This document shows positions 1-64,000 of a DNA stretch of 64,000 bases, piece after piece. The translations under genes were made by a program, and so were the position numbers. Where the stretch lies: contig NZ_CP024314.1 of the NCBI RefSeq assembly GCF_002944315.1, positions 2,232,001-2,296,000 of the forward strand. The letters are read 5' to 3'. This DNA comes from Rhizobium sp. NXC24. GTDB taxonomy: Bacteria > Pseudomonadota > Alphaproteobacteria > Rhizobiales > Rhizobiaceae. The notes under the pieces were generated by a model. That model did not search any database, was not told the origin of the DNA, and saw only the letters and a program-made list of their open reading frames with translations. Numbering within the stretch: position 1 is the first letter of the stretch; every line of letters starts with the position of its first letter.

Positions 1-714
1 CTTGCGGGCCAATCGGTAGTATTCGCTGCGGCCGCCGGATTGGGTGCGGGCGCGCTGGTCGGCGCCTTCAACGCGCTTCTGATCTCGGGCATCGGCGTAT
101 CGCCTTTCCTGGCGACGCTCGGCACGCTGTTCATTGGCCGCAGCATCCAGCAGCTTCTGACCAATGGCGGCAATCCGGTCTATCTGCCGCCAACGGGTGT
201 GCCGGAATCGTTCCGCTACCTTGGCCATGGCACCATTGGCGGCTTCCCAGTGCCGCTGGCGGTTTCCGTCGTAATCATTGCCGCAGCGGCGATCGTTTTT
301 GCCCGTACGCGCTTCGGCCGCGTCGTCCTGTCGATCGGCGTTCAGCCGAGTGTGGTCCGATATTCCGGCGTCGCCTCGCGTAGCCATGTCGCAATGACCT
401 TCATTCTGGTCGGACTGATAGCTGCCGTTGCCGGGTTGATCCTAACGGCGACGGTCACCGTCTACATCCCCTCCTCGGGCAATGCGTTTCTCCTGAATGC
501 GATCGGTGCCACCTTCATCGGCACGACGCTCAGCCCGCTGGGGCGGCCGAACGTAGCTGGAACTGTTCTCGGCGTATTGCTGCTCAGCATCATCGCCAAC
601 GGTCTGCTGCTGACCGATCTCAACTTCTACTGGCAGCAGGTGGGAACGGGCACAGTGATCTTCGCCGTCCTGGCCTTAAGCTTCACGAGTCGAAAATCCA
701 GCACTGCCGGCTGA
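1..714 (+). CDS. Ribose-type ABC transporter permease, 5' end outside window
   Basis: Inner-membrane permease of the BPD_transp_2 (RbsC/XylH) family, which imports sugars with a periplasmic binding protein and an ATPase. The frame is open to the left window edge, so only about the C-terminal 237 residues are seen. Visible signs are repeated hydrophobic segments, the family-typical stretch PFLATLGTLFIGRSI, and the late motif GATFIGTTLSPLGRPNVAGT. The partner genes must lie to the left. It ends 42 bp before the SsuD-like monooxygenase on the same strand, so the two may be co-transcribed. The substrate cannot be told from this fragment. Confidence 0.85.
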   Translation, partial: LAGQSVVFAAAAGLGAGALVGAFNALLISGIGVSPFLATLGTLFIGRSIQQLLTNGGNPVYLPPTGVPESFRYLGHGTIGGFPVPLAVSVVIIAAAAIVFARTRFGRVVLSIGVQPSVVRYSGVASRSHVAMTFILVGLIAAVAGLILTATVTVYIPSSGNAFLLNAIGATFIGTTLSPLGRPNVAGTVLGVLLLSIIANGLLLTDLNFYWQQVGTGTVIFAVLALSFTSRKSSTAG

Positions 715-756
715 GAACTCGCGTCCAAAACTCATAGAGATCAGCAGGCAGACAGC

Positions 757-1848
757 ATGAGCAATCCGTCCGAATTTCTTTGGTATATCCCGAACGACGT
801 CAAAGCCGGCCATCGTGGCGATTCCAGCGTCGAGAACCATAACAGCCTGGAGAGGCTAACCACCCACGCAAAGGCGCTGGAGGAACACGGCTGGAAGGGC
901 GCGCTCATCGGCACCGGCTGGGGCAGACCCGACACCTTCACGGTGGCGACTTCGCTTGCCGCGCGCACCACCACCTTCGAGCCACTTATCGCGGTCCGCC
1001 CTGGCTATTGGCGGCCGGCAAACTTCGCGACTGCTGCCGCCACGCTCGACCATTTGTCCGGCGGGCGCGTGCGCGTCAACATCGTGTCTGGCCAGGACGA
1101 CCTTGCCGCCTACGGCGACAGCGAAGGCGACCAGGCCCATCGTTATGACCGCACCAAGGAGTTTATGCGGCTGGTTCGCAGACTGTGGACGGAAGAGAAT
1201 GTCACCTATGCCGGCGAGCACTTCTGGGTCACCGGATCGACCGCGATGCCGCGCATCGAGGTCCGCGGCGACCGGCGGCATCCCAAGCTCTATTTCGGCG
1301 GCGCCTCCGAGGCGGCCGAGCGGGTGGCCGCCACCGAGGCCGATGTCCAGCTTTTCTGGGGCGAACCCCTCGACGGCGTCCGGGAGCGGATCGGGCGGCT
1401 GAGGGCGCTGAGCAAAGAACTCGAACGCGACTTGCCGCCGCTGGAGTTCGGGTTGCGGATCACCACGCTGGTTCGCGACACCACGGAACAAGCCTGGGCC
1501 GATGCCGAGGCGAAGGTCGCCGAGATGGTAAAGAACAAGGGCGCCGGCTGGAACGACCACCGGCAGGCCGTGGCGGTTGGCCAGAAGCGGCTGCTCGATC
1601 TGCACGCGCGCGGCGATGTCCTTGACGACAACCTCTATACCGCGCCGGGCAGGTTCGGTGGCGGCGGCGCCGGCACCACCTGGCTGGTGGGATCGGCCGC
1701 GGACGTTGCCCGTTCGCTACGCAAGTATCGGGATCTCGGCATCACGCATTTCGTGCTCTCCGACACGCCGTACCTGTCCGAGATCAAGCGCCAGGGCAAT
1801 CAACTGCTTCCGCTACTGCGCAGCATCGAAATCAGGCTTCCAGATTAG
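757..1848 (+). CDS. LLM-class flavin-dependent monooxygenase, SsuD-like
   Basis: A 363-residue cytoplasmic TIM-barrel monooxygenase of the luciferase-like family, closest by eye to alkanesulfonate monooxygenase SsuD, which uses FMNH2 and O2 to release sulfite from sulfonates. Motifs include LIAVRPGYWRPANFAT, HLSGGRVRVNIVSG and a C-terminal LVGSAADVARSLRKY segment like that of SsuD. In the stretch matching the SsuD Arg-x-His pair (GLRITTLVRDT) the Arg is kept but the His position reads Thr, so the substrate may differ. It follows a sugar-type permease, which points to an imported, perhaps sulfonated, substrate. No flavin reductase gene is nearby. The assignment to LLM oxidoreductase is firm; the sulfonate role is inferred. 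Confidence 0.88.
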   Translation: MSNPSEFLWYIPNDVKAGHRGDSSVENHNSLERLTTHAKALEEHGWKGALIGTGWGRPDTFTVATSLAARTTTFEPLIAVRPGYWRPANFATAAATLDHLSGGRVRVNIVSGQDDLAAYGDSEGDQAHRYDRTKEFMRLVRRLWTEENVTYAGEHFWVTGSTAMPRIEVRGDRRHPKLYFGGASEAAERVAATEADVQLFWGEPLDGVRERIGRLRALSKELERDLPPLEFGLRITTLVRDTTEQAWADAEAKVAEMVKNKGAGWNDHRQAVAVGQKRLLDLHARGDVLDDNLYTAPGRFGGGGAGTTWLVGSAADVARSLRKYRDLGITHFVLSDTPYLSEIKRQGNQLLPLLRSIEIRLPD

Positions 1849-2113
1849 CGAGCCGTAGGCGAATATCCAAAGTGCATCGCCTTGCGATTCCTGATACAGC
1901 CGCCTCGCCAGCGCGTCCAGTTCGTCTTCCGCGCGTCCTGCAGATGGGCCACGTCCCCGTTATCGGCTGCCATCCAAGCACCCGCATCGCGACCGGGGTG
2001 ATTTCGGCATGCGAAAAAAATGAATGCACGCGAACCGCTTTACGATGGATCATCGAGCAATCCACGTTATAAACTTGGTACGTTCGGGAAGAAGAGCCTA
2101 CTAGCGGTAACCA

Positions 2114-4462
2114 ATGCAGAGTCCTCCCAGTTCCTCAGCCGAAAACGCCGGCGACTCAAGCGCAGGTGCTAACCACCCCGCAAACTCGGAGGTCGCCGCC
2201 AATAAGGCTGAGGCAGAGACATCCCCCTCGGAGCCATCAGAAGGTTCCAGCTCGTCCATCGAAGCTGAGCGCGCGCGACCGCCTGCCGGATCTTTTGGCC
2301 GAAGCAGAGAGGCAACCCGAAATCTGTTGCGTGCACTCGGTCACGATTTGCGGACGAGCTCCATTTCGGCGGGGGCCAAGGCCAAGACGGCCGCCCGCTA
2401 TTTGAAGACGAAACTCAAGGCATCAATCCGACCCGAAACCACATCAACTACACACAGCTTTGGCAAATGGTCCGCAACAGCTTTCGTCAGAGCAGGAGGC
2501 GTTATTCGCAGTCTGCTTGCAAAGACGCTGCACTATCGCCGAAACGCTTCGCCTCGCCCCGGCCGTTGGAAAATCACCATAGGACTAGCCTTGCTTGCCT
2601 GCCTCATCCTTGCAGGAAGCGTATTGGTGTGGGCACTCAAAGATGTGCCCTGGGGCGAGATCCGGGACGGGACGTTGAAGCCCGTCGTCGTGCTGGAAAC
2701 CGCTGACGGCGCGCCATTGGTAAGACAGGGACCTTATCAAGGACCATATGCTCGATACGACCAATTTCCGCCGAGGCTGATCGATGCCGTCCTTTCGATT
2801 GAGGATCGGCGGTTCATGGATCATTTCGGCATCGACCTCAAAGGGATCGGAAGGGCGCTCCTGCGGAACGTCCAAGCCGGGTCGGTGGTAGAGGGCGGCA
2901 GCACGATCACCCAGCAGCTCATCAAGCTGCAGTATCTCGAGAGCGATCGAACAATAAAACGAAAGATACAGGAGGTCGTCATCGCCCTGTGGCTGGAGTG
3001 GAAACTCGGCAAGCAGGAAATCCTGACACGCTATCTCAACAGCGTCTATCTCGGTGCCGGTGCCACCGGCATGCCTGCCGCTGCGCGGATCTACTTCGAC
3101 AAGGATATCGGTGCACTCAATCTGCCGGAATCGGCGATGCTGGCGGGATTGCTGCGGGCGCCGAGCCAATGGAATCCGATCGACAATTTCGACGGCGCCC
3201 GACAACGCACTTCCGTTGTTCTCGACGCGATGGTGGCCAATGGCAAGATCACCGCGCCGGAGGCTGAAGAAGCCAAAGCAAGCTTCGCCAAGCTGCACCC
3301 GACAACGCCGACACCGCGCTCCGGAAGCTGGTTTGCAGACTGGATTTCGCCGCAGGCAAGCGAAATCGCCGGCTCCTCGCCGGGCTCGACGACGGTGCGC
3401 ACCACCTTGGTACCACAGCTCCAGCAGATCGCCGAAAGGGTGGTCAAAAGAGCACTCGATGGTGAAGGAAAGGCGGTCGGAGCATCGCAGGCCGCATTGG
3501 TAGCGATGACGCCGGACGGCGCGGTCGTCGCCATGGTCGGCGGGCGTGACTACAAGGCAAGCCAGTTCAACCGTGCCGTCACTGCGATGCGGCAGCCGGG
3601 CTCCACCTTCAAGCTGTTCGTCTATTACGCAGCCCTGAAGGCGGGGCTTACCTTATCCGACCGCATTCTCGATGCGCCAATCGACATCAACGGCTGGTCG
3701 CCGGAAAATTACGGCGGCAACTATCACGGCTGGGTAACACTTGCCGAAGCCTTCGCCCGATCGCTGAATGCGGCCAGCGTGGCGCTTGCTCAAGAGGTCG
3801 GGATCGACAAAGTGATTGCCGCCGCCCGAGAGCTCGGCATCAAAGCGCCGCTTGCCAATACGCCGTCTCTGGCGCTTGGTACATCCGAAGTCAACTTGCT
3901 TGAGCTCACCAGCGCTTACGCATCCGTCCAACTCGGCAAGGCACCGGTTGAGCCCTGGGGCATCATCAATTTTCAGGCGGCGGGGCAGGCGAATGCGTTT
4001 CGAGTTGGCCCGCAAGCTAGGCCGAATGTCGATCTTTCGACCTACCAGTCCGATCTCCTCGGTCTTCTGCAGTTGGTGGTCGAGCGGGGCACCGGACGTG
4101 GAGCGGATCCCGGCACGTTTGCAGCCGGCAAGACGGGCACCAGCCAGAACAATCGCGATGCCTGGTTCGTCGGCTTCACGGAACCGCTCGTCGCCGGCGT
4201 ATGGGTGGGCAATGATGACGATACGCCGATGAACGGGGTCACAGGCGGTGCCTTGCCAGCGCATATTTGGCGGGACTTCATGCGGGAGGCGATGGCCGAA
4301 CCTGCGCCAAATGGAGCTCGGTCGCCAGAAGCAGTGATCGACGGCCAAGGCGCACCGCAGTCCTGCAATGTCACCGCCTGCTCACGCAGCTACCGCTCCT
4401 TCCGACCGTCCGACTGTACCTACCAGCCCTATGCCGGTGGGCGTCGACTATGCGAAAAATGA
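2114..4462 (+). CDS. Class A penicillin-binding protein (transglycosylase/transpeptidase)
   Basis: Bifunctional peptidoglycan synthase of 782 residues. A long, Ser/Pro/Ala-rich cytoplasmic N-terminus leads to one membrane segment near residues 153-175. The GT51 glycosyltransferase domain follows, with the catalytic SIEDRRFMDHFG motif near 228 and GGSTITQQL after it. The transpeptidase has the nucleophile motif STFK near 497, SLN near 550 and KTGT near 673. The C-terminal tail holds several Cys residues. All catalytic motifs of both domains are intact, so the enzyme should be active. It fits the PBP1A/PBP1C-like group of rhizobia. It is probably a single transcription unit, since flanking genes are more than 250 bp away or on the other strand. 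Confidence 0.93.
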   Translation: MQSPPSSSAENAGDSSAGANHPANSEVAANKAEAETSPSEPSEGSSSSIEAERARPPAGSFGRSREATRNLLRALGHDLRTSSISAGAKAKTAARYLKTKLKASIRPETTSTTHSFGKWSATAFVRAGGVIRSLLAKTLHYRRNASPRPGRWKITIGLALLACLILAGSVLVWALKDVPWGEIRDGTLKPVVVLETADGAPLVRQGPYQGPYARYDQFPPRLIDAVLSIEDRRFMDHFGIDLKGIGRALLRNVQAGSVVEGGSTITQQLIKLQYLESDRTIKRKIQEVVIALWLEWKLGKQEILTRYLNSVYLGAGATGMPAAARIYFDKDIGALNLPESAMLAGLLRAPSQWNPIDNFDGARQRTSVVLDAMVANGKITAPEAEEAKASFAKLHPTTPTPRSGSWFADWISPQASEIAGSSPGSTTVRTTLVPQLQQIAERVVKRALDGEGKAVGASQAALVAMTPDGAVVAMVGGRDYKASQFNRAVTAMRQPGSTFKLFVYYAALKAGLTLSDRILDAPIDINGWSPENYGGNYHGWVTLAEAFARSLNAASVALAQEVGIDKVIAAARELGIKAPLANTPSLALGTSEVNLLELTSAYASVQLGKAPVEPWGIINFQAAGQANAFRVGPQARPNVDLSTYQSDLLGLLQLVVERGTGRGADPGTFAAGKTGTSQNNRDAWFVGFTEPLVAGVWVGNDDDTPMNGVTGGALPAHIWRDFMREAMAEPAPNGARSPEAVIDGQGAPQSCNVTACSRSYRSFRPSDCTYQPYAGGRRLCEK

Positions 4463-5178
4463 TCGCTTCAGCTCATGTCGCCTGGCATTTAAGGGGGTTT
4501 CCTCAATTTGTGTGGTGATGAGTATTGTTGAGGCAACATGCATGCTCGGAGGAGCTCCGCGCCTGCTCTGCGAAGAGCACTCTGAATCGCGACGGGGCGC
4601 CGGCGTTTCGAAACCGCAGTCGCGTCCCCGAATGTCGCTGCAGACGACATTTTCGCGCCGCCTGAAGCCGGCTCGATTTATGATCTGGCGGGCGAGCTGC
4701 GGGAAAGACAGTTCGCATCGTCAAATACGCTGGTCGCGACAAATCCCGCTCCGACTTCGAGCAGGAAGGCAAGAAGGGATACGCCGCTCTCGATGGGATT
4801 CGAACTGCCCGACCCTGTTGTTACAAAAGCCATCCGCCTGAAATCCCTCAGTAACGGACACCGGCTTCGCCTGCATGGAATGACCGACTTGGGCCGGAAG
4901 CGGAAGGTCCGCTTTCGGGTTGTCGGGCTGCAAGCCGACCTTCGAGTCTAGAAAAGCGTGGACTGCTCTGTGCGCCAAAAGCGGAACTCCGATCCTGCTC
5001 CGGACCCGAAATTAGGAATTCCCGCGTGAAACGGTCCTCGAAGCGACGTTATCCGAGTTATCCAATAGTCGGAGCATCATCATGGACGCTCAAGCCCTAA
5101 AACCGGCTGCCACGTTCGCAAAGCATGCCGGGACACCGAGTACCACTCGGGCTCGCGGCACCTGCTTGACGACGCTGT
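4463..5178. other. Intergenic stretch without a supported gene
   Basis: About 700 bp between the convergent penicillin-binding protein gene and the DUF1254 pair. Short open frames exist on both strands but none has a convincing ribosome-binding site or a recognisable motif. It probably holds the 3' ends of both transcription units and decayed sequence. Confidence 0.5.
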
Positions 5179-6666
5179 TCATTTGATTTCCTCGATCTCG
5201 CCTGGCCGCCACGTCTTGTCGAAGTAGGGCTCCAACGGCCCGTAGAGCCGCAGGATGATGTTCCACCCTTTGCCCTGCCACGTCTGCACCCAATTGCTCT
5301 CTTTGCCGGCCGGCGGCTTGGGGGCGAAGTACACGTCTACCGAGCCGTCCGGGTTGGCCGCGACGCCTTTCTTCTGGCTGCTGATGCTCGGGAACTGCTG
5401 GTCGGTTTGAAGCATCGAACGGGTCTGATTGTCATACAGCACGAGCGACCAGAAGTCCTTCACCGGGATGTTCGGCGGCAGGTGCAGCCGGTAACTCTTC
5501 CCGCCGTCGAATGGCTGCCCCTTCGAATCAATGAAGGCGACGAGATACTGGGAGCCGACGCCGACGATCTTGGCCGCCATCGCCGGCGTGATCCCGGTAG
5601 CGTAGAAGAAGAAGAACGTGCGGGCATCGAGCAGTCGTACGCCATCGCGTTCGAAGAGATAACTGCCGCCCACGAAGGGTGTGCACCAAGCGCTGTTTGG
5701 ATAGAGATAGGACTCTTTCAAACGCGTCCGGTAGGCAAGTGCGCGAGCGGTGGCATGGCCGACAGCGGCCGCTTCCGTAAGGATCTTCTTCATGCGCGCA
5801 TCGGGCGCGAACGGCTTTCCCTTCTCGATGCCGATGGAGGCCAGCAGGCCTAGCGTCTCCGGATCCATCGCCTCGTTCGGTTCTTCCTGCACGACGTCGT
5901 TGACTTCCTCGAAGAAGGAAAAGTCCATCGAGTGGATCATATTGAACGCCTTGCCCGAAACGTTGATGAGTTTGGTTTCCGGTGGGCGTGTTGCCTGCGA
6001 CAGCGGATAGATGCGCACCTTCCGAAGGTTCTCGGCTGCCGGCTTCGGATCACCGTTCACCAGAAAGGCGCGGGTCGCCAGCAAATTGCCAAAGGTGCGC
6101 GACTTGAAGACATAATAGCCCTCAGGCGGCGTACCCTTGTAGTCCGGCGGCAGGAACAGGAACTTGCCGCCCTTGCCTTTGTCCGGCCCGGCGTTGCCCA
6201 GGTCGGCGACATAGTGAAACCAGAAGTCGTCCACGAGGCCGAGGGTGTTGGGGGGACTTTCGACGACGACCGGACCGTTTTTTAGATCGAGCCAGGCTAC
6301 TCCGTACACGGTCTCGGTGTTCCCCGTCAGGATGAGCAACCTGGAGTCCGCCAACGACTCCCACAACAAAACGGTCTGATTGGCAGGCCCAAATGTGAGC
6401 AGTGCTCTGCGCTGGGCTGCCAGCGAGACGGCGGGCATCGTGTTGAGGACAGCCTGCACGCCGCGCTGGAAATCGAGATTGTCGTATACCTTCTGGACGG
6501 TCGTGTCGTCGGGGAAGCCGTCGGTGAACTTGAGCGTTCCCAGACGCGTCTCGAGGCTGTCGGGGATGGTAATGGCCGGAGGAATCTCGGTGGCCATCCT
6601 GGGCGAGCCGCCGGTCTGCGCCGTTGCGGTACTTGCTGTCAGAATTAGTACAAGAATCGATTTCAT
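5179..6666 (-). CDS. DUF1254/DUF1214 family exported protein (second of pair)
   Basis: A 495-residue protein with an N-terminal signal peptide (MKSILVLILTASTATAQ), so it is probably periplasmic. The DUF1254 region occupies the first half and the DUF1214 region the second, with typical strings such as KGGKFLFLPPDYKG, IGIEKGKPFAPDARM, a YRLHLPPNIPVKDFWS segment and NPDGSVDVYFAPKPP. The start at 6666 is chosen because GGAGG stands just upstream and its ATG overlaps the stop of the upstream paralogue by 4 bp (ATGA), giving translational coupling. The biochemical function of the family is unknown. It is a diverged duplicate of its neighbour. Confidence 0.88.
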   Translation of the reverse strand: MKSILVLILTASTATAQTGGSPRMATEIPPAITIPDSLETRLGTLKFTDGFPDDTTVQKVYDNLDFQRGVQAVLNTMPAVSLAAQRRALLTFGPANQTVLLWESLADSRLLILTGNTETVYGVAWLDLKNGPVVVESPPNTLGLVDDFWFHYVADLGNAGPDKGKGGKFLFLPPDYKGTPPEGYYVFKSRTFGNLLATRAFLVNGDPKPAAENLRKVRIYPLSQATRPPETKLINVSGKAFNMIHSMDFSFFEEVNDVVQEEPNEAMDPETLGLLASIGIEKGKPFAPDARMKKILTEAAAVGHATARALAYRTRLKESYLYPNSAWCTPFVGGSYLFERDGVRLLDARTFFFFYATGITPAMAAKIVGVGSQYLVAFIDSKGQPFDGGKSYRLHLPPNIPVKDFWSLVLYDNQTRSMLQTDQQFPSISSQKKGVAANPDGSVDVYFAPKPPAGKESNWVQTWQGKGWNIILRLYGPLEPYFDKTWRPGEIEEIK

Positions 6667-8069
6667 TTGACCTCCTCGACGTCGGCCATCACCCACGTCT
6701 TGTCGAAGAGCGGTTTCAGCGGGCCGTAGAATCGGGCGGCGAGCCAGAAGTCCTTGCCGGCGGTCGGAATCCAGTTGTTCTCGAAGCCCGCAGGCGGCTT
6801 CGCCCCGATGTACACGTCGACAGAGCCATCCTTGTTCACCGCCAGCTTTGCCTTGTCGTAGGACGACACGCCGACGCGGTTTTGCGGGTTATGAATGAAG
6901 GCGTTGATGCCGACCTCGTACGCGATGATCGACCAGAAGTCGCGCGCGGGCGTATCCGCCGGCATGCGGACGCGATACAGCCGATCGCCGCGGTAGAGCT
7001 GCTCGGACTTGTCGCGAAAGCTGAACAGATAGGCGGAGGCGGGCAGCTTGTCCGGATCGCCGGTCCGCTTCGGCGCCCATGTCGCCCAGTAGAAGTTGCC
7101 GGCCCGCGCATCGTAATCGAGCTTGCCGTTCCCGTAGTATGTGTAGCCGAAGGTGCCTTCGAGTCTGAGGCCGAGCCAACCCGGCGAGAACGGAACGAGT
7201 GCACGGTTCAGGAAATAGTCGTTCATCTGCACGGCGCCCTCGCGCACGGCTTGCTTGAGAAGCTGCGCCTGTTCCCCCTGCGGGTTGAACGGCTTGCCCT
7301 TTTCGATGCCGATAGTCGCGAGCATTGCCAGCATGACGGCATCCTTGTCCTGCGGCGGATCCGCATCAATCGTTTCCGCGAGCAGCCGGAGATAGGTCAG
7401 GTCGTAGGCCGGCAGCGTTTTCCACGCCTTCGGGTAAGCGTCGATGTAGCGGTTCGCGTGCGGCTTCGCAGCCTCGGCCAGCGGGTAGGTCTTCAGCCGC
7501 TGGCTGTAGGCCACCGCGTCCTGGAGAGTCCCGTTGTTTGTCGCGATGGGTCGTAACGCAAAATGGACGAATACCGTTGGCGAGCGTACGACGAAGTAGC
7601 CGCTCGGTTGCTTCCCTTTGAAGCCGGGCGGCAAGAAGAGGTACTTGCCGCCTTTCCCCGCATCGTCGCCGGTCGGGCCGATATCCACGAGCGGCACCTC
7701 CCACGAATCGATGCCGCTGCCGAAGAACGCGACCTTGCCAGTCGCCGGCGGAACGTCCAGCACCATGGGTCCCCGCCGCAGATCGAAGAACGTCAAGACG
7801 TAGGGTGTCTGATTGTTGGCCGTCAGGAACTCATGCCGTGGTTCCATGACGTTGGAGAAATAGATGACGTCCCCAAAATCCGCGTCCAGATCGCGCTTCA
7901 ACGACGCGCGGATCGCCGCCATGCTCACGGCGGGCATCCCCCAGATCACCGCCTCTACCGTGCGTCGCTCGATGGTGCGGCGGGCGAGCGCCTCCGGTGA
8001 GAGACCCTGCGCGGCGGCTGAGACCGCTCCGCAAATCAAGACGAGTAATGCGAGGGCTCTTCTGCTCAT
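6663..8069 (-). CDS. DUF1254/DUF1214 family exported protein (first of pair)
   Basis: A 468-residue protein with a clear signal peptide (MSRRALALLVLICGAVSAAAQ). It shares with the next gene the order and the motifs of the DUF1254 and DUF1214 domains: KGGKYLFLPPGFKGKQP, IGIEKGKPFNPQGEQ, YRVRMPADTPARDFWS and NKDGSVDVYIGAKPP. It is the first gene of a two-gene operon, with its TGA inside the ATG of the second. The two proteins are the same length class but clearly diverged, which suggests an old duplication. No enzyme activity can be assigned from sequence. Confidence 0.88.
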   Translation of the reverse strand: MSRRALALLVLICGAVSAAAQGLSPEALARRTIERRTVEAVIWGMPAVSMAAIRASLKRDLDADFGDVIYFSNVMEPRHEFLTANNQTPYVLTFFDLRRGPMVLDVPPATGKVAFFGSGIDSWEVPLVDIGPTGDDAGKGGKYLFLPPGFKGKQPSGYFVVRSPTVFVHFALRPIATNNGTLQDAVAYSQRLKTYPLAEAAKPHANRYIDAYPKAWKTLPAYDLTYLRLLAETIDADPPQDKDAVMLAMLATIGIEKGKPFNPQGEQAQLLKQAVREGAVQMNDYFLNRALVPFSPGWLGLRLEGTFGYTYYGNGKLDYDARAGNFYWATWAPKRTGDPDKLPASAYLFSFRDKSEQLYRGDRLYRVRMPADTPARDFWSIIAYEVGINAFIHNPQNRVGVSSYDKAKLAVNKDGSVDVYIGAKPPAGFENNWIPTAGKDFWLAARFYGPLKPLFDKTWVMADVEEVK

Positions 8070-9009
8070 GGCCGCCTTCCTGTGAACTTTGTGGCCTGTC
8101 CTAAGGTGCCGCGTAACGAACCAAGCTAGTCGGTGTTGAGCGGACGGCGCGTAAGCGCCGCCGGCGAGCGGTTGAGCAAGCGGTTAGGCCGCTTACGAGG
8201 CCAAACGCAAATAACTGTCGCTTAGCAGGCCGACGCTTTGCCCGATGTCTCGGTACTCGCGCAACGAGACCCGCATCTCGTTCGCCATCTCCGTTTGCGT
8301 TGCGCCAACGCTCCGACGCATCGCCTTCAACTCGGACATTCCCAAAAACCGCCTACAACCGACCAAGGCGCGGTCATTCGAAGGATCGTGCGGAAGTACG
8401 TTACAGTATACAGCCAATTGCCGTAAGCACGAACGGCTGGCCGACCAACGTCAAGGTGTATAAAGCCATACGCAACGGACCGTCGCCCGGGCCCCTTCCA
8501 ATTTCCGCAACAGGCACAGCCGAGACCGCCCCGCGTGGGCAGCAAAGATAGTCTGCTCTCGGGATGCGGCGAAGCTGATCGCTACGCCCGACATCGAGGT
8601 GCAAAGCTGTCGTTGAACTTTAAAGTCTTGAGCCCCCCACATTCGACATCTGGCGCAGTTGATGGGATTAGAACCTTCTGCACCGCCTGCGAGTGTAAAT
8701 AGGCATCAAGTAATGACCCCAGACGCTGCAGCGAAAACAGTTGCTTGTTGTGCCTACCGGCATCGTGACCCCATGCCGATTCACACGTTGAAGATGAAAC
8801 ACGCCCAGGGCCATGGATCGAGATGAAGCACTGGGGTTCTGTCGCAAACCGGGCACCAAGCGCAAACAACGGTTCCGGATCTTCGTTCGAAGACTGTTAA
8901 TTTGTGAAAACAACTGTGCAAAGCAACAAATTTTACAGGATTTCTTAAGCCGGTTTTTTCGGGCTCCTGTTTAGCTGATGCAGCATTAGAAAACGGGTAT
9001 AATTCCGAT
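8070..9009. other. Long intergenic region with one small HTH-like frame
   Basis: Roughly 940 bp separate the DUF1254 pair from the GGDEF-like gene. Apart from the short helix-turn-helix frame at 8193-8339, no gene is supported. The last 100 bp before 9010 are AT-rich and probably hold the promoter of the next gene. Confidence 0.5.
8193..8339 (-). CDS. Small XRE-like helix-turn-helix protein or fragment
   Basis: A 48-codon frame starting at an ATG and reading MSELKAMRRSVGATQTEMAN then EMRVSLREYRDIGQS. The pattern of a Thr-Gln pair followed by an Ala, a second helix, and a late Ile-x-x-G/S is that of Cro/CI-type DNA-binding domains. The Glu usually found in the last helix is Gly here. No partner toxin or phage gene is adjacent. 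It may be a free-standing small regulator or the remnant of a larger one; the assignment rests on pattern only. Confidence 0.4.
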   Translation of the reverse strand: MSELKAMRRSVGATQTEMANEMRVSLREYRDIGQSVGLLSDSYLRLAS

Positions 9010-9768
9010 ATGATTCGACAACAGCGACATCCCTCCGCCACCATTTTCAAAGCCCTGCGGAGGGCCACGCTCGGCGCGCTATGCGCCGTGGTCGGTTCCG
9101 TTGGTCTTTTACTTTTATTAAACCTGTTGATGCCGGATCGACCTTTTTTGGTCGGATTTGTCGGCGCAGCATTGATTTCCGCATTTGTGGCCTTTCCGCT
9201 GCTTTTTGCCTTGCAGCTCAACAACGGCGTCATCCGCAAGATGCGGGAAAACGTCACCCAGGCGGCGCGCTACGATAGCGTGACGAAGACGCTGAACGGC
9301 ACCGCTTTTGCCGCGGCCGTCGAGCACTTTGTCGACCGGCGCAAGCATGCCGGCACCGATGCAGGCGGCATCGTCATCGCCGTCATCATCGATACGCTCG
9401 ACGACATCGGCCGCCGCTGGGGGCCGCAATGGGCCGACACCGTGATGCAATCGCTTGCCTCGATCATCCAGTCCTCGGTTCGTCGTGGCGATCTCGTGGC
9501 GCGGCTTGCGACCAACGAACTCGGCATCTTCCTGCCTGGCGCCACGATCGAGGACGCCCGCGACATCGGCACCCGCATCCGCACGCGCGTCTCCGCGGCC
9601 ACGTTCAGCGCCGACGACGCGCCGCTTTCCGTCGCCATCCGCCTCGGCGGCATCTCCTTCGACGGCCCAGCCGACTTCAACCAACTCCGCCAGCTCGCCG
9701 ACCAAATGGCCTTCGAGCGCGGCGACGAGAGCGACGACATCCCGATCAGCGTGCTGCCGGCAGCATGA
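9010..9768 (+). CDS. Membrane protein with degenerate GGDEF domain
   Basis: A 252-residue protein with two N-terminal membrane helices (about residues 20-40 and 48-70), then a GGDEF-like fold. The domain entry YDSVTKTLNGTAF matches the usual start of diguanylate cyclase domains. At the active-site loop, where RxGGDEF is expected, the sequence is RLATNELGIFLPG, so the catalytic Gly-Gly-Asp/Glu-Glu set is missing. It should not make c-di-GMP, but could bind nucleotide or protein as a sensor. The gene stands alone, with its own AT-rich upstream region. Confidence 0.75.
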   Translation: MIRQQRHPSATIFKALRRATLGALCAVVGSVGLLLLLNLLMPDRPFLVGFVGAALISAFVAFPLLFALQLNNGVIRKMRENVTQAARYDSVTKTLNGTAFAAAVEHFVDRRKHAGTDAGGIVIAVIIDTLDDIGRRWGPQWADTVMQSLASIIQSSVRRGDLVARLATNELGIFLPGATIEDARDIGTRIRTRVSAATFSADDAPLSVAIRLGGISFDGPADFNQLRQLADQMAFERGDESDDIPISVLPAA

Positions 9769-9944
9769 CGCTGGCGACCCCACCGCCGCGGCGGCGGCGG
9801 CATGGGCCCAAACGGCGAGACCTCTCTTTGATGCGGCGTCAGAGCCAGCTGGGATCTCGGTTGGCCTTCTGGATCCACCGAGGCTGATCGAGCCTCGAGG
9901 GATGAGTGTCGGTGTGGGTTTCGTTAAGCAGCGCCATTGCCGAG

Positions 9945-10044
9945 GAAATTTCACCGCTCGGAATCGAAATCCGCGCCGGGCTTCATACAGGCGAATGTGA
10001 AATGATGGGCGAGGATGTCGGCGGTATTGCCGTCCAAGTAGGAT
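9945..10044 (+). pseudogene. Relic of a class III adenylate/guanylate cyclase gene
   Basis: About 33 codons in one frame read ISPLGIEIRAGLHTGECEMM followed by GEDVGGIAVQVG, which matches the late part of class III nucleotide cyclase domains (LGLEIRAGLHTGE-type). The similarity stops abruptly on both sides and the fragment runs into the end of the TadE-like gene on the other strand. It is a decayed remnant, not a working gene. Confidence 0.5.
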
Positions 10045-10050
10045 TCTTCA

Positions 10051-10431
10051 TCAATAAGTCGGGAAGCACGACGCTGCGGCAATTGGCACTTGCATCGACG
10101 GCAGCAAAGGAATCGCGATCGTATAGATGTAGGATGCCGTAACATTCTGCCCACATGTATCTTGAGTCACTGAAAACACGCTGGGATCTATATTAAGACC
10201 ATATGCCTGGCCGGCGGCGTAAGCCTGGGTTGAGCCTTCATCCGGACAGGTGGTGTGCATCAGACTCGCGCACCGGGCGCTGAGATCGACGGCATGTTGC
10301 AATCCCAATTGGGTCCACAGAAAAAGCCCGAATTGTCCTATAGAAAATACAAGAATGATAAAGACGGGAGCAGTCAGGGCAAACTCGACTGCGCTCGTTC
10401 CCTCGGCCTCTCTCGCAAGACGGCAAATCAT
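10051..10431 (-). CDS. TadE-like pilus assembly protein (third of operon)
   Basis: A 126-residue protein starting MICRLAREAEGTSAVEFALT, followed by one hydrophobic helix. The Gly-Thr-x-Ala-Val-Glu-Phe-Ala motif just before the helix is the signature of TadE pseudopilins and related proteins, which are secreted or placed in the envelope with Flp/Tad pilus systems. The start at 10431 overlaps the stop of the upstream TadE-like gene by 4 bp (ATGA), so the two are coupled. Cys residues in the C-terminal part may form disulfides. No pilin, prepilin peptidase or secretion ATPase gene is near. Confidence 0.78.
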   Translation of the reverse strand: MICRLAREAEGTSAVEFALTAPVFIILVFSIGQFGLFLWTQLGLQHAVDLSARCASLMHTTCPDEGSTQAYAAGQAYGLNIDPSVFSVTQDTCGQNVTASYIYTIAIPLLPSMQVPIAAASCFPTY

Positions 10432-10982
10432 TGAAGCCTCGCTGTTGCCGTTGACTGCAGTGCAAATGATGCGGGGATGAAGGGAAGCGCAACATACGGC
10501 ACGTAGGTGGCAGCGGCCGAGGCGGACACATAGGTGCCCGCTCGCGATCCGTCCGAACAGACATCGGAGCACACCGTGATGGAGATGCCTTGACTGCTGG
10601 GGCAACCGCAAAATTTCGAGGGTACGGGCGCCGCCGAGATAACGGCCGAGCCGGTATTTCTTGTAATGACATTCGACATGGCGGAACTATCGAAGCCGCG
10701 AGCCAAAGCATACTGCAGGCCTCGCTGAGCAGCATTCTCCACCTGCGTCTGCTGAAGCAGTGCGCACGAATAGTCGACAAGTCCGAATGTCATCACGATC
10801 AAAACCGGTAGTATGATCGCCAAGTCGACGGCGACCGTGCCGTGCTGCTCATTGAGCAGATCCCGACAGAGCCTTTTTAGAACCCACGCCGGTATTGCCC
10901 GGGTGCGCGAACCCAGCCCCCGTTCGGCGATGAGCATACCGGAGCGCGATACTTCAGTTGGTATTGCTGTTTTTGCAGCCAT
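10428..10982 (-). CDS. TadE-like pilus assembly protein (second of operon)
   Basis: A 184-residue protein with HGTVAVDLAIILPVLIVMTF, the TadE-type motif and membrane helix, near residues 47-66. In the motif the usual Glu is Asp, as in some family members. The C-terminal half is presumably extracytoplasmic and contains a Cys-rich stretch (FCGCP, CSDVCSD). The start at 10982 is 6 bp after the upstream TadG-like gene; an internal ATG sixteen codons in is an alternative. It is the middle gene of a three-gene operon. Confidence 0.75.
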   Translation of the reverse strand: MAAKTAIPTEVSRSGMLIAERGLGSRTRAIPAWVLKRLCRDLLNEQHGTVAVDLAIILPVLIVMTFGLVDYSCALLQQTQVENAAQRGLQYALARGFDSSAMSNVITRNTGSAVISAAPVPSKFCGCPSSQGISITVCSDVCSDGSRAGTYVSASAAATYVPYVALPFIPASFALQSTATARLQ

Positions 10983-10988
10983 GACGCA

Positions 10989-12260
10989 TCACTCGACCAA
11001 TTTGCCCGCAGCGCCGCCGATGGCGCGGGTCGGATAAGCACTGCAATCGATGGATAGGTTGGAATTACCGGTGAAGGTGACCGTATCTGCGATAATCTTG
11101 ATGCAGGCATTTGTTGCGGAGTTACCCCCTGAGTAGCTAACGGCCGCCCTTGGCAGATAGATCGATCCGGCCAAACTCTGGGTAGCACCGCCGTTAAAGC
11201 TGAAGGCCGTGCCCACGGGCATATTACGGTCGCCGAAAATGACAATACCGGCCGTGTCTCCCGTCAGCGGTGGCGTGAGATCAAGGATCGCCCCACCATT
11301 GATCGACGCAGTGCCGTAGTTGCTTCCCGTGCTGGAGGTGAAGACGATCGTGACACCGTGGCCGATCAAAGTCGCGCCGCCATTGACCTTCAGATTGGCC
11401 CGATCGAGGATGTAGATCCCCGGGTCAAGGGTGAGAACGGCGCCAGCGTTTACGGTAATATCGCCACAATAGACACCGGGATCGAGTGTGGTCTTCCCCT
11501 TGATATTTTCCTTGGCATTGGTCGTGCAACCCGAGTAGGTCGGCATTTGAACGTCGGCATAGGGATCCGTGAGAGGCCAAATTCCGGTCGCCGTTCCCTC
11601 GCTCGCTTTAATGCCGCTAAGGCCGTTAATGCCACCGGCAGCTCCGACCGATAACGCTTGTATCAGCGCGGAACCGCCGACACTAACCGACGTGGGACTT
11701 GTCGAATTCGAAACCAAGCTGCAATTATTCAGTGTCACCGTGGTTGAACCCTGAGCCGATGCGGCAGCACTTGCGGTCTGATCGAGCGCCAGCACGCAGG
11801 CGCTGGCCGCATTCGCAATGGCCACGGATCTAGTTGTAACGACAAACGCCTGCTGCCAAAGCGCGGAGAACAGCACGTCCATTGGTTGCTGCGCGACGAC
11901 TTCGATCGCCGAATTATTTCCAACATAAGATCCCTGCGTCGGAGGGCGATGGATCGATATCACCACGTTATTCTGGCCATTAACCAGCCCATAGCTCGCC
12001 GCTATCGCATTGACCTGGGACTCAACCGGCCCCTCGCCGCTGGTGGTATAGGCAGCCGCGCCGCTTACAGCGGCGGCGTCGGTTGCCGACTGCATCTTCT
12101 GTTGCTTGTAGGTCCACAGCCCATAGTCCGTGCCGAGCCCTATCAAACCGATCAGAACCGGGAGCGACACAGCAAAGACGATCAGGTAAGCACCGGACGA
12201 ATCGTGAATGAAGTCCACGATTGTCTTCCGGTGGCGCGAGCCAACAGGAAGTCGAAGCAT
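10989..12260 (-). CDS. TadG-like protein (TadE/G N-terminal motif, adhesin-like C-terminus)
   Basis: A 423-residue protein with an N-terminal helix (SGAYLIVFAVSLPVLIGLIG) of the TadE/TadG type, followed by DYGLWTYKQQKMQSATDAAA, typical of TadG. The remainder, rich in Gly, Ser, Thr and Asn, has repeated short beta-type patterns (DPGVYCGDITVNAGAVLTL, then LDPGIYILDRANLKVNGG), suggesting a right-handed beta-helix or adhesin-like domain. The start at 12260 is chosen because GGGGAGGG lies just upstream. It is the first gene of the TadG-TadE-TadE operon. The role is probably in surface structures; it lacks the full tad gene set here. Confidence 0.78.
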   Translation of the reverse strand: MLRLPVGSRHRKTIVDFIHDSSGAYLIVFAVSLPVLIGLIGLGTDYGLWTYKQQKMQSATDAAAVSGAAAYTTSGEGPVESQVNAIAASYGLVNGQNNVVISIHRPPTQGSYVGNNSAIEVVAQQPMDVLFSALWQQAFVVTTRSVAIANAASACVLALDQTASAAASAQGSTTVTLNNCSLVSNSTSPTSVSVGGSALIQALSVGAAGGINGLSGIKASEGTATGIWPLTDPYADVQMPTYSGCTTNAKENIKGKTTLDPGVYCGDITVNAGAVLTLDPGIYILDRANLKVNGGATLIGHGVTIVFTSSTGSNYGTASINGGAILDLTPPLTGDTAGIVIFGDRNMPVGTAFSFNGGATQSLAGSIYLPRAAVSYSGGNSATNACIKIIADTVTFTGNSNLSIDCSAYPTRAIGGAAGKLVE

Positions 12261-12770
12261 TGTCCCTCCCCTCAAATTATACGGAAAATCCGATGGAGGA
12301 CTGTGCGACTCAATTCTTTATTTTTCTCTTTTTTAAGAAGTTCGAATTGAACAGAAAACAGTAAAATTAAAGGGGTTGAAGAGAAGCTGAGTTTTCAGAT
12401 TATCACTTGGTTCAATCAGCCACTACGCGAAGAAGTGGGGCGCGTGCTGATGACCGTCTCTCCACCCGAACACGAGCATTCTTTTGAGGAGCTTGCGAAG
12501 CTCGCTGTACATGGCTTTCCCGATTCAAACGGGCTTGCCGACTTGTGGAGCCGCTACGATACCGATCAGATCTCTACTCTGACAACAAGCGCGTAGGCGC
12601 GATTGGCGACGTACCTTTCCCGCAAAGGTTAGCATCGTTCTCTCGTCGGCGTGGAACGATCGATGAGCTCTGAGCGTTGCCACCGCTTGGTTCATTGAAA
12701 CCGTTCTCCTCTTTGCGTGTTACAGCAACTGGCAGCTAAGGCGTTTCCAACGTTACCATGGAGGTCTCGT
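12261..12770. other. Divergent intergenic region, AT-rich
   Basis: About 500 bp between the TadG-like gene and the CHAP-type gene. The part from 12290 to 12380 is markedly AT-rich and is the likely site of promoters. A possible small frame is listed at 12450-12596. Nothing else is supported. Confidence 0.45.
12450..12596 (+). CDS. Possible small protein of unknown function
   Basis: A 48-codon frame from ATG to TAG reads MTVSPPEHEHSFEELAKLAV then HGFPDSNGLADLW, with protein-like composition. The same frame stays open upstream to about 12360 and continues to look coding, so a longer form with a non-ATG start is possible. No clear ribosome-binding site or family was recognised. Confidence 0.22.
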   Translation: MTVSPPEHEHSFEELAKLAVHGFPDSNGLADLWSRYDTDQISTLTTSA

Positions 12771-13517
12771 ATGATTACGCGGCGAGTGCTTTTGGCGATG
12801 GTTGCGACCGTTCCGGTCCTAAAATCCGAGCTTGCCTTTGGAGGCAAAACTGGTCGCGAGACCATCGTCCAACTGCAATACCCACCGCCCCTGGTCACCA
12901 TCCCAGAGCGGCGGATGCGACGCTCCGCTCCGACACCCATGGAGATTGAACAAACTCGTGACGCCGTTGCCTTAACGCCGACCGGACCGCGTCCGATCGA
13001 CATCGCGCAGAGTTTTATCGACCGCTACTACGAGCGCAAACCTTCAGTCATCTCGCAACGACCACCGCCGGCAGCACTGAACCCTCTCATTGCCGAATTT
13101 CTCGCGGTTACAGCGCTGCATCCGCTGAACGATCCGGTTCCATGGTGCGCTGCCTTCATCAATTTCTGCATCCGCCGTAATGGCGGGGTAGGCAGTTCAA
13201 GCGCATGGTCGCAGTCGTTCCTGCCACCGGCGTTCGACGCTGTCGAGTCACCTCAGGAAGGCGACCTGGCAGTCTTCACCTGCGTTAGCTCATTTACAGG
13301 GAAAGATATCGGACTAGGCCATGTAGCTTTCTTCAGACGTTTCGAAGACGAGCAGCACCTTGTCGTCGTTGGCGGCAATCAGGCAACACAAGACCATTCC
13401 AGCATCATTTCACAGAGAATTTTGCCAATCGGCAACAAGCCCGTGCGAAGGCACACAAGCACCGGCAAAGTAATATCGGCGATGATGCACCTCAACCAGT
13501 TTGTGCGACCGGCATAA
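12771..13517 (+). CDS. TIGR02594/CHAP-type amidase-fold exported protein
   Basis: A 248-residue protein with an N-terminal hydrophobic segment after MITRR that could be a signal peptide. The C-terminal half has the CHAP/NlpC-like pattern of the TIGR02594 family: the Cys in PVPWCAAFINFC is the likely nucleophile, the His in GLGHVAFFRR the base, and VVGGNQ follows. Such enzymes usually cut peptidoglycan peptides or amides. The start is fixed by GGAGG 7 bp before the ATG. The gene stands alone; whether the protein remodels the cell wall in this organism is inferred from the fold. Confidence 0.8.
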   Translation: MITRRVLLAMVATVPVLKSELAFGGKTGRETIVQLQYPPPLVTIPERRMRRSAPTPMEIEQTRDAVALTPTGPRPIDIAQSFIDRYYERKPSVISQRPPPAALNPLIAEFLAVTALHPLNDPVPWCAAFINFCIRRNGGVGSSSAWSQSFLPPAFDAVESPQEGDLAVFTCVSSFTGKDIGLGHVAFFRRFEDEQHLVVVGGNQATQDHSSIISQRILPIGNKPVRRHTSTGKVISAMMHLNQFVRPA

Positions 13518-13824
13518 TTCCCGACATTCACCGTGGCGACATGCGACCGCCGCTAGATCTGTCTCACGGAATGCGGATCAAAGCAGGGGCGCACATGGAT
13601 TCCACCTTGTTCGAATTGTACGCTTCTGGTTCCGGACACCACGCTTTTCGATTACAGAATGGCGACCCCGCTTTAACTGTCATGGCCGAAATGGAACCGA
13701 GCTCTGGACCCGGTTATCAAAAGAGGTTTGCTCGTGGCCAGTATGCGGCGCGAAGCGGTCCGACGGACCTACGCGCCGCCGGACGGCTACAAGTTTTGGT
13801 TGAGATTCTTGGGGCGTTGATGCC

Positions 13825-13980
13825 ATGCTGACGACGGCGCCGGGGCCGGACATCGCGCCATATCACGACCGCCAGATCGTGATATTGGAGCGCAATGCGT
13901 GGGCCGATTGGCTCGATATTAACGTCTCCGCGAAATCTATCATTCGGCCTTTGCCGATAGGTTCGCTAATATTAGACTCT
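13825..13980 (+). pseudogene. Relic of SRAP (YedK/HMCES-type) gene, C-terminal part
   Basis: The frame reads MLTTAPGPDIAPYHDRQIVI, then LERNAWADWLD and RPLPIGSL. This matches the C-terminal part of SOS response-associated peptidase proteins, whose conserved His in APxHxR is part of the active site. The essential N-terminal Cys2 region is absent upstream in any frame, so the protein cannot be functional. It is a truncated remnant. Confidence 0.5.
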
Positions 13981-14192
13981 CAGCGGCCATCCGAACCGCT
14001 AGTCCGGCGAGGACGGTCCCCAGACCCACCGTTGTATTTTGATCCAACCAGAATGGCGTGCGTGTGATGCCGTTCGGGCGCGGTCCGGCAATGTCTCGCT
14101 GCCGGCAGCCCAATTTGCGAGGATGAACGGGGCACTCCTGAGATATCCCCGACACCCACGGTTCCAACGCGCATCACAGACACTTCAGGCAT
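13940..14192 (-). pseudogene. Relic with Gfo/Idh/MocA-type N-terminus
   Basis: An ATG at 14192 follows a strong GGGGAGGAAGG site and reads MPEVSVMRVGTVGVGDISG, which looks like the N-terminal dinucleotide-binding strand and loop of a Gfo/Idh/MocA oxidoreductase. After that the sequence no longer fits the family. In another frame near 14010-14070 a stretch reading WLDQNTTVGLGTVLAGLAVR resembles the C-terminal helix of LysE-type exporters, though this is weak. The relic lies just downstream of the sugar ABC operon in the same direction and was probably once its last gene. Confidence 0.35.
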
Positions 14193-14294
14193 GGTTTCCT
14201 TCCTCCCCGCCAATGGCGCGGAATTGCAAAGATCGATCTTCGAAACACGAAGGCTGTTGAACCGCAGCGGTGAACACCCTTTCGTCGTTGAAGC

Positions 14295-15296
14295 TCATTG
14301 CTCCGACATACGGCGGCCATCTTCATCGAAGCGATGGAGATGTTGCAGGTCAGGGCTCATCCGCAGGATTTCACCTGCCTTAAAGTCGCGATGACCGGCG
14401 AAGCGGGCTATAAGTTCGCCAACCTCTGACTGGATGTAAGCGATCGTCTCGTTGCCGAGATGTTCGGCGATACGCACGGTTCCTGTCCACCGACCGTCAT
14501 TGTCCATCGCTAGATGCTCGGGCCGTATGCCGAGCGTGGTGGCGCCTTCTTTGCGAGCCGCGTCACCGGAGACCAGATTCATCTTGGGGGACCCGATAAA
14601 TGTGGCAACGAACAAGGTTTGGGGCTTGTTATAAAGCTCGAGCGGAGAGCCGATCTGCTCAATGCGGCCCGCATTCATGACAACGATTTGATCAGCCAAT
14701 GTCATAGCCTCGACTTGATCATGCGTCACATAAACCATGGTTGCCTTCAGCCGCTGATGGAGGTCCGCCAGTTCAACACGCATTTGCGTGCGCAAAGCAG
14801 CGTCCAGATTCGAGAGAGGTTCGTCGAATAAGAACACCTCAGGATTGCGCACGATCGATCGCCCGATCGCCACTCGTTGCCGCTGGCCGCCGGAGAGAGC
14901 CGCAGGTCTGCGTTTCAATAGCGGCTTGAGATGCAACACGTCCGCAGCAGCGGCCACCCTCGACTCACGCTCCTTTGCCGGCATCTTCGCGAGCCGCAGG
15001 CCAAAATCGATGTTCTGTTCGACTGTCATATGCGGAAAAAGCGCATAGGATTGAAAGACCATCGAGATTCCGCGTTTGGATGGCTCCTCACGCGTTACGT
15101 CCCTTCCGCCAATGGTGATTGAGCCCTTTGTCGGCTCCTCCAGACCGGCGATCATTCGCAACAGCGTGGATTTGCCGCAACCTGATGGGCCGACAAGGAC
15201 GGTGAACGACCCATCGGGAATCGCGAGTGTGAGGTCCGGAATGGTCTCGACAGCTCCAAAGGTTTTGTTGATGTGCGCAAGTTCTACATTGGCCAT
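14295..15296 (-). CDS. Sugar ABC transporter ATP-binding protein (UgpC/MsmK type)
   Basis: A 333-residue ATPase with Walker A GPSGCGKST (about 36-44), Q-loop FQSYALFPHM, signature LSGGQ (134-138), Walker B FLFDEP (155-160) and switch His in VTHDQVEAMTLAD. The C-terminal OB-fold domain (MOI type) contains LGIRPEHL, typical of sugar and polyol importers. The start follows GGGAGG. It is the last intact gene of the operon that begins with the GH30 glycosidase and supplies energy for the two upstream permeases. Confidence 0.93.
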   Translation of the reverse strand: MANVELAHINKTFGAVETIPDLTLAIPDGSFTVLVGPSGCGKSTLLRMIAGLEEPTKGSITIGGRDVTREEPSKRGISMVFQSYALFPHMTVEQNIDFGLRLAKMPAKERESRVAAAADVLHLKPLLKRRPAALSGGQRQRVAIGRSIVRNPEVFLFDEPLSNLDAALRTQMRVELADLHQRLKATMVYVTHDQVEAMTLADQIVVMNAGRIEQIGSPLELYNKPQTLFVATFIGSPKMNLVSGDAARKEGATTLGIRPEHLAMDNDGRWTGTVRIAEHLGNETIAYIQSEVGELIARFAGHRDFKAGEILRMSPDLQHLHRFDEDGRRMSEQ

Positions 15297-15326
15297 TGAA
15301 TCCTCCCTGAGATTTTGAGCACCCGC

Positions 15327-16157
15327 TCAACCTTTGACCGCACCACCTGTGAGGCCAGCGACAATGTATTTCTGAGCAGCGACGAAAAACACGATCGCCG
15401 GCAGAATGGTGAGTGAAATAAAGGCGAGCGTACGGTTCCATTCCGCAAGATATTCGCCCCGGAATTGCATCATGCCGAGCGGCCATGTGAAAAGATCACG
15501 AGAGTTTACGACGACGAGCGGCAACAGAAAGTTGTTCCAGCTACTCACGAAAACGAAAACCCCGACCGTTGCCAGAATAGGCGTCGAGAGCGGAAGCGTG
15601 AATTGCCAGAAGAAGCGAACGTAGCCACATCCTTCGACATAGGCCGCCTCGAACAGTTCTTTCGGCAGTTGCTCGAAGAACGTTTTGAACAGCATGATTG
15701 AAAGCGAAAGGCCGAATGCGGTTTGAGGCAGGATCACCGCCCAATAGCTGTCCAGAAGTCCGAGATCCCGAACCTTGATGAACAGCGGCAGGATGGCGGT
15801 CGCAAACGGAAAGACGAGCCCGGCCAGGAGATAGGACTGCACCATTCGCGCGCCGAGAAAGCGGATTTGAGCAAAGACATAGGCTGCTGCCGCCGCCACG
15901 ATGATCGTCAGGAAAACCGTGGCCAATGAAATGAACAGCGAATTCCCGAGATACCGCCAGAATGAGGGATCGCCAACCATGGCAGAATAATACTCGAGGT
16001 TCCATCGCTGCGGCAGGCCGAAGGGATTTGAGCGGAGCTCTCCGTTCGTCTTGAACCCGCCAAATACGGCGACCGTAAGAGGGCTGAGAACAAAGCCGGT
16101 GAACAACAGCAGGACGACGATTTTGCCCAAGGCAGGAAGTAAGCGGAAGAGATTCAT
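15327..16157 (-). CDS. Sugar ABC transporter permease, MalG type
   Basis: A 276-residue inner-membrane protein with about six helices. The ATPase-contacting EAA loop reads EAAYVEGCGYVRFFWQFTLP. It belongs to the carbohydrate uptake type 1 family, and pairs with the upstream MalF-type permease. Its ATG overlaps the stop of that gene by 4 bp (ATGA), so the two are translationally coupled. It would import the substrate bound by the binding protein at 17134-18402. Confidence 0.92.
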   Translation of the reverse strand: MNLFRLLPALGKIVVLLLFTGFVLSPLTVAVFGGFKTNGELRSNPFGLPQRWNLEYYSAMVGDPSFWRYLGNSLFISLATVFLTIIVAAAAAYVFAQIRFLGARMVQSYLLAGLVFPFATAILPLFIKVRDLGLLDSYWAVILPQTAFGLSLSIMLFKTFFEQLPKELFEAAYVEGCGYVRFFWQFTLPLSTPILATVGVFVFVSSWNNFLLPLVVVNSRDLFTWPLGMMQFRGEYLAEWNRTLAFISLTILPAIVFFVAAQKYIVAGLTGGAVKG

Positions 16158-17074
16158 ATCCGGCCGCCTTTGCTGATGAGACGTTGATAGATTGCCGAGA
16201 CTGCAACTGCGGCTACGAAGAGCATCACACCAACGGCGCTGCCGAAACCGATCCGGGTGCGGGTGAGGCCGAAGGTATAGAGATAGGTGACGATGGTGTG
16301 GGTCGTGTTGGATGGACCGCCGTTGGTGAGTGGGATGACGACGTCGAACAGCTGTAGCGAACCAACAATCGAAAAGAAGACCGATACGCCGATTGCTGAC
16401 GCAATCATGGGAATCTGCACGTGCCGAACGACAGCCCAGCGTCCCGCGCCTTCCAGACGCGCCGCTTCAAGCAGCTCCTTAGGTACGGCCTGGAGAGCTG
16501 CGATATAGATCATCATATGGAAGCCGAAGTACTTCCAAACGATCACTAGGAGAATGGCGGCAAAAGCCCAATGACGATCGGCGAGGATGAAAAACGGCGG
16601 CCATCCCAATGCGTTAAAAATGAATGCAGCGACGCCGGTATTGCCGTCGAAAACAAAGCTCCAAATTAACCCGGATGCAATCTCTGCCAGAATGAATGGC
16701 AAGAAGAAAATGAGGCGGAAGAGGGTATTGGATGTCGTTTTCTCATAGATCAGCAATGCCAGTCCGAGCGCGATCGGGAGCTGGATGACGACGGATACGC
16801 CCAATACCGACAGCGAATTGCGCACAGCTTGCCAGAACACGTCATGGCCGAGCGCCTGCCGGAAATTCTCAAATCCTACGAATTCCGTCGGGTTGCCAAA
16901 CCCATTCCATTTGAACAGGCTGTAATAAGCAGCATCGGCAAGCGGCAATGCCACGAAGAGTGTGAACAGAATCAACGCCGGTGGCAACATCAGAAGGACC
17001 GCACGCGTCTGACTGCTGATATGCCTTCCGACTTTTCTATCCACTCCCATTCCGTTGAGTGCTAGCCCAGTCAT
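16154..17074 (-). CDS. Sugar ABC transporter permease, MalF type
   Basis: A 306-residue permease of the carbohydrate uptake type 1 family with about six helices and an EAA loop (EAARLEGAGRWAVVRHVQIP). The start at 17074 is chosen because GGGAGGA precedes it by a proper distance; a longer frame begins at 17125 but lacks a site. It lies 59 bp after the binding-protein gene in the operon. The N-terminal segment before the first helix is long, as is common for MalF-type subunits. Confidence 0.9.
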   Translation of the reverse strand: MTGLALNGMGVDRKVGRHISSQTRAVLLMLPPALILFTLFVALPLADAAYYSLFKWNGFGNPTEFVGFENFRQALGHDVFWQAVRNSLSVLGVSVVIQLPIALGLALLIYEKTTSNTLFRLIFFLPFILAEIASGLIWSFVFDGNTGVAAFIFNALGWPPFFILADRHWAFAAILLVIVWKYFGFHMMIYIAALQAVPKELLEAARLEGAGRWAVVRHVQIPMIASAIGVSVFFSIVGSLQLFDVVIPLTNGGPSNTTHTIVTYLYTFGLTRTRIGFGSAVGVMLFVAAVAVSAIYQRLISKGGRI

Positions 17075-17133
17075 TTTATCCTCCCTTTTTCGTCGCCGAA
17101 CCGGGCACCCATTGGCGCCCGGCAATAACGGCG

Positions 17134-18402
17134 TTAGCGCATCGACCAGGCGTCCTGCATGGCTTTTGCTGCATCCTGGGGTGTGGTCACGCCTTGCGCG
17201 AGATCGGCAGAGATATCGAGTGCCGTGGCTCCGACATCGGAGCCAAATGCCTGGTCTAGAAAGAGCTGGTGGAACTTCGACTTCGAAACGTCTTCCGACA
17301 TCATGCGGAAGTAGGGATTGGTTATGCCTTCCTCGGATCCCTTGGCGACGGGGATATAATGACCTTGAGCACCGGCAACCTTCTGATTTTCGACCTCGGT
17401 CATGTATTTCACGAATTCAATGGCCTCTGGTTGAGCGCCGGCGACAACGGCGTAACCGTTGATGCCCCCGAACGTGTCGCTCGGATCCCCCGCACCGCCA
17501 ACAACGGCTGGAAAGCGAATGGCGGCAAGCTTTTCATCCAGAATCCCCTTGCCGCTTACCGAATTCTGCTTCTGGGTCCCATAATCCCAATCACCCATCA
17601 GATGAAACAGAGCCTTGCCGTCACCGAATTGACCGGTCGCCTGCTCAAACGTGGTGTCCATAAAACCCGGCTCGAAGGGTTGCAGGTCAATGAGCTTCTT
17701 GAAATCTTCGCCGGCCTTGACGAACGGGGCTGCGGCAAAGCCATCACCTTTGCCGGCCATCGCCGCGGCCATACCAGCCTTTCCGGCCTCGCGCACCCAC
17801 AAGTAGCCGTAGTAAAACATCAGCGGCCACTTGTCTTTTCCTCCGACTACGATCGGGGTGATGCCGGCCGCCTTAGCCTTCTTCAGGGCGCCGAGAAAAT
17901 CATCCCAGGTTTTGATGGCATTGAGATCGACGCCTGCCTTTTGCGCAAGATCGCGATTGCACCAGAATACGACCTCGGCGACATTGACCGGCAAGCCGTA
18001 CAGCTTGCCATCGACGGTAAATGCATCAAAGCCAGCACTTGGAATCCTGGCTTTCACATCGTCGGAGATCGAACCGGAGATATCCTGCAGCACGCCTGAT
18101 TCCGCCTGCTGCTTCAAGACGCCCCCCGCGAAGCTGAAAATGAGGTCCGGCTTCTGCTCCGACTGGAGAAGTGTTGTCAGCTTCTGCTTGTAGGCTTCGT
18201 TGGCGATATATTCGAAAGATATTTGAACGCCAGGGTGCGACTTTTCGAAATTTGTTGCCATCTGCTGATGGTATGCCTTTTCCGCGTTCGGGACTTCCGA
18301 CCGCAGGATATGGACGGTCACGTCAGCAAGGGCTGTGGACGCAAAGAGAGCGGCAAAAGCGGACGCAGCCGCCATCATACGCAGGGTGGGAATTGGTTTC
18401 AT
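17134..18402 (-). CDS. Sugar ABC transporter substrate-binding protein
   Basis: A 422-residue periplasmic protein with a signal peptide ending around residue 26 (AALFASTALA). It has the features of family 1 sugar-binding proteins: EKSHPGVQISFEY early on, KPDLIFSFAGG, a hinge-like VVFWCNRDLAQKAG and FGGINGYAVVAG late. GAGGAGG precedes the ATG. The context with a GH30 glycosidase suggests that it binds a beta-linked oligosaccharide or glycoside, but the ligand cannot be read from sequence. Confidence 0.92.
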   Translation of the reverse strand: MKPIPTLRMMAAASAFAALFASTALADVTVHILRSEVPNAEKAYHQQMATNFEKSHPGVQISFEYIANEAYKQKLTTLLQSEQKPDLIFSFAGGVLKQQAESGVLQDISGSISDDVKARIPSAGFDAFTVDGKLYGLPVNVAEVVFWCNRDLAQKAGVDLNAIKTWDDFLGALKKAKAAGITPIVVGGKDKWPLMFYYGYLWVREAGKAGMAAAMAGKGDGFAAAPFVKAGEDFKKLIDLQPFEPGFMDTTFEQATGQFGDGKALFHLMGDWDYGTQKQNSVSGKGILDEKLAAIRFPAVVGGAGDPSDTFGGINGYAVVAGAQPEAIEFVKYMTEVENQKVAGAQGHYIPVAKGSEEGITNPYFRMMSEDVSKSKFHQLFLDQAFGSDVGATALDISADLAQGVTTPQDAAKAMQDAWSMR

Positions 18403-18446
18403 TTCGGTTCCTCCTCAAGACCAGCGAGCAGTGCCCGCGTTGTGAT

Positions 18447-19739
18447 TCAAAGTGCCAGTGTGTTGATGGAAAGCGGAGCAAGGTTCAAAGATACGGTTTC
18501 ACGGCCGCCCCTCACCGTGATCGACCTTGGTGCTTCGGACGCATTCTGAATGACGTAGACCTCGCGACCGTCGATATTTTGGAAGGCCAGCGCATTGCCA
18601 GCGAGTGGTCCGGCAGTTTTCAAAACGGCTGCGCCCGGTTTCACAAAACGGCTAAAATGCTTCATCACGTAAAATTCAGGATTGTAGATCACCGAGCCTG
18701 TTTCGGGATCAACCGTGATCATCGAGTTCTGCTGCCAGCCCCACGTGCTGGTACCGCGGGGTTCCAGCACCATGTTCCAGTAGACGTAGGCTTCGGCTCC
18801 GTTCGAAAGGTAATGTTGGATGAGATCGAACACATAATGGGCATATTCCCAGCTGTTCGAGCCGTCACCGCATTCATTTTCCGTCTGGATGATCGGCAGA
18901 TCTGGAAATGCCTGGCGTGTACGCTGCACCGCCCATTTGCCGGCCCACTGAAAACCAATGCCGCTTATAAAGGCGGCAGCTGCCGGATCGGAAAAGATCG
19001 TGCCTGCCCAGCCGTTGAAATCACCGCGTTCGATTGTGCCCGCCCAGATATCCGTCTTCAGGCCAGCGGCTTTGAAGGTGGGGCCAAGATCATCGCGAAT
19101 GAAGTCGCGCATCTTTGCACCCGTCCAGATGCACGATGGGAACTTTTGATCCGAGTTGGGCTCGTTCTGCACGTGAATGGCCTGTATCGCGATACCTGCC
19201 TGCTCATAAGCTTGGATGAAGCGGGCCAGATACTCGGCATAAGCCTTGCGATATCGCGGTTCCCAGATGAGCGTCCCGTAGTTATAAGCCTTCGGAAACT
19301 TCATCCAGGTCGGCGGGCTCCACGGCGAGGCAAAAAGGCTAAAGTCCTTTCCCCGTACCGCGCGTGCCGCTTCGATATAGGGGATCAGGTTCTTGTGATC
19401 GCGCGCAATGGAGAATGTCTCCATCGCAAAATCGCCGTCACTCTCATTGTGGCTGTACCAGCTTTCAGCATAGTCGCTCGCTCCTATTGGGAGGCGGCAA
19501 TAGTTGAAGGCGCAGCCATTCTCGGAAAAAAGCGCTTCAAGCACCTCGCGGCGCTCTGATTGCCCGAGCAGTTGCAGCGCTTTCCAGCCGAGTTCGTTGA
19601 AGCAACCGCCAAATCCCCGAAACTCGTCCAGGACAACATCGTCGTACCACAATGACAATGATGAGCCGGTTGCATCCGAGCTAACATCATTGGATTTCCA
19701 CGCTTGTTCCGGTGAGGAGGAGATCCATTCGATGGTCAT
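18447..19739 (-). CDS. GH30-family glycoside hydrolase
   Basis: A 430-residue enzyme of glycoside hydrolase family 30 (glucosylceramidase-like). The acid/base Glu is E193 in HVQNEPNS and the likely nucleophile is E287 in IIQTENECG. The start FRGFGGCFNELGWKAL and the C-terminal beta-sandwich region complete the fold. There is no signal peptide, so it probably acts in the cytoplasm on a glycoside brought in by the ABC importer encoded just downstream. Activity could be beta-glucosidase, beta-xylosidase or beta-1,6-glucanase; the family does not decide. It is the first gene of the operon and faces the ROK regulator. Confidence 0.9.
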   Translation of the reverse strand: MTIEWISSSPEQAWKSNDVSSDATGSSLSLWYDDVVLDEFRGFGGCFNELGWKALQLLGQSERREVLEALFSENGCAFNYCRLPIGASDYAESWYSHNESDGDFAMETFSIARDHKNLIPYIEAARAVRGKDFSLFASPWSPPTWMKFPKAYNYGTLIWEPRYRKAYAEYLARFIQAYEQAGIAIQAIHVQNEPNSDQKFPSCIWTGAKMRDFIRDDLGPTFKAAGLKTDIWAGTIERGDFNGWAGTIFSDPAAAAFISGIGFQWAGKWAVQRTRQAFPDLPIIQTENECGDGSNSWEYAHYVFDLIQHYLSNGAEAYVYWNMVLEPRGTSTWGWQQNSMITVDPETGSVIYNPEFYVMKHFSRFVKPGAAVLKTAGPLAGNALAFQNIDGREVYVIQNASEAPRSITVRGGRETVSLNLAPLSINTLAL

Positions 19740-19808
19740 TCATGGTCCTTTCCATGCGCAGCTCTTCAGGGCGCGCGAGTCCGCGCACCTTGCTGCTGGC
19801 GCAAATGG

Positions 19809-19823
19809 TTGAATATGTTTCAA
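19809..19823. promoter_or_regulatory. Inverted repeat between GH30 and ROK genes, possible operator
   Basis: TTGAATATGTTTCAA is a perfect 5-bp inverted repeat with a 5-bp spacer, located in the divergent intergenic region 70 bp upstream of the GH30 start. It is a plausible binding site for the ROK regulator encoded to its right, but it is short and unproven. Confidence 0.3.
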
Positions 19824-19979
19824 AGTTTGCGGCACAGGCCGCGCAGAACAACGATGTCCGGAGCTCCTCCCGGACGGCAATCCGCTGTGATAAGCAAAGC
19901 GGCAATTGATCCTGAGCGTCTTTCTAATGCAGGATGCGGATCAGTGCAAGACTTTTTTCATTGTGTTAAAGAAGTATCG

Positions 19980-21176
19980 ATGGAGCAACGCATGGCGCTC
20001 AAAGGCGACCAAAGCACGACACGAGCATTAAACAGGCGCCTTGTCCTCAATCTGCTGCGACGAGAAGGCGGGCTGAGCCGTGGAGAGATTGCCAGCCGCA
20101 CGGGGCTCAGCAATGCCGCTATTACCGGCGTTGTGACAGAGTTGATGAACGAGGGCTTTGTCAAGGAAGGCGAAAGCGGACAAAGCAGTGGTGGCAGAAA
20201 ACCTACGCCGCTCGATATCGATTACTCTGCGCGCCTTTCAATTGGATTGAAATTGATGGAGGACCGGCTTGAGGCTGTTCTCACCGATCTAGCAACTGAG
20301 CAGATCGCAAACCATGTCGTCGCGCTGCCCCGCCTGGTTCCCGATCGAGTGACCGAGGCCGCTCAACAGGCGGTGGAACATTTGCTGACCAAGGCACGAC
20401 AACCTCGCGAGAAACTGATCGGCGTAGGATTGGCGATGCCGGGCCTCATCGATATCGAACGAGGGGTATGCCTGATTTCGCATCGCTTCGGTTGGAAGGA
20501 TGTTCCGATAGCTGCCCTCCTTGCAGAACGGCTGAACGTCCCGGTCTGGGTGGATAACGATGTAAACGCGTTTGCAATCGCCCAGCAGTTATTCGGCCAT
20601 GCTCGCCGTCGCAATTCGGCACTTGTGCTAATCATTGGCACCGGTGTCGGCGCTGCCCTGATCTTTAATGGGCAGATCCATCGAGGTGCTCGATATGCTG
20701 CCGGTGAAGTCGGCTTTGCTGTAGATTCGACGGCACTGGGAGCTCCGCGTGAACACAGGCTGAGCTGGGGAAGCCGCTTCTCCGAGCCGGCCATGACCAA
20801 GGCGTGGTCGGAAATTCAAGCCACGCAGCCCCACCACCCGCCGCTTGAGCTGCAGCAGGCAGCCTCCAGCGGCGATCTTCGCGCGATTGCCTATCTTGGC
20901 CAGACGGGTCATGAGATCGGCGTGAGGTTGGTGACGATGATCGATCTCGTTGACCCTGACGTCGTCATTGTCGGTGGGGAAGCAATTCGCTTTGGATGCG
21001 GTTTGGTCGAGCCGCTGATAGCTGCGGTTAACGAATATTGTTTCGAAACACCTCCCCCAGTCGAGGTGGATTGGGAGAATAACGTGTGGTCGCGTGGTGC
21101 ATCCGCGCTTGCTATCCAGAAGTTCTTCGATTTTGAAAGTGCGGCTGGCTTCGAAGCCAAGTTGCTGTCGGAATAG
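19980..21176 (+). CDS. ROK-family transcriptional regulator (NagC/XylR type)
   Basis: A 398-residue repressor with an N-terminal winged helix (GGLSRGEIASRTGLSNAAIT) and a C-terminal sugar-kinase-like ROK domain (GVGLAMPGLID, VWVDNDVNAFAIAQ, IGTGVGAALIFNGQIHRG). The start at 19980 gives the usual family N-terminus; the frame is open further upstream without support. The zinc-binding Cys cluster of many ROK proteins is not visible after the GAxxxAGE stretch. The gene is divergent from the GH30-ABC operon, which it very likely represses until the imported sugar binds. Confidence 0.9.
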   Translation: MEQRMALKGDQSTTRALNRRLVLNLLRREGGLSRGEIASRTGLSNAAITGVVTELMNEGFVKEGESGQSSGGRKPTPLDIDYSARLSIGLKLMEDRLEAVLTDLATEQIANHVVALPRLVPDRVTEAAQQAVEHLLTKARQPREKLIGVGLAMPGLIDIERGVCLISHRFGWKDVPIAALLAERLNVPVWVDNDVNAFAIAQQLFGHARRRNSALVLIIGTGVGAALIFNGQIHRGARYAAGEVGFAVDSTALGAPREHRLSWGSRFSEPAMTKAWSEIQATQPHHPPLELQQAASSGDLRAIAYLGQTGHEIGVRLVTMIDLVDPDVVIVGGEAIRFGCGLVEPLIAAVNEYCFETPPPVEVDWENNVWSRGASALAIQKFFDFESAAGFEAKLLSE

Positions 21177-21344
21177 GCTAAATCGCATTTCGGTCTATGC
21201 CGTTGCCGGCGACACATTCGCCTACATTCTGGAACGGTGGCGCGAAAGCACTTGAAAGATCGACTTCTTTTATTTAATGAAATATCGAATGCCGAAGGGA
21301 AGTCATGGCGAATTACACCTTCGGTAACGACGCGAGGAGGCACC

Positions 21345-21764
21345 ATGATTAAGCTCAGACAACTCGCCCATGTTTGCATTTTCACCCGGGATCTCGATAA
21401 GACCCGGGCGTTTTATCGGGACGTACTTGGCGCGGACACTCAGTTCAGTTTTCTCCGCGACGGCAAAATCTTCGGTTTCTACGTCAACTGCAATGGACGG
21501 ACCGCAATCGAAGTTTTCGAAAAGAGCGAGACCAGCTACAGCGAACATAACCAGATCAACCACTTCTGCCTTGAGGTGGAAGACATGGACGATGCCATCG
21601 AACATATCCGATCCAAAGGGGTCGAGATTACCAACAAGAGGCTTGCGTGCGATGACACGTATCAAGCTTGGTTGCGCGATCCCAACGACGTCCGAATTGA
21701 GCTGTTCGAATACACGGATAGAAGTGCCCAGTTTATCGGTGGTGACCGCATTGCCGATTGGTAA
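21345..21764 (+). CDS. VOC-superfamily (glyoxalase/dioxygenase) protein
   Basis: A 139-residue protein with the paired beta-alpha-beta-beta-beta modules of the VOC fold. Metal-ligand positions are visible: His in QLAHVCIFTRD, His in INHFCLEVEDMDDA and Glu in VRIELFEYTD. The stretch KTRAFYRDVLGAD is typical of lactoylglutathione-lyase-like members. GAGGAGG precedes the ATG. It follows the ROK regulator on the same strand at 168 bp, so linkage to the sugar operon is possible but unproven. The substrate is unknown. Confidence 0.85.
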   Translation: MIKLRQLAHVCIFTRDLDKTRAFYRDVLGADTQFSFLRDGKIFGFYVNCNGRTAIEVFEKSETSYSEHNQINHFCLEVEDMDDAIEHIRSKGVEITNKRLACDDTYQAWLRDPNDVRIELFEYTDRSAQFIGGDRIADW

Positions 21765-22092
21765 TCGCATGTGGTGTTAAGCGGCATGGCATCATCGCCT
21801 GCTCCTGCGTGCAGGCCCATTTCGACCTGATGATCTCTGGCATGGTTGCCGACGCGATCAAAGCGTTTGCCCGACACCATTTTGAAAACAGCGATGACTT
21901 CCAGGGTGGAACGCCCTTCGAGCATGAAGAGCTGCAGTGGCGAAGGTAAAAGGAAGTCACACCACGCTATTACCAATTCATCTGCTTGAGACAAAAGTGC
22001 GGCGCAGCGCAAACGGCGTGTTCTCAAGCAAGCGCTCGGCGCCCAGCCATGCTGCGAACTTAACAGCGAACTGCCAAGCAACAGCTTGGATA
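21765..22092. other. Convergent intergenic region
   Basis: About 330 bp between the VOC gene and the 3' end of the LysR gene. Small frames are present but none shows a ribosome-binding site or a family motif. Nothing further is supported. Confidence 0.45.
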
Positions 22093-22959
22093 TTATCCAA
22101 AATGTTGGATCATCAGTTCTGTAAGCGCCCGGATTTTGCGCGCAGGGTGTTGTCCAGGCGGCCGGACCACATATATGCCAGCCTCCGGGCAACGATAACG
22201 GGTCATCACTTGCGTTAGGGCACCGGACGCCAAATAGGTTTCCACAAGGAAATCCGGAAGCGCAGCAATTCCAAGTCCCGCCACTGCCGCGGCCGCCAGC
22301 GCGATTCCATTGTCTGCCTTGAACCGGCCTTGCGGGTGAATAGTGATCGTCTTATCTCCATCGATCAGCTGCCGAGCTTCCGTTCCCTGCATAAGAAATT
22401 GGTGGGTCAGGAGTTCTTCGGACGTCTCGGGGGCTCCATGTTCTTTGATGTAGGCTGGGCTCGCGACCAGCATGCCATGGATCGGGCCAATCCGCCGAGC
22501 GACAAGGTTCGAGTCGGGAAGGTACCCGACGCGCACTGCACAATCAAAGCCTTCGGCAATGATATCAACGAAGCGATCAGTGTAAGCCGTGTGCACGCAG
22601 AGTAGTGGGTGACGCCTAGCGAATTCGGCGAGCACCGGTGCCAAATGCGTCGTCCCGAATGACAAAGGGGCTGTAATCCGTAGGAGCCCGCGCAACTCGC
22701 CATCAGGCAAGATGGTTTCCCGAGCAACATCCATCTCGGCGCAAACTCGGGCCGCATGGTCTCGGAATGTGACTCCGGCTTCGGTCAGGGACGCGCCCCG
22801 TGTCGTTCGCGCTAGAAGCTGGACGCCCAGCTCTGCTTCCAATCGAAACAACCGCCTACTGACGATGGACTTTGAAACACCTAGCCGCCGAGCAGCCGGC
22901 GAAACGCCGCCAGCGTTGGCCACTTCGACAAATGTCTGCAGATCTTCAAAATCCAACAC
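22093..22959 (-). CDS. LysR-family transcriptional regulator
   Basis: A regulator of about 288 residues. The N-terminal winged helix reads DLQTFVEVANAGGVSPAARR then LGVSKSIVSRRLFRLE. The effector domain has the common GLLRITAPLSFG and AGLGIAALPDFLV stretches. The GTG at 22959 gives the usual family N-terminus; the frame stays open to 23082, so the start is not certain. It is divergent from the pirin-luciferase-SDR gene run to its right and is the natural candidate for its control. Confidence 0.88.
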   Translation of the reverse strand: MLDFEDLQTFVEVANAGGVSPAARRLGVSKSIVSRRLFRLEAELGVQLLARTTRGASLTEAGVTFRDHAARVCAEMDVARETILPDGELRGLLRITAPLSFGTTHLAPVLAEFARRHPLLCVHTAYTDRFVDIIAEGFDCAVRVGYLPDSNLVARRIGPIHGMLVASPAYIKEHGAPETSEELLTHQFLMQGTEARQLIDGDKTITIHPQGRFKADNGIALAAAAVAGLGIAALPDFLVETYLASGALTQVMTRYRCPEAGIYVVRPPGQHPARKIRALTELMIQHFG

Positions 22960-23420
22960 AGGCGTTCCAGTTTTCGAGACATGGTATGCGCGTAGTGAGA
23001 CTAGCACGCCATCTTTAGGAACGATAGGTAAGGTTTGGGGAGTAGCGGGCCTCTGATCCTCCGGACATTTATCGCGGCACAAGCATCCAGACGCGGCAGC
23101 GCTGATTCCCGCTGACCTGGAAATTCACCAAGATCCCAAAGTGTCGGTGATGTTCCTGTCCTACGAAGGATGCGGCGGCCGTCCTCTTGCTCTCGTGTAT
23201 GAAAGACCTTGGACCGGTGCCCCCGTGGGTGGGGCTCGGGTATAAAGCGTTCAATCTTCGATACGCTGCTGCGATGAAGACGCGCTGCTTCAATCCAATT
23301 TCAGATTTCCATCCGCCCTGACCGTTCCAGTTTTCGCGACACAGTTGGTTGCTTTGTAAGGCTACCGCCTTGCTCGCCTGAAGGCCATTTTGAGCGCTGT
23401 TCACACCAAGGAGAGCGGTT
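22960..23420. other. Divergent intergenic region between LysR and pirin-like gene
   Basis: About 460 bp, likely holding the promoters of both transcription units. No gene is supported. No clear T-N11-A palindrome was found by eye. Confidence 0.4.
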
Positions 23421-23834
23421 ATGGCAAGTATTCCCGCCCTCAATGGTAGCGTTCTTGGCGAGGTATCCATCTCCAAAGTCTTTTGTAAGCATATCCTGGC
23501 GTCATCGTTATCAAGTCGCGCGGCGGATTTGCTCCCTGGTGAGATAGAGGTTGCTGGCCAGACGGACGCCTTCGGCGAAGCACAGTTGGTGGTCTTCAAG
23601 CCGGGGGCTGAGATTGTGCTGCGAGCCCGCGGCAGCGCCCATCTGATGTTGCTCGGCGGCGAGCCTTTTCCCGAACCACGCCACATCTACTGGAACTTCG
23701 TCTCAAGCTCGAAGGAACGCATCGAGCAGGCCAAGGACGACTGGCGCCATGGGCGCTTCCCCGAGATCGCCGGCGAGACCGAATTCATTCCGTTGCCACC
23801 CGATCCGGTGCGTGTCGCTCGCGCCGACCGATAA
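23421..23834 (+). CDS. Short pirin-like cupin protein
   Basis: A 137-residue protein matching the C-terminal cupin domain of pirins: LMLLGGEPFPEPRHIYWNFV, then SSSKERIEQAKDDW and TEFIPLP at the end. The N-terminal cupin with the metal-binding His residues of full pirins (around 230-300 residues) is missing, and the first 30 residues do not fit the family. It may be a stand-alone domain or a truncated gene that is still translated. It is the first of five same-strand genes: cupin, LLM oxidoreductase, SDR, SnoaL-like, F420-reductase-like. Confidence 0.65.
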   Translation: MASIPALNGSVLGEVSISKVFCKHILASSLSSRAADLLPGEIEVAGQTDAFGEAQLVVFKPGAEIVLRARGSAHLMLLGGEPFPEPRHIYWNFVSSSKERIEQAKDDWRHGRFPEIAGETEFIPLPPDPVRVARADR

Positions 23835-23851
23835 CTTTGCAAGGACATTTT

Positions 23852-24910
23852 ATGGAAATTGGCATAGACAGTTTCGCGGCAATCCTGCCCGATCCGGCAA
23901 CAGGAAGGCTGCCTTCGGCAACTGACCGCATGGCCGATCTCATCGAGGAGGTCGAGGTTGCCGACCGCGTCGGGCTCGACGTGTTCGGCATCGGCGAGCA
24001 CCACCGTGCCGAATTCTTGGATTCTGCACCGCCGATCATTTTGGCGGCTGCGGCTGCCCGCACGGGCCAGATCCGTCTCACAAGCGCGGTCACGGTGCTG
24101 AGCGCCGCTGATCCCGTGCGTGTGTTTCAAGAATTTGCGACTCTTGACTTGATCTCGAAAGGTCGCGTCGAAATCACGGTCGGCCGAGGGTCGTTCGGCG
24201 AGGCCTATCCCCTGTTCGGTCTGGACACTCGGAACTATGACGCACTCTTCGCTGAGAAGCTCGATCTTTTGCTGAAGCTTCGCGAAACGATCAATCTGAA
24301 GTGGGAAGGGCACTTTCGCCCTAGGCTCGATGGGCAAGGTGTCTTCCCGCGTCCCCATCAACAGCGGTTGCCGGTATGGGTAGGCGTCGGCGGCACGCCG
24401 CAGTCCTTTGCTCGCGCTGGCGCGCTGGGGCTTCCGTTGATGGTCGCGATTATTGGCGGCAGCTTTGAGAGGTTCCGTCCGCTGGTCGATCTCTATCGCG
24501 AGGCTGGGCAGCGTGCCGGCCACCCCCCTGAACAGCTCACCGTCGGCGTCCATGCGATGGGCTTTGTCGGAGAAACCACTGGGAAGGCCAAGGACGCCTT
24601 CTTTCCCGGCTGGGCGCATCTAACGGCAAAGATCGGTCGTGAACGTGGCTGGTCTTCCCCTACGCGCCAGCAGTTCGAGGCAATGTGCGGACCGGAAGGT
24701 GCATTCTTGATCGGCGACCCAGCAACTGTTGCCGGCAAAATGCTCAAAGCGAGCGCCGCACTCGGCGGCGTGTCTCGCATCACCTTCCAAATGAGCACGG
24801 CATCTCTCGATACGACCGCGATGAAGCGCTCGATCGAGCTGCTTGGAAACGACGTGGCACCCATCGTCCGGACAGCGCAGGCAAAGCCGTCAGGAACCCT
24901 CGACTTCTGA
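23852..24910 (+). CDS. LLM-class flavin-dependent oxidoreductase
   Basis: A 352-residue luciferase-like oxidoreductase. Diagnostic stretches are DVFGIGEHHRAEFLDSAPP near the start, TSAVTVLSAADPVRVFQEFA, and GRVEITVGRGSFGEAYPLFG. The GEHH motif is found in bacterial luciferase-like proteins of the alkanal-monooxygenase-like group. It is 17 bp after the pirin-like gene and 10 bp before the SDR gene, so it is in an operon. It would use FMN or F420-type cofactors; the substrate is unknown. Confidence 0.88.
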   Translation: MEIGIDSFAAILPDPATGRLPSATDRMADLIEEVEVADRVGLDVFGIGEHHRAEFLDSAPPIILAAAAARTGQIRLTSAVTVLSAADPVRVFQEFATLDLISKGRVEITVGRGSFGEAYPLFGLDTRNYDALFAEKLDLLLKLRETINLKWEGHFRPRLDGQGVFPRPHQQRLPVWVGVGGTPQSFARAGALGLPLMVAIIGGSFERFRPLVDLYREAGQRAGHPPEQLTVGVHAMGFVGETTGKAKDAFFPGWAHLTAKIGRERGWSSPTRQQFEAMCGPEGAFLIGDPATVAGKMLKASAALGGVSRITFQMSTASLDTTAMKRSIELLGNDVAPIVRTAQAKPSGTLDF

Positions 24911-24920
24911 AAGGAGACGC

Positions 24921-25793
24921 ATGATGTCATCGACCTCGCAACATTCCGGTCGTTCCGTTGCGATAACCGGAGCAGGAGGGGGTCTCGGCCGCGATATTGC
25001 CCTTGGGCTTGCCGCCAAGGGCTACATCGTTTTCGGCACGGCGATGTCCCCGGCGGAGGTTCATGACCTGAAAGACGCCTCCGATGGGCGTGTCAGCCTG
25101 ACAGTTTGTGATATGACCAAGGAGCAGGCCGTAAAAGCCTGGGCAGGCGGCGTGTCCGACGCGCTCGGCGCCGCCGGGCTCGACATCCTGATCAACAATG
25201 CGGGGATCCTGACTCCAGGCCCGATCGAGCTTTTGTCACTCGACGCCATCCGGCACGAGTTCGACGTCAATGTGTTTGGGGCTTTGTCGGTCATCAACGC
25301 CTTCCTGCCGGCGTTGCGCAAGGCGCCTGGGCGCATTGTTCAAGTCAGCACCTGGACGGCTACCGTGCCGCTCCCCTTCAACGGGCCGTCTGGCGCATCG
25401 AAGGCGGCCATGGAGGTGTTCGCAGCAGTCTACCGCGCTGAACTGAAGTCTTTTGGCATCGATGTCGTAGTAGCGCCTGCTGGCAATATGAGAACCGGCG
25501 GCCCGGCGAAGACAGCTTCCGCCCTCGCTCGCGTCGCCGACGGTATGACGCTTGAAGAGCGCGCATTGTACGGCCAGGCGTTCGACACATTCGCCACCAC
25601 ACTCAACACCATGCAGAGTAGCGGCCTTGACTCAGTTTCGGCCGCCAAGCGCGTGATCGAACTGGCAGAGCAGGTCCCCGCACCGAGCCGCGCCCCGGTC
25701 GGCCCCGACGCCGACCAGATGCTTCGCGCGGCTCGTGAGAAATCCGATGCGGAGCTGGATGCCCTGCGCCTTCAAATCGTCGGTCTAAGTTGA
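24921..25793 (+). CDS. SDR-family protein lacking the catalytic tyrosine
   Basis: A 290-residue short-chain dehydrogenase/reductase. The nucleotide motif TGAGGGLG, NNAG (ILINNAGIL) and the catalytic Ser (S143 in VQVSTWTA) are present, as is Lys161. The Tyr of the YxxxK motif is replaced: the sequence reads GPSGASK, with Ser157 at the Tyr place. Because Tyr is the general acid/base, normal dehydrogenase activity is doubtful. AAGGAG lies 5 bp before the ATG. It is the third gene of the redox operon. It could be a binding or regulatory protein, or a single-base change may have inactivated it. Confidence 0.87.
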   Translation: MMSSTSQHSGRSVAITGAGGGLGRDIALGLAAKGYIVFGTAMSPAEVHDLKDASDGRVSLTVCDMTKEQAVKAWAGGVSDALGAAGLDILINNAGILTPGPIELLSLDAIRHEFDVNVFGALSVINAFLPALRKAPGRIVQVSTWTATVPLPFNGPSGASKAAMEVFAAVYRAELKSFGIDVVVAPAGNMRTGGPAKTASALARVADGMTLEERALYGQAFDTFATTLNTMQSSGLDSVSAAKRVIELAEQVPAPSRAPVGPDADQMLRAAREKSDAELDALRLQIVGLS

Positions 25794-25834
25794 ATTTGTC
25801 CGATAGCCATTCGCTTCCAACGAAAGAGGAATCC

Positions 25835-26293
25835 ATGCTCGTACTCGTAGACCCCAATGATGCCCGCGCCGTTCGTAACAAAGATAATGTGCTGGCCCTC
25901 TATGATTTGATGATCAATCAGAAGAAATCGGCGGAAGCGACAGCCAAGTTCGTCAGTCCTGATTACGTCCAGCACAACCCGCTAATCGCCGACGGCTCGG
26001 ATGCTTTGGGGAAATATTTTGGCCAGGTTACGCATGAGCGCGCGAACGCGCGTGTCGTTATCCACCGTCTCATCGCGACTGGTGACTATGTCTGGACCCA
26101 CGTGAATTTCGTGAATCTTTTCAATGACGATACTGATGACCCCGGTGTCGCCGGTGTCGATATCTACCGAATGGATGCCGATGGAAAAGCGGTGGAACAT
26201 TGGGATGTTCTGCAATTCGTCGGCAGCTCGGATAATTCGGCTCCATGGGTCGCCCCGAATATCCCCCGCGCCAATCCAAATGATATGTTCTGA
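25835..26293 (+). CDS. SnoaL-like (NTF2-fold) protein
   Basis: A 152-residue protein of the SnoaL-like polyketide-cyclase type: NKDNVLALYDLMINQKKSAE, FVSPDYVQHNP, GDYVWTHVNFVN, and DIYRMDADGKAVEHWDVLQF. The His in YVQHNP and the Asp/His pairs near the end line the pocket in family members. It is usually linked with small-molecule isomerisation or breakdown, but many members are uncharacterised. It lies 41 bp after the SDR gene in the same direction. Confidence 0.85.
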   Translation: MLVLVDPNDARAVRNKDNVLALYDLMINQKKSAEATAKFVSPDYVQHNPLIADGSDALGKYFGQVTHERANARVVIHRLIATGDYVWTHVNFVNLFNDDTDDPGVAGVDIYRMDADGKAVEHWDVLQFVGSSDNSAPWVAPNIPRANPNDMF

Positions 26294-26361
26294 AAGAAGA
26301 TCCGGCGGTACGGAGCCAAGCTCCACGGGCGGAAATAGAGAACTGCGAAAGGACTCTTTTA

Positions 26362-26955
26362 ATGAAGTATGCCATTCTCGGATCGGGAGCTATCGGCAGC
26401 GCGCTCGCCCGGCGGTTTGCCGCCAAAGAAATCAATGTATCGCTCGCCAACACCAAGGGTCCGGAGAGCCTGGCCGGCTTGGTCACGGAGCTCGGTGATC
26501 GGGTGAAGCCGGTGACGGCTGCGGAAGCCCTTCAGGCCAATGTTGTCATTTTAGCGATCCCATTCGACGCCGTACCCAATGCGGTAAAAGGTGTCGAATG
26601 GGACGGCCGCATCGTGGTGGACGCGACGAACGCTATCGACTTCCCCGCCTTCACGCCGCGCGACCTTAAGGGCCGACTATCCACGCAGATCGTTGCCGAT
26701 GCTGTTTCAGGTGCCAGAGTCGTGAAGGCCTTCAACACGCTCTTGGCGGCCCGGCTCGGGGCTGATCCAGCGATATCCGGCGGCCGTCGCGTTTTGTTTG
26801 TTTCGGGCGATGACGTGTCGGCCCGGACTGCTGTTGCCGAGCTCATCGAGCGCCTCGGCTTCGCCGCTGTCGATCTGGGCGGCATCGCTGAAGGCGGCCG
26901 TGCCCAGCAATTCGGTGGCGGCGTTGCCGCCAAGGAGTTCGTCCAACTCGGATAA
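26362..26955 (+). CDS. NADPH-dependent F420-reductase-like protein
   Basis: A 197-residue Rossmann protein beginning MKYAILGSGAIGSALARRFA, with the dinucleotide motif GSGAIG. It matches the NADP-oxidoreductase, coenzyme F420-dependent family (FNO-like), with VVILAIPFDAVPNAV, the DATNAIDF segment and VVKAFNTLLAARLG. Rhizobia are not known for F420 in general, so it may act on another substrate. It is the last gene of the redox run, 68 bp after the SnoaL-like gene. Confidence 0.87.
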   Translation: MKYAILGSGAIGSALARRFAAKEINVSLANTKGPESLAGLVTELGDRVKPVTAAEALQANVVILAIPFDAVPNAVKGVEWDGRIVVDATNAIDFPAFTPRDLKGRLSTQIVADAVSGARVVKAFNTLLAARLGADPAISGGRRVLFVSGDDVSARTAVAELIERLGFAAVDLGGIAEGGRAQQFGGGVAAKEFVQLG

Positions 26956-27313
26956 TTGGTAGGCCGATGACAAGAGAACGGTCAGTCAAATCCGTTCTTG
27001 AGCGCGACCGTGGGCTTTGCGTCAGACTATGCATGTTTCGATTGACTAATAGAAAATGCCCCTTCCCATTGCTTTTCGGATCCCAGAAATGATCTTGGAA
27101 GGTCCCAGATTGAAGGCGAAGCGCTCGTCAGTGCTTCAATCAAGAGGGAATCAGAACTCGCTGTTCCACAACGGTCGTATGAGCTGTTCCAGGTTTCACG
27201 GCACAGTTCTGCAAATCTTAGGGCTACCGATTGCCTAGCGAAGCGGTATCAAACTGGCAATCGCCGAAACGGTGACCAAAAACTCACTATCGAACAGCGA
27301 AAGATCGGGGCAA

Positions 27314-27475
27314 TGAACAGCAACACGCGTCGGGACTTTCTAAAAATCGCAGCGGGTTCCGCCACTTTGGCCACTTCTGCGGCGACGAGCGTTGTCTCTG
27401 CTGATGAGGCGCCATCTATTGCCTATACGGGCGACTATAAGGCTGGTACCGCGTCCAATGGCTTGGATATTTGAT
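27314..27475 (+). pseudogene. Relic of a Tat-exported protein gene (N-terminal signal)
   Basis: An ATG is followed by a twin-arginine signal, TRRDFLKIAAG, and an Ala-rich hydrophobic stretch, then a short reading frame of about 50 codons that ends without any domain. This is the 5' end of a gene for a Tat-exported protein, cut off soon after its signal peptide. The exact reading frame after the signal is not certain. Confidence 0.35.
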
Positions 27476-27594
27476 TTGGAGGTGAAATTCTGAGCAGCTT
27501 CGGTCAGATACCTGAAGGATTTCCCAGCACAAGACCTCCGCCCTCACGGGCGTGACGAGCAAGACGCCTGATGATTTCCTGACCGAAACTCCAT

Positions 27595-27753
27595 GCTGCG
27601 TTTCCCGACGCGCTGATCTCCAGCGTCAAACGTGCGCGGCTTAATCTGCGCAAGACAACGCCAACGGTTGAAGGTTTCATCGACGCGCTTCAGCAAAATG
27701 GGCTGACGAAATTTGCAAGGATGCTCCACCAGAAGATAGCCTCGCCGGACTGA
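27595..27753 (+). pseudogene. Possible relic of a PIN-domain gene, C-terminal part
   Basis: The frame reads FPDALISSVKRARLNLRK, then TVEGFIDALQQNGLTKFARM, and ends at a TGA. The pattern of Ala/Arg-rich helix followed by a Thr-Val-Glu-x-Phe-Ile and a Gly-Leu-Thr near the end resembles the tail of rhizobial PIN-domain toxins. No start or catalytic acidic residues are present. It is a weak call. Confidence 0.3.
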
Positions 27754-27977
27754 TCCGGATGATCCAATCAACTTGCCGCAGTCGTCGCCTTCAGTGCTTG
27801 AAGCAGTTCTCGCGATGCCACCTGAGGAACTGTGGGTGCGGCCGCTCGGAAATTCCGTTCGGCACGATCGCTTTGCCAGTTTTGTTAACAAGGCCGCGAA
27901 CGCGCCTGATGCAAATGAAGAGCAATCTTTGCAACCCCGTCAACACTACGGGAACTGCTTTTCGATAGCGCCGCTCT

Positions 27978-29135
27978 TCAATCACCCACTCGCATCGCCA
28001 CATTGACGAGCATCCTGTCGGCGGTTCTTGCGCCAACCAAAGAAACCGAAGCGCTCTGGGCCGAACCGACGATTGGAACCGTCAGTTGCGGGCAACCGCT
28101 GAGGCCTGAGAGACAGAGAAACTTGATGCAGGTGGAGCGAAACGCAGCAAAGCTTTCCACCGTAGCATCACGCCTTGGTGGGCTCGTGGCCAATGTCGGA
28201 AGAGCGATAACGACGCCGTCGCCGAGCAATCGGTCGATCTCCCTCGAAAGGTTCTCTCGAACCCGGCGTGCCTCCCGCACCTCTTCCTCGCTCAGGCAAG
28301 ATCCTGCCAGAAGACGCGCGGCGATGTCGGGTGCGATAGACTGCGGACTTCGCTCGAAAAATAATTTGTTGCTTTCCCAGGCTTCCTTTTGGAGAATGGT
28401 GACGAATGCCAAAGCAAGCTCGTCCAAGCTGAGCGAGCTGATCGAGCCTACCTCACGAACGGGGATGGCAGCCGATCGAAGAAAGGCGATCAATTGGTCC
28501 GCCACGTCTTGGTCGACGCTGTCAAAGATATTCGCGGCTATCAGAACAGACGACGGCCTGTCGTCTACTGCGGGTATCCCGACTGCACTCATGATTGCGG
28601 CCATTGGCTCCAGGCTTCTCGTCATGAAACCGGGCACGTCGAAGCTCGGTGCCAGGGGGCGCAGCGCTCCGGTGTCGAGGCTTCCATGTGTTGGCCGCCA
28701 GCCAACGAGCCCGTTGACGGCGGCAGGCAGTCGGATGGAGCCGGAGGTATCCGTCCCGAGGCCGATATCCGCAAGGCCTGCAGCGACCGCGACGGCTGAA
28801 CCCGATGACGAGCCGCCAGGAATGATATCGGGATCGGAAGGATTGGTCGGCATGCCGAAATGGATGTTACCGCCGATGAGGGAATAGGCAAGTTCATCGG
28901 TATTGGTCTTGCCTATAAACCGGGCTCCCGCATCCAAAACCGTTTGCACTAGGGGTGCTGTCGATGTCTTGATGCCGGAGGCAGCGAGCACCGCGGCATT
29001 GCCGGCCGCCGTAGGATAGCCGGCGACGTCAAAAAGGTCCTTCACTGCGAGGCGAAGGCCGGAAAGCGGGCCGGCGGATGCGTGGCCGACATCTACCTGC
29101 GGATAGGGCATGAATGCATTCCACCGGTCCTGCAC
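27978..29135 (-). CDS. Amidase signature-family hydrolase
   Basis: A 385-residue amidase with the complete Ser-Ser-Lys triad region: Lys in LRLAVKDLFDVAG, the Ser pair in PGGSSSGSAVAVAAG, and DTSGSIRLPAAVNGLVGWRP. It hydrolyses an amide to acid and ammonia in the cytoplasm. The frame starts at a GTG with GGGAGCGG before it, 11 bp after LivF. It is the last gene of the amide operon. It is shorter than many amidases (about 450-500) because of a compact C-terminus. It may complete the breakdown of an amide formed or imported by the products of the genes upstream. Confidence 0.9.
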   Translation of the reverse strand: MQDRWNAFMPYPQVDVGHASAGPLSGLRLAVKDLFDVAGYPTAAGNAAVLAASGIKTSTAPLVQTVLDAGARFIGKTNTDELAYSLIGGNIHFGMPTNPSDPDIIPGGSSSGSAVAVAAGLADIGLGTDTSGSIRLPAAVNGLVGWRPTHGSLDTGALRPLAPSFDVPGFMTRSLEPMAAIMSAVGIPAVDDRPSSVLIAANIFDSVDQDVADQLIAFLRSAAIPVREVGSISSLSLDELALAFVTILQKEAWESNKLFFERSPQSIAPDIAARLLAGSCLSEEEVREARRVRENLSREIDRLLGDGVVIALPTLATSPPRRDATVESFAAFRSTCIKFLCLSGLSGCPQLTVPIVGSAQSASVSLVGARTADRMLVNVAMRVGD

Positions 29136-29146
29136 TTAACCGCTCC

Positions 29147-29854
29147 CTAGATCTTCAGATGCTGCAAGACACGGTTGCGGCTGTCTGGACCATTGGGGCT
29201 TTCGTCTTCGATCGCTCCAAGTTTGAGAATGGCCCAGCGGTCCGCCACGGAAAGGGCGAAGTCCAGGTTCTGTTCGACCAGCAGGATGGTCGTGCCGCGC
29301 TGCTCACGGTCGTGCCTCAGCGCTTTGGCAATGTTCTGTACGACAGAGGGCTGCAGGCCTTCGGAGATTTCGTCGATCAGCAGCAGCTTTGGCCGCAGCA
29401 TCAGCGCCCGCGCCAGGATCAGCATTTTCTGCTCACCCCCCGAAAGCGTGCCGGCCTTCTGGGGCAGCCGGTCCTTCAGAAACGGGAAATAGCCGTAGAC
29501 CCTCTCCAGCGCGGATGCCAGATCCCGATCGCCTTTGAGCGCGAGGCGCAGATTGTCGCGGATGGAGAGATCCTGAAACAACGGCAATTCTTGAGGTGCA
29601 TAGCCGATTCCGGAAGCGATTAGTTCCGCAGGCTTCCTGTCGATGATAACGGCACCATCGACCTCGATTGTACCTTTGCCGGCACGCAGGAAGCCGAGGA
29701 TCGTCTTCAGCAGCGTCGTTTTGCCCATGCCGTTCTTGCCCATGAGGGCAAAGATCTCGCCGGGCCGGATGGCGAGCGACACGCCATTGACGACATCGAC
29801 CGCGCCATATCCGCTCGATACGCCGCTGAGCTTGAGTTTGAACGCGTCAGCCAT
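29147..29854 (-). CDS. livF: Branched-chain-type ABC transporter ATP-binding protein LivF
   Basis: A 235-residue ATPase of the LivF type. Walker A GKNGMGKTT (about 37-45), Q-loop APQELPLFQDLS, signature LSGGEQ near 136 and the Walker B region LLLIDEISEGLQP are visible; the Ile-Ser-Glu-Gly-Leu sequence is typical for LivF. The ATG at 29854 lies 8 bp inside the preceding fused gene and is preceded by GGAGG. It works with the LivM-LivG fusion and LivH. The substrate here is probably an amide or urea-like compound, not an amino acid. Confidence 0.92.
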   Translation of the reverse strand: MADAFKLKLSGVSSGYGAVDVVNGVSLAIRPGEIFALMGKNGMGKTTLLKTILGFLRAGKGTIEVDGAVIIDRKPAELIASGIGYAPQELPLFQDLSIRDNLRLALKGDRDLASALERVYGYFPFLKDRLPQKAGTLSGGEQKMLILARALMLRPKLLLIDEISEGLQPSVVQNIAKALRHDREQRGTTILLVEQNLDFALSVADRWAILKLGAIEDESPNGPDSRNRVLQHLKI

Positions 29855-31604
29855 GGGCGCCTCCTGCGTAGATGGTGCGAACCGTTTCGGAATTGACCAC
29901 GTCATTCACCGTGCCGTCGAGAACAAGCTTGCCTTGGTGGAGAACCACGATGCGGCTCGATATGTCACGCACGAAATCGAGATCGTGTTCCACCAGGATG
30001 GCGGCGAAACCCATCTCGTCCGTGAGTTTCTTGAGGATGGCGCCGATGGTCATGCGCTCGGTCTTGGTTAGGCCCGCAGTCGGCTCGTCGAGCAGAATGA
30101 TGCGTGGCTCCAGAGCTACGACCATCGCCAGCTCGAGAGCCTGCCTTTGACCGTGCGACAGTAGCGAGACCGGTTTGTCCAGCATGTCAGCCATGCCGGT
30201 GAGCATCAGGATCTCGGCCGCAGCAGCCGGCAGCACGATCTCGGCGGACGAGCGCATCGGGTTGGGCGTCTCACGGCTGAGACGCGCCATCTTCAGGCAT
30301 TCGCCGATGGTCATGCTGTCGAAGATGCTGGCGACCTGAAATTTCCGGCCGACACCGAGGGCGACGATCCGTTCGGGTGAACGACCAGCGATATTCGTAC
30401 CGATGATATCCACTTGACCTTCGATCTCTTGGGTACCGTCCGACAGACAACGCATCAGAGTGGTCTTGCCGGCGCCGTTCGGGCCGACCAGGCTGACGAG
30501 TTCTCCGGCGCCGATTTCAAGGTCGATGCCCTTCAGCACGGATAAGCTGCCATAGGACTTGCCGAGACCGCGGATCGACAGAAGGCTTCCGCCTGCCAAC
30601 CCACCATTCTTGGCGACGATGCGCGTCGGCAAGGGCTTCAAAGTGCTGTTGGAGTTTGCGGACTGCAGGAAACGCGTCACCAAGGAGGCGAGGCCGCCCG
30701 GCAAAAGGATGATCATGACGACGAAGAGCGCACCGACGATCAGTTGCCACAGGAAGGGTAGATCGCCCGACAGGCTGGCGCTCAGATAATCGATGCCGAT
30801 TGCGCCGAACAAGGGCCCGATGATTGTTCCCCGACCACCAAGCGCCGTCCAGACGACGAGTTCGGTTCCGAATACGAACCCGGTGTTCTCGGGCGCGACG
30901 ACACCGGACGCATTGGCATAGAGGAAACCCGCAAGGCCACATACGCCGGCAAGAACGCCGACCAGGACGATTTTCGTCCGGGCGGGGTTCATGCCCAGAT
31001 AGGCGACGCGGGCTTCATTGTCGCGGATTGCAGCGAGCAGACGGCCGGCGTCCGACCGGACAAAGACGATCCCAAGAACAGCCAAAGCCAGCAAGCAGGT
31101 GCCCGATAGGCGAAAATAGCCGGAAAGCCCGAGCGGGAGAGTTTCGTAACCGACGAGGCCGCTCGAGGAGCCGGTCCAGGTACCGCCCGAAAAGACGAGC
31201 TGTGTAACGACGATCGGCACAACGAGCGAGATCACGGTGGCATAGAGCGGTGTCGATCCGTGATAGAACGACAGCCAGCCGACCGCGAGACCAAGCAGGA
31301 GCGGAACGAGCACGGCGGCGACAAGGGCGACGACGAAAAGCGCCGGGCTTGCGCCAATATGGGTGAGAACCATGGCGGTGGCATAGGCGCCGACGCCAAA
31401 GAATGCCGCCTGCCCGAAGGTGAGAACGCCCGTATAGCCCCACAGCAAATCGACGGTGATCGCCAGCATGGCGTAAATCATCGAACGCGTGAGGACGTTG
31501 AGGCTGAAGCGGCCGAGGAACATCGGTCCGAAAGCGATCAGCAGAAGTGCTGCAGACGCCAGCGCCAGCAAAAGAACAAGCCGGAGTTTCTGTTTGTCAG
31601 GCAC
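29847..31604 (-). CDS. Fused LivM-LivG protein (permease plus ATPase)
   Basis: A 585-residue protein that joins two normally separate subunits. About residues 1-320 form the LivM permease, with multiple helices and the motif GYTGVLTFGQAAFFGVGAYA. After a linker rich in Ser and Asn, residues from about 345 form the LivG ATPase, with Walker A GPNGAGKTT near 373, signature LSHGQ near 480 and Walker B IILLDEPTAGL near 505. The GTG start at 31604 overlaps the end of livH by 8 bp. No frameshift or stop separates the halves, so the fusion is real in this sequence. Confidence 0.92.
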   Translation of the reverse strand: MPDKQKLRLVLLLALASAALLLIAFGPMFLGRFSLNVLTRSMIYAMLAITVDLLWGYTGVLTFGQAAFFGVGAYATAMVLTHIGASPALFVVALVAAVLVPLLLGLAVGWLSFYHGSTPLYATVISLVVPIVVTQLVFSGGTWTGSSSGLVGYETLPLGLSGYFRLSGTCLLALAVLGIVFVRSDAGRLLAAIRDNEARVAYLGMNPARTKIVLVGVLAGVCGLAGFLYANASGVVAPENTGFVFGTELVVWTALGGRGTIIGPLFGAIGIDYLSASLSGDLPFLWQLIVGALFVVMIILLPGGLASLVTRFLQSANSNSTLKPLPTRIVAKNGGLAGGSLLSIRGLGKSYGSLSVLKGIDLEIGAGELVSLVGPNGAGKTTLMRCLSDGTQEIEGQVDIIGTNIAGRSPERIVALGVGRKFQVASIFDSMTIGECLKMARLSRETPNPMRSSAEIVLPAAAAEILMLTGMADMLDKPVSLLSHGQRQALELAMVVALEPRIILLDEPTAGLTKTERMTIGAILKKLTDEMGFAAILVEHDLDFVRDISSRIVVLHQGKLVLDGTVNDVVNSETVRTIYAGGAHG

Positions 31605-32430
31605 GGGCAAATCCTTTCGGACGTATGCGCAATGTGACTGCGCAGAGGACGGCGACGGTGATGCCGCCGAGGATCGGACTGAAATAGGTGCTGACGAGCA
31701 CCTGAGCGGCGCCGAAGATGAGACAGGCGGCGGCAAGCGCGCCGAAAGAAGAGCACGCGACCATCACCAGCATGAAGGCGCCGGTCAGCCAGGCGACGCC
31801 CATATTGGGATCGACGCTGGTCAGCGGCGCGAGCAGCACGCCTGCAAGGGCGGCAAGGCCGGTGCCGATCATGAAGGTTGCGAGCCGCACCTTTTCGGTG
31901 TCGATACCGAGCCCGCGCGCCAGCGTTTCGTTCATGATGACTGCCCGCGCGGAAAGACCAAGCCTTGTCCCATCGAGCAGCAAGGTGAAACCGAGACCCA
32001 GACCGATAGCCGCCGCAATGGCGAAAAGGCGGTAGGCCGAGTAGCCGATGCCGAAGAGATCGAAGGTGCCGGGCAGCAGAGCCGGTGTGAACTGCACATC
32101 GCGACCAAACCAAAGCGTGATCAGTTGGCCGATGACGATGCCTAGCCCCCAGGTTGCAAGAATGGCGTCGAGCGGTCGTCGATAAAGAGGCCGCACGATG
32201 AACCGTTCGGCAACGCCGCCGAGGATCGCTCCGACCAGAAATGCGAAAGGAATGGCAAGCCATGGATTGAGGCCGAATCCGCTGACGACGACGGCGCAGT
32301 AAGCCCCGATGGTCAGCCATGCGCCATGCGCGAAATTGATGATCTTCAGCACGCCGAAGATCGCAAGCAGCCCGGCGGCAACGATGAAGAGAATGGCCGC
32401 GGTACTGACGATATCGAGAAAGAGGGTCAT
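31597..32430 (-). CDS. livH: Branched-chain-type ABC transporter permease LivH
   Basis: A 277-residue permease with about eight hydrophobic segments. Typical stretches are GLLAIFGVLKIINFAHGAW and ILATWGLGIVIGQLITLWFG. GGAG lies just before the ATG at 32430; the frame is open upstream to 32496 without a site. It overlaps the fused LivM-LivG gene, so translation of the two is coupled. It is the partner permease to the LivM half. Confidence 0.92.
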   Translation of the reverse strand: MTLFLDIVSTAAILFIVAAGLLAIFGVLKIINFAHGAWLTIGAYCAVVVSGFGLNPWLAIPFAFLVGAILGGVAERFIVRPLYRRPLDAILATWGLGIVIGQLITLWFGRDVQFTPALLPGTFDLFGIGYSAYRLFAIAAAIGLGLGFTLLLDGTRLGLSARAVIMNETLARGLGIDTEKVRLATFMIGTGLAALAGVLLAPLTSVDPNMGVAWLTGAFMLVMVACSSFGALAAACLIFGAAQVLVSTYFSPILGGITVAVLCAVTLRIRPKGFARA

Positions 32431-32480
32431 TTCTGGAACTCCGATGCTGGAGGCGGGGGCCCTGCCCCGCCCCGCTGATT

Positions 32481-33629
32481 TCAGAGGTTCGGGCACTGAT
32501 CGCCAGGATCGACGTCTTTGAAGCTATCGACGACTGCAACGCTGCCGTCGTTCTTTACCTGGCCAAGATACATCGTCAGCGGCGCATGGTGCTGCTTGTT
32601 CATGGAGATCTTGCCGCGCGGACCGGTGAAGGATACGTCGGGAAGAGCCTTGAGCACATCCGCCGTATCCGTGCTGCCGGCCTTCTCGACGGCTGCTTTG
32701 TAAAGGTAGATCGCCTCATATTGCGGCACGGAAAGATCGTTCGGCGTTCGCAGTTCCTTGCCGAATTTCTTTTCCATGGCCGAGAGGAACGCCTTGTTTT
32801 CAGGGCTGTCGATGCCGGTGACGTAGGAGGCGGAGAGGAAGATGTCCTTGGCATCCGCGCCCATGCTCTTGGCGGTGCCTTCGTCGACCGCGAGATTGCC
32901 GTAAGGCAGGGTGACGCCGGAGGAGCGCAACTGCTTGGTCAAGGTCACGTTCGGTGCGCCGCCGGCCGTCGAGGTAATGATGGCGTCGGCGCCGGAGGAG
33001 CGGACCTTGGAGATGATGGCAGTCCAGTCGCTGCCGTCCATCGGCAGATATTCCTCGCCGACGACCTGAGCGCCGGCTTTTTCGATATAGCCTTTGGCGA
33101 AGGTCAGCATGCCGCGTCCGAAAGCATAATCCGAACCGATCAGGAAGAACTTCTTTGCGCCCTGTTTGCTGATGAAATTATCGACGACAGGCGGCACCTG
33201 CTGTTCTGGAACCCAGGCATCGACGAAAAGCTTGGCGTTGCAGGATTTGCCTTCGTAGAAAGACGTGTAGATATACGGCACGTCACCCTTGGAAATGATC
33301 GGCAGTCCGGCATTGCGTGCAGCGCTCGTTTCCATGGAGATGACGACGTTCACCTCTTTCTGGAAGACCAGGGAATCGAAGGCCTTTTGTGCGCCGGCCG
33401 CCCCTGATGCGTCGTCGGCGATCTCGAGCGCCAACGGCCGCCCGAGCACGCCGCCTTTGGCATTGATTTCTTCGACGGCGAGTTCGGCGGCTTGGACGAC
33501 GGACGGTGCGACGACGCTGTTGGCGCCTGACAGCCCCACCGGCACGCCGATCTTGATTGGATCCTCGGCGAAAGCTGCGGTGGCGAATGCCGCGGATGCC
33601 AGTGTCAGGATGATGGTTTTCATTTGCAT
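32481..33629 (-). CDS. ABC transporter substrate-binding protein, LivK/AmiC-like
   Basis: A 382-residue periplasmic binding protein with signal peptide MKTIILTLASAAFATAAFA. The fold is that of family 4 binding proteins (IKIGVPVGLSGANSVVAPSV, VEEINAKGGVLGRPLALEI). It resembles proteins annotated for urea or short-chain amides, and shares the general plan of AmiC encoded upstream in the same operon. It delivers the substrate to LivH and the LivM half. Two Met codons near the start (33629 and 33623) are both possible. Confidence 0.9.
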   Translation of the reverse strand: MQMKTIILTLASAAFATAAFAEDPIKIGVPVGLSGANSVVAPSVVQAAELAVEEINAKGGVLGRPLALEIADDASGAAGAQKAFDSLVFQKEVNVVISMETSAARNAGLPIISKGDVPYIYTSFYEGKSCNAKLFVDAWVPEQQVPPVVDNFISKQGAKKFFLIGSDYAFGRGMLTFAKGYIEKAGAQVVGEEYLPMDGSDWTAIISKVRSSGADAIITSTAGGAPNVTLTKQLRSSGVTLPYGNLAVDEGTAKSMGADAKDIFLSASYVTGIDSPENKAFLSAMEKKFGKELRTPNDLSVPQYEAIYLYKAAVEKAGSTDTADVLKALPDVSFTGPRGKISMNKQHHAPLTMYLGQVKNDGSVAVVDSFKDVDPGDQCPNL

Positions 33630-33659
33630 TTTGTTCCCCTTTCTTGAGTTGGGTTGATA

Positions 33660-34505
33660 TTATCCGTAGACATCGGCTCGGCGGTCGCCGAGCAGATGAT
33701 TGAAGCTGTTAAGCGTGCGGGTTTCCGTGACGCTCGACAGATCGATTTGTGCAAGGAGGATTTCCTCGCGATCGGCACTGGCCGGACCGGACACGGGCCA
33801 GCCTAGCGGGCCGACGATAAGGCTGCGGCCGATGAAGGTCTGGCCGCGCTCAATACCGATCCGGTCGGCGCAAGCGATATAAAGGCCATTGGTGTGGGCG
33901 GCCGCCTTGTGCAGGATATTGGCCATCGGCTCCGCAGCGCTTTCCGCCCCGGCCATCGGTACCCAGTTGGTGGGCACGCAGACCAGTTCCGCGCCGGCCA
34001 GCGCCAATTCGCGAAACGTTTCCGGAAACCACCCGTCATAGCAGATGGCGATGCCGATGCGGCCGAAGGGCAGGTCAAATACCGGCAGCCCGATATCACC
34101 TTTTCCGAAAAGACGGTTTTCGTTGTTCCACAGATGGAGCTTGCGGTATTTGCCGATATATCCCTCGGGACCGCAGAGAAGAGCGCTGTTGTAAAACCGG
34201 CCGCCATCCTGCTCGGCAACGCCGCTGACGATATAAAGGGCAAGCTCCGCGGCAAGGCGGCAGAGCGTCTCGGCGCTCGGGCCGCCGGGTACCGGGCCGG
34301 CCAATGCGGCAACCTCGTCGCCGTCACGGAAGTTATAGCCGCTGTCGGCCAGTTCCGGCAGAACGATGATTTCTGCGCCCTTGGCCTTCGCTGCCCTTGC
34401 CAGCCGCTCGATGGCTGCGAGGTTATGGGCGCGATCGCCGACGATCGGTTCGAACTGGACGGTTGCGACGGTTACCGTCCGCGCGGTCGAGGTCTTGATG
34501 CTCAA
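33660..34505 (-). CDS. Carbon-nitrogen hydrolase (nitrilase superfamily)
   Basis: A 281-residue hydrolase with the Glu-Lys-Cys triad: Glu in IIVLPELADSGYNF, Lys in YRKLHLWNNE and Cys in IAICYDGWFPETFRELA. It would hydrolyse an amide, nitrile or carbamoyl compound. The TTG at 34505 is chosen because GGAG lies 5 bp upstream; the frame opens at 34523. The gene lies directly after an intrinsic terminator, so its expression and that of the transporter downstream depends on read-through. It is the first structural gene of the amide operon. Confidence 0.9.
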   Translation of the reverse strand: MSIKTSTARTVTVATVQFEPIVGDRAHNLAAIERLARAAKAKGAEIIVLPELADSGYNFRDGDEVAALAGPVPGGPSAETLCRLAAELALYIVSGVAEQDGGRFYNSALLCGPEGYIGKYRKLHLWNNENRLFGKGDIGLPVFDLPFGRIGIAICYDGWFPETFRELALAGAELVCVPTNWVPMAGAESAAEPMANILHKAAAHTNGLYIACADRIGIERGQTFIGRSLIVGPLGWPVSGPASADREEILLAQIDLSSVTETRTLNSFNHLLGDRRADVYG

Positions 34506-34521
34506 TCTCGTCTCCAAACGC

Positions 34522-34561
34522 AAAAAACCTCTGGCACGGAATTCAATCCGTGAACCAGAGG
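34522..34561 (-). terminator. Intrinsic terminator in the leader before the nitrilase gene
   Basis: Read leftward, CCTCTGG, TT, CACGGA, a 6-base loop, TCCGTG and CCAGAGG form a 13-bp stem interrupted only by a two-base bulge, followed by six T's. The T tract ends 16 bp before the nitrilase start. A terminator placed directly before a gene and after its regulator points to antitermination control. Confidence 0.82.
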
Positions 34562-34582
34562 CTACATAGCCATGATGTGAAT

Positions 34583-34613
34583 GCGGCAGCCCTGCCGCTG
34601 AGCAAACCTGCTC
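34583..34613 (-). promoter_or_regulatory. Tandem hexaloop hairpins, probable ANTAR (AmiR) target
   Basis: On the transcribed strand two hairpins stand one base apart. The first is GAGC-AGGTTT-GCTC. The second is GCGGC-AGGGCT-GCCGC. Each can be drawn with a six-base loop beginning with A; the second also has G at loop position 4. Known ANTAR substrates are two short hairpins with hexanucleotide loops in which A1 and G4 are conserved, just before a terminator. The first loop has T at position 4, a departure. The AmiR gene ends 86 bp upstream. Confidence 0.65.
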
Positions 34614-34699
34614 GTTATCTTTAGGCTTGCACGAAAGAATGGGACCGTCAAGCCGCTTTATCGGGCTTTTTCAAAAGGTGCGTAGATACAGCTAAGGGT

Positions 34700-35323
34700 T
34701 TAAATTTGAGGTTTTCCGCCGATGGACAGTCCAAGGCTTTTCATGGTGTCCTGCGCGGCGATGATGGATTCGGCGATCGTCGCCATCGGAACACGCTTTG
34801 ACGTCGCCTGATCGCGCAAGAGCTTATAGGCCGCGTCCTCGTCGAGACCATTCATGACCCGCAGCGCCGAAACGGCTTTTTCGACCAGCCGGCGACTTTT
34901 CAACGTTTCCTCGAGTTTCTGCACCTTACCGGCGAGTCGCTTTTCGTAACTTTGCCGATAGCGTGCAAGCGCAAATTGCGTCAGAATGCCGAGCGGCCGC
35001 AGCGGTTTGCTGATAACGCCGTGGGCGTTGAGGTCGATGATCGCCTGGAGTGCTGTCGGGCTCTCATATGTCAGGATGGCGATGACCGCCGTCTGCTGGA
35101 GGTCGATGATCTCAAGCGCGTGCTCGACATGGACATCCTCGACATGCAGGAAGACGGTGTCTACGTCGGGAGGCAAGGCGGGCGGAAGCGGCCAGGTCGC
35201 CCGAACCTCGCAGCCAAGGCGCTTGAGATGGGCGATCAGCAAGTTGCCGTCCTCGTCGCGCGGATGGACAACCAGAACGCGTGCGCGCCGCAAATCCTGA
35301 ATAATCCGGCTCGGTCCCGCCAT
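34700..35323 (-). CDS. amiR: AmiR-type ANTAR antitermination regulator
   Basis: A 207-residue protein. The N-terminal half is a response-regulator-like fold without the usual phospho-acceptor Asp set (ARVLVVHPRDEDGNLLIAHL), as in AmiR. A coiled-coil (KVQKLEETLKSRRLVEKAVS) leads to the C-terminal ANTAR domain, with AVSALRVMNGLDEDAAYKLL and a final helix. ANTAR domains bind RNA hairpins and prevent termination. Its stop and the terminator leader of the nitrilase gene lie next to each other. AmiR is held inactive by AmiC until an amide binds. Confidence 0.9.
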   Translation of the reverse strand: MAGPSRIIQDLRRARVLVVHPRDEDGNLLIAHLKRLGCEVRATWPLPPALPPDVDTVFLHVEDVHVEHALEIIDLQQTAVIAILTYESPTALQAIIDLNAHGVISKPLRPLGILTQFALARYRQSYEKRLAGKVQKLEETLKSRRLVEKAVSALRVMNGLDEDAAYKLLRDQATSKRVPMATIAESIIAAQDTMKSLGLSIGGKPQI

Positions 35324-35324
35324 C

Positions 35325-36458
35325 TCAGGCCTCCAGCCAAACGTCTTCGAACCGCGAAGCCGTCAGATACGGGTCCGGCCGGATCGGTCCAGGCGCTTGC
35401 CAGGCAATGTCGAAAAGCCCGTCGGCCCGCGCCACGCCGATGCGGGGGTGCAGCCATAGATGACGGGTATCGGCGTCGAAATTGATGCGACCTTCCGGAG
35501 CAAGAAAATCTTCCAGGAGAATTTCCTCGGAAATGCGATGGGTATCGAGCGAGCCGGCCCGGGCAAGCGCTCGGGCGAACAGGTGAACCTGCGCATAGGC
35601 CGGTTGCGACCACACGCTCGTGGTGAAGTCCTGGCCGAAACGGGCTTTGAACGCCGCTACGAAACGCTCGTTCGCCTCGTTTTCGACCGTCTGGAAATAA
35701 GTCGCCGAAAGAATATGGCCGGTGCAAGCGTCGGCTCCAATCTCGCGAATCTCGCTCTCGGCCATGGTCAGACTGGCAATCGGAACCCGCCTTCGATCGA
35801 TTCCCGCCTCGGCATACATGCGGTAAAAACGCTGCGCCGGCCGCCCGATGAGCGTCGAGAAGATGGCATCGGGCTCGAGACGAACGATATCGGAAATAAC
35901 GGAACGCAGCATTTGCTCGTCGGCATGGAGAGGAAGATATCGCTCGCTGACGACTTCACCGCCCTTTGCCTCCACCACATCCCGCATGACCCGATTGGAT
36001 TCGCGCGGATAAATATAGTCCGCTCCGACGAAGAGGATCCGGCGTCCATGGTTGCGGAGCAGGTATTCCGCGAGCGCGAAGGTGTTCTGATTGAGCGTGG
36101 CGCCGGTGTAGATCACATTCTCCGAATACTCGAATCCTTCGTACATCGAGGGATAAAACAACAGCCCGTTATGCCGCTCGACAATCGGCAGCACGGCTTT
36201 ACGGCTGGCCGACATCGACGCGCCGAAGATGATATTGACGTCGTCGTCGGCCAGGAGGCGCCGCGCCAGATTGCGATAGGCAGTTTGATCGCCGCCCGGA
36301 TCATAGGCGATCGGAACGATGGGCTTGCCAAGCACGCCTCCGGCCGCGTTGACCTCTTCGATCGCAAGCGCGGTGCCAAGAAAGTGCTCGGTTTCCGTGA
36401 TTTCGCTGATTCCGCTTCTGGAAAACAGCACTCCCACCCGCCATTCGGAGCTTGTCAT
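35325..36458 (-). CDS. amiC: AmiC-type amide-sensing negative regulator
   Basis: A 377-residue protein with a periplasmic-binding-protein fold but no signal peptide, so it stays in the cytoplasm. It starts WRVGVLFSRSGISEITETEH and continues with GTALAIEEVNAAGGVLGKPI, as in AmiC of Pseudomonas, which binds short amides and releases AmiR. The stretch LLFYPSMYEGFEYSENVIY is also typical. It is the first gene of the operon, one base pair before amiR, with GAGG before the ATG. The ligand is unknown but probably similar to the substrate of the co-transcribed importer. Confidence 0.91.
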   Translation of the reverse strand: MTSSEWRVGVLFSRSGISEITETEHFLGTALAIEEVNAAGGVLGKPIVPIAYDPGGDQTAYRNLARRLLADDDVNIIFGASMSASRKAVLPIVERHNGLLFYPSMYEGFEYSENVIYTGATLNQNTFALAEYLLRNHGRRILFVGADYIYPRESNRVMRDVVEAKGGEVVSERYLPLHADEQMLRSVISDIVRLEPDAIFSTLIGRPAQRFYRMYAEAGIDRRRVPIASLTMAESEIREIGADACTGHILSATYFQTVENEANERFVAAFKARFGQDFTTSVWSQPAYAQVHLFARALARAGSLDTHRISEEILLEDFLAPEGRINFDADTRHLWLHPRIGVARADGLFDIAWQAPGPIRPDPYLTASRFEDVWLEA

Positions 36459-36581
36459 CTTCGCCTCTTCGGACGCCGTTGGAGTTCGATAGCAGGGAAT
36501 TTCTCAATCCCGCGCATTCGATTTCCCTACCCTTAGTGCGTTTCCATGTGATGTCGCAAGCGGGTTGCAAACAGGTATGGG

Positions 36582-37950
36582 TTAGTCACCGCTAACAGAA
36601 TGACGTGAGTTACCGCTGTGAACCGATCCGGGCGTCACATGGTCGGGTATCGGGCAGATATACGCCTGCCCTTCGGTCTTGTCAGCCCATTCGGCCCTGG
36701 CCGCGGTCAGAAGTTCGGGCGTCGTCATCAGCGAGAGCCCAGTCGTCGCAAGCGCCTTTGCAGCATGCGCCATGGCCTTGTGGGCGGCTGCGCTCTTTCC
36801 CTGGGCGACCACCTGCCAGGTATGAGGATAGGTGCCGATCGCCCAGGCCGACGTCCAGCATTGCGCCGTCGGCGTCACCCAGCTGACATCACCGACATCG
36901 GTCGATCCAGCTCGAAAATGCGACTGGCCCTCGAACTCGCGCAAGCCGAGATGCAGCGGCGTCGATCTTCGCATTGGAAAAGACACCTCCATTGATCTGA
37001 TAGAGCCGGATACCGCTCCTGATCGCCTCGTCGGTAAAGGTTTGCTGAATGGATTTGGCAAAAGCAAGATCCGCCTCGTCGAAGGCGATCGGGCCGAGCG
37101 CCATCATATTCTCGTGCATGGCGGTTTCGAGCGTGATGTTCGGCAAGAGATTGGTCGAAGCCGTGTCGAAGACGATCTGCACCTCCGTTTCCGCCATCAT
37201 GGCGGCGCCGCGCGCTACTTTCTCGACGCGCTTGGCAATATCCAGAGCCTGCGGCATTTCCGGAGAAGGGATCAGATAGAGTACCTCGGCCTCTGCCAGA
37301 ACGACATTCGCGGCCCTGCCGCCCGTATCGGTGATCGCATAATGCACGCGGCAATCCTGCGGCATGTGCTCGCGCAGAAAATTGACACCGACATTCATCA
37401 GCTCTACCGCATCGAGCGCCGATCGGCCGAGATGGGCCGCGTTCGACGCATGCGCAGCGACACCCTTGAATCGATAATAATATTCGATGACCGCGAGATT
37501 GTTGGTCGAGCGCACCCCATTGAACGGCGCCGGATGCCAGGTCAGAGCAGTATCGACATCATCGAAGAGCCCGGCCCGCACCATGAAGGTCTTGCCTGAG
37601 CCGCCCTCCTCGCCCGGGCACCCGTAATAGCGGAAGGTGCCGGGGAGATTATTTGCCTTCATGTGCCGGGAAAGCGCAACCGCCGCCATCAGCGAACCGA
37701 CGCCGAGCAGGTTATGCCCGCAGCCATGTCCCGTCGCGCCATCGACCACGGCTTGGCGCTCAGCCACATTGGCAACCTGGCTCATGCCGGCCAGGGCATC
37801 GAACTCGCCCAGAAAAGCAATCACCGGCTTGCCGGCACCGAAGTCGCCGATAAAGGCCGTCTCCATGCCTGCCACGCCACGCCGGAGCGAAAAGCCGTTA
37901 TCTTCGAGCGCTTTTGCAAGGAGTTCGGACGTAGGTCCGAACTCTGCGCA
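36582..37950 (-). pseudogene. M20-family peptidase (AbgB-like), truncated and frameshifted
   Basis: The main frame (37875-36889) reads as an M20 aminobenzoyl-glutamate-type hydrolase, with AFLGEFDALAGMSQ, GHGCGHNLLGVGS and CPGEEGGSGKTFM, which hold metal-binding residues. Near 36960 the similarity moves to another frame and continues (STDVGDVSWVTPTAQCW, TYPHTWQVVAQGKSAAAHKA) to a stop at 36582. The N-terminal 40 or so residues are missing; upstream the sequence changes to a binding-protein signal peptide at a perfect inverted repeat. It is inactive. Confidence 0.82.
37921..37944. repeat. Perfect 10-bp inverted repeat at a gene-fusion junction
   Basis: GAGTTCGGAC, four bases (GTAG), GTCCGAACTC. 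The palindrome marks exactly the point where the start of a binding-protein gene changes to the truncated M20 gene. It is probably a mark of the rearrangement or of the original junction of two broken ends. Confidence 0.7.
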
Positions 37951-38024
37951 ACGGTGATATCGCGCGCTGCCGCGACATTTGCCAATGCGAGCAGGGCCGC
38001 GCCCGCAAGAAGAAGCTTTTTCAC
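37940..38024 (-). pseudogene. 5' end of a peptide-type ABC binding-protein gene
   Basis: The frame from 38024 starts MKKLLLAGAALLALANVAAA, a clear signal peptide, continues with RDITVAQSSDLR as in dipeptide-binding proteins, and then loses similarity at the inverted repeat. It is the beginning of a DppA-like gene whose body has been deleted and joined to the M20 gene. Confidence 0.6.
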
Positions 38025-38053
38025 TGTTCTACCCTCTTATCTGTCGTTGATTG

Positions 38054-38530
38054 TTATGACGCAAATCCATCCCAGTGGGCGACGACCGTGCCGAAAGGCA
38101 GTCGGGACGGGATCGCATAACGCAGGATCTGGTTCTTCAGCGTCTGCAGCGCATAGGCACAGAGTGCGGCCGAGACGCCGAGCTTTTCCTGAGCTGCCGC
38201 CGAAGTCTGCGCATCGAGGATCATCTGAAGAAGTACGGCCTGGTCGCGCGCCGTGGTGGTCGTCACCGACTTCAGCGCATGATCCGGCGACAGGGCGAGC
38301 GGCGGGATCAGAAACCGGTGGTGCGTGCCGACAAGGCCGATCGACTTGCAATAAGTGTCGACCTCCTCCAGCGTCAGGCGCTCGAACACCATCTTGGTGC
38401 AGACATTGCCGCTCAGAACCATCATGCCGGTGAGGGCGTCACGCAGGGAGAAGCGGGTTACGGAGGGTTGCGTGTCGCAGATCTCTGCGAGCCGCTCGGC
38501 AACCGAAGCAGAATTGGAAAGACTGACCAC
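38054..38530 (-). pseudogene. Relic of a class A beta-lactamase-like serine hydrolase
   Basis: The frame reads SLRDALTGMMVLSGNVCTKM, then IPPLALSPDHALKSVTTTTA and a late IPSRLPFGTVVAH. This matches the central and C-terminal part of class A beta-lactamase-like hydrolases often found with peptide importers. The SxxK nucleophile motif is missing, the SDN position reads SGN, and the KTG box is replaced by HWDG just before the stop. It is truncated on both sides. Confidence 0.65.
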
Positions 38531-38557
38531 ATCAATTCTCCAGGCGCCATTTGAGTA

Positions 38558-39205
38558 TCACACCACCCTTTTCGTTTGGTCCAGGGCGGGAATGGCCGAG
38601 AGGAGCCGGCGCGTATAGGCCTCCTTCGGGTGATCGAAAATCCTGTCGCGGTCGCCTTCCTCGATGATGCGCCCGTCTTGCATGACGACGACGCGGTCGG
38701 CGACCTGTTCGACGACACCGAGATCGTGGCTGATGAAAAGGCAGGAGAAGCCGTAGCGCTTCTGCAGATTGGAGAAGAGCTCCAGCACCTGGGCCCTGAC
38801 CGTAACGTCGAGCGCTGAAACCGGCTCGTCGGCAATGAGAAAGCGAGGGCGTCGCTCAATGGCCCGCGCGATCGCCACGCGTTGCCGCTGGCCGCCCGAC
38901 AGTTCATGCGGGTAGCGGTTGGCGTAGTCACTGCTAAGACCAACCTCCTCCAGCGTTTCCAAGGCCCGCTTGCGCTTGGCATCGCCCTCGAGGTCCGGCA
39001 CGAGCCTGAGCGCCTCCTCGACAAGCGCCTGGATCGTCATGCGCGGATCGAGCGAAGAATAAGGGTCCTGGAAGACCATCTGACAATTCAGGCGGTAATC
39101 GCGCCAGTCTTCGTCGCGTGACCGGCCCTGAAAGCGAATGTCGCCTCCGCTCTCCTTGACAAGACCGGCAATGGTCCGGCCGAGCGATGTCCTGGATGAC
39201 CGCAG
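38558..39205 (-). pseudogene. Truncated peptide ABC transporter ATPase (DppF/OppF type)
   Basis: About 215 codons of a DppF-type ATPase: FQDPYSSLDPRMTIQALVEE, signature LSGGQRQRVAIARAIERRP, Walker B RFLIADEPVSALDVTVRAQV and the switch FISHDLGVV. The Walker A region at the N-terminus is absent; the family sequence begins at TSLGRTIAGLVKESGG. Without Walker A it cannot bind ATP. An ISL3 transposase remnant begins 25 bp beyond the break, so an insertion probably cut the gene. Confidence 0.8.
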
Positions 39206-39229
39206 CGTTGAGAGCGCAAAAGCATGATT

Positions 39230-39577
39230 GCAAGAACACCACACCATTCAGGTCGTTAGCCGAGATCGCTGCGGCGTGCATGCACAGGCCGCCAGAGAGG
39301 GTGCTCCGCAGGCCGCCAGGTGGTTGACCGTTTTCATCTTGTCGAAAATCTCAGGGCGGCGATCAAGGAACAGACGAGCGTTTATGGTCACGCCCATGTT
39401 AGACCCATTCTCTCCGAAGATGCTATCGCCGGCGCTACGGCACAACATCGCCGTGCCCACTTGGCCCACAGACAATCCCGTCGGGAAATATTCGAGATAC
39501 TTCAGGCTTTGCGCCAGCAGGGGCTTACCTACAGCGAGATTGCAGCGATATCGGGCAAAACGCTGCGGCCAAGTTGA
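39230..39577 (+). mobile_element. ISL3-family transposase remnant
   Basis: One frame reads VVSRDRCGVHAQAAREGAPQA and, after a shift near 39315, another continues VVDRFHLVENLRAAI, then LTYSEIAAISGKT. These are the middle of the DDE domain and the late helix-turn-helix-like part of ISL3 transposases. The ends of the element, the start of the gene and a large internal part are missing. It lies at the broken end of the DppF gene. Confidence 0.68.
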
Positions 39578-40007
39578 GCCCAGGACTTTCCGGGCAGCCC
39601 GGCAATTGGACCACGTCGCCGCCAATAGTCGGTCGCGCGTCGCGCGATATTGGCGTCAGATATATCTTGCCGCAGGGCCTTTTTGGGAACGGCCTTGCCG
39701 GCCTTAATGAATTGGCTCTGGGAAGCGGCATCGCAAGGAAAGCTCAGTACCGTTCTCCTCTTTGCCGCTCAGGCAACGCCAAAAAAAGCATGGCGCAAAG
39801 TCGTGGGGTGTTACAAATCGGTGACTGTCTGAAGGCGTCTTCCAGCGTCTACATGATGTCGGCGATGGCATCTGGCATGACGGAGCGCGAGAACGAAGCT
39901 CGCTGTCATCGGTGGCCGTCGCCCGATCGCCGGAAATCGTTGGGTGGATTGAACAAAAACTCGTGTCGACGCCTTTATCTGCCTGAAGCTGTTTAAAGGC
40001 CGGAGCC
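39578..40007. other. Intergenic region, no supported gene
   Basis: About 430 bp between the transposase remnant and the MscS gene. Short frames occur on both strands but none is convincing. It contains the MscS promoter somewhere near its right end. Confidence 0.45.
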
Positions 40008-41306
40008 ATGTACGTCAGGCAGACAATCGACGCATTCGAACAGTGGTTCAGAACGTTCGTAATGAGCGAATGGACGTTCTACCAATTCGGCTTCATTGCC
40101 GTCGGTTACGTTGCAGCGTCATTCTTAGCATCACGCACTGAACCTGCATTGGAATCGAAAGCCAGGCGCATCAAGGGTAATCCAGACCTGTTGCGCGTCA
40201 TCATCGCTTTTATGCGACGCTTGAAGTGGCTTTTTCTTGCGGTCTGGTTATGGCTTGTAAACGTCATTCTGACTCAAAACACCTGGCCATCGCAACGGTG
40301 GCTAGTTTCGACTGCCCTGACGCTGACGGCGGCGTGGTTCATCATCTCAGTTCTGACCAAGATTATCCGTAATCCCGCTTTGTCGCGTATCGTCGCAATC
40401 TTTAGTTGGGGCTACGTCGCGTTATACGCGCTGCGGCTTGACGATCCCGTGTTCTCCGCGCTCGATGGACTGGCTGTCAATCTGGGCGCTGTCCGCCTTT
40501 CACTTCTTCTTGTGCTAAAAGCCGCCGTCTTGGCCGTCGCGCTTGTTTGGATCGCGGTCCTCATCGGTAACGTTCTTTCCCACTGGGTACAGAGGTCGGG
40601 CGACCTTTCCCCATCGATCAAGGTGCTGATCAGCAAGTTCATAAAAATCGGTTTGATCATGATCGCCGGCGCAATTGCCTTATCAGCGACCGGCATCGAC
40701 CTCACGGCGTTGACCGTTTTTTCCGGTGCAGTTGGCGTAGGAATAGGCTTCGGCCTTCAGAAGGTCGTATCGAACTTCATCTCCGGCATCATCATTCTCC
40801 TCGACAAATCTATCAAGCCAGGTGACACGATCACGCTCGGCGACACCTTCGGTTCAATCCGCGATTTGCGCTCGCGGTTCGTCTCGGTCATCACGCGTGA
40901 TGGTAAGGAATACCTCATCCCCAACGAGGACTTTATCTCCCAGCAGGTCGTCAACTGGTCGTTCTCCAGTGACTACGTCAGGATCGATGTCGACTTTGGT
41001 ACGGCTTATGACAGCGATCCCCATGAAGTTGCTAGAATTGCGATCGCGACTGCCTCTTCGGTAGATCGCGTTGCAAACGAGTACAAGGCGCCGGTATGCT
41101 GGCTTACATGCTTTGGGGCTTCGTCGCTGGATTTCCGGCTGCGCTTCTGGATCTCCGACCCCGCAAACGGTCTGACAAATGTCAGGGGCCAGGTGCTGAT
41201 GGCGCTGTGGGACGCGTTCAAGGAAGCTGGCGTATCCATCCCGTTCCCGCATCGGGAAATCATTATGCGGACGCCCGTCGAAATCAAGCAATCGCGCGAA
41301 GACTAA
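40008..41306 (+). CDS. MscS-family mechanosensitive ion channel
   Basis: A 432-residue inner-membrane channel. Several helices in the first 220 residues lead to the pore-lining helix and the beta domain: VGVGIGFGLQKVVSNFISGI, then SIKPGDTITLGDTFGSIRDL and DGKEYLIPNEDFISQQVVNW. These are the family hallmark. The protein is longer than E. coli MscS (286) by its extra N-terminal helices. It protects the cell against a fall in osmolarity. The start at 40008 has GGAG 4 bp upstream; an internal Met at codon 19 is also possible. Confidence 0.92.
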   Translation: MYVRQTIDAFEQWFRTFVMSEWTFYQFGFIAVGYVAASFLASRTEPALESKARRIKGNPDLLRVIIAFMRRLKWLFLAVWLWLVNVILTQNTWPSQRWLVSTALTLTAAWFIISVLTKIIRNPALSRIVAIFSWGYVALYALRLDDPVFSALDGLAVNLGAVRLSLLLVLKAAVLAVALVWIAVLIGNVLSHWVQRSGDLSPSIKVLISKFIKIGLIMIAGAIALSATGIDLTALTVFSGAVGVGIGFGLQKVVSNFISGIIILLDKSIKPGDTITLGDTFGSIRDLRSRFVSVITRDGKEYLIPNEDFISQQVVNWSFSSDYVRIDVDFGTAYDSDPHEVARIAIATASSVDRVANEYKAPVCWLTCFGASSLDFRLRFWISDPANGLTNVRGQVLMALWDAFKEAGVSIPFPHREIIMRTPVEIKQSRED

Positions 41307-41490
41307 CCGTGGCATCGAAACATAGATAGGGTACCTGCCGACGCACTTGCGTCGATGTTGCTCGTTATGACCACGCGACAGACGCTGGGATTTCGAACCC
41401 AATGAGCGTCGAATGACGTGCGATCGAACCGACACTGCATAGCTGAAGGACAAACCGCACCAGCAGGGCTGAGACGCGTGCTGAGCCTAT

Positions 41491-41667
41491 TTAGCGCTTC
41501 CGTGAATGCCGCAGAACGATGTTTTCATGCAATGCACCGCAAAACGCGGGCAACAATCCAAAGAGGATCAATTGCGGAGTCCCCGAAAGCGCAAGAAGGT
41601 TCGACAGTATAAATGAAATCAGCAGTCCCAGGGCGGCGCCCGCAATATATGGCAGATAGTCAACCAC
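41491..41667 (-). CDS. Small membrane protein of unknown function
   Basis: A 58-codon frame starting with GTG (41667), preceded by GGAGG at a distance of 8-9 bp. It reads VDYLPYIAGAALGLLISF, then a second hydrophobic stretch (LILFGLLPAFCGALHE) and a basic end (RHSRKR). Two membrane helices are likely. The frame is open further upstream, with an ATG at 41772 as an alternative start. No family was recognised. Confidence 0.5.
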   Translation of the reverse strand: MVDYLPYIAGAALGLLISFILSNLLALSGTPQLILFGLLPAFCGALHENIVLRHSRKR

Positions 41668-41804
41668 TTCGTCATCCCTCCAGTGTGTTCTCCGAACGAT
41701 CTTGACATCAAGAGCAAGATGGAAGCCTTTCGCGGCAAGCGTGTCTACGGAAATAGCGACCGTCGGCCCCATCTCGGGGCGTTGAGACATCGAGCGCGGT
41801 GCAG

Positions 41805-42010
41805 CTACCGAAGCCCCTCCTCGACCGCTTCCCGGATTGCGCCGACGACATAGTTGACGAGCCCGCCGCCTGTGCGAGCATTTCCTGGCGAATGGCCTCA
41901 TTCTCAGCATCGGCGACAAGTTCCTCGACTAGCTTCAACGCGTCAGCCTGCTGCGTGCCGCTGTCGATATGTTCGGATTTCCAACGTTCGAGAAACTGTT
42001 CTGACTTCAT
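41805..42010 (-). pseudogene. DUF768-family small protein with a frameshift
   Basis: The frame from ATG 42010 reads MKSEQFLERWKSEHIDSGTQ, then ADALKLVEELVADAENEAIR, as in rhizobial DUF768 proteins. Near 41880 the family-like sequence moves to the next frame, GGGLVNYVVGAIREAVEEGL, and ends at a TAG at 41805. A one-base difference would restore a protein of about 70 residues. It is either a broken gene or a sequencing error. Confidence 0.6.
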
Positions 42011-42140
42011 AGCTTAGCCCGTCCTTTTCGATGCCAACGCGCGAGGACGGAAATGGTTGTTAAGGTGGCTCCGAAGTAGCGACCGGGCTGAGCCGTCTCT
42101 CGCGGAAAGTGGAGCATTCAAGCGAAGCGTCGTGGCTTAG

Positions 42141-42368
42141 TTAGAGATATCCACCGAACACTAGCAGAAGTACGCCGACGGCGATGATCAATAATCCCGG
42201 CCAGTTTCTCGATACTCCGAGAAATCGGATTCCCTGGCCTTGTGGCTCTAACGTTTCATTCCCTTGCAGTGACCTGTACGGTTCGCTCAATCGCCCGCCA
42301 AGGGCCTCCCGAAACAGGTAAAGAAGCCCCACGATCACTAGTATCGCTCCGAGTAAGATAGCCCACAT
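42141..42368 (-). CDS. Small two-helix membrane protein
   Basis: A 75-residue protein: a first helix (MWAILLGAILVIVGLLYLF), a polar loop with many Gln and Gly, and a second helix (WPGLLIIAVGVLLLVFGGYL). No motif identifies a function. It lies downstream of the HAD phosphatase gene on the same strand at 66 bp. It is probably a real gene because of its composition and compact hydrophobic ends. Confidence 0.6.
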   Translation of the reverse strand: MWAILLGAILVIVGLLYLFREALGGRLSEPYRSLQGNETLEPQGQGIRFLGVSRNWPGLLIIAVGVLLLVFGGYL

Positions 42369-42434
42369 GTTGCAGAGCCCTTGTCATGGCCAATAACACA
42401 AAAGACATTCTGACACCCATTGTTCCGCGATGCA

Positions 42435-43106
42435 TCACAAGATGGAGACCGCCTTTCTGGCTAGTGACATCAACTCCGCCGGTGCGCCCACGATGACGTC
42501 CGTACCGGCAAGTTCAAGTTCCTCCCGACTACCATAGCCCCAAAGAACCCCTACAGCGCGCATTCGGTTCGCGTGCGCTCCGACGATGTCGAATTTTCTA
42601 TCGCCGACCATCAGGCAGTCCTGGGCGTCCAGCCCCGTATCCCGCAGAATATGCGCCAACAGTTCAGGCTTATGCTCCAGACCTGTTCCGGGCATCGAGC
42701 CGTATATGCCTTGGAAGAGATCCGACAGTCCGTGATTGTCGAGAATGCGCCGAGCGAACGTTTCCCGTTTTGAGGTCGCCAGGAAGAGACGGACGCCTCG
42801 AGAATGCAGCTCGACCAGCGTTTCCCTGATCCCTGGGTAGAGCTCGCATAGTAAGAGGCCACGAGTTCCGTAGTCAGACCGGTAGGCCTCGACAGCTTCC
42901 GCGGTGCGATCATCGCCGAATGAGCTGAGAAGGTAGCGCATTACGTCCTCGATCGGCGGCCCGATGATCGAGCGAATATCCATCTCCGGGTCCGTTTCAT
43001 GGTCTAGTGCCCGCAGGGCTGCCCGGCAGCTTGAGAGAATGCCCGGTTGGGAATCGACCAACGTTCCATCGAGATCGAGAAGGAGGTTTGATACAGCGTA
43101 GGACAC
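42435..43106 (-). CDS. HAD-superfamily hydrolase (Gph/PGMB-like)
   Basis: A phosphatase of about 223 residues. Motif I is LLLDLDGTLVDS with the nucleophile Asp; motif II is LFLATSKRE; the Lys of motif III lies in LEHKPELL; motif IV is MVGDRKFDIVGA. The cap domain lies between motifs I and II as in phosphoglycolate phosphatases. The GTG at 43106 gives the normal family N-terminus; the frame stays open to 43226. The substrate is unknown. Confidence 0.85.
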   Translation of the reverse strand: MSYAVSNLLLDLDGTLVDSQPGILSSCRAALRALDHETDPEMDIRSIIGPPIEDVMRYLLSSFGDDRTAEAVEAYRSDYGTRGLLLCELYPGIRETLVELHSRGVRLFLATSKRETFARRILDNHGLSDLFQGIYGSMPGTGLEHKPELLAHILRDTGLDAQDCLMVGDRKFDIVGAHANRMRAVGVLWGYGSREELELAGTDVIVGAPAELMSLARKAVSIL

Positions 43107-43226
43107 AGGCAGATCACTCTCTTTATGAATTGCTGAGCAAAGGCTTTCGGCCAAATTCACTGGACAACGCCAGATGATGCCTTGAAATTCAAGGTAGATC
43201 CGCAAAAAACTTGAGCTATCCCGCAA

Positions 43227-43902
43227 AGCAGCTTAATCGCCCCAAGCGTTCGCCACCCTTCGTACCGAGAAACGATAGCCGATACCCCGCACAAGTGTTC
43301 CCGAACCTGATTTCGATCTGATGCTGCCACGCATGAGGCGCAAGAACCTTCGCCACCCCGTCGATCTCGCCCCGACCGAAGATCCCGAGCTGACCGCCTT
43401 CCTCATGGCAGAGATCGAGGAGGCTTATTCGCTGAGCCTCGATCCGCCGGCCTGCTTTTATTGCCAGAGCGGCAATACAGTTTCACGATGTCGAGCTCTG
43501 AACAGTCCAACGTGTGGTGGTAGGCTGCGCTCGATCGATCCGCGCTCTATCACGTTGCACGCGCCCGGCGTCTCCCACGGGCATTATCAAGTCCAGCGCT
43601 TGTGCTTTCGCTCCGTAATCCGTGCCTGCCTTTGGCGTCGGACGGCGTTCATTTGCTTTACGGCTCACGACTGCCTCTGACTCTTTCCCGATTGTTGCCG
43701 ATAAAGGGCTCGATTGTTTAGAGACCGTCGACCATCTGCGCGACCGCGTTCCAACCTAAGTCCTCACGACCTGAAGTCGCAAAAATCGTAGACAGTGACT
43801 GGAACCAATTGCGACTGAAAAGAGTTTGCCGAGGTTGCACAACCAGGGAGGAATTCTACCGGGCAGGGTCGGTTGACTGCCGCTCGGTGGAAAAATCGAG
43901 TT
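43227..43902. other. Intergenic region without a recognised gene
   Basis: Almost 700 bp between the divergent HAD gene and the PAS-GGDEF-EAL gene. An open frame from 43321 to 43680 has no recognisable family, and its composition does not persuade. The promoter of the large signalling gene is probably close to 43850. Confidence 0.4.
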
Positions 43903-46900
43903 ATGAACGCTCCGCTTCCGCAAAACTCATCCAAGAAATCTTATGACTTTTTCCAATATCTGATGGACGGCATTGCCGAACCGGTGATCGTAAAGGATGA
44001 TCGCTCGCGGTTTGTTTTTGCCAACAGCTCAGGCTGCGCACTTCTGGGTAGAGACTGCGACGAGCTTCTGGGGCATACCGATTATGACTTTTTGCCCAAG
44101 GAGGAAGCCGACAGAATTGTATCCCTGGAGCAGGTCGTACTTTCGACCGGCGAGGAACATCATCTGGAGGAGTTGGTGACGACGCCAGATGGCGCCAGAC
44201 GAACGCTGCTGACCAAAATACGTTGCGTGCGTGTACCAGCGGGGGGAACCGAGGAGAAATTTCTGGTCGCCATCATAGTGGACGTCACGGAATTGCGTCA
44301 GGCGGAGGACACCCTTCGATCCAGCGAAGATCACTATCGCTCCCTTGTCGACCTTCATCCGCAAGTTCCCTGGATTGCAGACCCGGCGGGAAACGTTTTA
44401 GAGGTGGGTCCTCGCTGGACCGAATTTACGGGATTGAGCGTAGAAGAGACGGTCGGCAGTGGTTGGGGAAAAGCCGTGCATCCGCAGGACGCTGGCCCGC
44501 TTGTAGAGCATTGGCACCATTCTCTTTCGAGCGGCGACCCGCTGGATTATGAATACAGGCTATTGTCTCGGACAGGCTCTTATCGGTGGTTTCGAGTTCG
44601 AGCCGCCGCCAAGCGCAGTGGCCTTGGCAAGATCGTGCGCTGGTATGGTGTCCTCGAGGATGTCGACGACAGACGGCGCGCCATTGAGGCTTTGCGCGAA
44701 AGCGAGGTGCAGTTTCGGACAATCGCTGATAATGCGCCGGTGATGATTTGGATGGCGGATCCATCGGGCGACACAAGTTTCTTCAATTGCCTCTGGCTAG
44801 AGACCACCGGCCAAACTGAGTCCGAGGCGCTTGGCTTTGGTTGGGTGGATGTTATCCATCCCGAAGATCTGGAGAAAGTGCAGAAGGCTTTTTTCAGCGC
44901 AAAGGCGGGCAGAGCATCGGTACGCTGCGAATACCGTTTGCGGCGAGCTGATGGGAGCTGGGCATGGGTGATTGATGTCGGCCATCCCCGCTTTTCTGCC
45001 GATGGAACTTTTTTGGGGTATGTCGGATCAGTTCTCGACATTACGGAGCGCCGAGCCGCGGAGATCGCCCAAGAAGAATCGGAAGCCTTCATCCGGAGCA
45101 TATTTGACAGCAGCGCCGATTGCGTGCGCGTGCTCGACCTCGAGGGGCGACCGCTACTTATGAACATGGCAGGTCGGAAGATATTCGGTCTTACTGAAGA
45201 GGCACCGCTGTCGAAAACTACATGGGATGTCATCGGCAAAGCCTCAGACACAGAAAAGGTGAAGACCGGTTGGGACAAAGTCAGATCGGGGGAAACGGCC
45301 CGTTTCGAGATCGCCATTCGAGATGCCGATGACAGGGAAAGATGCATGGATGTGATCGCAGCACCGGTTATGGGGCGCGAAGGAAAACCGGTGCGAATGC
45401 TTTCGATCTGGCGCGACGTCACTGAAGCGAAGCGCGCCAGCGAGGAAATCAGCCGCGCGCAAAAACGGGCAGAAGCTGCGGCCCAACAGCTTTCCTCGGT
45501 TCTCGAGAGCACTATGGACAGCGTCATGCTCCTCGATCCCGAATGGCGTATCCGGTATTTGAATGAAAATGCCAAAAGACTTTTGCGAATTGGGGACGAG
45601 TCGCTTGGAAAAGTCTTTTGGACACTGTTCCCGAAAGAAAGGAAAGGAACTTTTGCTAAGCATTGTCAGGAGGTGATGAGCCGACGCTCGCGCTCCTTCT
45701 TCGAGGACTACTTAACGTCACTCGATCGGTGGATCGAGGCAAGTGCTTCTCCTACTCAAGACGGTATTTCCATTTTCTGCCGAGACACAACCGAGCGCCG
45801 TCGGGCGGAGGAGGACAAGCTCCTCGCCCAGAAACAGATGGCTCACATGGCAAAGCACGACATGCTGACCGGGCTTGCGAACCGGGTGTTCTTCCGCGAA
45901 AGCTTCGATCGCGTCTTGAATGAAAGACGTGCAAATCAATGTGTGGCAGTACTGTGCGTGGATCTCGATGGCTTCAAGGCAATCAATGACACGCTTGGAC
46001 ATCCGGCCGGCGATTCATTACTGCGGCAGGTATCCGCCCGGTTGGTTCAGAGCGTGAGGGCCACAGACATCGTTGCGCGACTGGGGGGTGACGAATTCGC
46101 CATCATACTCCCGGCTGCAACGGATGAAGATGGGGCTTGCCATCTCGCTCAACGAATAATCGAATTGCTATACGAGCCCTTTACCATAGAAGGGGTCAGC
46201 GCGACTGTTGGAGCGAGCGTCGGAATTGCTTTTGCACCCGACGACGGGGCGACCGCGAATGAATTAATGAAAGCGGCGGATATCGCCCTCTATAGCGCGA
46301 AGTCGAGCGGTCGTGGCACTTACAGACGCTTCAATGTGGCGATGCATGCTCAACTGCAAGCGCACCAGCAGATTAAGATTGCGCTCCGAGGTGCGCTGGA
46401 GAGGAACGAATTCGAACTGCATTACCAGCCGCTTGTTAGCTTACGATCGCGCCGCGTAACAGGCTGCGAAGCGCTTTTGCGGTGGCGCAGTCCGGAAAGA
46501 GGCATGATTGCGCCGTCGGAGTTCATTCCCATTGCCGAAGAAACCGGGCTGATCGTGCCGATGGGCGAGTGGATTCTCGCTCAAGCCTGCCGGCAGGCCG
46601 CTCAATGGCCCGAGCATGTCAGCATAGCCGTCAACCTATCGCCGGTCCAATTCAAGCATCGGAACCTCGTCAAGGCAGTGGCCGGTGCCCTATCCGCTTC
46701 CGGCCTCGCTCCCGCTCGTTTGCAAGTGGAGATAACGGAATCGGTCCTGTTGGACGAGAGCGAACACAATCTCCATCTGCTCCAGGAGCTGCGTAGCCTT
46801 GGAGTGAAAATCGCTATGGACGATTTCGGAACAGGCTATTCGTCGCTCGGCTATCTTAGAAGCTTTCCCTTCGACAAGATCAAGGTGGATCAAGCCTTCG

Positions 46901-47118
46901 TTCGCGACCTACCGCATGGAAAGGAATCGCTTGCGATCGTCAGAGCCGTCGCAGGCCTCGGTGAGAGTTTGGGCATAACGACAACCATCGAGGGCATTGA
47001 GACAGAAGATCAACTGGCCATCGTCAATGCGGAAGGATTCCATGAGGTTCAGGGCTATATCTTTTCTCGGCCTCTGCCGGCATCCGAGGTCTCCAAACTG
47101 ATCGACGGCCAATTGTGA
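43903..47118 (+). CDS. Multi-PAS GGDEF-EAL c-di-GMP signalling protein
   Basis: A 1071-residue cytoplasmic protein. About five PAS domains in the first 645 residues (the first from about 20; others near 145, 265, 400 and 545) are followed by GGDEF (RLGGDEFAIIL near 726-736) and EAL (E856 in CEALLRWRS, plus MDDFGTGYSSLGYLRSFPFD and the later TTTIEGIETEDQ). Both catalytic sites look intact, so it could make and break c-di-GMP, with sensing by the PAS domains. No membrane helix is visible. The start at 43903 is chosen over a TTG ten codons earlier. Confidence 0.93.
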   Translation: MNAPLPQNSSKKSYDFFQYLMDGIAEPVIVKDDRSRFVFANSSGCALLGRDCDELLGHTDYDFLPKEEADRIVSLEQVVLSTGEEHHLEELVTTPDGARRTLLTKIRCVRVPAGGTEEKFLVAIIVDVTELRQAEDTLRSSEDHYRSLVDLHPQVPWIADPAGNVLEVGPRWTEFTGLSVEETVGSGWGKAVHPQDAGPLVEHWHHSLSSGDPLDYEYRLLSRTGSYRWFRVRAAAKRSGLGKIVRWYGVLEDVDDRRRAIEALRESEVQFRTIADNAPVMIWMADPSGDTSFFNCLWLETTGQTESEALGFGWVDVIHPEDLEKVQKAFFSAKAGRASVRCEYRLRRADGSWAWVIDVGHPRFSADGTFLGYVGSVLDITERRAAEIAQEESEAFIRSIFDSSADCVRVLDLEGRPLLMNMAGRKIFGLTEEAPLSKTTWDVIGKASDTEKVKTGWDKVRSGETARFEIAIRDADDRERCMDVIAAPVMGREGKPVRMLSIWRDVTEAKRASEEISRAQKRAEAAAQQLSSVLESTMDSVMLLDPEWRIRYLNENAKRLLRIGDESLGKVFWTLFPKERKGTFAKHCQEVMSRRSRSFFEDYLTSLDRWIEASASPTQDGISIFCRDTTERRRAEEDKLLAQKQMAHMAKHDMLTGLANRVFFRESFDRVLNERRANQCVAVLCVDLDGFKAINDTLGHPAGDSLLRQVSARLVQSVRATDIVARLGGDEFAIILPAATDEDGACHLAQRIIELLYEPFTIEGVSATVGASVGIAFAPDDGATANELMKAADIALYSAKSSGRGTYRRFNVAMHAQLQAHQQIKIALRGALERNEFELHYQPLVSLRSRRVTGCEALLRWRSPERGMIAPSEFIPIAEETGLIVPMGEWILAQACRQAAQWPEHVSIAVNLSPVQFKHRNLVKAVAGALSASGLAPARLQVEITESVLLDESEHNLHLLQELRSLGVKIAMDDFGTGYSSLGYLRSFPFDKIKVDQAFVRDLPHGKESLAIVRAVAGLGESLGITTTIEGIETEDQLAIVNAEGFHEVQGYIFSRPLPASEVSKLIDGQL

Positions 47119-47306
47119 TCGGGGTAGGTCTGGCAGCCGGAGCCAAAAAAATGCACGACAAGCCCGAGAATCGGACCTTGCGGCCCGCCGATTCGAGCAG
47201 TTCACTCTCGGTCGTTGGGCTGCCGAGGAGCAGTTCGAAATCTTGGTTGCCTTGATCCTGCACAACACGCCGCTGCGGCGGTCATTTGACGCAAGGCGGT
47301 CGTAAT

Positions 47307-47666
47307 CTAAGCATGGGCGTGTGGATGATGAACGTCCCAGACCGCCCACAGCGATACAGCGAAGATAAGCACGCCAAGAACGACATCTGTCCACATTGCA
47401 CTCACGTTCGTGGCAAAACCCAGCAACCAGGGCGATGCGATAGACCACAGACCCAGCGCCATATTTGCCCATTCCTCCCATTCGGCGAATACCGAAAGTG
47501 CTGCGGTCGCCAGCACGCCAAGCATGACGGCAACAATCCAAGCGTTCCAGCTTGGCATTGCCTCACTTGTGAAGCCAAAGACCCACGGAGAAACGAACAG
47601 ACATACCGCCAGGACTAAATTTGCCCAATCCTGCGTCCGTTTTCCTTTCATCAGAGCGATTGCCAT
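47307..47666 (-). CDS. SPW-repeat membrane protein
   Basis: A 119-residue protein with four hydrophobic segments in two repeats. Each repeat has the Ser-Pro-Trp motif: CLFVSPWVFGFTSE and GLWSIASPWLLGFATN. The first part starts with TQDWANLVL and the second with EWEEWANMALG, showing the internal duplication. The C-terminus is His-rich (VHHPHAHA). The function of SPW proteins is unknown. The gene stands alone. Confidence 0.88.
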   Translation of the reverse strand: MAIALMKGKRTQDWANLVLAVCLFVSPWVFGFTSEAMPSWNAWIVAVMLGVLATAALSVFAEWEEWANMALGLWSIASPWLLGFATNVSAMWTDVVLGVLIFAVSLWAVWDVHHPHAHA

Positions 47667-48024
47667 GACAATCTCCTCCTTCTACTACCACGAAGCCGCG
47701 CCACGACTTCTTCTCCCGCAATTTTACACCTGATATACAAGTAATTTCAACGGGAATTAATTCGGGATAGCACGGCCAATACTTCCATCGTCACATTTGA
47801 AATTTCAGCTGTTGGATTGAATAAAGTACTTAGTGCCTATAATGCATCTGACCGCGCTGGCGCTGATGTCGCTGCTAGCCATCACGTTAGCGGTCCGGTG
47901 CGTCGTTTCGCTGGGCCGGTCTTCAGCGTCAGCGCCGGCAGCCTTGGACTTGCAAGTTTGCCGCATAAAGATCCTCGCCATTGAAAAGCATGATCGGCTG
48001 AATTGCTCATCTGATCCTCCCGCC
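47667..48024. other. Intergenic region with a small truncated frame
   Basis: About 360 bp between the SPW gene and the end of the sugar isomerase. Its left half is AT-rich and probably carries the SPW promoter. A short frame with a good ribosome-binding site is listed at 47882-48010. Confidence 0.4.
47882..48010 (-). CDS. Possible broken gene start after the isomerase gene
   Basis: GGGAGGA stands 4 bp before an ATG at 48010, 15 bp after the isomerase stop. The frame runs for 42 codons and does not resemble any family. A neighbouring frame (IQPIMLFNGEDLYAANLQV) looks more protein-like. It may be the 5' end of a former second gene in the isomerase operon. Confidence 0.25.
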   Translation of the reverse strand: MSNSADHAFQWRGSLCGKLASPRLPALTLKTGPAKRRTGPLT

Positions 48025-48960
48025 TCACGTCACGATCAGCTTGGAGAGGGTGTTGTAGCCGAGCCGCAGGCCAGCACGCTCCTGGCTGTAATTGCTGACC
48101 ACGTCGGCCTCCGATCTGATCGAGTGGATCGTCTGCATGCTCGCGAAGACGTCATCCTCGTGCTCGATATCGAGATTGCCCTGGTAGCCCGAGATGATGA
48201 CGGCGCTGATGAATTTCGGCCAGTCGACTTCGCCCCAGCCCGGCGCGCGCGCCCGCCACCACCGGCGATCGAGGCCCTTTTTCGGTGCGAACGAGCGCCC
48301 GAGGATCCCGCTCCGGGCAAGAATCTTCCGGTCGATCTCCATGTCCTTGGCGTGAACATGGAATACCTTGCTCGCATAGTCCTTGATCGCCTGGCAGTAA
48401 TCGATGCCCTGCCAGACGAGATGCGACGGGTCGAATTCGAGGCCGAGGCGATCGGAGGGAACGACGTCGAAGATCACGTCCCAGATTTCCGGGCTGTAGG
48501 CGATGTTGTTGCCCCTCATCGTCACGACGTTGATCATCGGGCAATTTTCGAGGGCGATCTTCACGTTCGATTTTTCGGCGAGATCGCAATAGCGGGAGAA
48601 AAGCTCCTTAAAAGCGGGGATGTTCTCCTCGACATTGAGCCGCGGGTCCTGGCCGGCAAAGGTCGCCACCACCTCGACGTCGAGACGAGAGGCGAGGTCC
48701 ATGACCTTGGGCAGATAGGCTTGCGCCGCCTCGCGTTCATGATCGTCGGGATGCTGGTAGTTGGGATAATATCCGAGAGCCGAGATCTGGATGTTCTTGC
48801 TGTCGAGATCCTTGCGGATTTCCGCGAGCTGGGCGTCGGTTGTTGTGTTGGCGTCAAGGGCCGAACCCGGCCAGGCGGAGAGCTGCAGACTGGTGAAGCC
48901 GACCTCATGGGCGAACTCGGCAGTTTCCTTGGAATAGTTCGTGTAAAAACCGATTCTCAC
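48025..48960 (-). CDS. Sugar phosphate isomerase/epimerase-type TIM barrel protein
   Basis: A 311-residue protein of the AP-endonuclease-2-like family. The frame reads VRIGFYTNYSKETAEFAHEV, ALENCPMINV (metal-ligand Glu), LGLEFDPSHLVWQG (Asp/His), KVFHVHAKDMEI and LDIEHEDD (Glu), which are the usual metal ligands. The GTG at 48960 follows AGGA at a suitable distance. It is divergent from a LysR regulator that probably controls it. The substrate, likely a sugar or inositol derivative, is unknown. Confidence 0.88.
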   Translation of the reverse strand: MRIGFYTNYSKETAEFAHEVGFTSLQLSAWPGSALDANTTTDAQLAEIRKDLDSKNIQISALGYYPNYQHPDDHEREAAQAYLPKVMDLASRLDVEVVATFAGQDPRLNVEENIPAFKELFSRYCDLAEKSNVKIALENCPMINVVTMRGNNIAYSPEIWDVIFDVVPSDRLGLEFDPSHLVWQGIDYCQAIKDYASKVFHVHAKDMEIDRKILARSGILGRSFAPKKGLDRRWWRARAPGWGEVDWPKFISAVIISGYQGNLDIEHEDDVFASMQTIHSIRSEADVVSNYSQERAGLRLGYNTLSKLIVT

Positions 48961-49080
48961 GGGAGTTGATCCTCTGGTTTGATGTCTTGGTGGAAAGCGA
49001 AAACGCTGCAGCTGTTTCCATGTGAAAGACCATCGCGCCGAACGTGAGTCCCGAGGAGGTGCAAAAAATGCTAACCAAAA

Positions 49081-49093
49081 TGCATGAAATGCA
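49081..49093. promoter_or_regulatory. T-N11-A palindrome, probable LysR box
   Basis: TGCATGAAATGCA is a perfect inverted repeat of the T-N11-A form, located between the isomerase gene and the divergent LysR gene, 64 bp before the LysR start. A second inverted repeat lies at 49103-49125 (GAAAAAT and ATTTTTC arms, 9-base spacer). Together they fit a recognition and an activation site for the adjacent LysR regulator. Confidence 0.5.
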
Positions 49094-49156
49094 CCACACT
49101 GCGAAAAATGCATATGATATTTTTCGTCACCGCCTCCTTACAAAACCGCGGGTTCG

Positions 49157-50032
49157 ATGCCTCGTAATTTGCCGCCGCTCACCGCCTTGAGGGCCTTCGA
49201 CGCCGTCGCCCGACTCGGCAGTCTCCGCTCGGCCGCAGAAGATCTGTCGATCCACCACACTGTGGTCGGACGGCATGTCCGCAAACTCGAGAATTGGCTT
49301 GGAGTCAAACTGCTCGACAGCAACTTTGCGGAGACGCGTTTGACCGACGCCGGAAAAGAGTATCACGAGCGTATCGCAGTGGCTTTCGATCACATCGACG
49401 ACGCGACGTTCATGCTTCGCCCGTTGGGTCACCAGCAACTGAAGCTGTGGTGCGGGCCGGGCCTCAACAAGTCGTGGCTAATGCCGCGAATTGAGGAGAT
49501 CAACAGAGCCGCCCGGGTCAATGTCGTGCTCTTGCGGGCAACCGATCATCTTCCGGATTTCCGGCGCTTCGAAGCGGACGTAGCCGTCCATTACGGGCGG
49601 GAGTACATTGCCTACAGCAACTCCCTCGAATTATACCGGCCAAGGCATATCGCCGTCGCAAGCCGTGACTTCTTGGAACGCTATCCAGCGAATGAACCGC
49701 GTGATCTGCTCTCGGCTCCTCTGCTTCACGAGCAGACCACTGACGCATGGGTGAGATGGCTCCACGCCAACGGCGTCAAGGCTCCTGCCACACTCAGCGG
49801 CCAGAAACTGGGCTACGCGCATATCGTCATCGAAGCCGCGGCGATCGGCCAGGGCGTGGCGCTTGCCAACGAAATCCTGGTCGCGCCCGAAATCGCGCAA
49901 GGCCGGCTGGTGGAAGCGGTAGCAACGGAAACCTACCTGGATTCCTATTATTTCTATGCCTCCAAGAGCCGCTGGAACGAGCCTGCCATCGCCCGCCTTC
50001 GCCAGTACCTCGTCGATAATCTCGGCGCTTGA
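49157..50032 (+). CDS. LysR-family transcriptional regulator, GcvA-like
   Basis: A 291-residue regulator starting MPRNLPPLTALRAFDAVARL, with the helix-turn-helix SLRSAAEDLSIHHTVVGRHV typical of the GcvA group. The effector domain has SGQKLGYAHIVIEAAAIGQG near its end. It is divergent from the sugar isomerase gene and shares with it a 196-bp region containing a T-N11-A palindrome, so it probably controls that gene and itself. Confidence 0.9.
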   Translation: MPRNLPPLTALRAFDAVARLGSLRSAAEDLSIHHTVVGRHVRKLENWLGVKLLDSNFAETRLTDAGKEYHERIAVAFDHIDDATFMLRPLGHQQLKLWCGPGLNKSWLMPRIEEINRAARVNVVLLRATDHLPDFRRFEADVAVHYGREYIAYSNSLELYRPRHIAVASRDFLERYPANEPRDLLSAPLLHEQTTDAWVRWLHANGVKAPATLSGQKLGYAHIVIEAAAIGQGVALANEILVAPEIAQGRLVEAVATETYLDSYYFYASKSRWNEPAIARLRQYLVDNLGA

Positions 50033-50277
50033 CGGGCCGCGACGCCTCCTCGATCTGATGCCTTTGGCACTCCGCCGGGCGCGCAGGCGCTCCCGATGGA
50101 TCCGGTCGGCTCGACGACGCTGATGGCCAGCAGGCCGTCCTCGCAGATCGTCGTATTCGCAGGGCGGATGCCACAGGAGACTGCGTCCGTCTCGGCGCGG
50201 CATCTACTGCGGTCACGATGTTCGTGCAGATGCGCGAGGAAATGTTTCTGACGAACGCCCGCCGGACGGGCTCCTAG

Positions 50278-51705
50278 CTAGGCACCGTAGCCCACAATTC
50301 CCTTTAGTTCGCAAAAGTCGTGGATAGCCCAGTCTGCATACTCTCTGCCGTTCCCCGACTGCTTGTAGCCGCCGAATGGCACCTGCAAGTCCCACGACGG
50401 GTAGTTGATCTGCACCTGCCCTGCCCGAAGCCTGCGCGCGACAGACCTTGCGCACCCCGGACTGCCCTGCACGTATGCTGCGAGACCATAGACGGTGTCG
50501 TTTGCGATTCGGACCGCGTCATCCACATCGCGATACGGAATTATGCACAAGACCGGCCCGAAGATCTCCTCTCGTTCAATCGCCATCCCGGGACGGACGT
50601 TGCCGAAGACAGTCGGCTTGACAAAATATCCGCGACTAAGTCCCTTCGGACTCTCCGTTCCTCCGGCAGCCAGAGTTGCGCCCTCATCTATGCCAATCCG
50701 GATCAGCCCCTTGACCTTTTCGAACTGCAATTTACTGACAAGCGGCCCCATTTCTACACCTGGATCTTTAGGATCTCCGACGATTATCGAATTCGCAATA
50801 TGCGCAGCAATCGCCAATGCTTCATCATGGCGGTCTGCCGGCACCAGCATGCGAGTGGGTGCATCACACGACTGACCAGTATTGCTAAAACAGGATCTAG
50901 TGCCCTCAGCCACCGCTACAGCCAAGTCGGCGTCGGGCAAGACAATGTTGGCGGACTTGCCACCCAATTCCTGCGCCACCCTCTTTACAGTCTCGGCGGC
51001 CGTTTTTGCCACAATAATGCCTGCGCGGGTGGAACCGGTGAAGGACACCATATCAACATCAGGATGGCCTGACATAACTTGGCCAACATCAGGGCCATTG
51101 CCATTCACGAGGTTGAACACGCCTTTCGGGACGCCGGCGGCATGCATGACCTCGGCGAAAATCAATCCGCTGATTGGAGCGATCTCGCTGGGCTTGAGCA
51201 CGACAGTACACCCCGCAGCCAGCGCCGGAGCGACTTTACAGACGATCTGGTTAAGCGGCCAGTTCCAAGGCGTGATCAACGCACATACGCCGATCGGCTC
51301 CCTTAGAACCATGCTCGAGCCGCGCCTCTCCTCAAAATGAAACTGCTCAAGCGCTTTGATTGTTGCGATCAGGTGTTGTTGCCCCGCCCATGTCTGAGCG
51401 CTTCGCGACCACGTGATCGGCGCTCCCAACTCGTTGGTAACAGCTTGCGCGATATCTTCGTACCGTTCATCGTAGGCGGCTAGAACCCTCTTAAGAAGAT
51501 CAATACGCTCGTCTCGTGTGGTCAGCGAAAATGATCGAAACGCGGCTTTTGCGGCCGCCACGGCGCGATATACATCGGCCTTGCTGCCAAGGGATATTTG
51601 CGACCATGCGGTTTCCGTCGCTGGGTTGATCACGTCTGATGGACTTGGAATTTCTGGGTCAATCCAGGCGCCATCGATGTAAAATTTGTGATAGTCGATC
51701 ATCAA
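50278..51705 (-). CDS. Aldehyde dehydrogenase
   Basis: A 475-residue NAD(P)-dependent aldehyde dehydrogenase. The catalytic Glu is in AQELGGKSANIVL and the catalytic Cys in NTGQSCDAPTRMLVP. The oxyanion Asn is in PWNWPLNQIV and the cofactor loop in FTGSTRAGIIVAK. It lies downstream of choX and the GMC oxidoreductase on the same strand, though with a 355-bp gap. In this context it may oxidise betaine aldehyde, but it is not clearly BetB-like, and other aldehydes are possible. Confidence 0.9.
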   Translation of the reverse strand: MMIDYHKFYIDGAWIDPEIPSPSDVINPATETAWSQISLGSKADVYRAVAAAKAAFRSFSLTTRDERIDLLKRVLAAYDERYEDIAQAVTNELGAPITWSRSAQTWAGQQHLIATIKALEQFHFEERRGSSMVLREPIGVCALITPWNWPLNQIVCKVAPALAAGCTVVLKPSEIAPISGLIFAEVMHAAGVPKGVFNLVNGNGPDVGQVMSGHPDVDMVSFTGSTRAGIIVAKTAAETVKRVAQELGGKSANIVLPDADLAVAVAEGTRSCFSNTGQSCDAPTRMLVPADRHDEALAIAAHIANSIIVGDPKDPGVEMGPLVSKLQFEKVKGLIRIGIDEGATLAAGGTESPKGLSRGYFVKPTVFGNVRPGMAIEREEIFGPVLCIIPYRDVDDAVRIANDTVYGLAAYVQGSPGCARSVARRLRAGQVQINYPSWDLQVPFGGYKQSGNGREYADWAIHDFCELKGIVGYGA

Positions 51706-52002
51706 TAGTCCTCATGTCTCATACAGCCGGGTCGTAAAGGCTTTCACTGCGAGAATAGTCTTCAACTGCAGAGCCTTTCTGACGTTCATCTCGCTTATTT
51801 GTAATGTGCCGAGTTCCAGCGGTAGCGTCCGCCTGCAGCCCGGACAGTGGATTTGTCAGCCGCACCCTCAACCTAGCGCAAACTTTTATCAACGAGCGCC
51901 TTCGCTTTCGACGCAGCCCTATCCGCACGCCAACGAGACGAAGTGGAATGCACCGGCCACCTGCCCGGCCAGCTCTAGCGGCGAGAGCGCATGAGCGCCG
52001 CA
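51706..52002. other. Intergenic region between choX and aldehyde dehydrogenase genes
   Basis: About 300 bp with no supported gene. It may carry a separate promoter for the aldehyde dehydrogenase gene. A smaller GC-rich inverted repeat (GCGGCG and CGCCGC arms) lies near 51979-52001. Confidence 0.4.
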
Positions 52003-52039
52003 GCTCGCCGGGGCACATGACGTGCCGAGCCCGGCGAGC
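52003..52039 (-). terminator. Strong hairpin after choX
   Basis: Read leftward, GCTCGCCGGG and CCCGGCGAGC form a perfect 10-bp outer stem, with an inner GGCAC/GTGCC stem. It starts 12 bp after the choX frame ends and has no T tract. It may end the transcript in part or protect the choX mRNA from decay. Confidence 0.45.
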
Positions 52040-52050
52040 ATAAATCGCCT

Positions 52051-52992
52051 TCAGCTCTTCACAGCTCTCTCAACGGCATCCAGCGCGGGCTTGCCTTCGA
52101 ATGTCGTCACGCCCTCGAGCCACGGCTTCACGACTTCCGGGTGCGCCTTTAGCCAGGCGCCGGCGGCTTCCTTGGGGTCCGCACCTTGGTTGAGGATGGC
52201 GCCCATGATCTCGTTCTCCATCGTAAGAGAGAACTTTAGATTCTGCAGAAAGCGGCTTGCATTGGGGCATTCCGCCATGAAACCCGAACGAATGTTGGTG
52301 TAAACTGTCGCGCCACCATAGTTCGGGCCGAAGGTCGCATCACCACCTGTAAGGTAGGCCATGTCGTATTTCGTGTTCATCGGATGCGGCTCCCATCCGA
52401 GGAAGACGATCCATCCGCCCTGTTTAGTCTGGCGATCGACTTGGGCGAGCATGCCTTGCTCCGAGGATTCGATCAGTTCCCACCCCTTGAGGCCGAACTC
52501 GTTCTTTTCGATCATAGACTGGATCATGTTATTGCCGGTGCTTCCCGCCTCAATGCCATAAATCTTGCGATCGAACTTGTCTGAGAAGTTTTGGAGGTCG
52601 GCAAAGTCCTTCACTCCGGCGTTAAATGCAGCCTTCGGAACCGCGAGCGTATATTTCGCGCCCTCGAGGTTAGGGCCAACAACGAAGATGGACTTGTCCT
52701 CGATGTAGGGCTTGCGATCCTGCACCATCGCGGGCTCCCAGTCACCGAGATAAACGTCGATCTCCTTGTTCTTCAGGCTGGCGTAGGTCACCGGAATTGA
52801 AAGCATGAGGCTTTTCGGCTGATAGCCGAGGGCCTCCAGGATGATCGACGAGATCGATGTCGTCGAGGTAATGTCCGTCCAGCCGACGTCGGAAAAGCGC
52901 ACCTGTTTGCAGCTCTCCGGCTCGGCGGCCTGGGATATGGAAGGCACGATGGAAAGCAGGCTGACGCCCGCGGCTATTAGATATTTCAGCAT
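52051..52992 (-). CDS. Choline/betaine ABC transporter substrate-binding protein ChoX-like
   Basis: A 313-residue periplasmic protein with signal peptide MLKYLIAAGVSLLSIVPSIS. It belongs to the glycine-betaine/choline binding family (OpuAC), with VRFSDVGWTDITSTT, DVYLGDWEPAMVQDRKPYI, YGIEAGSTGNNMIQSMIE and FLGWEPHPMN. Trp residues in these motifs form the cation box. GAGGG precedes the ATG. The permease and ATPase genes (ChoW, ChoV) are not in the window, so it probably works with a transporter encoded elsewhere. It lies between a choline-dehydrogenase-like gene and an aldehyde dehydrogenase. Confidence 0.87.
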   Translation of the reverse strand: MLKYLIAAGVSLLSIVPSISQAAEPESCKQVRFSDVGWTDITSTTSISSIILEALGYQPKSLMLSIPVTYASLKNKEIDVYLGDWEPAMVQDRKPYIEDKSIFVVGPNLEGAKYTLAVPKAAFNAGVKDFADLQNFSDKFDRKIYGIEAGSTGNNMIQSMIEKNEFGLKGWELIESSEQGMLAQVDRQTKQGGWIVFLGWEPHPMNTKYDMAYLTGGDATFGPNYGGATVYTNIRSGFMAECPNASRFLQNLKFSLTMENEIMGAILNQGADPKEAAGAWLKAHPEVVKPWLEGVTTFEGKPALDAVERAVKS

Positions 52993-53060
52993 TTCAGTTC
53001 CCTCTTTGTTGAGCTTAGGCATGCCCAGCGACGGGTAGCCGCGTCCGAGACCTCGTGGCT

Positions 53061-54731
53061 TCAGGCGACGTGCTTCTCGTCGAAGAAGAAGAGCGGACGT
53101 TCGGGCTTGAGGGCCGGATTCCCGCGGATGCTGTCGGCGGCCTTTTCGGCCATCATGATCACTGTGGCGTTAAGATTCGAGCTGATCACGTTCGGCATCG
53201 CCGATGCGTCCACGACCCGAAGTCCGTCCACACCCCTGACCTTGAGATCGGTGTCGACCACAGCGAGATCGTCGGTTCCCATCCGGCACGAGCAGCTAGG
53301 ATGGAATTCCGTCTCACTCACGCTTTGGACGAAACGCAAAATGTCCTGCCGGGTATTCGCGGATGGGCCGGGACGCAGCTCTTTGCCAAGAAATTCACGG
53401 AACACGGGTTGGTTGACGATATGGCGTGCCATCAATACGCCGTCGACGAGCTCCCGCTTATCCTTTTCAGTCTGCAGGAAATTGAAGACGATGCGTGGGT
53501 GCCTTGACGGATCGGTGCCTGCAAGTTCGATATGACCGCGCGCGTCCTGCCTGAGCTGGCTCACATGCATCTGGAAACCCTGCTCGAGCCGGATTGCATT
53601 GTCGACATATCGCATGGCCACGGGCGCGAAATGGTATTGTATGTTCGGAGCAGGCAGGCCGCCCTCCGTACGCACGAGCCCACCAGCCTCCCAGATGTTT
53701 GAAGCAACCGGGCCGCTTCTGTTGAGAAGCCAACGCGCACCGACGAACGCCTTGATGAGCGGATTGGCGAGGTGCTTCAGAGTGACAGCCTTGGGGCAGC
53801 TCCATTGCATCACCAAATCGATGTGGTCCTGGAGATTCTGGCCGACGCCGGGGACGTCGGCATGAACTTCGATGCCTGTGCGTCGAAGGGAATCAGCTGG
53901 ACCAACGCCAGACAGCATGAGCAATTGCGGAGAGTTGATCGCTCCCCCGCTCAGGACGATCTCACGGTCCGCGCGGACAACGTACTGCCCACCGCCGTGG
54001 CGGACGACGATCGATCTCGCGCGCCCGGCTTCGATGACGACTTTCTCGACCAGCGCTTCGGTGACGATCGTCAGGTTCGGCCGCGTGGCTGCGGGATGGA
54101 GGTAGGCGACCGCAGCGGAGCAGCGGCGGCCGTTCCATTTCGTGCTGTCGTAGTGGCCCAGCCCTTCCGGCTTGTAGCCATTGAGGTCATCGGAGGTCCC
54201 GATACCGGCCTCGTCCCCAGCAGCAACGAACGCATCGTACAATATGCTGGCCGAGGAGCCCTTGCTGACGCCGAGTGGACCGGAGCCCCCGTGCCATGGA
54301 TTCTCTCCGCGTTCGTTGCGTTCGGCCTTCTTGAAATAGGGGAGACAGTGGGCATAATCCCATTCTGGCAAACCGAACTCGCTCGCCCAGCGATCATAGT
54401 CGGACGGATGCCCCCTCAGATAGACCATTGAGTTGATTGACGAACTGCCACCGAGGACCTTGCCGCGCGGAACCGGGATTTCCCGGCCGTCCATCTCGGC
54501 TTCTGGCGCGCTCGCGTAGTTCCAGTTGAGCTTAGGGTCGTTCCAGACCTTGTAGACTCCGGCAGGCATGTGGATGAAAAGGTTACGGTCTCGAACGCCC
54601 GCTTCAAGCACCAAGACTTTAACGTTTGCATCGTCCGACAGGCGATTGGCGATCACGCAACCTGCGGAACCGGCGCCCACAACGATATAGTCGTAGGACT
54701 GCCGCCGCGGATGTTTCGAAGCGTTCGACAT
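53061..54731 (-). CDS. GMC oxidoreductase, choline dehydrogenase-like
   Basis: A 556-residue FAD enzyme of the glucose-methanol-choline family. The FAD motif is VVGAGSAGCVIANRLSDD near the N-terminus; PRGKVLGGSSSINSMVYLRG and GGAINSPQLLMLSGVGP are the two family signatures; the C-terminal His is in HPSCSCRMG. The start at 54731 is chosen because GGAG precedes that ATG. It would oxidise choline or another alcohol. Together with ChoX and the TetR protein it forms a choline-type locus. The promoter region holds three spaced palindromes. Confidence 0.9.
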   Translation of the reverse strand: MSNASKHPRRQSYDYIVVGAGSAGCVIANRLSDDANVKVLVLEAGVRDRNLFIHMPAGVYKVWNDPKLNWNYASAPEAEMDGREIPVPRGKVLGGSSSINSMVYLRGHPSDYDRWASEFGLPEWDYAHCLPYFKKAERNERGENPWHGGSGPLGVSKGSSASILYDAFVAAGDEAGIGTSDDLNGYKPEGLGHYDSTKWNGRRCSAAVAYLHPAATRPNLTIVTEALVEKVVIEAGRARSIVVRHGGGQYVVRADREIVLSGGAINSPQLLMLSGVGPADSLRRTGIEVHADVPGVGQNLQDHIDLVMQWSCPKAVTLKHLANPLIKAFVGARWLLNRSGPVASNIWEAGGLVRTEGGLPAPNIQYHFAPVAMRYVDNAIRLEQGFQMHVSQLRQDARGHIELAGTDPSRHPRIVFNFLQTEKDKRELVDGVLMARHIVNQPVFREFLGKELRPGPSANTRQDILRFVQSVSETEFHPSCSCRMGTDDLAVVDTDLKVRGVDGLRVVDASAMPNVISSNLNATVIMMAEKAADSIRGNPALKPERPLFFFDEKHVA

Positions 54732-54768
54732 GTCATCACTCCGCGAAACCATTTCGTTGTCAGCCATG

Positions 54769-54826
54769 ATAACAATCGTTATGTTGAAAGATAACAATTG
54801 TTATTTATATGCATAACAGTCGTTAT
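54769..54826. promoter_or_regulatory. Three 14-bp palindromes at 22-bp spacing, TetR/BetI-type operator
   Basis: ATAACAATCGTTAT (54769-54782), ATAACAATTGTTAT (54791-54804) and ATAACAGTCGTTAT (54813-54826) have the form ATAAC-N4-GTTAT. The starts are exactly 22 bp apart, near two helix turns, so three dimers would bind on one face. They lie in the region shared by the GMC gene and the divergent TetR gene, upstream of both. The middle copy is a perfect palindrome; the right copy is flanked by further symmetry (ATGC and GCAT). Confidence 0.8.
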
Positions 54827-54850
54827 GCATATGGTCAACTGGCAAACTGA

Positions 54851-55522
54851 ATGATTATCGCTTTGCCTGCGGACGGCCGGGAAGTTATGCAGGGATCAGC
54901 AACAGAAACATTCGAGCAAGCCATGCTTCAGAAAAAGACGAACGCAAAGCCGCAGGACGGCGATCCGATAAAGCGGATTGTCGATGCCGTATGTGAAGTC
55001 ATCGCCGACGAAGGCGTCGCGAATGTGAGCATGCGCAAGGTCGCGGACAAAGCCGGCGCGACGATCGGTTTGATCACCCATCACTTCCCCAATCGCGCAG
55101 CGATGGTACAGGCGGCCGTCGAGCATGCCTGGGATATGGCCAAGAAGGAAATTCGCTGGCCGACGACATTGGATCGCAACGAGATCACGGCTTCGCTCGA
55201 AGCCTTCCTTCCCCTCGACCCCTCGCGGCGTCGGCAGTTGTCTGTCTGGTTGGCTTTCTGGGCGCTCACACAAACTTCGCCGGAACTTCAGACCATTCAC
55301 CGCAACATCCATACCTTCATGAGAGACAAGCATGTGAAGTGGATACGGCTACTTGGCCACTCGCTCAAAGACGCCCGCAGGATCGCCGACGCTTTGCTGG
55401 TACAGTGCGACGGCATTCTCGTTTATGCACTGCTGGATGAGAAATACTGGACGCCGGAACACCAACGCCTGATCGTTGCCGAGGCGGTCGATAAAGTGTT
55501 GAGCAGAACGGGATCATCCTAG
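54851..55522 (+). CDS. TetR-family regulator, BetI-like
   Basis: A 223-residue repressor. The helix-turn-helix reads GVANVSMRKVADKAGATIGL then ITHHFPNRAAMVQ, close to BetI, the choline-responsive repressor. The C-terminal domain (LSVWLAFWALTQTSPELQTI) is also BetI-like. The gene is divergent from the choline-dehydrogenase-like gene, and three palindromes lie between them. Starts at 54851, 54887 or 54923 are possible; the first is used here. Confidence 0.88.
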   Translation: MIIALPADGREVMQGSATETFEQAMLQKKTNAKPQDGDPIKRIVDAVCEVIADEGVANVSMRKVADKAGATIGLITHHFPNRAAMVQAAVEHAWDMAKKEIRWPTTLDRNEITASLEAFLPLDPSRRRQLSVWLAFWALTQTSPELQTIHRNIHTFMRDKHVKWIRLLGHSLKDARRIADALLVQCDGILVYALLDEKYWTPEHQRLIVAEAVDKVLSRTGSS

Positions 55523-55793
55523 TAACAAAAAACTCAAAGACGACCCAACCTCCTTGCGCCCGCGTCAGCAAGGCTGCGGGCTCAGGTTCGGATTTTGAAG
55601 CCAGAACGCCGTGTCACGGTTGTCTATGCGTAGACGTAGAGGGCAATGAAGAGCAGGTGGCCGTGATGAATGGCACCATGGCGGTCTCAACCGGCACTGG
55701 TCATGAACACGGGCAGACCTTGCCGGGCAGAAGACGGCTAATCCGAACAACAGGAGATCGTTCCGTCCGCCACTGGGGGCGGACGGAACGCGG
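55523..55793. other. Convergent intergenic region
   Basis: About 270 bp between the TetR gene and the HD-domain gene. It holds no supported gene, but a strong hairpin is listed at 55759-55790. Confidence 0.45.
55759..55790 (-). terminator. Hairpin after the HD-domain gene
   Basis: CGTTCCGTCCGCC, six bases, GGCGGACGGAACG: a perfect 13-bp stem located 3 bp after the end of the HD gene. There is no T tract on either strand. It probably ends or stabilises the transcript of the operon that begins with the amidohydrolase. Confidence 0.5.
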
Positions 55794-56429
55794 TCAAGCG
55801 GCCTGGCTAGCGTGTTTCCTCGCCTGCGCGGTGCGAGGGTCGCAAAGAGGTTCACGGACGCCGACACGCAGGACGGCGGGATCGTAGCTCCTTCTCGCGA
55901 AAACCTCGTGGACCAACGACGCAAAGAACTCCAGAGGCAGCGTCTCGAAATCAGGATCGAAACTCGACTGGTCCCATTTTTCGCAAAAGTCCGCGCAATC
56001 GCCGAAATATTGATTGTCACGGTAAGAGTCTCGCTTGTTCGGGTTGGCCCCTACATGCTCCCCATAGTACAGGAGCTGGAAGTCCCCGTGCTTCTCGACG
56101 ACCCAAGCGCACTGCTCCCTCACGAAGGGCCTGAGGATCGCCGCGGCATATTCGTCATGATTGTACGGTGCGAAAATGTCGCCGATATCATGTAGCAATG
56201 CGGACACGACCCAATCGATGTCGGCCCCATCCTTCCACGCTCGGGTTGCCGCCTGCAGCGAATGGCCCAAGCGGGTGATCTTGTACCCCGACAAAGACTT
56301 GTCGAGATCGGTCATTGCGGAGAGCAGCCGATCGGCGGTCCCGGCTGCGTACTCGACTTCGTGTTCGGTGAGAAAGGCGTAATCTTCGGCGTCGCCGTCC
56401 TTCATTTGGGTGAACTTGACTGTTTCCAT
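55794..56429 (-). CDS. HD-domain protein (PhnZ-like fold)
   Basis: A 211-residue protein with an HD metal-binding domain: the His in TRLGHSLQAATRA, the His-Asp pair in VVSALLHDIGDIFAPYNHDE and a further His in VVEKHGDF are likely metal ligands. The family includes PhnZ, which uses two irons and oxygen to cut a carbon-phosphorus bond, and inositol-oxygenase-like proteins. AAGGAG lies 7 bp before the ATG. It is the last gene of an operon with the Rieske ferredoxin and amidohydrolase. Its reaction is not known; an oxygen-dependent cleavage is possible. Confidence 0.85.
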   Translation of the reverse strand: METVKFTQMKDGDAEDYAFLTEHEVEYAAGTADRLLSAMTDLDKSLSGYKITRLGHSLQAATRAWKDGADIDWVVSALLHDIGDIFAPYNHDEYAAAILRPFVREQCAWVVEKHGDFQLLYYGEHVGANPNKRDSYRDNQYFGDCADFCEKWDQSSFDPDFETLPLEFFASLVHEVFARRSYDPAVLRVGVREPLCDPRTAQARKHASQAA

Positions 56430-56456
56430 TTGCAATCTCCTTGGCTGGATACCGCG

Positions 56457-56828
56457 TCAGCGGGCCAGCTCTATGTAAATCTCATCTTCCTCGACGTGGA
56501 CGGGGAACGTCCGGGCACGCAGTTTCTCGTCGACTAGACATGTGCCCGACTTGATGTCGAACTCCCATCCGTGCCACGCGCAGCGGATGATCTGGCCGGC
56601 TCGGTCGTAGACGAACTCCATCCGGTCGGTCGACTTGGCCGTCCCGCAAACCGGACCCTCGCACAGCTGACCCGCGCGGTGCGGACAGACGTTCAGCATC
56701 GCGGCGTAGCCGTCTTCGATTTCGAAGATTCCGATGCTCAATTGTCCAACCTTGACGATCTTGGGACTTGACGGGCCGACATCCTCGATCCTGCAGGCGA
56801 ATGCTCTGTTGGTCGCGCCGGACATCAT
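56457..56828 (-). CDS. Rieske-type ferredoxin
   Basis: A 123-residue protein with the two Rieske motifs Cys-x-His (NVCPHRAGQLCEGPV) and Cys-x-x-His (IIRCAWHGWEFDIKSG), which bind a 2Fe-2S cluster. It is the right length for a stand-alone Rieske ferredoxin that carries electrons to an oxygenase. GGGAGGG precedes the start; two adjacent ATG codons (56828 and 56825) are possible. It overlaps the stop of the upstream amidohydrolase gene (ATGATG), so translation is coupled. No terminal Rieske oxygenase is in the window. Confidence 0.88.
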   Translation of the reverse strand: MMSGATNRAFACRIEDVGPSSPKIVKVGQLSIGIFEIEDGYAAMLNVCPHRAGQLCEGPVCGTAKSTDRMEFVYDRAGQIIRCAWHGWEFDIKSGTCLVDEKLRARTFPVHVEEDEIYIELAR

Positions 56829-57910
56829 GCGGCCCTCCCGAGGGAGTCCGGAGCTTTGATGCGCTTGTAGACTTCGAGCGCGTTCAGGCCGAGTATCTTC
56901 TCGCGCCAGGCGGGAGGAATGTGCAGGTTGGTCGGCGCGTCGAAATCCCAATGCGGGTAATCGGATGCGAAGAGTAGCGTGTTCTGGCCGTCCATCTGCT
57001 CCAGCGTGTCCCATAGCTGCTTCACATTGGCGGGCTGCTCGAGCGGCTGCGTGCTGAATCGGATGTTCCGGCGACAGTATTCCGACGGGAGCATCTTAAG
57101 CCATGGCGTCTCCTTCCTGAGCGCCTTGAAATTGGCATCGAGCCTCCACATCAGCGAGGGCACCCAACAGACGCCGCATTCGATGACGATGAAGTATAGA
57201 TCGGGATATTTCTCGAAGACGCCATTGGAGATCATGCTCGCGACGTGAGTCATCGCCGGCTGGCTGAGCAGTGCGTGGGTCTCCCAGTAAAAGGAGGTCG
57301 GGCCGCTCGCGATGGCGTTGTGATTGACGCCGCCCTGTCCTCCGAGGTGAATGGCGAAGGGCAGGCCCATCTCGACGCAGGCCTCGAAGATTGGGTGGTA
57401 GAACGGATCGCCGTACGGACGTTGCGACCCATGGCTCGCAAGCACCTGCACGATATCGGGGTGATGGCCCACACGGCGGATTTCCGTGGCTGCACCGTGC
57501 GGATCGGTCGGCGATATGACGATCGACCCCTTGAACCTGGAGTCCTTAGGAAGCCACCAGTCGATCATGTAATCGTTGTAGGCTTTCACAAGGGCGTTCG
57601 CGTAGTGGGCGTTGGCGAGGGTCGACGCCTCTAGCGGCTCGTCGGATGTCAGGATGGCGACATCAATCCCGTAATGGTCGAGGTGTTTTTCCTTCATGAC
57701 CAAGTAGTTGTCTTCTTCGGACTCCGGCTTGATGTCATGCCGCGAGAAGCCCTCGGGGTGCAGCCATGGCCGATGTCCGTGCGGGAAGCTTCCCGTCGGC
57801 CCCGGCTTCTCACCGCGGACCAGGAAATCTTGCCAATACGGTTCGAGATACGGCAAAAGCACTTCGGCCGTGGACCAATAATTGTGAACGTCTGTGTCTA
57901 CTATGAACAT
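56825..57910 (-). CDS. Amidohydrolase-2 family protein (ACMSD-like)
   Basis: A 361-residue TIM-barrel metal enzyme. Metal-ligand regions are visible: FIVDTDVHNYW at the start, LPFAIHLGGQGGVNHN, LYFIVIECGVCWVPSLMW and the late LLFASDYPHWDFD. The family holds decarboxylases and hydrolases of aromatic and small-ring acids. The ATG at 57910 is chosen because GGAGG lies 8 bp upstream; a GTG three codons earlier is possible. It is the first gene of the operon and faces a LysR gene. Confidence 0.88.
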   Translation of the reverse strand: MFIVDTDVHNYWSTAEVLLPYLEPYWQDFLVRGEKPGPTGSFPHGHRPWLHPEGFSRHDIKPESEEDNYLVMKEKHLDHYGIDVAILTSDEPLEASTLANAHYANALVKAYNDYMIDWWLPKDSRFKGSIVISPTDPHGAATEIRRVGHHPDIVQVLASHGSQRPYGDPFYHPIFEACVEMGLPFAIHLGGQGGVNHNAIASGPTSFYWETHALLSQPAMTHVASMISNGVFEKYPDLYFIVIECGVCWVPSLMWRLDANFKALRKETPWLKMLPSEYCRRNIRFSTQPLEQPANVKQLWDTLEQMDGQNTLLFASDYPHWDFDAPTNLHIPPAWREKILGLNALEVYKRIKAPDSLGRAA

Positions 57911-57992
57911 CCAGTGCACCTCCAGAGGATCGCTTCAGCAACCCATTGAGGATGCATGGTTCCCTCAGCCGCGGCTACGCGCCTTGGGGGGC

Positions 57993-58013
57993 GACTTTAA
58001 TCGAAAAAGTCGA
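57993..58013. promoter_or_regulatory. Inverted repeat between amidohydrolase and LysR genes
   Basis: CGACTTT, seven bases, AAAGTCG: a perfect 7-bp inverted repeat 67 bp before the LysR start and 82 bp before the amidohydrolase start. It is a plausible LysR binding site. A TTGAGGATG direct repeat (near 57940 and 58065) stands on both sides. Confidence 0.4.
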
Positions 58014-58079
58014 TGACGGATTGCCTATCCGCCGATGTCCGGCACAAAGTGGCAAGGCTGACGAACACTTGAGGATGAC

Positions 58080-58964
58080 ATGCAGATCGAACTGCTCGAC
58101 ACGTTTCTGGATTTGATTGAAACGCGCAGCTTCAACAAGACTGCCGATAGGCTCGGCATTACCCAGTCGACGGTGTCGAGCCGGATACGAGCCCTCGAGG
58201 GACTGCTCGAGAAGCAGCTGTTCATCCGAAACAAAAGCGGCACCGAACCGACCGCGGCTGGTATCCGCTTCGAAGCGCACGCCAAGGCCGTCAAGCTGCG
58301 TTGGCTTGACGCTCGACGGGAAATCCAGGCGGTGGGTAAGTTCGATCGCCTGATCCGCATCGGTATTCACGCCGAGATTTTCGAGGATCTCCTAACCAAA
58401 TGGCTGGACTGGGCGCAGACTGCGATGCCGAAGTTAGCCATATATATCGAGATCGATTATTCCAACCAAATGATCCTGGACCTTACGACGGGAAGCCTGG
58501 ACCTGGCGGTGCTTTACTCTCCTCAGCATTTTCCAGACATGCATTATGAGCAAGTGGCGGAGGAACGATTCCTCATGGTGAGTACGCGCCGAGTCTCTCT
58601 CGCCGACGTCAAAGCTTCCGACTACATTAGAGCGAACTATTCTCCGGTGTTCGACCAAGCACATCGGCAGATGCTGCCTGAACTCGACTCAAGTCGCGTT
58701 TCCATAGGCCACGGCAGCGCCCTCACAACGCTGCTGAGAAGTCGCGGCGGCACTGCGTTCGTGACCGCTTCAGTGGCCTCGAAACTGCAGAAAGAGGGCG
58801 TCGTTGAACTCGTATCGGACGCGCCCATAATCTCCCATCCCATCTATTCTGCTGTCCACGTGCGGAATTGTCATTCGCACACTCACCTCAAGTTGCTGAA
58901 GGCATTGAAGATCCTCGCGGCAGGCTCCCCGGCCGGCGACGGCCAACTCGCTGCAACGAAGTAA
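58080..58964 (+). CDS. LysR-family transcriptional regulator
   Basis: A 294-residue regulator beginning MQIELLDTFLDLIETRSFNK, with the helix-turn-helix TADRLGITQSTVSSRIRALE. The effector domain contains SIGHGSALTTLLRSRGGTAF. It is divergent from the amidohydrolase-Rieske-HD operon and convergent with the reductase gene, so it is the likely regulator of the surrounding cluster. The effector is presumably the substrate or an intermediate of the pathway. Confidence 0.9.
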   Translation: MQIELLDTFLDLIETRSFNKTADRLGITQSTVSSRIRALEGLLEKQLFIRNKSGTEPTAAGIRFEAHAKAVKLRWLDARREIQAVGKFDRLIRIGIHAEIFEDLLTKWLDWAQTAMPKLAIYIEIDYSNQMILDLTTGSLDLAVLYSPQHFPDMHYEQVAEERFLMVSTRRVSLADVKASDYIRANYSPVFDQAHRQMLPELDSSRVSIGHGSALTTLLRSRGGTAFVTASVASKLQKEGVVELVSDAPIISHPIYSAVHVRNCHSHTHLKLLKALKILAAGSPAGDGQLAATK

Positions 58965-58992
58965 ACGCTCTAAATGCGGAGGGTTCCCGCGA

Positions 58993-60057
58993 TCACGCTT
59001 CGATCGAAACCGCGCCGATCGGCCGACTGCAACAGGCCAGGGCGTACCCCTCGGCCTTCTCCTGTTCCGTAATGCCCCCGAGGTCGTCCATCCTCACTTT
59101 ACCTTCCGTCACGCGGACGCGGCAGCTACCGCAGACGCCCTGCCGACAAGAGCTATTAATCCAGACCCCCGCGTTCATCGCCGTCTCCAGCAGTGTTTCA
59201 CCCGCCGCGCAGTCGAGGGTGGCACCTGTTAGGGTAAAATTGACCTGCCCGCCCTGCTTGTCGTTTTCGGGAATCGCGATCCTTTCACCGAAGCTTTCCT
59301 GGTTGATGGCTACGACATCAAGCTCGGAAAAGATGGAGCGCGCCGCCCGCATGAAGCCTTCAGGACCGCACATGAAGACTTCCCGCCCGCGGAGGTCGGG
59401 AACGAGTGAGCGGAGGAGCGCGGCGCTAATTTCTCCTGTTGAGCCGGAAAAGGAGTCATCGTTCAGATCGTCGCCGACGACGAGGTGCATGCTGACGTTC
59501 TTGAACCGTCGGGAGATGAAATCGAGCTGATCCCGGAAGATGACGTCGTGCGGAGTTCGCGCAAAGTGGACAAACGCGATGTCCATCGGATCAGCCGTGT
59601 CGTTGAGGAACTGTAGCATGGACATGACTGGAGTGATCCCGGAGCCGCCCGACAGAAAGAGTGGCCTTTCAAACGGGCGGTCGACGATATTGAAATCACC
59701 CGCGATATCCATGATATCCAACCTCATTCCGGGACAGGCGTGATCGTTCAGCCAATTCGAGACCAGGCCGCCCGGCACTCTCTTCACCGTGATCGAGACA
59801 TTGTGTGGCCGCGTCGGGGCAGAGGAGACGGAGTAAGCTCGGTAATGGGCTTTCCCCTCGATCTCGAACCTGCACAAAGCATACTGGCCGGGTTTGAAGT
59901 CGAAGGCGCGGTTCAAAGCGTCTTCGAAGACGAAGGTTTTTGCATCATGGGTTTCGGTGATCACTGCTTTGCATATCAGGTTCGCCGGACCGCCCTGGTA
60001 TCGAGGCTGCTTATTGGCGGTGAAAACATCATACCGGAATGGCGATTTCGTGAGCAT
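58993..60057 (-). CDS. Hybrid flavin/2Fe-2S reductase (PDR/GbcB type)
   Basis: A 354-residue reductase with three domains in order: an FAD/FMN barrel (RAYSVSSAPTRP), a NAD-binding domain (LFLSGGSGITPVMSMLQFL), and a C-terminal plant-type 2Fe-2S ferredoxin with Cys in SSCRQGVCGSCRVRV and CCSRP. This is the plan of reductases that feed Rieske oxygenases, such as GbcB in glycine betaine demethylation. With the Rieske ferredoxin upstream it implies an oxygenase, which is not in this window. It is a single gene between the LysR regulator and the SDR. Confidence 0.9.
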   Translation of the reverse strand: MLTKSPFRYDVFTANKQPRYQGGPANLICKAVITETHDAKTFVFEDALNRAFDFKPGQYALCRFEIEGKAHYRAYSVSSAPTRPHNVSITVKRVPGGLVSNWLNDHACPGMRLDIMDIAGDFNIVDRPFERPLFLSGGSGITPVMSMLQFLNDTADPMDIAFVHFARTPHDVIFRDQLDFISRRFKNVSMHLVVGDDLNDDSFSGSTGEISAALLRSLVPDLRGREVFMCGPEGFMRAARSIFSELDVVAINQESFGERIAIPENDKQGGQVNFTLTGATLDCAAGETLLETAMNAGVWINSSCRQGVCGSCRVRVTEGKVRMDDLGGITEQEKAEGYALACCSRPIGAVSIEA

Positions 60058-60450
60058 CAGACATTCTCCCTGTCGATGTCTCCATCTATATCAAACCCTC
60101 TCCAGCCCGGTTATTCCGCGGGAGGGCTGTGTAGATCGCGAAATCCGATCACACCAATATGCCGAGTCAATCTCGTGCGTCGTTTCCTGGAATATCAAGG
60201 CCGTTGCATTGCCTTCCGGGCCGATTGCTGGCGTGCGGCAAACGCAGCCCTACGAGTAGATGGTAGGGGTCCTATTGGCGATTATCACCGGCGAGATGAG
60301 AGTTCTAATGTTGCCCTGGCGGGAGAGCTGGTCATTCGCCGGACGGCGCAAAACTTCAGCACTCAAGTTCGCTTAGGGCCGGCCGAAAGAGGAGGTCCTA
60401 TCCTCTTGATGGGAATCGAAGTGAGGACGACGTCATTCCGACCGCGACTC
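60058..60450. other. Region between reductase and SDR genes
   Basis: About 390 bp with no supported gene on either strand. The promoter of the reductase gene is probably in the left part. The rest appears non-coding. Confidence 0.4.
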
Positions 60451-61221
60451 TCACTCTGCGGTCCAGCCTCCGTCGACCATTAGCGCAGTCCCGGTTACCA
60501 TTGAAGACGCATCGGACGCCAGATAAAGAACAGCGGCCATAACGTCCTCGACCTTGCCAATTCTCCCGAGCTTGATCTTCTCGTTGATCCACTTGATCCG
60601 CTCCGGGTTTGCGAACGTCTCCTCGGTGAGCGGCGTTCGAATGAACGTTGGGCACACTGTATTGACGCGTATGCCGTGCTGACCCCATTCGATCGCCATC
60701 GATTTGGTAAAACCCTCAACCGCGTGCTTCGTTGCGCTATAGACCGCCCGGTCAACACCGCCCACATGCGCCATCTGGGAAGAAATCGTGATCAAGGATC
60801 CGGGCTTGCCGCACGTGATGAGACCTTTGGCGACGGCCTGCGCGAGGAAGTAAGCCCCTCTGACATTGATCGAGAACACGGTATCGAAATCTCGCGCCGT
60901 TGTTTCCAATGCAGGCCCATGAATAGCAAAACCCGCGCTATTGACGAGAACATCGAACGGCCCCCTGGCGGAGACAGTCTCCAATAGGGTTCCAACATCC
61001 GTAATGTCGAGCGGAACTGCGTCCGCAGCAAATCCCGCCGCGCTGATCGAATCTGCGGCTTCCTGGAGCTTCGGCGACTGGCGGGCCGCCAGGGAAACGG
61101 CCGCGCCAGCTTCGGCAAGCGCAACCGCTGCCGCAAATCCGATACCGGACGAGGCTCCGACAACCAGAGCCCGTTTGCCATCAAGGCGGAACGAGGGGGT
61201 TCGGGGAAGCATCATGCTCAT
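60451..61221 (-). CDS. Short-chain dehydrogenase/reductase
   Basis: A 256-residue classical SDR. The cofactor motif is VVGASSGIG, followed by VLVNSAGFAIHG, the catalytic Ser in ITISSQMAHVGG, and YSATK with Tyr and Lys. The end reads MVTGTALMVDGGWTAE. All active-site residues are present, unlike the SDR at 24921-25793. It is 26 bp after the HisD-like gene on the same strand and probably oxidises an alcohol group in the same pathway. Confidence 0.92.
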   Translation of the reverse strand: MSMMLPRTPSFRLDGKRALVVGASSGIGFAAAVALAEAGAAVSLAARQSPKLQEAADSISAAGFAADAVPLDITDVGTLLETVSARGPFDVLVNSAGFAIHGPALETTARDFDTVFSINVRGAYFLAQAVAKGLITCGKPGSLITISSQMAHVGGVDRAVYSATKHAVEGFTKSMAIEWGQHGIRVNTVCPTFIRTPLTEETFANPERIKWINEKIKLGRIGKVEDVMAAVLYLASDASSMVTGTALMVDGGWTAE

Positions 61222-61247
61222 AAGGTCACCATCTCGAGTTCAAGTGT

Positions 61248-62558
61248 TTACTCCGCTGCAGCTCCGTAAGGGACGTTGCGGCCACCATAGCGTCGAACAC
61301 GAACATTCGCCTGCTCCGCATGGCCGACGAAACCCTCAAGTATGCACAGCCGCGAGCAATAGGCGCCAATGTCAGCGGCGGCCTGATCAGTGACCACCTT
61401 CTGATACGAGTGCGTCTTAAGGAACTTCCCAACCCACAGCCCGCCTGTGTAGCGCCCAGCTTTCTTCGTCGGCAGAGTATGGTTCGTGCCGATCACTTTG
61501 TCGCCATTCGCGACATTTGTCCTCGGACCAAGGAACAACGCGCCGTAGGAGTGCATGTTCTGAAGGAACCAGTCGTCGCGATCCGTCATGACTTGCACGT
61601 GCTCGGAGGCTATGTCGTTGGCGACATCCAGCATCTCCTCGTATGTATCGCAAACGATGATTTCGCCATAATCGCGCCAGGATGCCGAGGCGGTCTCGGT
61701 GGTCGGCAGGATTTTCAGGATACGATCGATCTCCGACAGAGTTCCCCGCGCGAGCTTCTCCGAGTTGGTGACCAAAACCGCAGGCGAATTGTAGCCGTGC
61801 TCTGCCTGCCCGAGAAGATCGGTGGCGCAGATCTCGGCATCGACAGTCTCGTCGGCAATCACCATTGTCTCCGTCGGCCCGGCGAAAAGGTCGATGCCGA
61901 CCCGACCGTACAACTGCCGTTTCGCCTCGGCGACGAACGCATTCCCAGGCCCAACCAGCATGTCGACGGGCTTGATCGTCTGTGTTCCGAGCGCCATCGC
62001 CCCGATTGCCTGCATGCCGCCGAGAACATAGATCTCGTGCGCACCGCCCTTGTGCATCGCTGCGATGATGGCTGGATGAGGTTCACCTTTCTGGGCTGGC
62101 GCAGCAGCAACGATACGAGGCACACCGGCAACCGAGGCAGTTAGCACGGACATATGCGCCGAGGCGACCATCGGGAACTTGCCGCCCGGGACATAGCAGC
62201 CGACCGATTGGACGGGGATGTTGCGGTGGCCGAGGATGACGCCGGGGTACGTTTCCACCTCAACGTCCTTCATCGAATCCCGCTGAACCTGCGCGAACTT
62301 GCGGATCTGAGCCTGGGCGAACTCGATATCGGCCATGTCCCGTGTGGAGACCTTGTTGATGGCCGCCTCTATTTCAGACGTCGAAAGAAGGAAGGAAGGC
62401 GGCGAATACTTGTCGAACTTTTCGGAAAGCTCGCGCACAGCGGCATCGCCCCGCGCCTCGATATCCTTCAGGGTAGCTTCGACAACTGCCCGAACCTTCG
62501 CATCGTCCTCGGCGCGATCGGCGGCAGGCTTGCCTGTCTTCAGGTGGCGAATGGTCAT
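61248..62558 (-). CDS. Histidinol dehydrogenase-like enzyme (HisD family)
   Basis: A 436-residue enzyme of the HisD family, which oxidises an alcohol to a carboxylate with NAD and zinc. Motifs are AGCYVPGG-like ([11 protein letters not shown]), [47 protein letters not shown] and the late [26 protein letters not shown] lies before the ATG at 62558. The gene lies in a catabolic cluster with no other histidine genes, so it is probably a paralogue with another substrate, as in HpsN, which oxidises dihydroxypropanesulfonate. Confidence 0.88.
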
Positions 62559-62679
62559 GGGTGAACCTCCTAGAAAATTGGTTGGCTGGCGCGACCGCGC
62601 TCGAACTGTTGCAGATGGGAATCCAAGCTCCTTGCTACGGAATTCCATGTGAGATCCGGATCTGGTCCGGATCGAAATG

Positions 62680-63684
62680 TCAGGCGTCCAAGTCGAGGCG
62701 GACGACAGTTCCTTCCTTCAGCGATTTCCGCGCAGCGTCGGCGAGCAGCACCGCCTTGCGGCCGCTCTGGAAGTCGGACTCGATCTTCCGCTCGTTTGAC
62801 ACCGCGTCGATGAAGTAATCGAGTTCCGTCGCGTAGGTCGGCAGATAGCGTTCCATGAATCCCGGTAACAGCGTATCGCGTGCATTCGTGGCGGCGGCGC
62901 CGAACCGCTCGATCCCCGTCTTGAGCAGATTGGCAGAGGTCACCATGCCCTTTGATCCGAAGACCTCGACGCGCTGGTCATAGCCATAGGTTGCCCGACG
63001 ACTGCAATCGATGCGGCAAAAAGCGCCGTTGGCAAACCGGATCAGAACCTGCGCAGTGTCGGTATCACCCGCCTCCCCGATTGCCGGATCGACCAGATTG
63101 CTCCCCATGGCGCATATCTCGAGTGAACCCTTCGGCTCGGCGAGCCACAGGGCCATGTCGAAGTCGTGGATCATCTGATCGTGGAACTGGCCGCCGGAAA
63201 CCTTGATGTAGGATGCGGGTGGCGGAGATGGATCGCGGCTGACGATCGTGATGACCTCGACCTGGCCGACCTCTCCTCCGGCAACGGCCTTCCTCACGGC
63301 CATGTGCGTAGCGTCGAAGCGCCGTTGGAATCCGATCATAATCGGGACGTTGAGGCCGCTGATCTGCTGCGCGCAGTAATCGACCCGGGCGATATCGAGA
63401 TCAATCGGCTTTTCGCAGAGGACAGCTTTGCCGGCTTTTGCAGCGTCGACTATCAGGTCTACGTGAGTGTTGGTCGCGGATGCGATGATGACCGCGTCGA
63501 CGGCCGGATCGTTCAAAGCCACGCGGGGATTATCGGTGGCCTGCGCACCGTAACGAGCCGCAAGCGCTTGGGCGCGACTCAAGTCGACATCAACCACATA
63601 CTCGAGCACGGCATTCTCGTTGGCCGCGACATTCGCGATGTGCTGCGCGCCCATGCGGCCGGCACCGAAAACACAGAACTTCAT
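62680..63684 (-). CDS. Gfo/Idh/MocA-family oxidoreductase (inositol dehydrogenase-like)
   Basis: A 334-residue NAD(P)-dependent oxidoreductase. The N-terminal Rossmann domain has [15 protein letters not shown] and [10 protein letters not shown], where the Lys is catalytic in the family. [19 protein letters not shown] holds the Asp/His pair of inositol 2-dehydrogenases. It lies 30 bp after the SMP-30-like gene and 121 bp before the HisD-like gene, all on one strand. The substrate is probably a polyol or sugar. Confidence 0.9.
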
Positions 63685-63714
63685 CGTCTCATTCCTTCGT
63701 TTAAAAAGACCAAT

Positions 63715-64000
63715 TCATAGAGCGGCAAGGCGTTGGGGAACGCCTGGAACCTTGACCTGGACCGCGAAAAGCCCGCCGGCGAGGGGTGCTGCCTCCAGTT
63801 CATCGTCGGTGTGCATAACGCGTAATGTTGTCGCGTAGAGGGTTCGTCCGTCCTTGCCACCAAGCGTCACGCAGGTCGGCCCCTTGGTCGGCAGTTTCAC
63901 CGTCTCCTGGACCTGACCGTCCTGACCGATCCGCGCAAGGCAGCCGCCCCACACCCGGGCGCTCCAATACGACCCTTCGGAATCGACCACAGCTCCATCC
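63715..64000 (-). CDS. SMP-30/gluconolactonase-type protein, 5' end outside window
   Basis: The frame is open to the right window edge; about 94 residues of the C-terminus are seen. SEGSYWSARVWGGCLARIGQ and KGPTCVTLGGKDGRTLYATT are typical of the last blades of the SMP-30/gluconolactonase/LRE beta-propeller, whose members open sugar lactones. It is the most upstream gene of the leftward operon visible here (lactonase, Gfo/Idh, HisD-like, SDR), a combination that suggests breakdown of a polyol or sugar acid. Confidence 0.82.
   Translation of the reverse strand, partial: DGAVVDSEGSYWSARVWGGCLARIGQDGQVQETVKLPTKGPTCVTLGGKDGRTLYATTLRVMHTDDELEAAPLAGGLFAVQVKVPGVPQRLAAL

Follow-up and report, generated by a model that had tools for sequence, protein, structure and literature searches.

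On the minus strand of the window (the whole 64,000-nucleotide stretch of Rhizobium sp. NXC24 DNA that was analysed), a sensor gene, its partner regulator gene, a short leader and a set of hydrolase, transporter and amidase genes follow one another. The genes, in the order in which they are read, are the following.

35325..36458, minus strand: amiC-like sensor gene (Peripla_BP_5/6; Pfam E 2.2e-127; PDB AmiC 1qnl/1pea, E 1.4e-89)
34700..35323, minus strand: amiR, with an AmiR_N pseudo-receiver and an ANTAR domain (Pfam AmiR_N E 1.3e-34, ANTAR E 1.6e-13); the leader follows it
33660..34505, minus strand: CN_hydrolase gene (nitrilase superfamily), TTG start at 34505, GGAG at 34515-34512 (Pfam E 7.2e-56)
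32481..33629, minus strand: substrate-binding protein, UrtA/HAAT-like (profile matches)
31597..32496, minus strand: permease, UrtB-like (profile matches)
29847..31736, minus strand: permease fused to an ATPase, UrtC- and UrtD-like (profile matches)
29147..29905, minus strand: ATPase, UrtE-like (profile matches)
27978..29135, minus strand: amidase-signature amidase (Pfam Amidase E 1.7e-56)

The Pfam and PDB matches bear out the original prediction that AmiR with an ANTAR domain is encoded just upstream of the leader and AmiC before it. The amiR product matches AmiR 1qo0_D in the PDB (E 2.4e-24) and belongs to the AmiR family by its scores of 118.9 bits for PF21332 and 50.6 bits for PF03861 (curated cut-offs 27 and 27.3). 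The AmiC-like protein also matches urea-binding proteins such as 8hic (E 2.1e-60). The Pfam search for the CN hydrolase used the ORF read from 34523; in close relatives, the match starts with the first residue of the protein read from 34505. The best NCBIfam model for the amidase, NF006169, gives 381.4 bits, under its cut-off of 391. The UrtC-like permease and the UrtD-like ATPase form a single reading frame. The named loci with the most similar AmiR number 13, of which 12 are from Rhizobium and one is from Neorhizobium; the gene order from amiC to the second ATPase is kept in all 13, the amidase is matched in 12 (a limit set by the stored flank), and an M20 gene lies further upstream in seven. 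The amiC-like gene adjoins amiR in 13 of 13 loci (L004-L016). Three ANTAR proteins were found in this genome. By my own reading of the names, one of the other two is a NasT-like protein followed by a NasS-like protein (L001, G000:C4:1534278-1537436), and the second is AmiR-like and follows an AmiC-like gene (L003, G000:C4:65844-68999). The latter frame runs into the beginning of an alpha/beta-hydrolase-like frame, which leaves no room for a leader between the two. In the same numbering, the window is G000:C4:2232001-2296000.

The leader, about 95 nt long, contains the following elements, listed in the direction of transcription.

34623..34651, minus strand: candidate leader promoter, inferred from TTGACG (34651-34646), a spacing of 17 nt and AAGCCT (34628-34623)
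34600..34613, minus strand: P0, extra hairpin GAGC-AGGUUU-GCUC (sequence and fold)
34583..34598, minus strand: P1, hairpin GCGGC-AGGGCU-GCCGC with an A1/G4 loop (sequence, fold and comparison)
34572..34582, minus strand: P1-P2 linker, 11 nt (sequence)
34560..34571, minus strand: P2, antiterminator hairpin GGC-UAUGUA-GCC (comparison and folding)
34526..34563, minus strand: intrinsic terminator stem, 9 + 6 pairs with a UU bulge (fold)
34522..34527, minus strand: run of six T's, whose first two overlap the stem base and which ends 16 nt before the TTG at 34505

The original prediction had described two adjacent hairpins with the loops AGGTTT and AGGGCT, the second loop obeying the A1/G4 rule and the first having T at position 4, followed by a 13-bp stem and six T's ending 16 bp before the nitrilase start. 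All of these letters are in place; the two hairpins are P0 (34613-34600) and P1 (34598-34583), and the stem is the 7 + 6 bp core of the terminator (34561-34528 with the UU bulge), which a G-U and an A-U pair extend to 34563-34526. As to the six-base loops, six letters lie between the arms in both, but the predicted fold shuts P0 and P1 to tetraloops via a pair between loop positions 1 and 6. This 1-6 pair is also formed in the predicted fold of P1/P2. The 92-nt leader folds at -41.4 kcal/mol against -26.5 +/- 3.1 for shuffled sequences (n=200), none of which was as stable. If the candidate promoter is used, transcription would be expected to start near 34616; its -10 element is weak. A consensus scan reported no sigma-70 promoter and did not call this terminator, presumably because of the UU bulge, and the single site that it scored as terminator-like is a stem on the plus strand at P0. 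In Rfam, the window has no match at the gathering threshold, and at E up to 10 it gives just weak, unrelated matches far under threshold.

It was revealed by folding that a third hairpin, missed in the original prediction, competes with the terminator. The terminator stem opens with four bases that also belong to P2, namely the loop base A34563 and the 3′ arm. In the growing transcript, P2 has a computed pairing of 0.97-1.00 up to a 3′ end at 34530; this drops to 0.29 with the end at 34528 and to 0.01 with the end at 34526, when the terminator arm is being completed. The terminator form was computed at -41.2 kcal/mol and the form with P2 and the upper stem at -37.9 kcal/mol. In these folding models, P2 and the finished terminator are mutually exclusive, as is the second hairpin of an ANTAR target with its intrinsic terminator. 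The dual-hairpin criteria taken from the available part of PMC8164766 (two hairpins of at least 3 bp with six-base loops, joined by a linker of 2-25 nt) compare with 5 bp in P1, 3 bp in P2 and a linker of 11 nt here. Both loops have G4 (AGGGCU and UAUGUA), while A1 is found in P1 and U1 in P2. Since A1 is absent at P2, the leader is filed as a variant of the ANTAR-target RNAs and not as a textbook member; according to the available text of PMC8934654, EutV makes no specific contact to A1. The pair recognised by AmiR is almost certainly P1 and P2. The original prediction had paired its hairpins one step too far upstream and therefore saw the terminator as separate from the second hairpin, which is true only of that mis-paired set. 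With P1 paired to P2 and with P2 and the terminator exclusive, both of its oddities vanish. The A1/G4 rule by itself can pair the wrong hairpins; terminator overlap and linker length choose correctly.

Is this arrangement common among the relatives of this AmiR? The relatives were collected from sets of 394, 385, 398, 148 and 347 genomes (family, class, phylum, genus and order, respectively, which overlap) and from a genome-contig scan. These overlapping searches gave 139 loci, cited below by L numbers; 138 of them matched AmiR and 125 have a distinct downstream sequence. Loci whose downstream hydrolase is at least 55% identical to that of the window are called CN-hydrolase-type. At the place of EutV Met172, the residue is Thr in the window AmiR by alignment, in all 42 CN-hydrolase-type loci and in L057, and in the other 82 loci it is Met (78), Leu (L031 and L119) or Gln (L027 and L026). 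P1-P2-terminator triples were picked by geometry and energy, blind to the loop letters, with all terminators scanned. An earlier pick had been sorted by G4 and was hence biased, so the letter-blind picks were used for the G4 claim; a rule that took the strongest terminator went wrong where terminators stand in tandem, and the full scan replaced it.

These rules gave a triple for 41 of 43 Thr-type and 37 of 78 Met-type loci, and none for the remaining two Thr-type and 41 Met-type loci. G4 is present in 31/41 P1 and 39/41 P2 loops of the Thr-type picks and in 35/37 P1 and 33/37 P2 loops of the Met-type picks. It is missing from ten of the 41 Thr-type P1 loops, and the P2 loops of L081 and L083 are irregular. 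U1 in P2 is near-universal in the Thr clade (A1 in 1/41 P2 picks) and occurs in 10/37 Met-type P2 loops. Of 63 picked leaders, 51 have P1 and P2 separated by 8-12 nt, with the search allowing 6-15. No triple lies behind the four AmiR proteins with Leu or Gln (L031, L119, L027 and L026), which are candidates for a changed reading of RNA. Seven Met-type leaders (L042, L044, L045, L051, L128, L132 and L135) have two adjacent leader-model matches each (E about 1e-5 to 0.02), which look like two P1-P2-terminator modules in tandem before the next gene.

Covariation was assessed in 17 aligned CN-hydrolase-type leaders, L025 left out. Two-sided changes were found at 9 of 26 pairs, against a shuffle mean of 4.1 with none of 500 shuffles as high, and against 1-4 for slid structures. 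Related sequences can beat shuffles without any structure, so that the slid control and the G4 result weigh more. Neither the four pairs of P2 nor the four lowest terminator pairs have a two-sided change, in the 17 leaders as well as in an 18-row count. That 18-row count (12/26 pairs, four of them in P0) was replaced since two of its P0 pairs came from a misplaced L025 row; in the 18-row alignment, L025 is out of place at P0 and L081 at P2. The closing pair is C-G in 17/17 leaders for P0, 17/17 for P1 and 16/17 for P2. In the genus set, this AmiR (protein E <= 1e-60) is present in 17 of 148 genomes, and leader model R1 (E <= 0.01) finds one leader in each of the same 17, matches that are expected since R1 was trained on this leader group. 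The informative part is the absence of the leader from the other 131 genomes, and joint inheritance would give that too. Further AmiR targets elsewhere in the genomes were not found at E <= 0.01 with stricter filters, which could miss weak targets, and each genome gave one match. The test attached to the original prediction, namely a lack of conservation of the hairpins in related leaders, was thus run and did not refute the switch.

The Thr at the place of Met172 may be connected with the shape of the loops. The available part of PMC8934654 describes Met172 of EutV as essential, with the exclusion of tetraloops by it merely suggested. Met is also found at that place in the other matching PDB ANTAR proteins (AmiR 1qo0, 1s8n and NasR 4akk) and, by my own reading of the alignments, in both of the other ANTAR proteins of this genome (NasT-like and AmiR-like). 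The residues of EutV that contact G4 (R142, E160 and Y164; the residue numbers in the paper are two lower than in the PDB chain) are R, E and Y in the window AmiR, again by my own reading, which agrees with the retained G4. Watson-Crick partners occupy loop positions 1 and 6 in 41/41 P1 and 39/41 P2 loops of the Thr group, against 8/37 P1 and 13/37 P2 loops of the Met group, where no leader (0/37) has them in both loops. With near-identical rows removed, the Thr group retains 26/26 for P1 and 24/26 for P2, and its P1 pairs are 23 A-U, two U-A and one C-G. The control positions 2 and 5 are partners in 13/26 P1 and 11/26 P2 loops of this reduced Thr group and in 10/37 P1 and 9/37 P2 loops of the Met group. 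Thus, the excess of partners is greatest at positions 1 and 6, although it is not wholly limited to them.

Tentatively, this AmiR clade may have swapped for threonine the methionine plug suggested to confine ANTAR domains to hexaloops, while its targets became tetraloops with a covarying 1-6 pair and P0 became a loading site at the 5′ end. If so, the switch would be an ANTAR antiterminator with three sites that reads tetraloops, and nature would have supplied a test of loop-size choice. An inherited accident accounts for the 1-6 complementarity with about an even chance; here the complementarity would be unrelated to Thr, and the loops would open to hexaloops when bound. On the AmiR tree, the Thr/Met split takes one change (SH-aLRT 85), and with a single evolutionary event, common descent by itself could account for the link between Thr and the loops, so the association is a lead and not a proof. 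The tree was made by a quick method with no bootstrap and excluded 15 near-identical Rhizobium rows, L137, L138, L139, L003, L058, L061 and two short ones. The accident is also in keeping with the computed gain from the 1-6 pair of a mere 0.9-1.2 kcal/mol and with the 1-6 partners of the Met-type P2 loops. Against it, the letters at positions 1 and 6 change together within the clade (A-U, U-A and C-G in P1; A-U, U-A and, in L025, G-C in P0). In the available parts of the literature on ANTAR hairpins, tetraloops and methionine and on Rhizobium AmiC-AmiR, neither this leader nor a tetraloop-reading ANTAR protein was recognised. For the choice of loop by ANTAR domains, this rhizobial clade is of interest in that the change affects the protein as well as the RNA.

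P0 is a trait of the same clade. To count as P0, a hairpin had to lie next to P1, to have a stem of 4 bp or more with no mismatch and to enclose six loop bases; the P1 positions were those of the G4-sorted pick, with P1 placed by hand for L081, L055 and L080. Of 42 CN-hydrolase-type leaders, 36 have P0, against two of 43 other AmiR leaders with a placeable P1, with shuffling giving about 2%; P0 is not judgeable where P1 was not placed, that is, in two of the 42 CN-hydrolase-type and 40 of 83 other leaders. After removal of 18 near-identical Rhizobium/Neorhizobium rows, the count is 18 of 24 CN-hydrolase-type leaders. P0 is absent from L087, L056, L089 and L090, while P1 is unplaced in L088 and L028. 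In the 17 aligned leaders, the P0 stem is paired in all, which is not a prevalence, since the rows of the alignment (18 with L025) were chosen by hand for having P0, and two of its five pairs have changed on both sides. One inner pair goes from A-U to G-C in six leaders (about three tree groups) and the 1-6 pair has changed in one, L083. The P0 of L025 (AAGCU/AGCUU) is in a different register. Of the 36 P0-bearing leaders, 28 have a TTG[AC]C box at a distance of 35-39 nt ahead of P0, and 18 of these 28 are the near-identical Rhizobium/Neorhizobium rows. A promoter at this box would make P0 the 5′-terminal element of the RNA.

What P0 does may be read in two ways. The favoured one is that P0 is an added AmiR loading hairpin of this clade, which is the weakest step of the proposed mechanism. 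Nearly as likely, and ranked slightly lower, is that P0 is unrelated to AmiR binding and protects or positions a short leader transcript as a 5′-end hairpin, to which I would give somewhat less than an even chance. P0 would begin about 3 nt from the expected transcript start, as suits such a protector, and its loop mostly lacks the G4 that EutV needs according to the available text of PMC8934654. However, P0 resembles P1 in its C-G closing pair, in its six-base spacing and, mostly, in A1; A1 and G4 together are found in the P0 loops of L055, L085 and L086, and P0 is limited to one AmiR clade, all of which speaks against the protector.

It is very unlikely that AmiR instead binds P0 and P1, with no terminator overlap needed and with GGC-UAUGUA-GCC being merely the terminator base. 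In favour of this pair, the two hairpins lie side by side, are stable and show some paired changes, but they are only 1 nt apart; in the available part of PMC3369931, the linkers of the eut leaders are 5-12 nt and shortening to 3 nt drastically cut induction. Moreover, 41 of the 43 other AmiR leaders with a placed P1 and the four clade members named above have no P0, while P2 retains its G4 in both the Thr-type and the Met-type picks. Equally improbable is a plain end-of-operon terminator of amiC-amiR, the hydrolase operon being run otherwise with no RNA regulation: terminators between gene sets are common, and one inherited with its neighbour gene would also match AmiR in the same 17 of 148 genomes, yet the sole promoter-like site noted lies upstream of the terminator, and loop G4 and spacing are kept about the terminator base across the AmiR relatives.

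Taken together, the leader is very probably a transcription attenuator controlled by AmiC and AmiR ahead of the CN-hydrolase, ABC-transporter and amidase genes. Thus, of the antitermination proposed in the original prediction, the switch itself is upheld by the comparison, while its choice of hairpin pair is not. RNA polymerase would start downstream of amiR and make P0, P1 and P2 in turn. When no inducer is present, AmiC may hold AmiR, as in Pseudomonas aeruginosa; the last bases of the 3′ arm of the terminator would then displace P2, and transcription would stop. When an inducer is present, AmiC may bind a small amide- or urea-like ligand and free AmiR, whose ANTAR dimer would grip P1 and then P2. 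With P2 held, the base of the terminator would be blocked and the CN-hydrolase, ABC-transporter and amidase genes would be read. P0 may raise the capture of AmiR at the 5′ end of the nascent RNA, although this is the least secure part.

The closest known system is the AmiC-AmiR/amiE system of P. aeruginosa, which shares both regulators (the best PDB matches being 1pea/1qnl and 1qo0) and also serves amide metabolism. The amiE leader is described in the available part of PMC3369931 as a terminator with two A1/G4 hairpins, the second of which can pair with the terminator. Compared with that description, the Rhizobium leader differs in its target (a CN hydrolase and an UrtABCDE-like transporter), in its third hairpin and in U1 of P2, and the Rhizobium AmiR has Thr in place of the Met of P. 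aeruginosa AmiR. In general, ANTAR targets have two hairpins, the second overlapping a terminator (PMC3369931 and PMC7496416, as far as their available text goes). The eut leaders of Enterococcus faecalis resemble the Rhizobium leader in their paired small hairpins, in G4 and in a second hairpin that lies in the terminator stem (available parts of PMC3369931 and PMC8934654), and the P1-P2 linker of 11 nt falls within the eut range. On the other hand, those sources describe EutV as a phosphorylated response regulator with no AmiC control, with an essential Met172 and with targets of two hairpins having A1 in both loops. The nasF leader of Klebsiella oxytoca is alike in its two-hairpin target, in the C-G closing pair found by NasR SELEX and in the A1/G4 preference; NasR differs in that its nitrate sensor is fused to ANTAR, and the available part of PMC7496416 mentions no third hairpin.

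Extra hairpins are known from two other ANTAR-bound RNAs. The EutX/rli55 RNA has a dual hexaloop motif and an extra single hexaloop, although, in the available account of PMC8934654, it is a small RNA that sequesters EutV and has G4 in the extra loop, and not a leader whose extra hairpin abuts P1. In Mycobacterium tuberculosis, the PPE1-5′ RNA, which is bound by the ANTAR regulator PdtaR, has three predicted hairpins like the Rhizobium leader; it differs by its action in trans about a start codon, and the available part of PMC8131098 describes no terminator switch for it. Thus, a third hairpin in an ANTAR-bound RNA has precedent.
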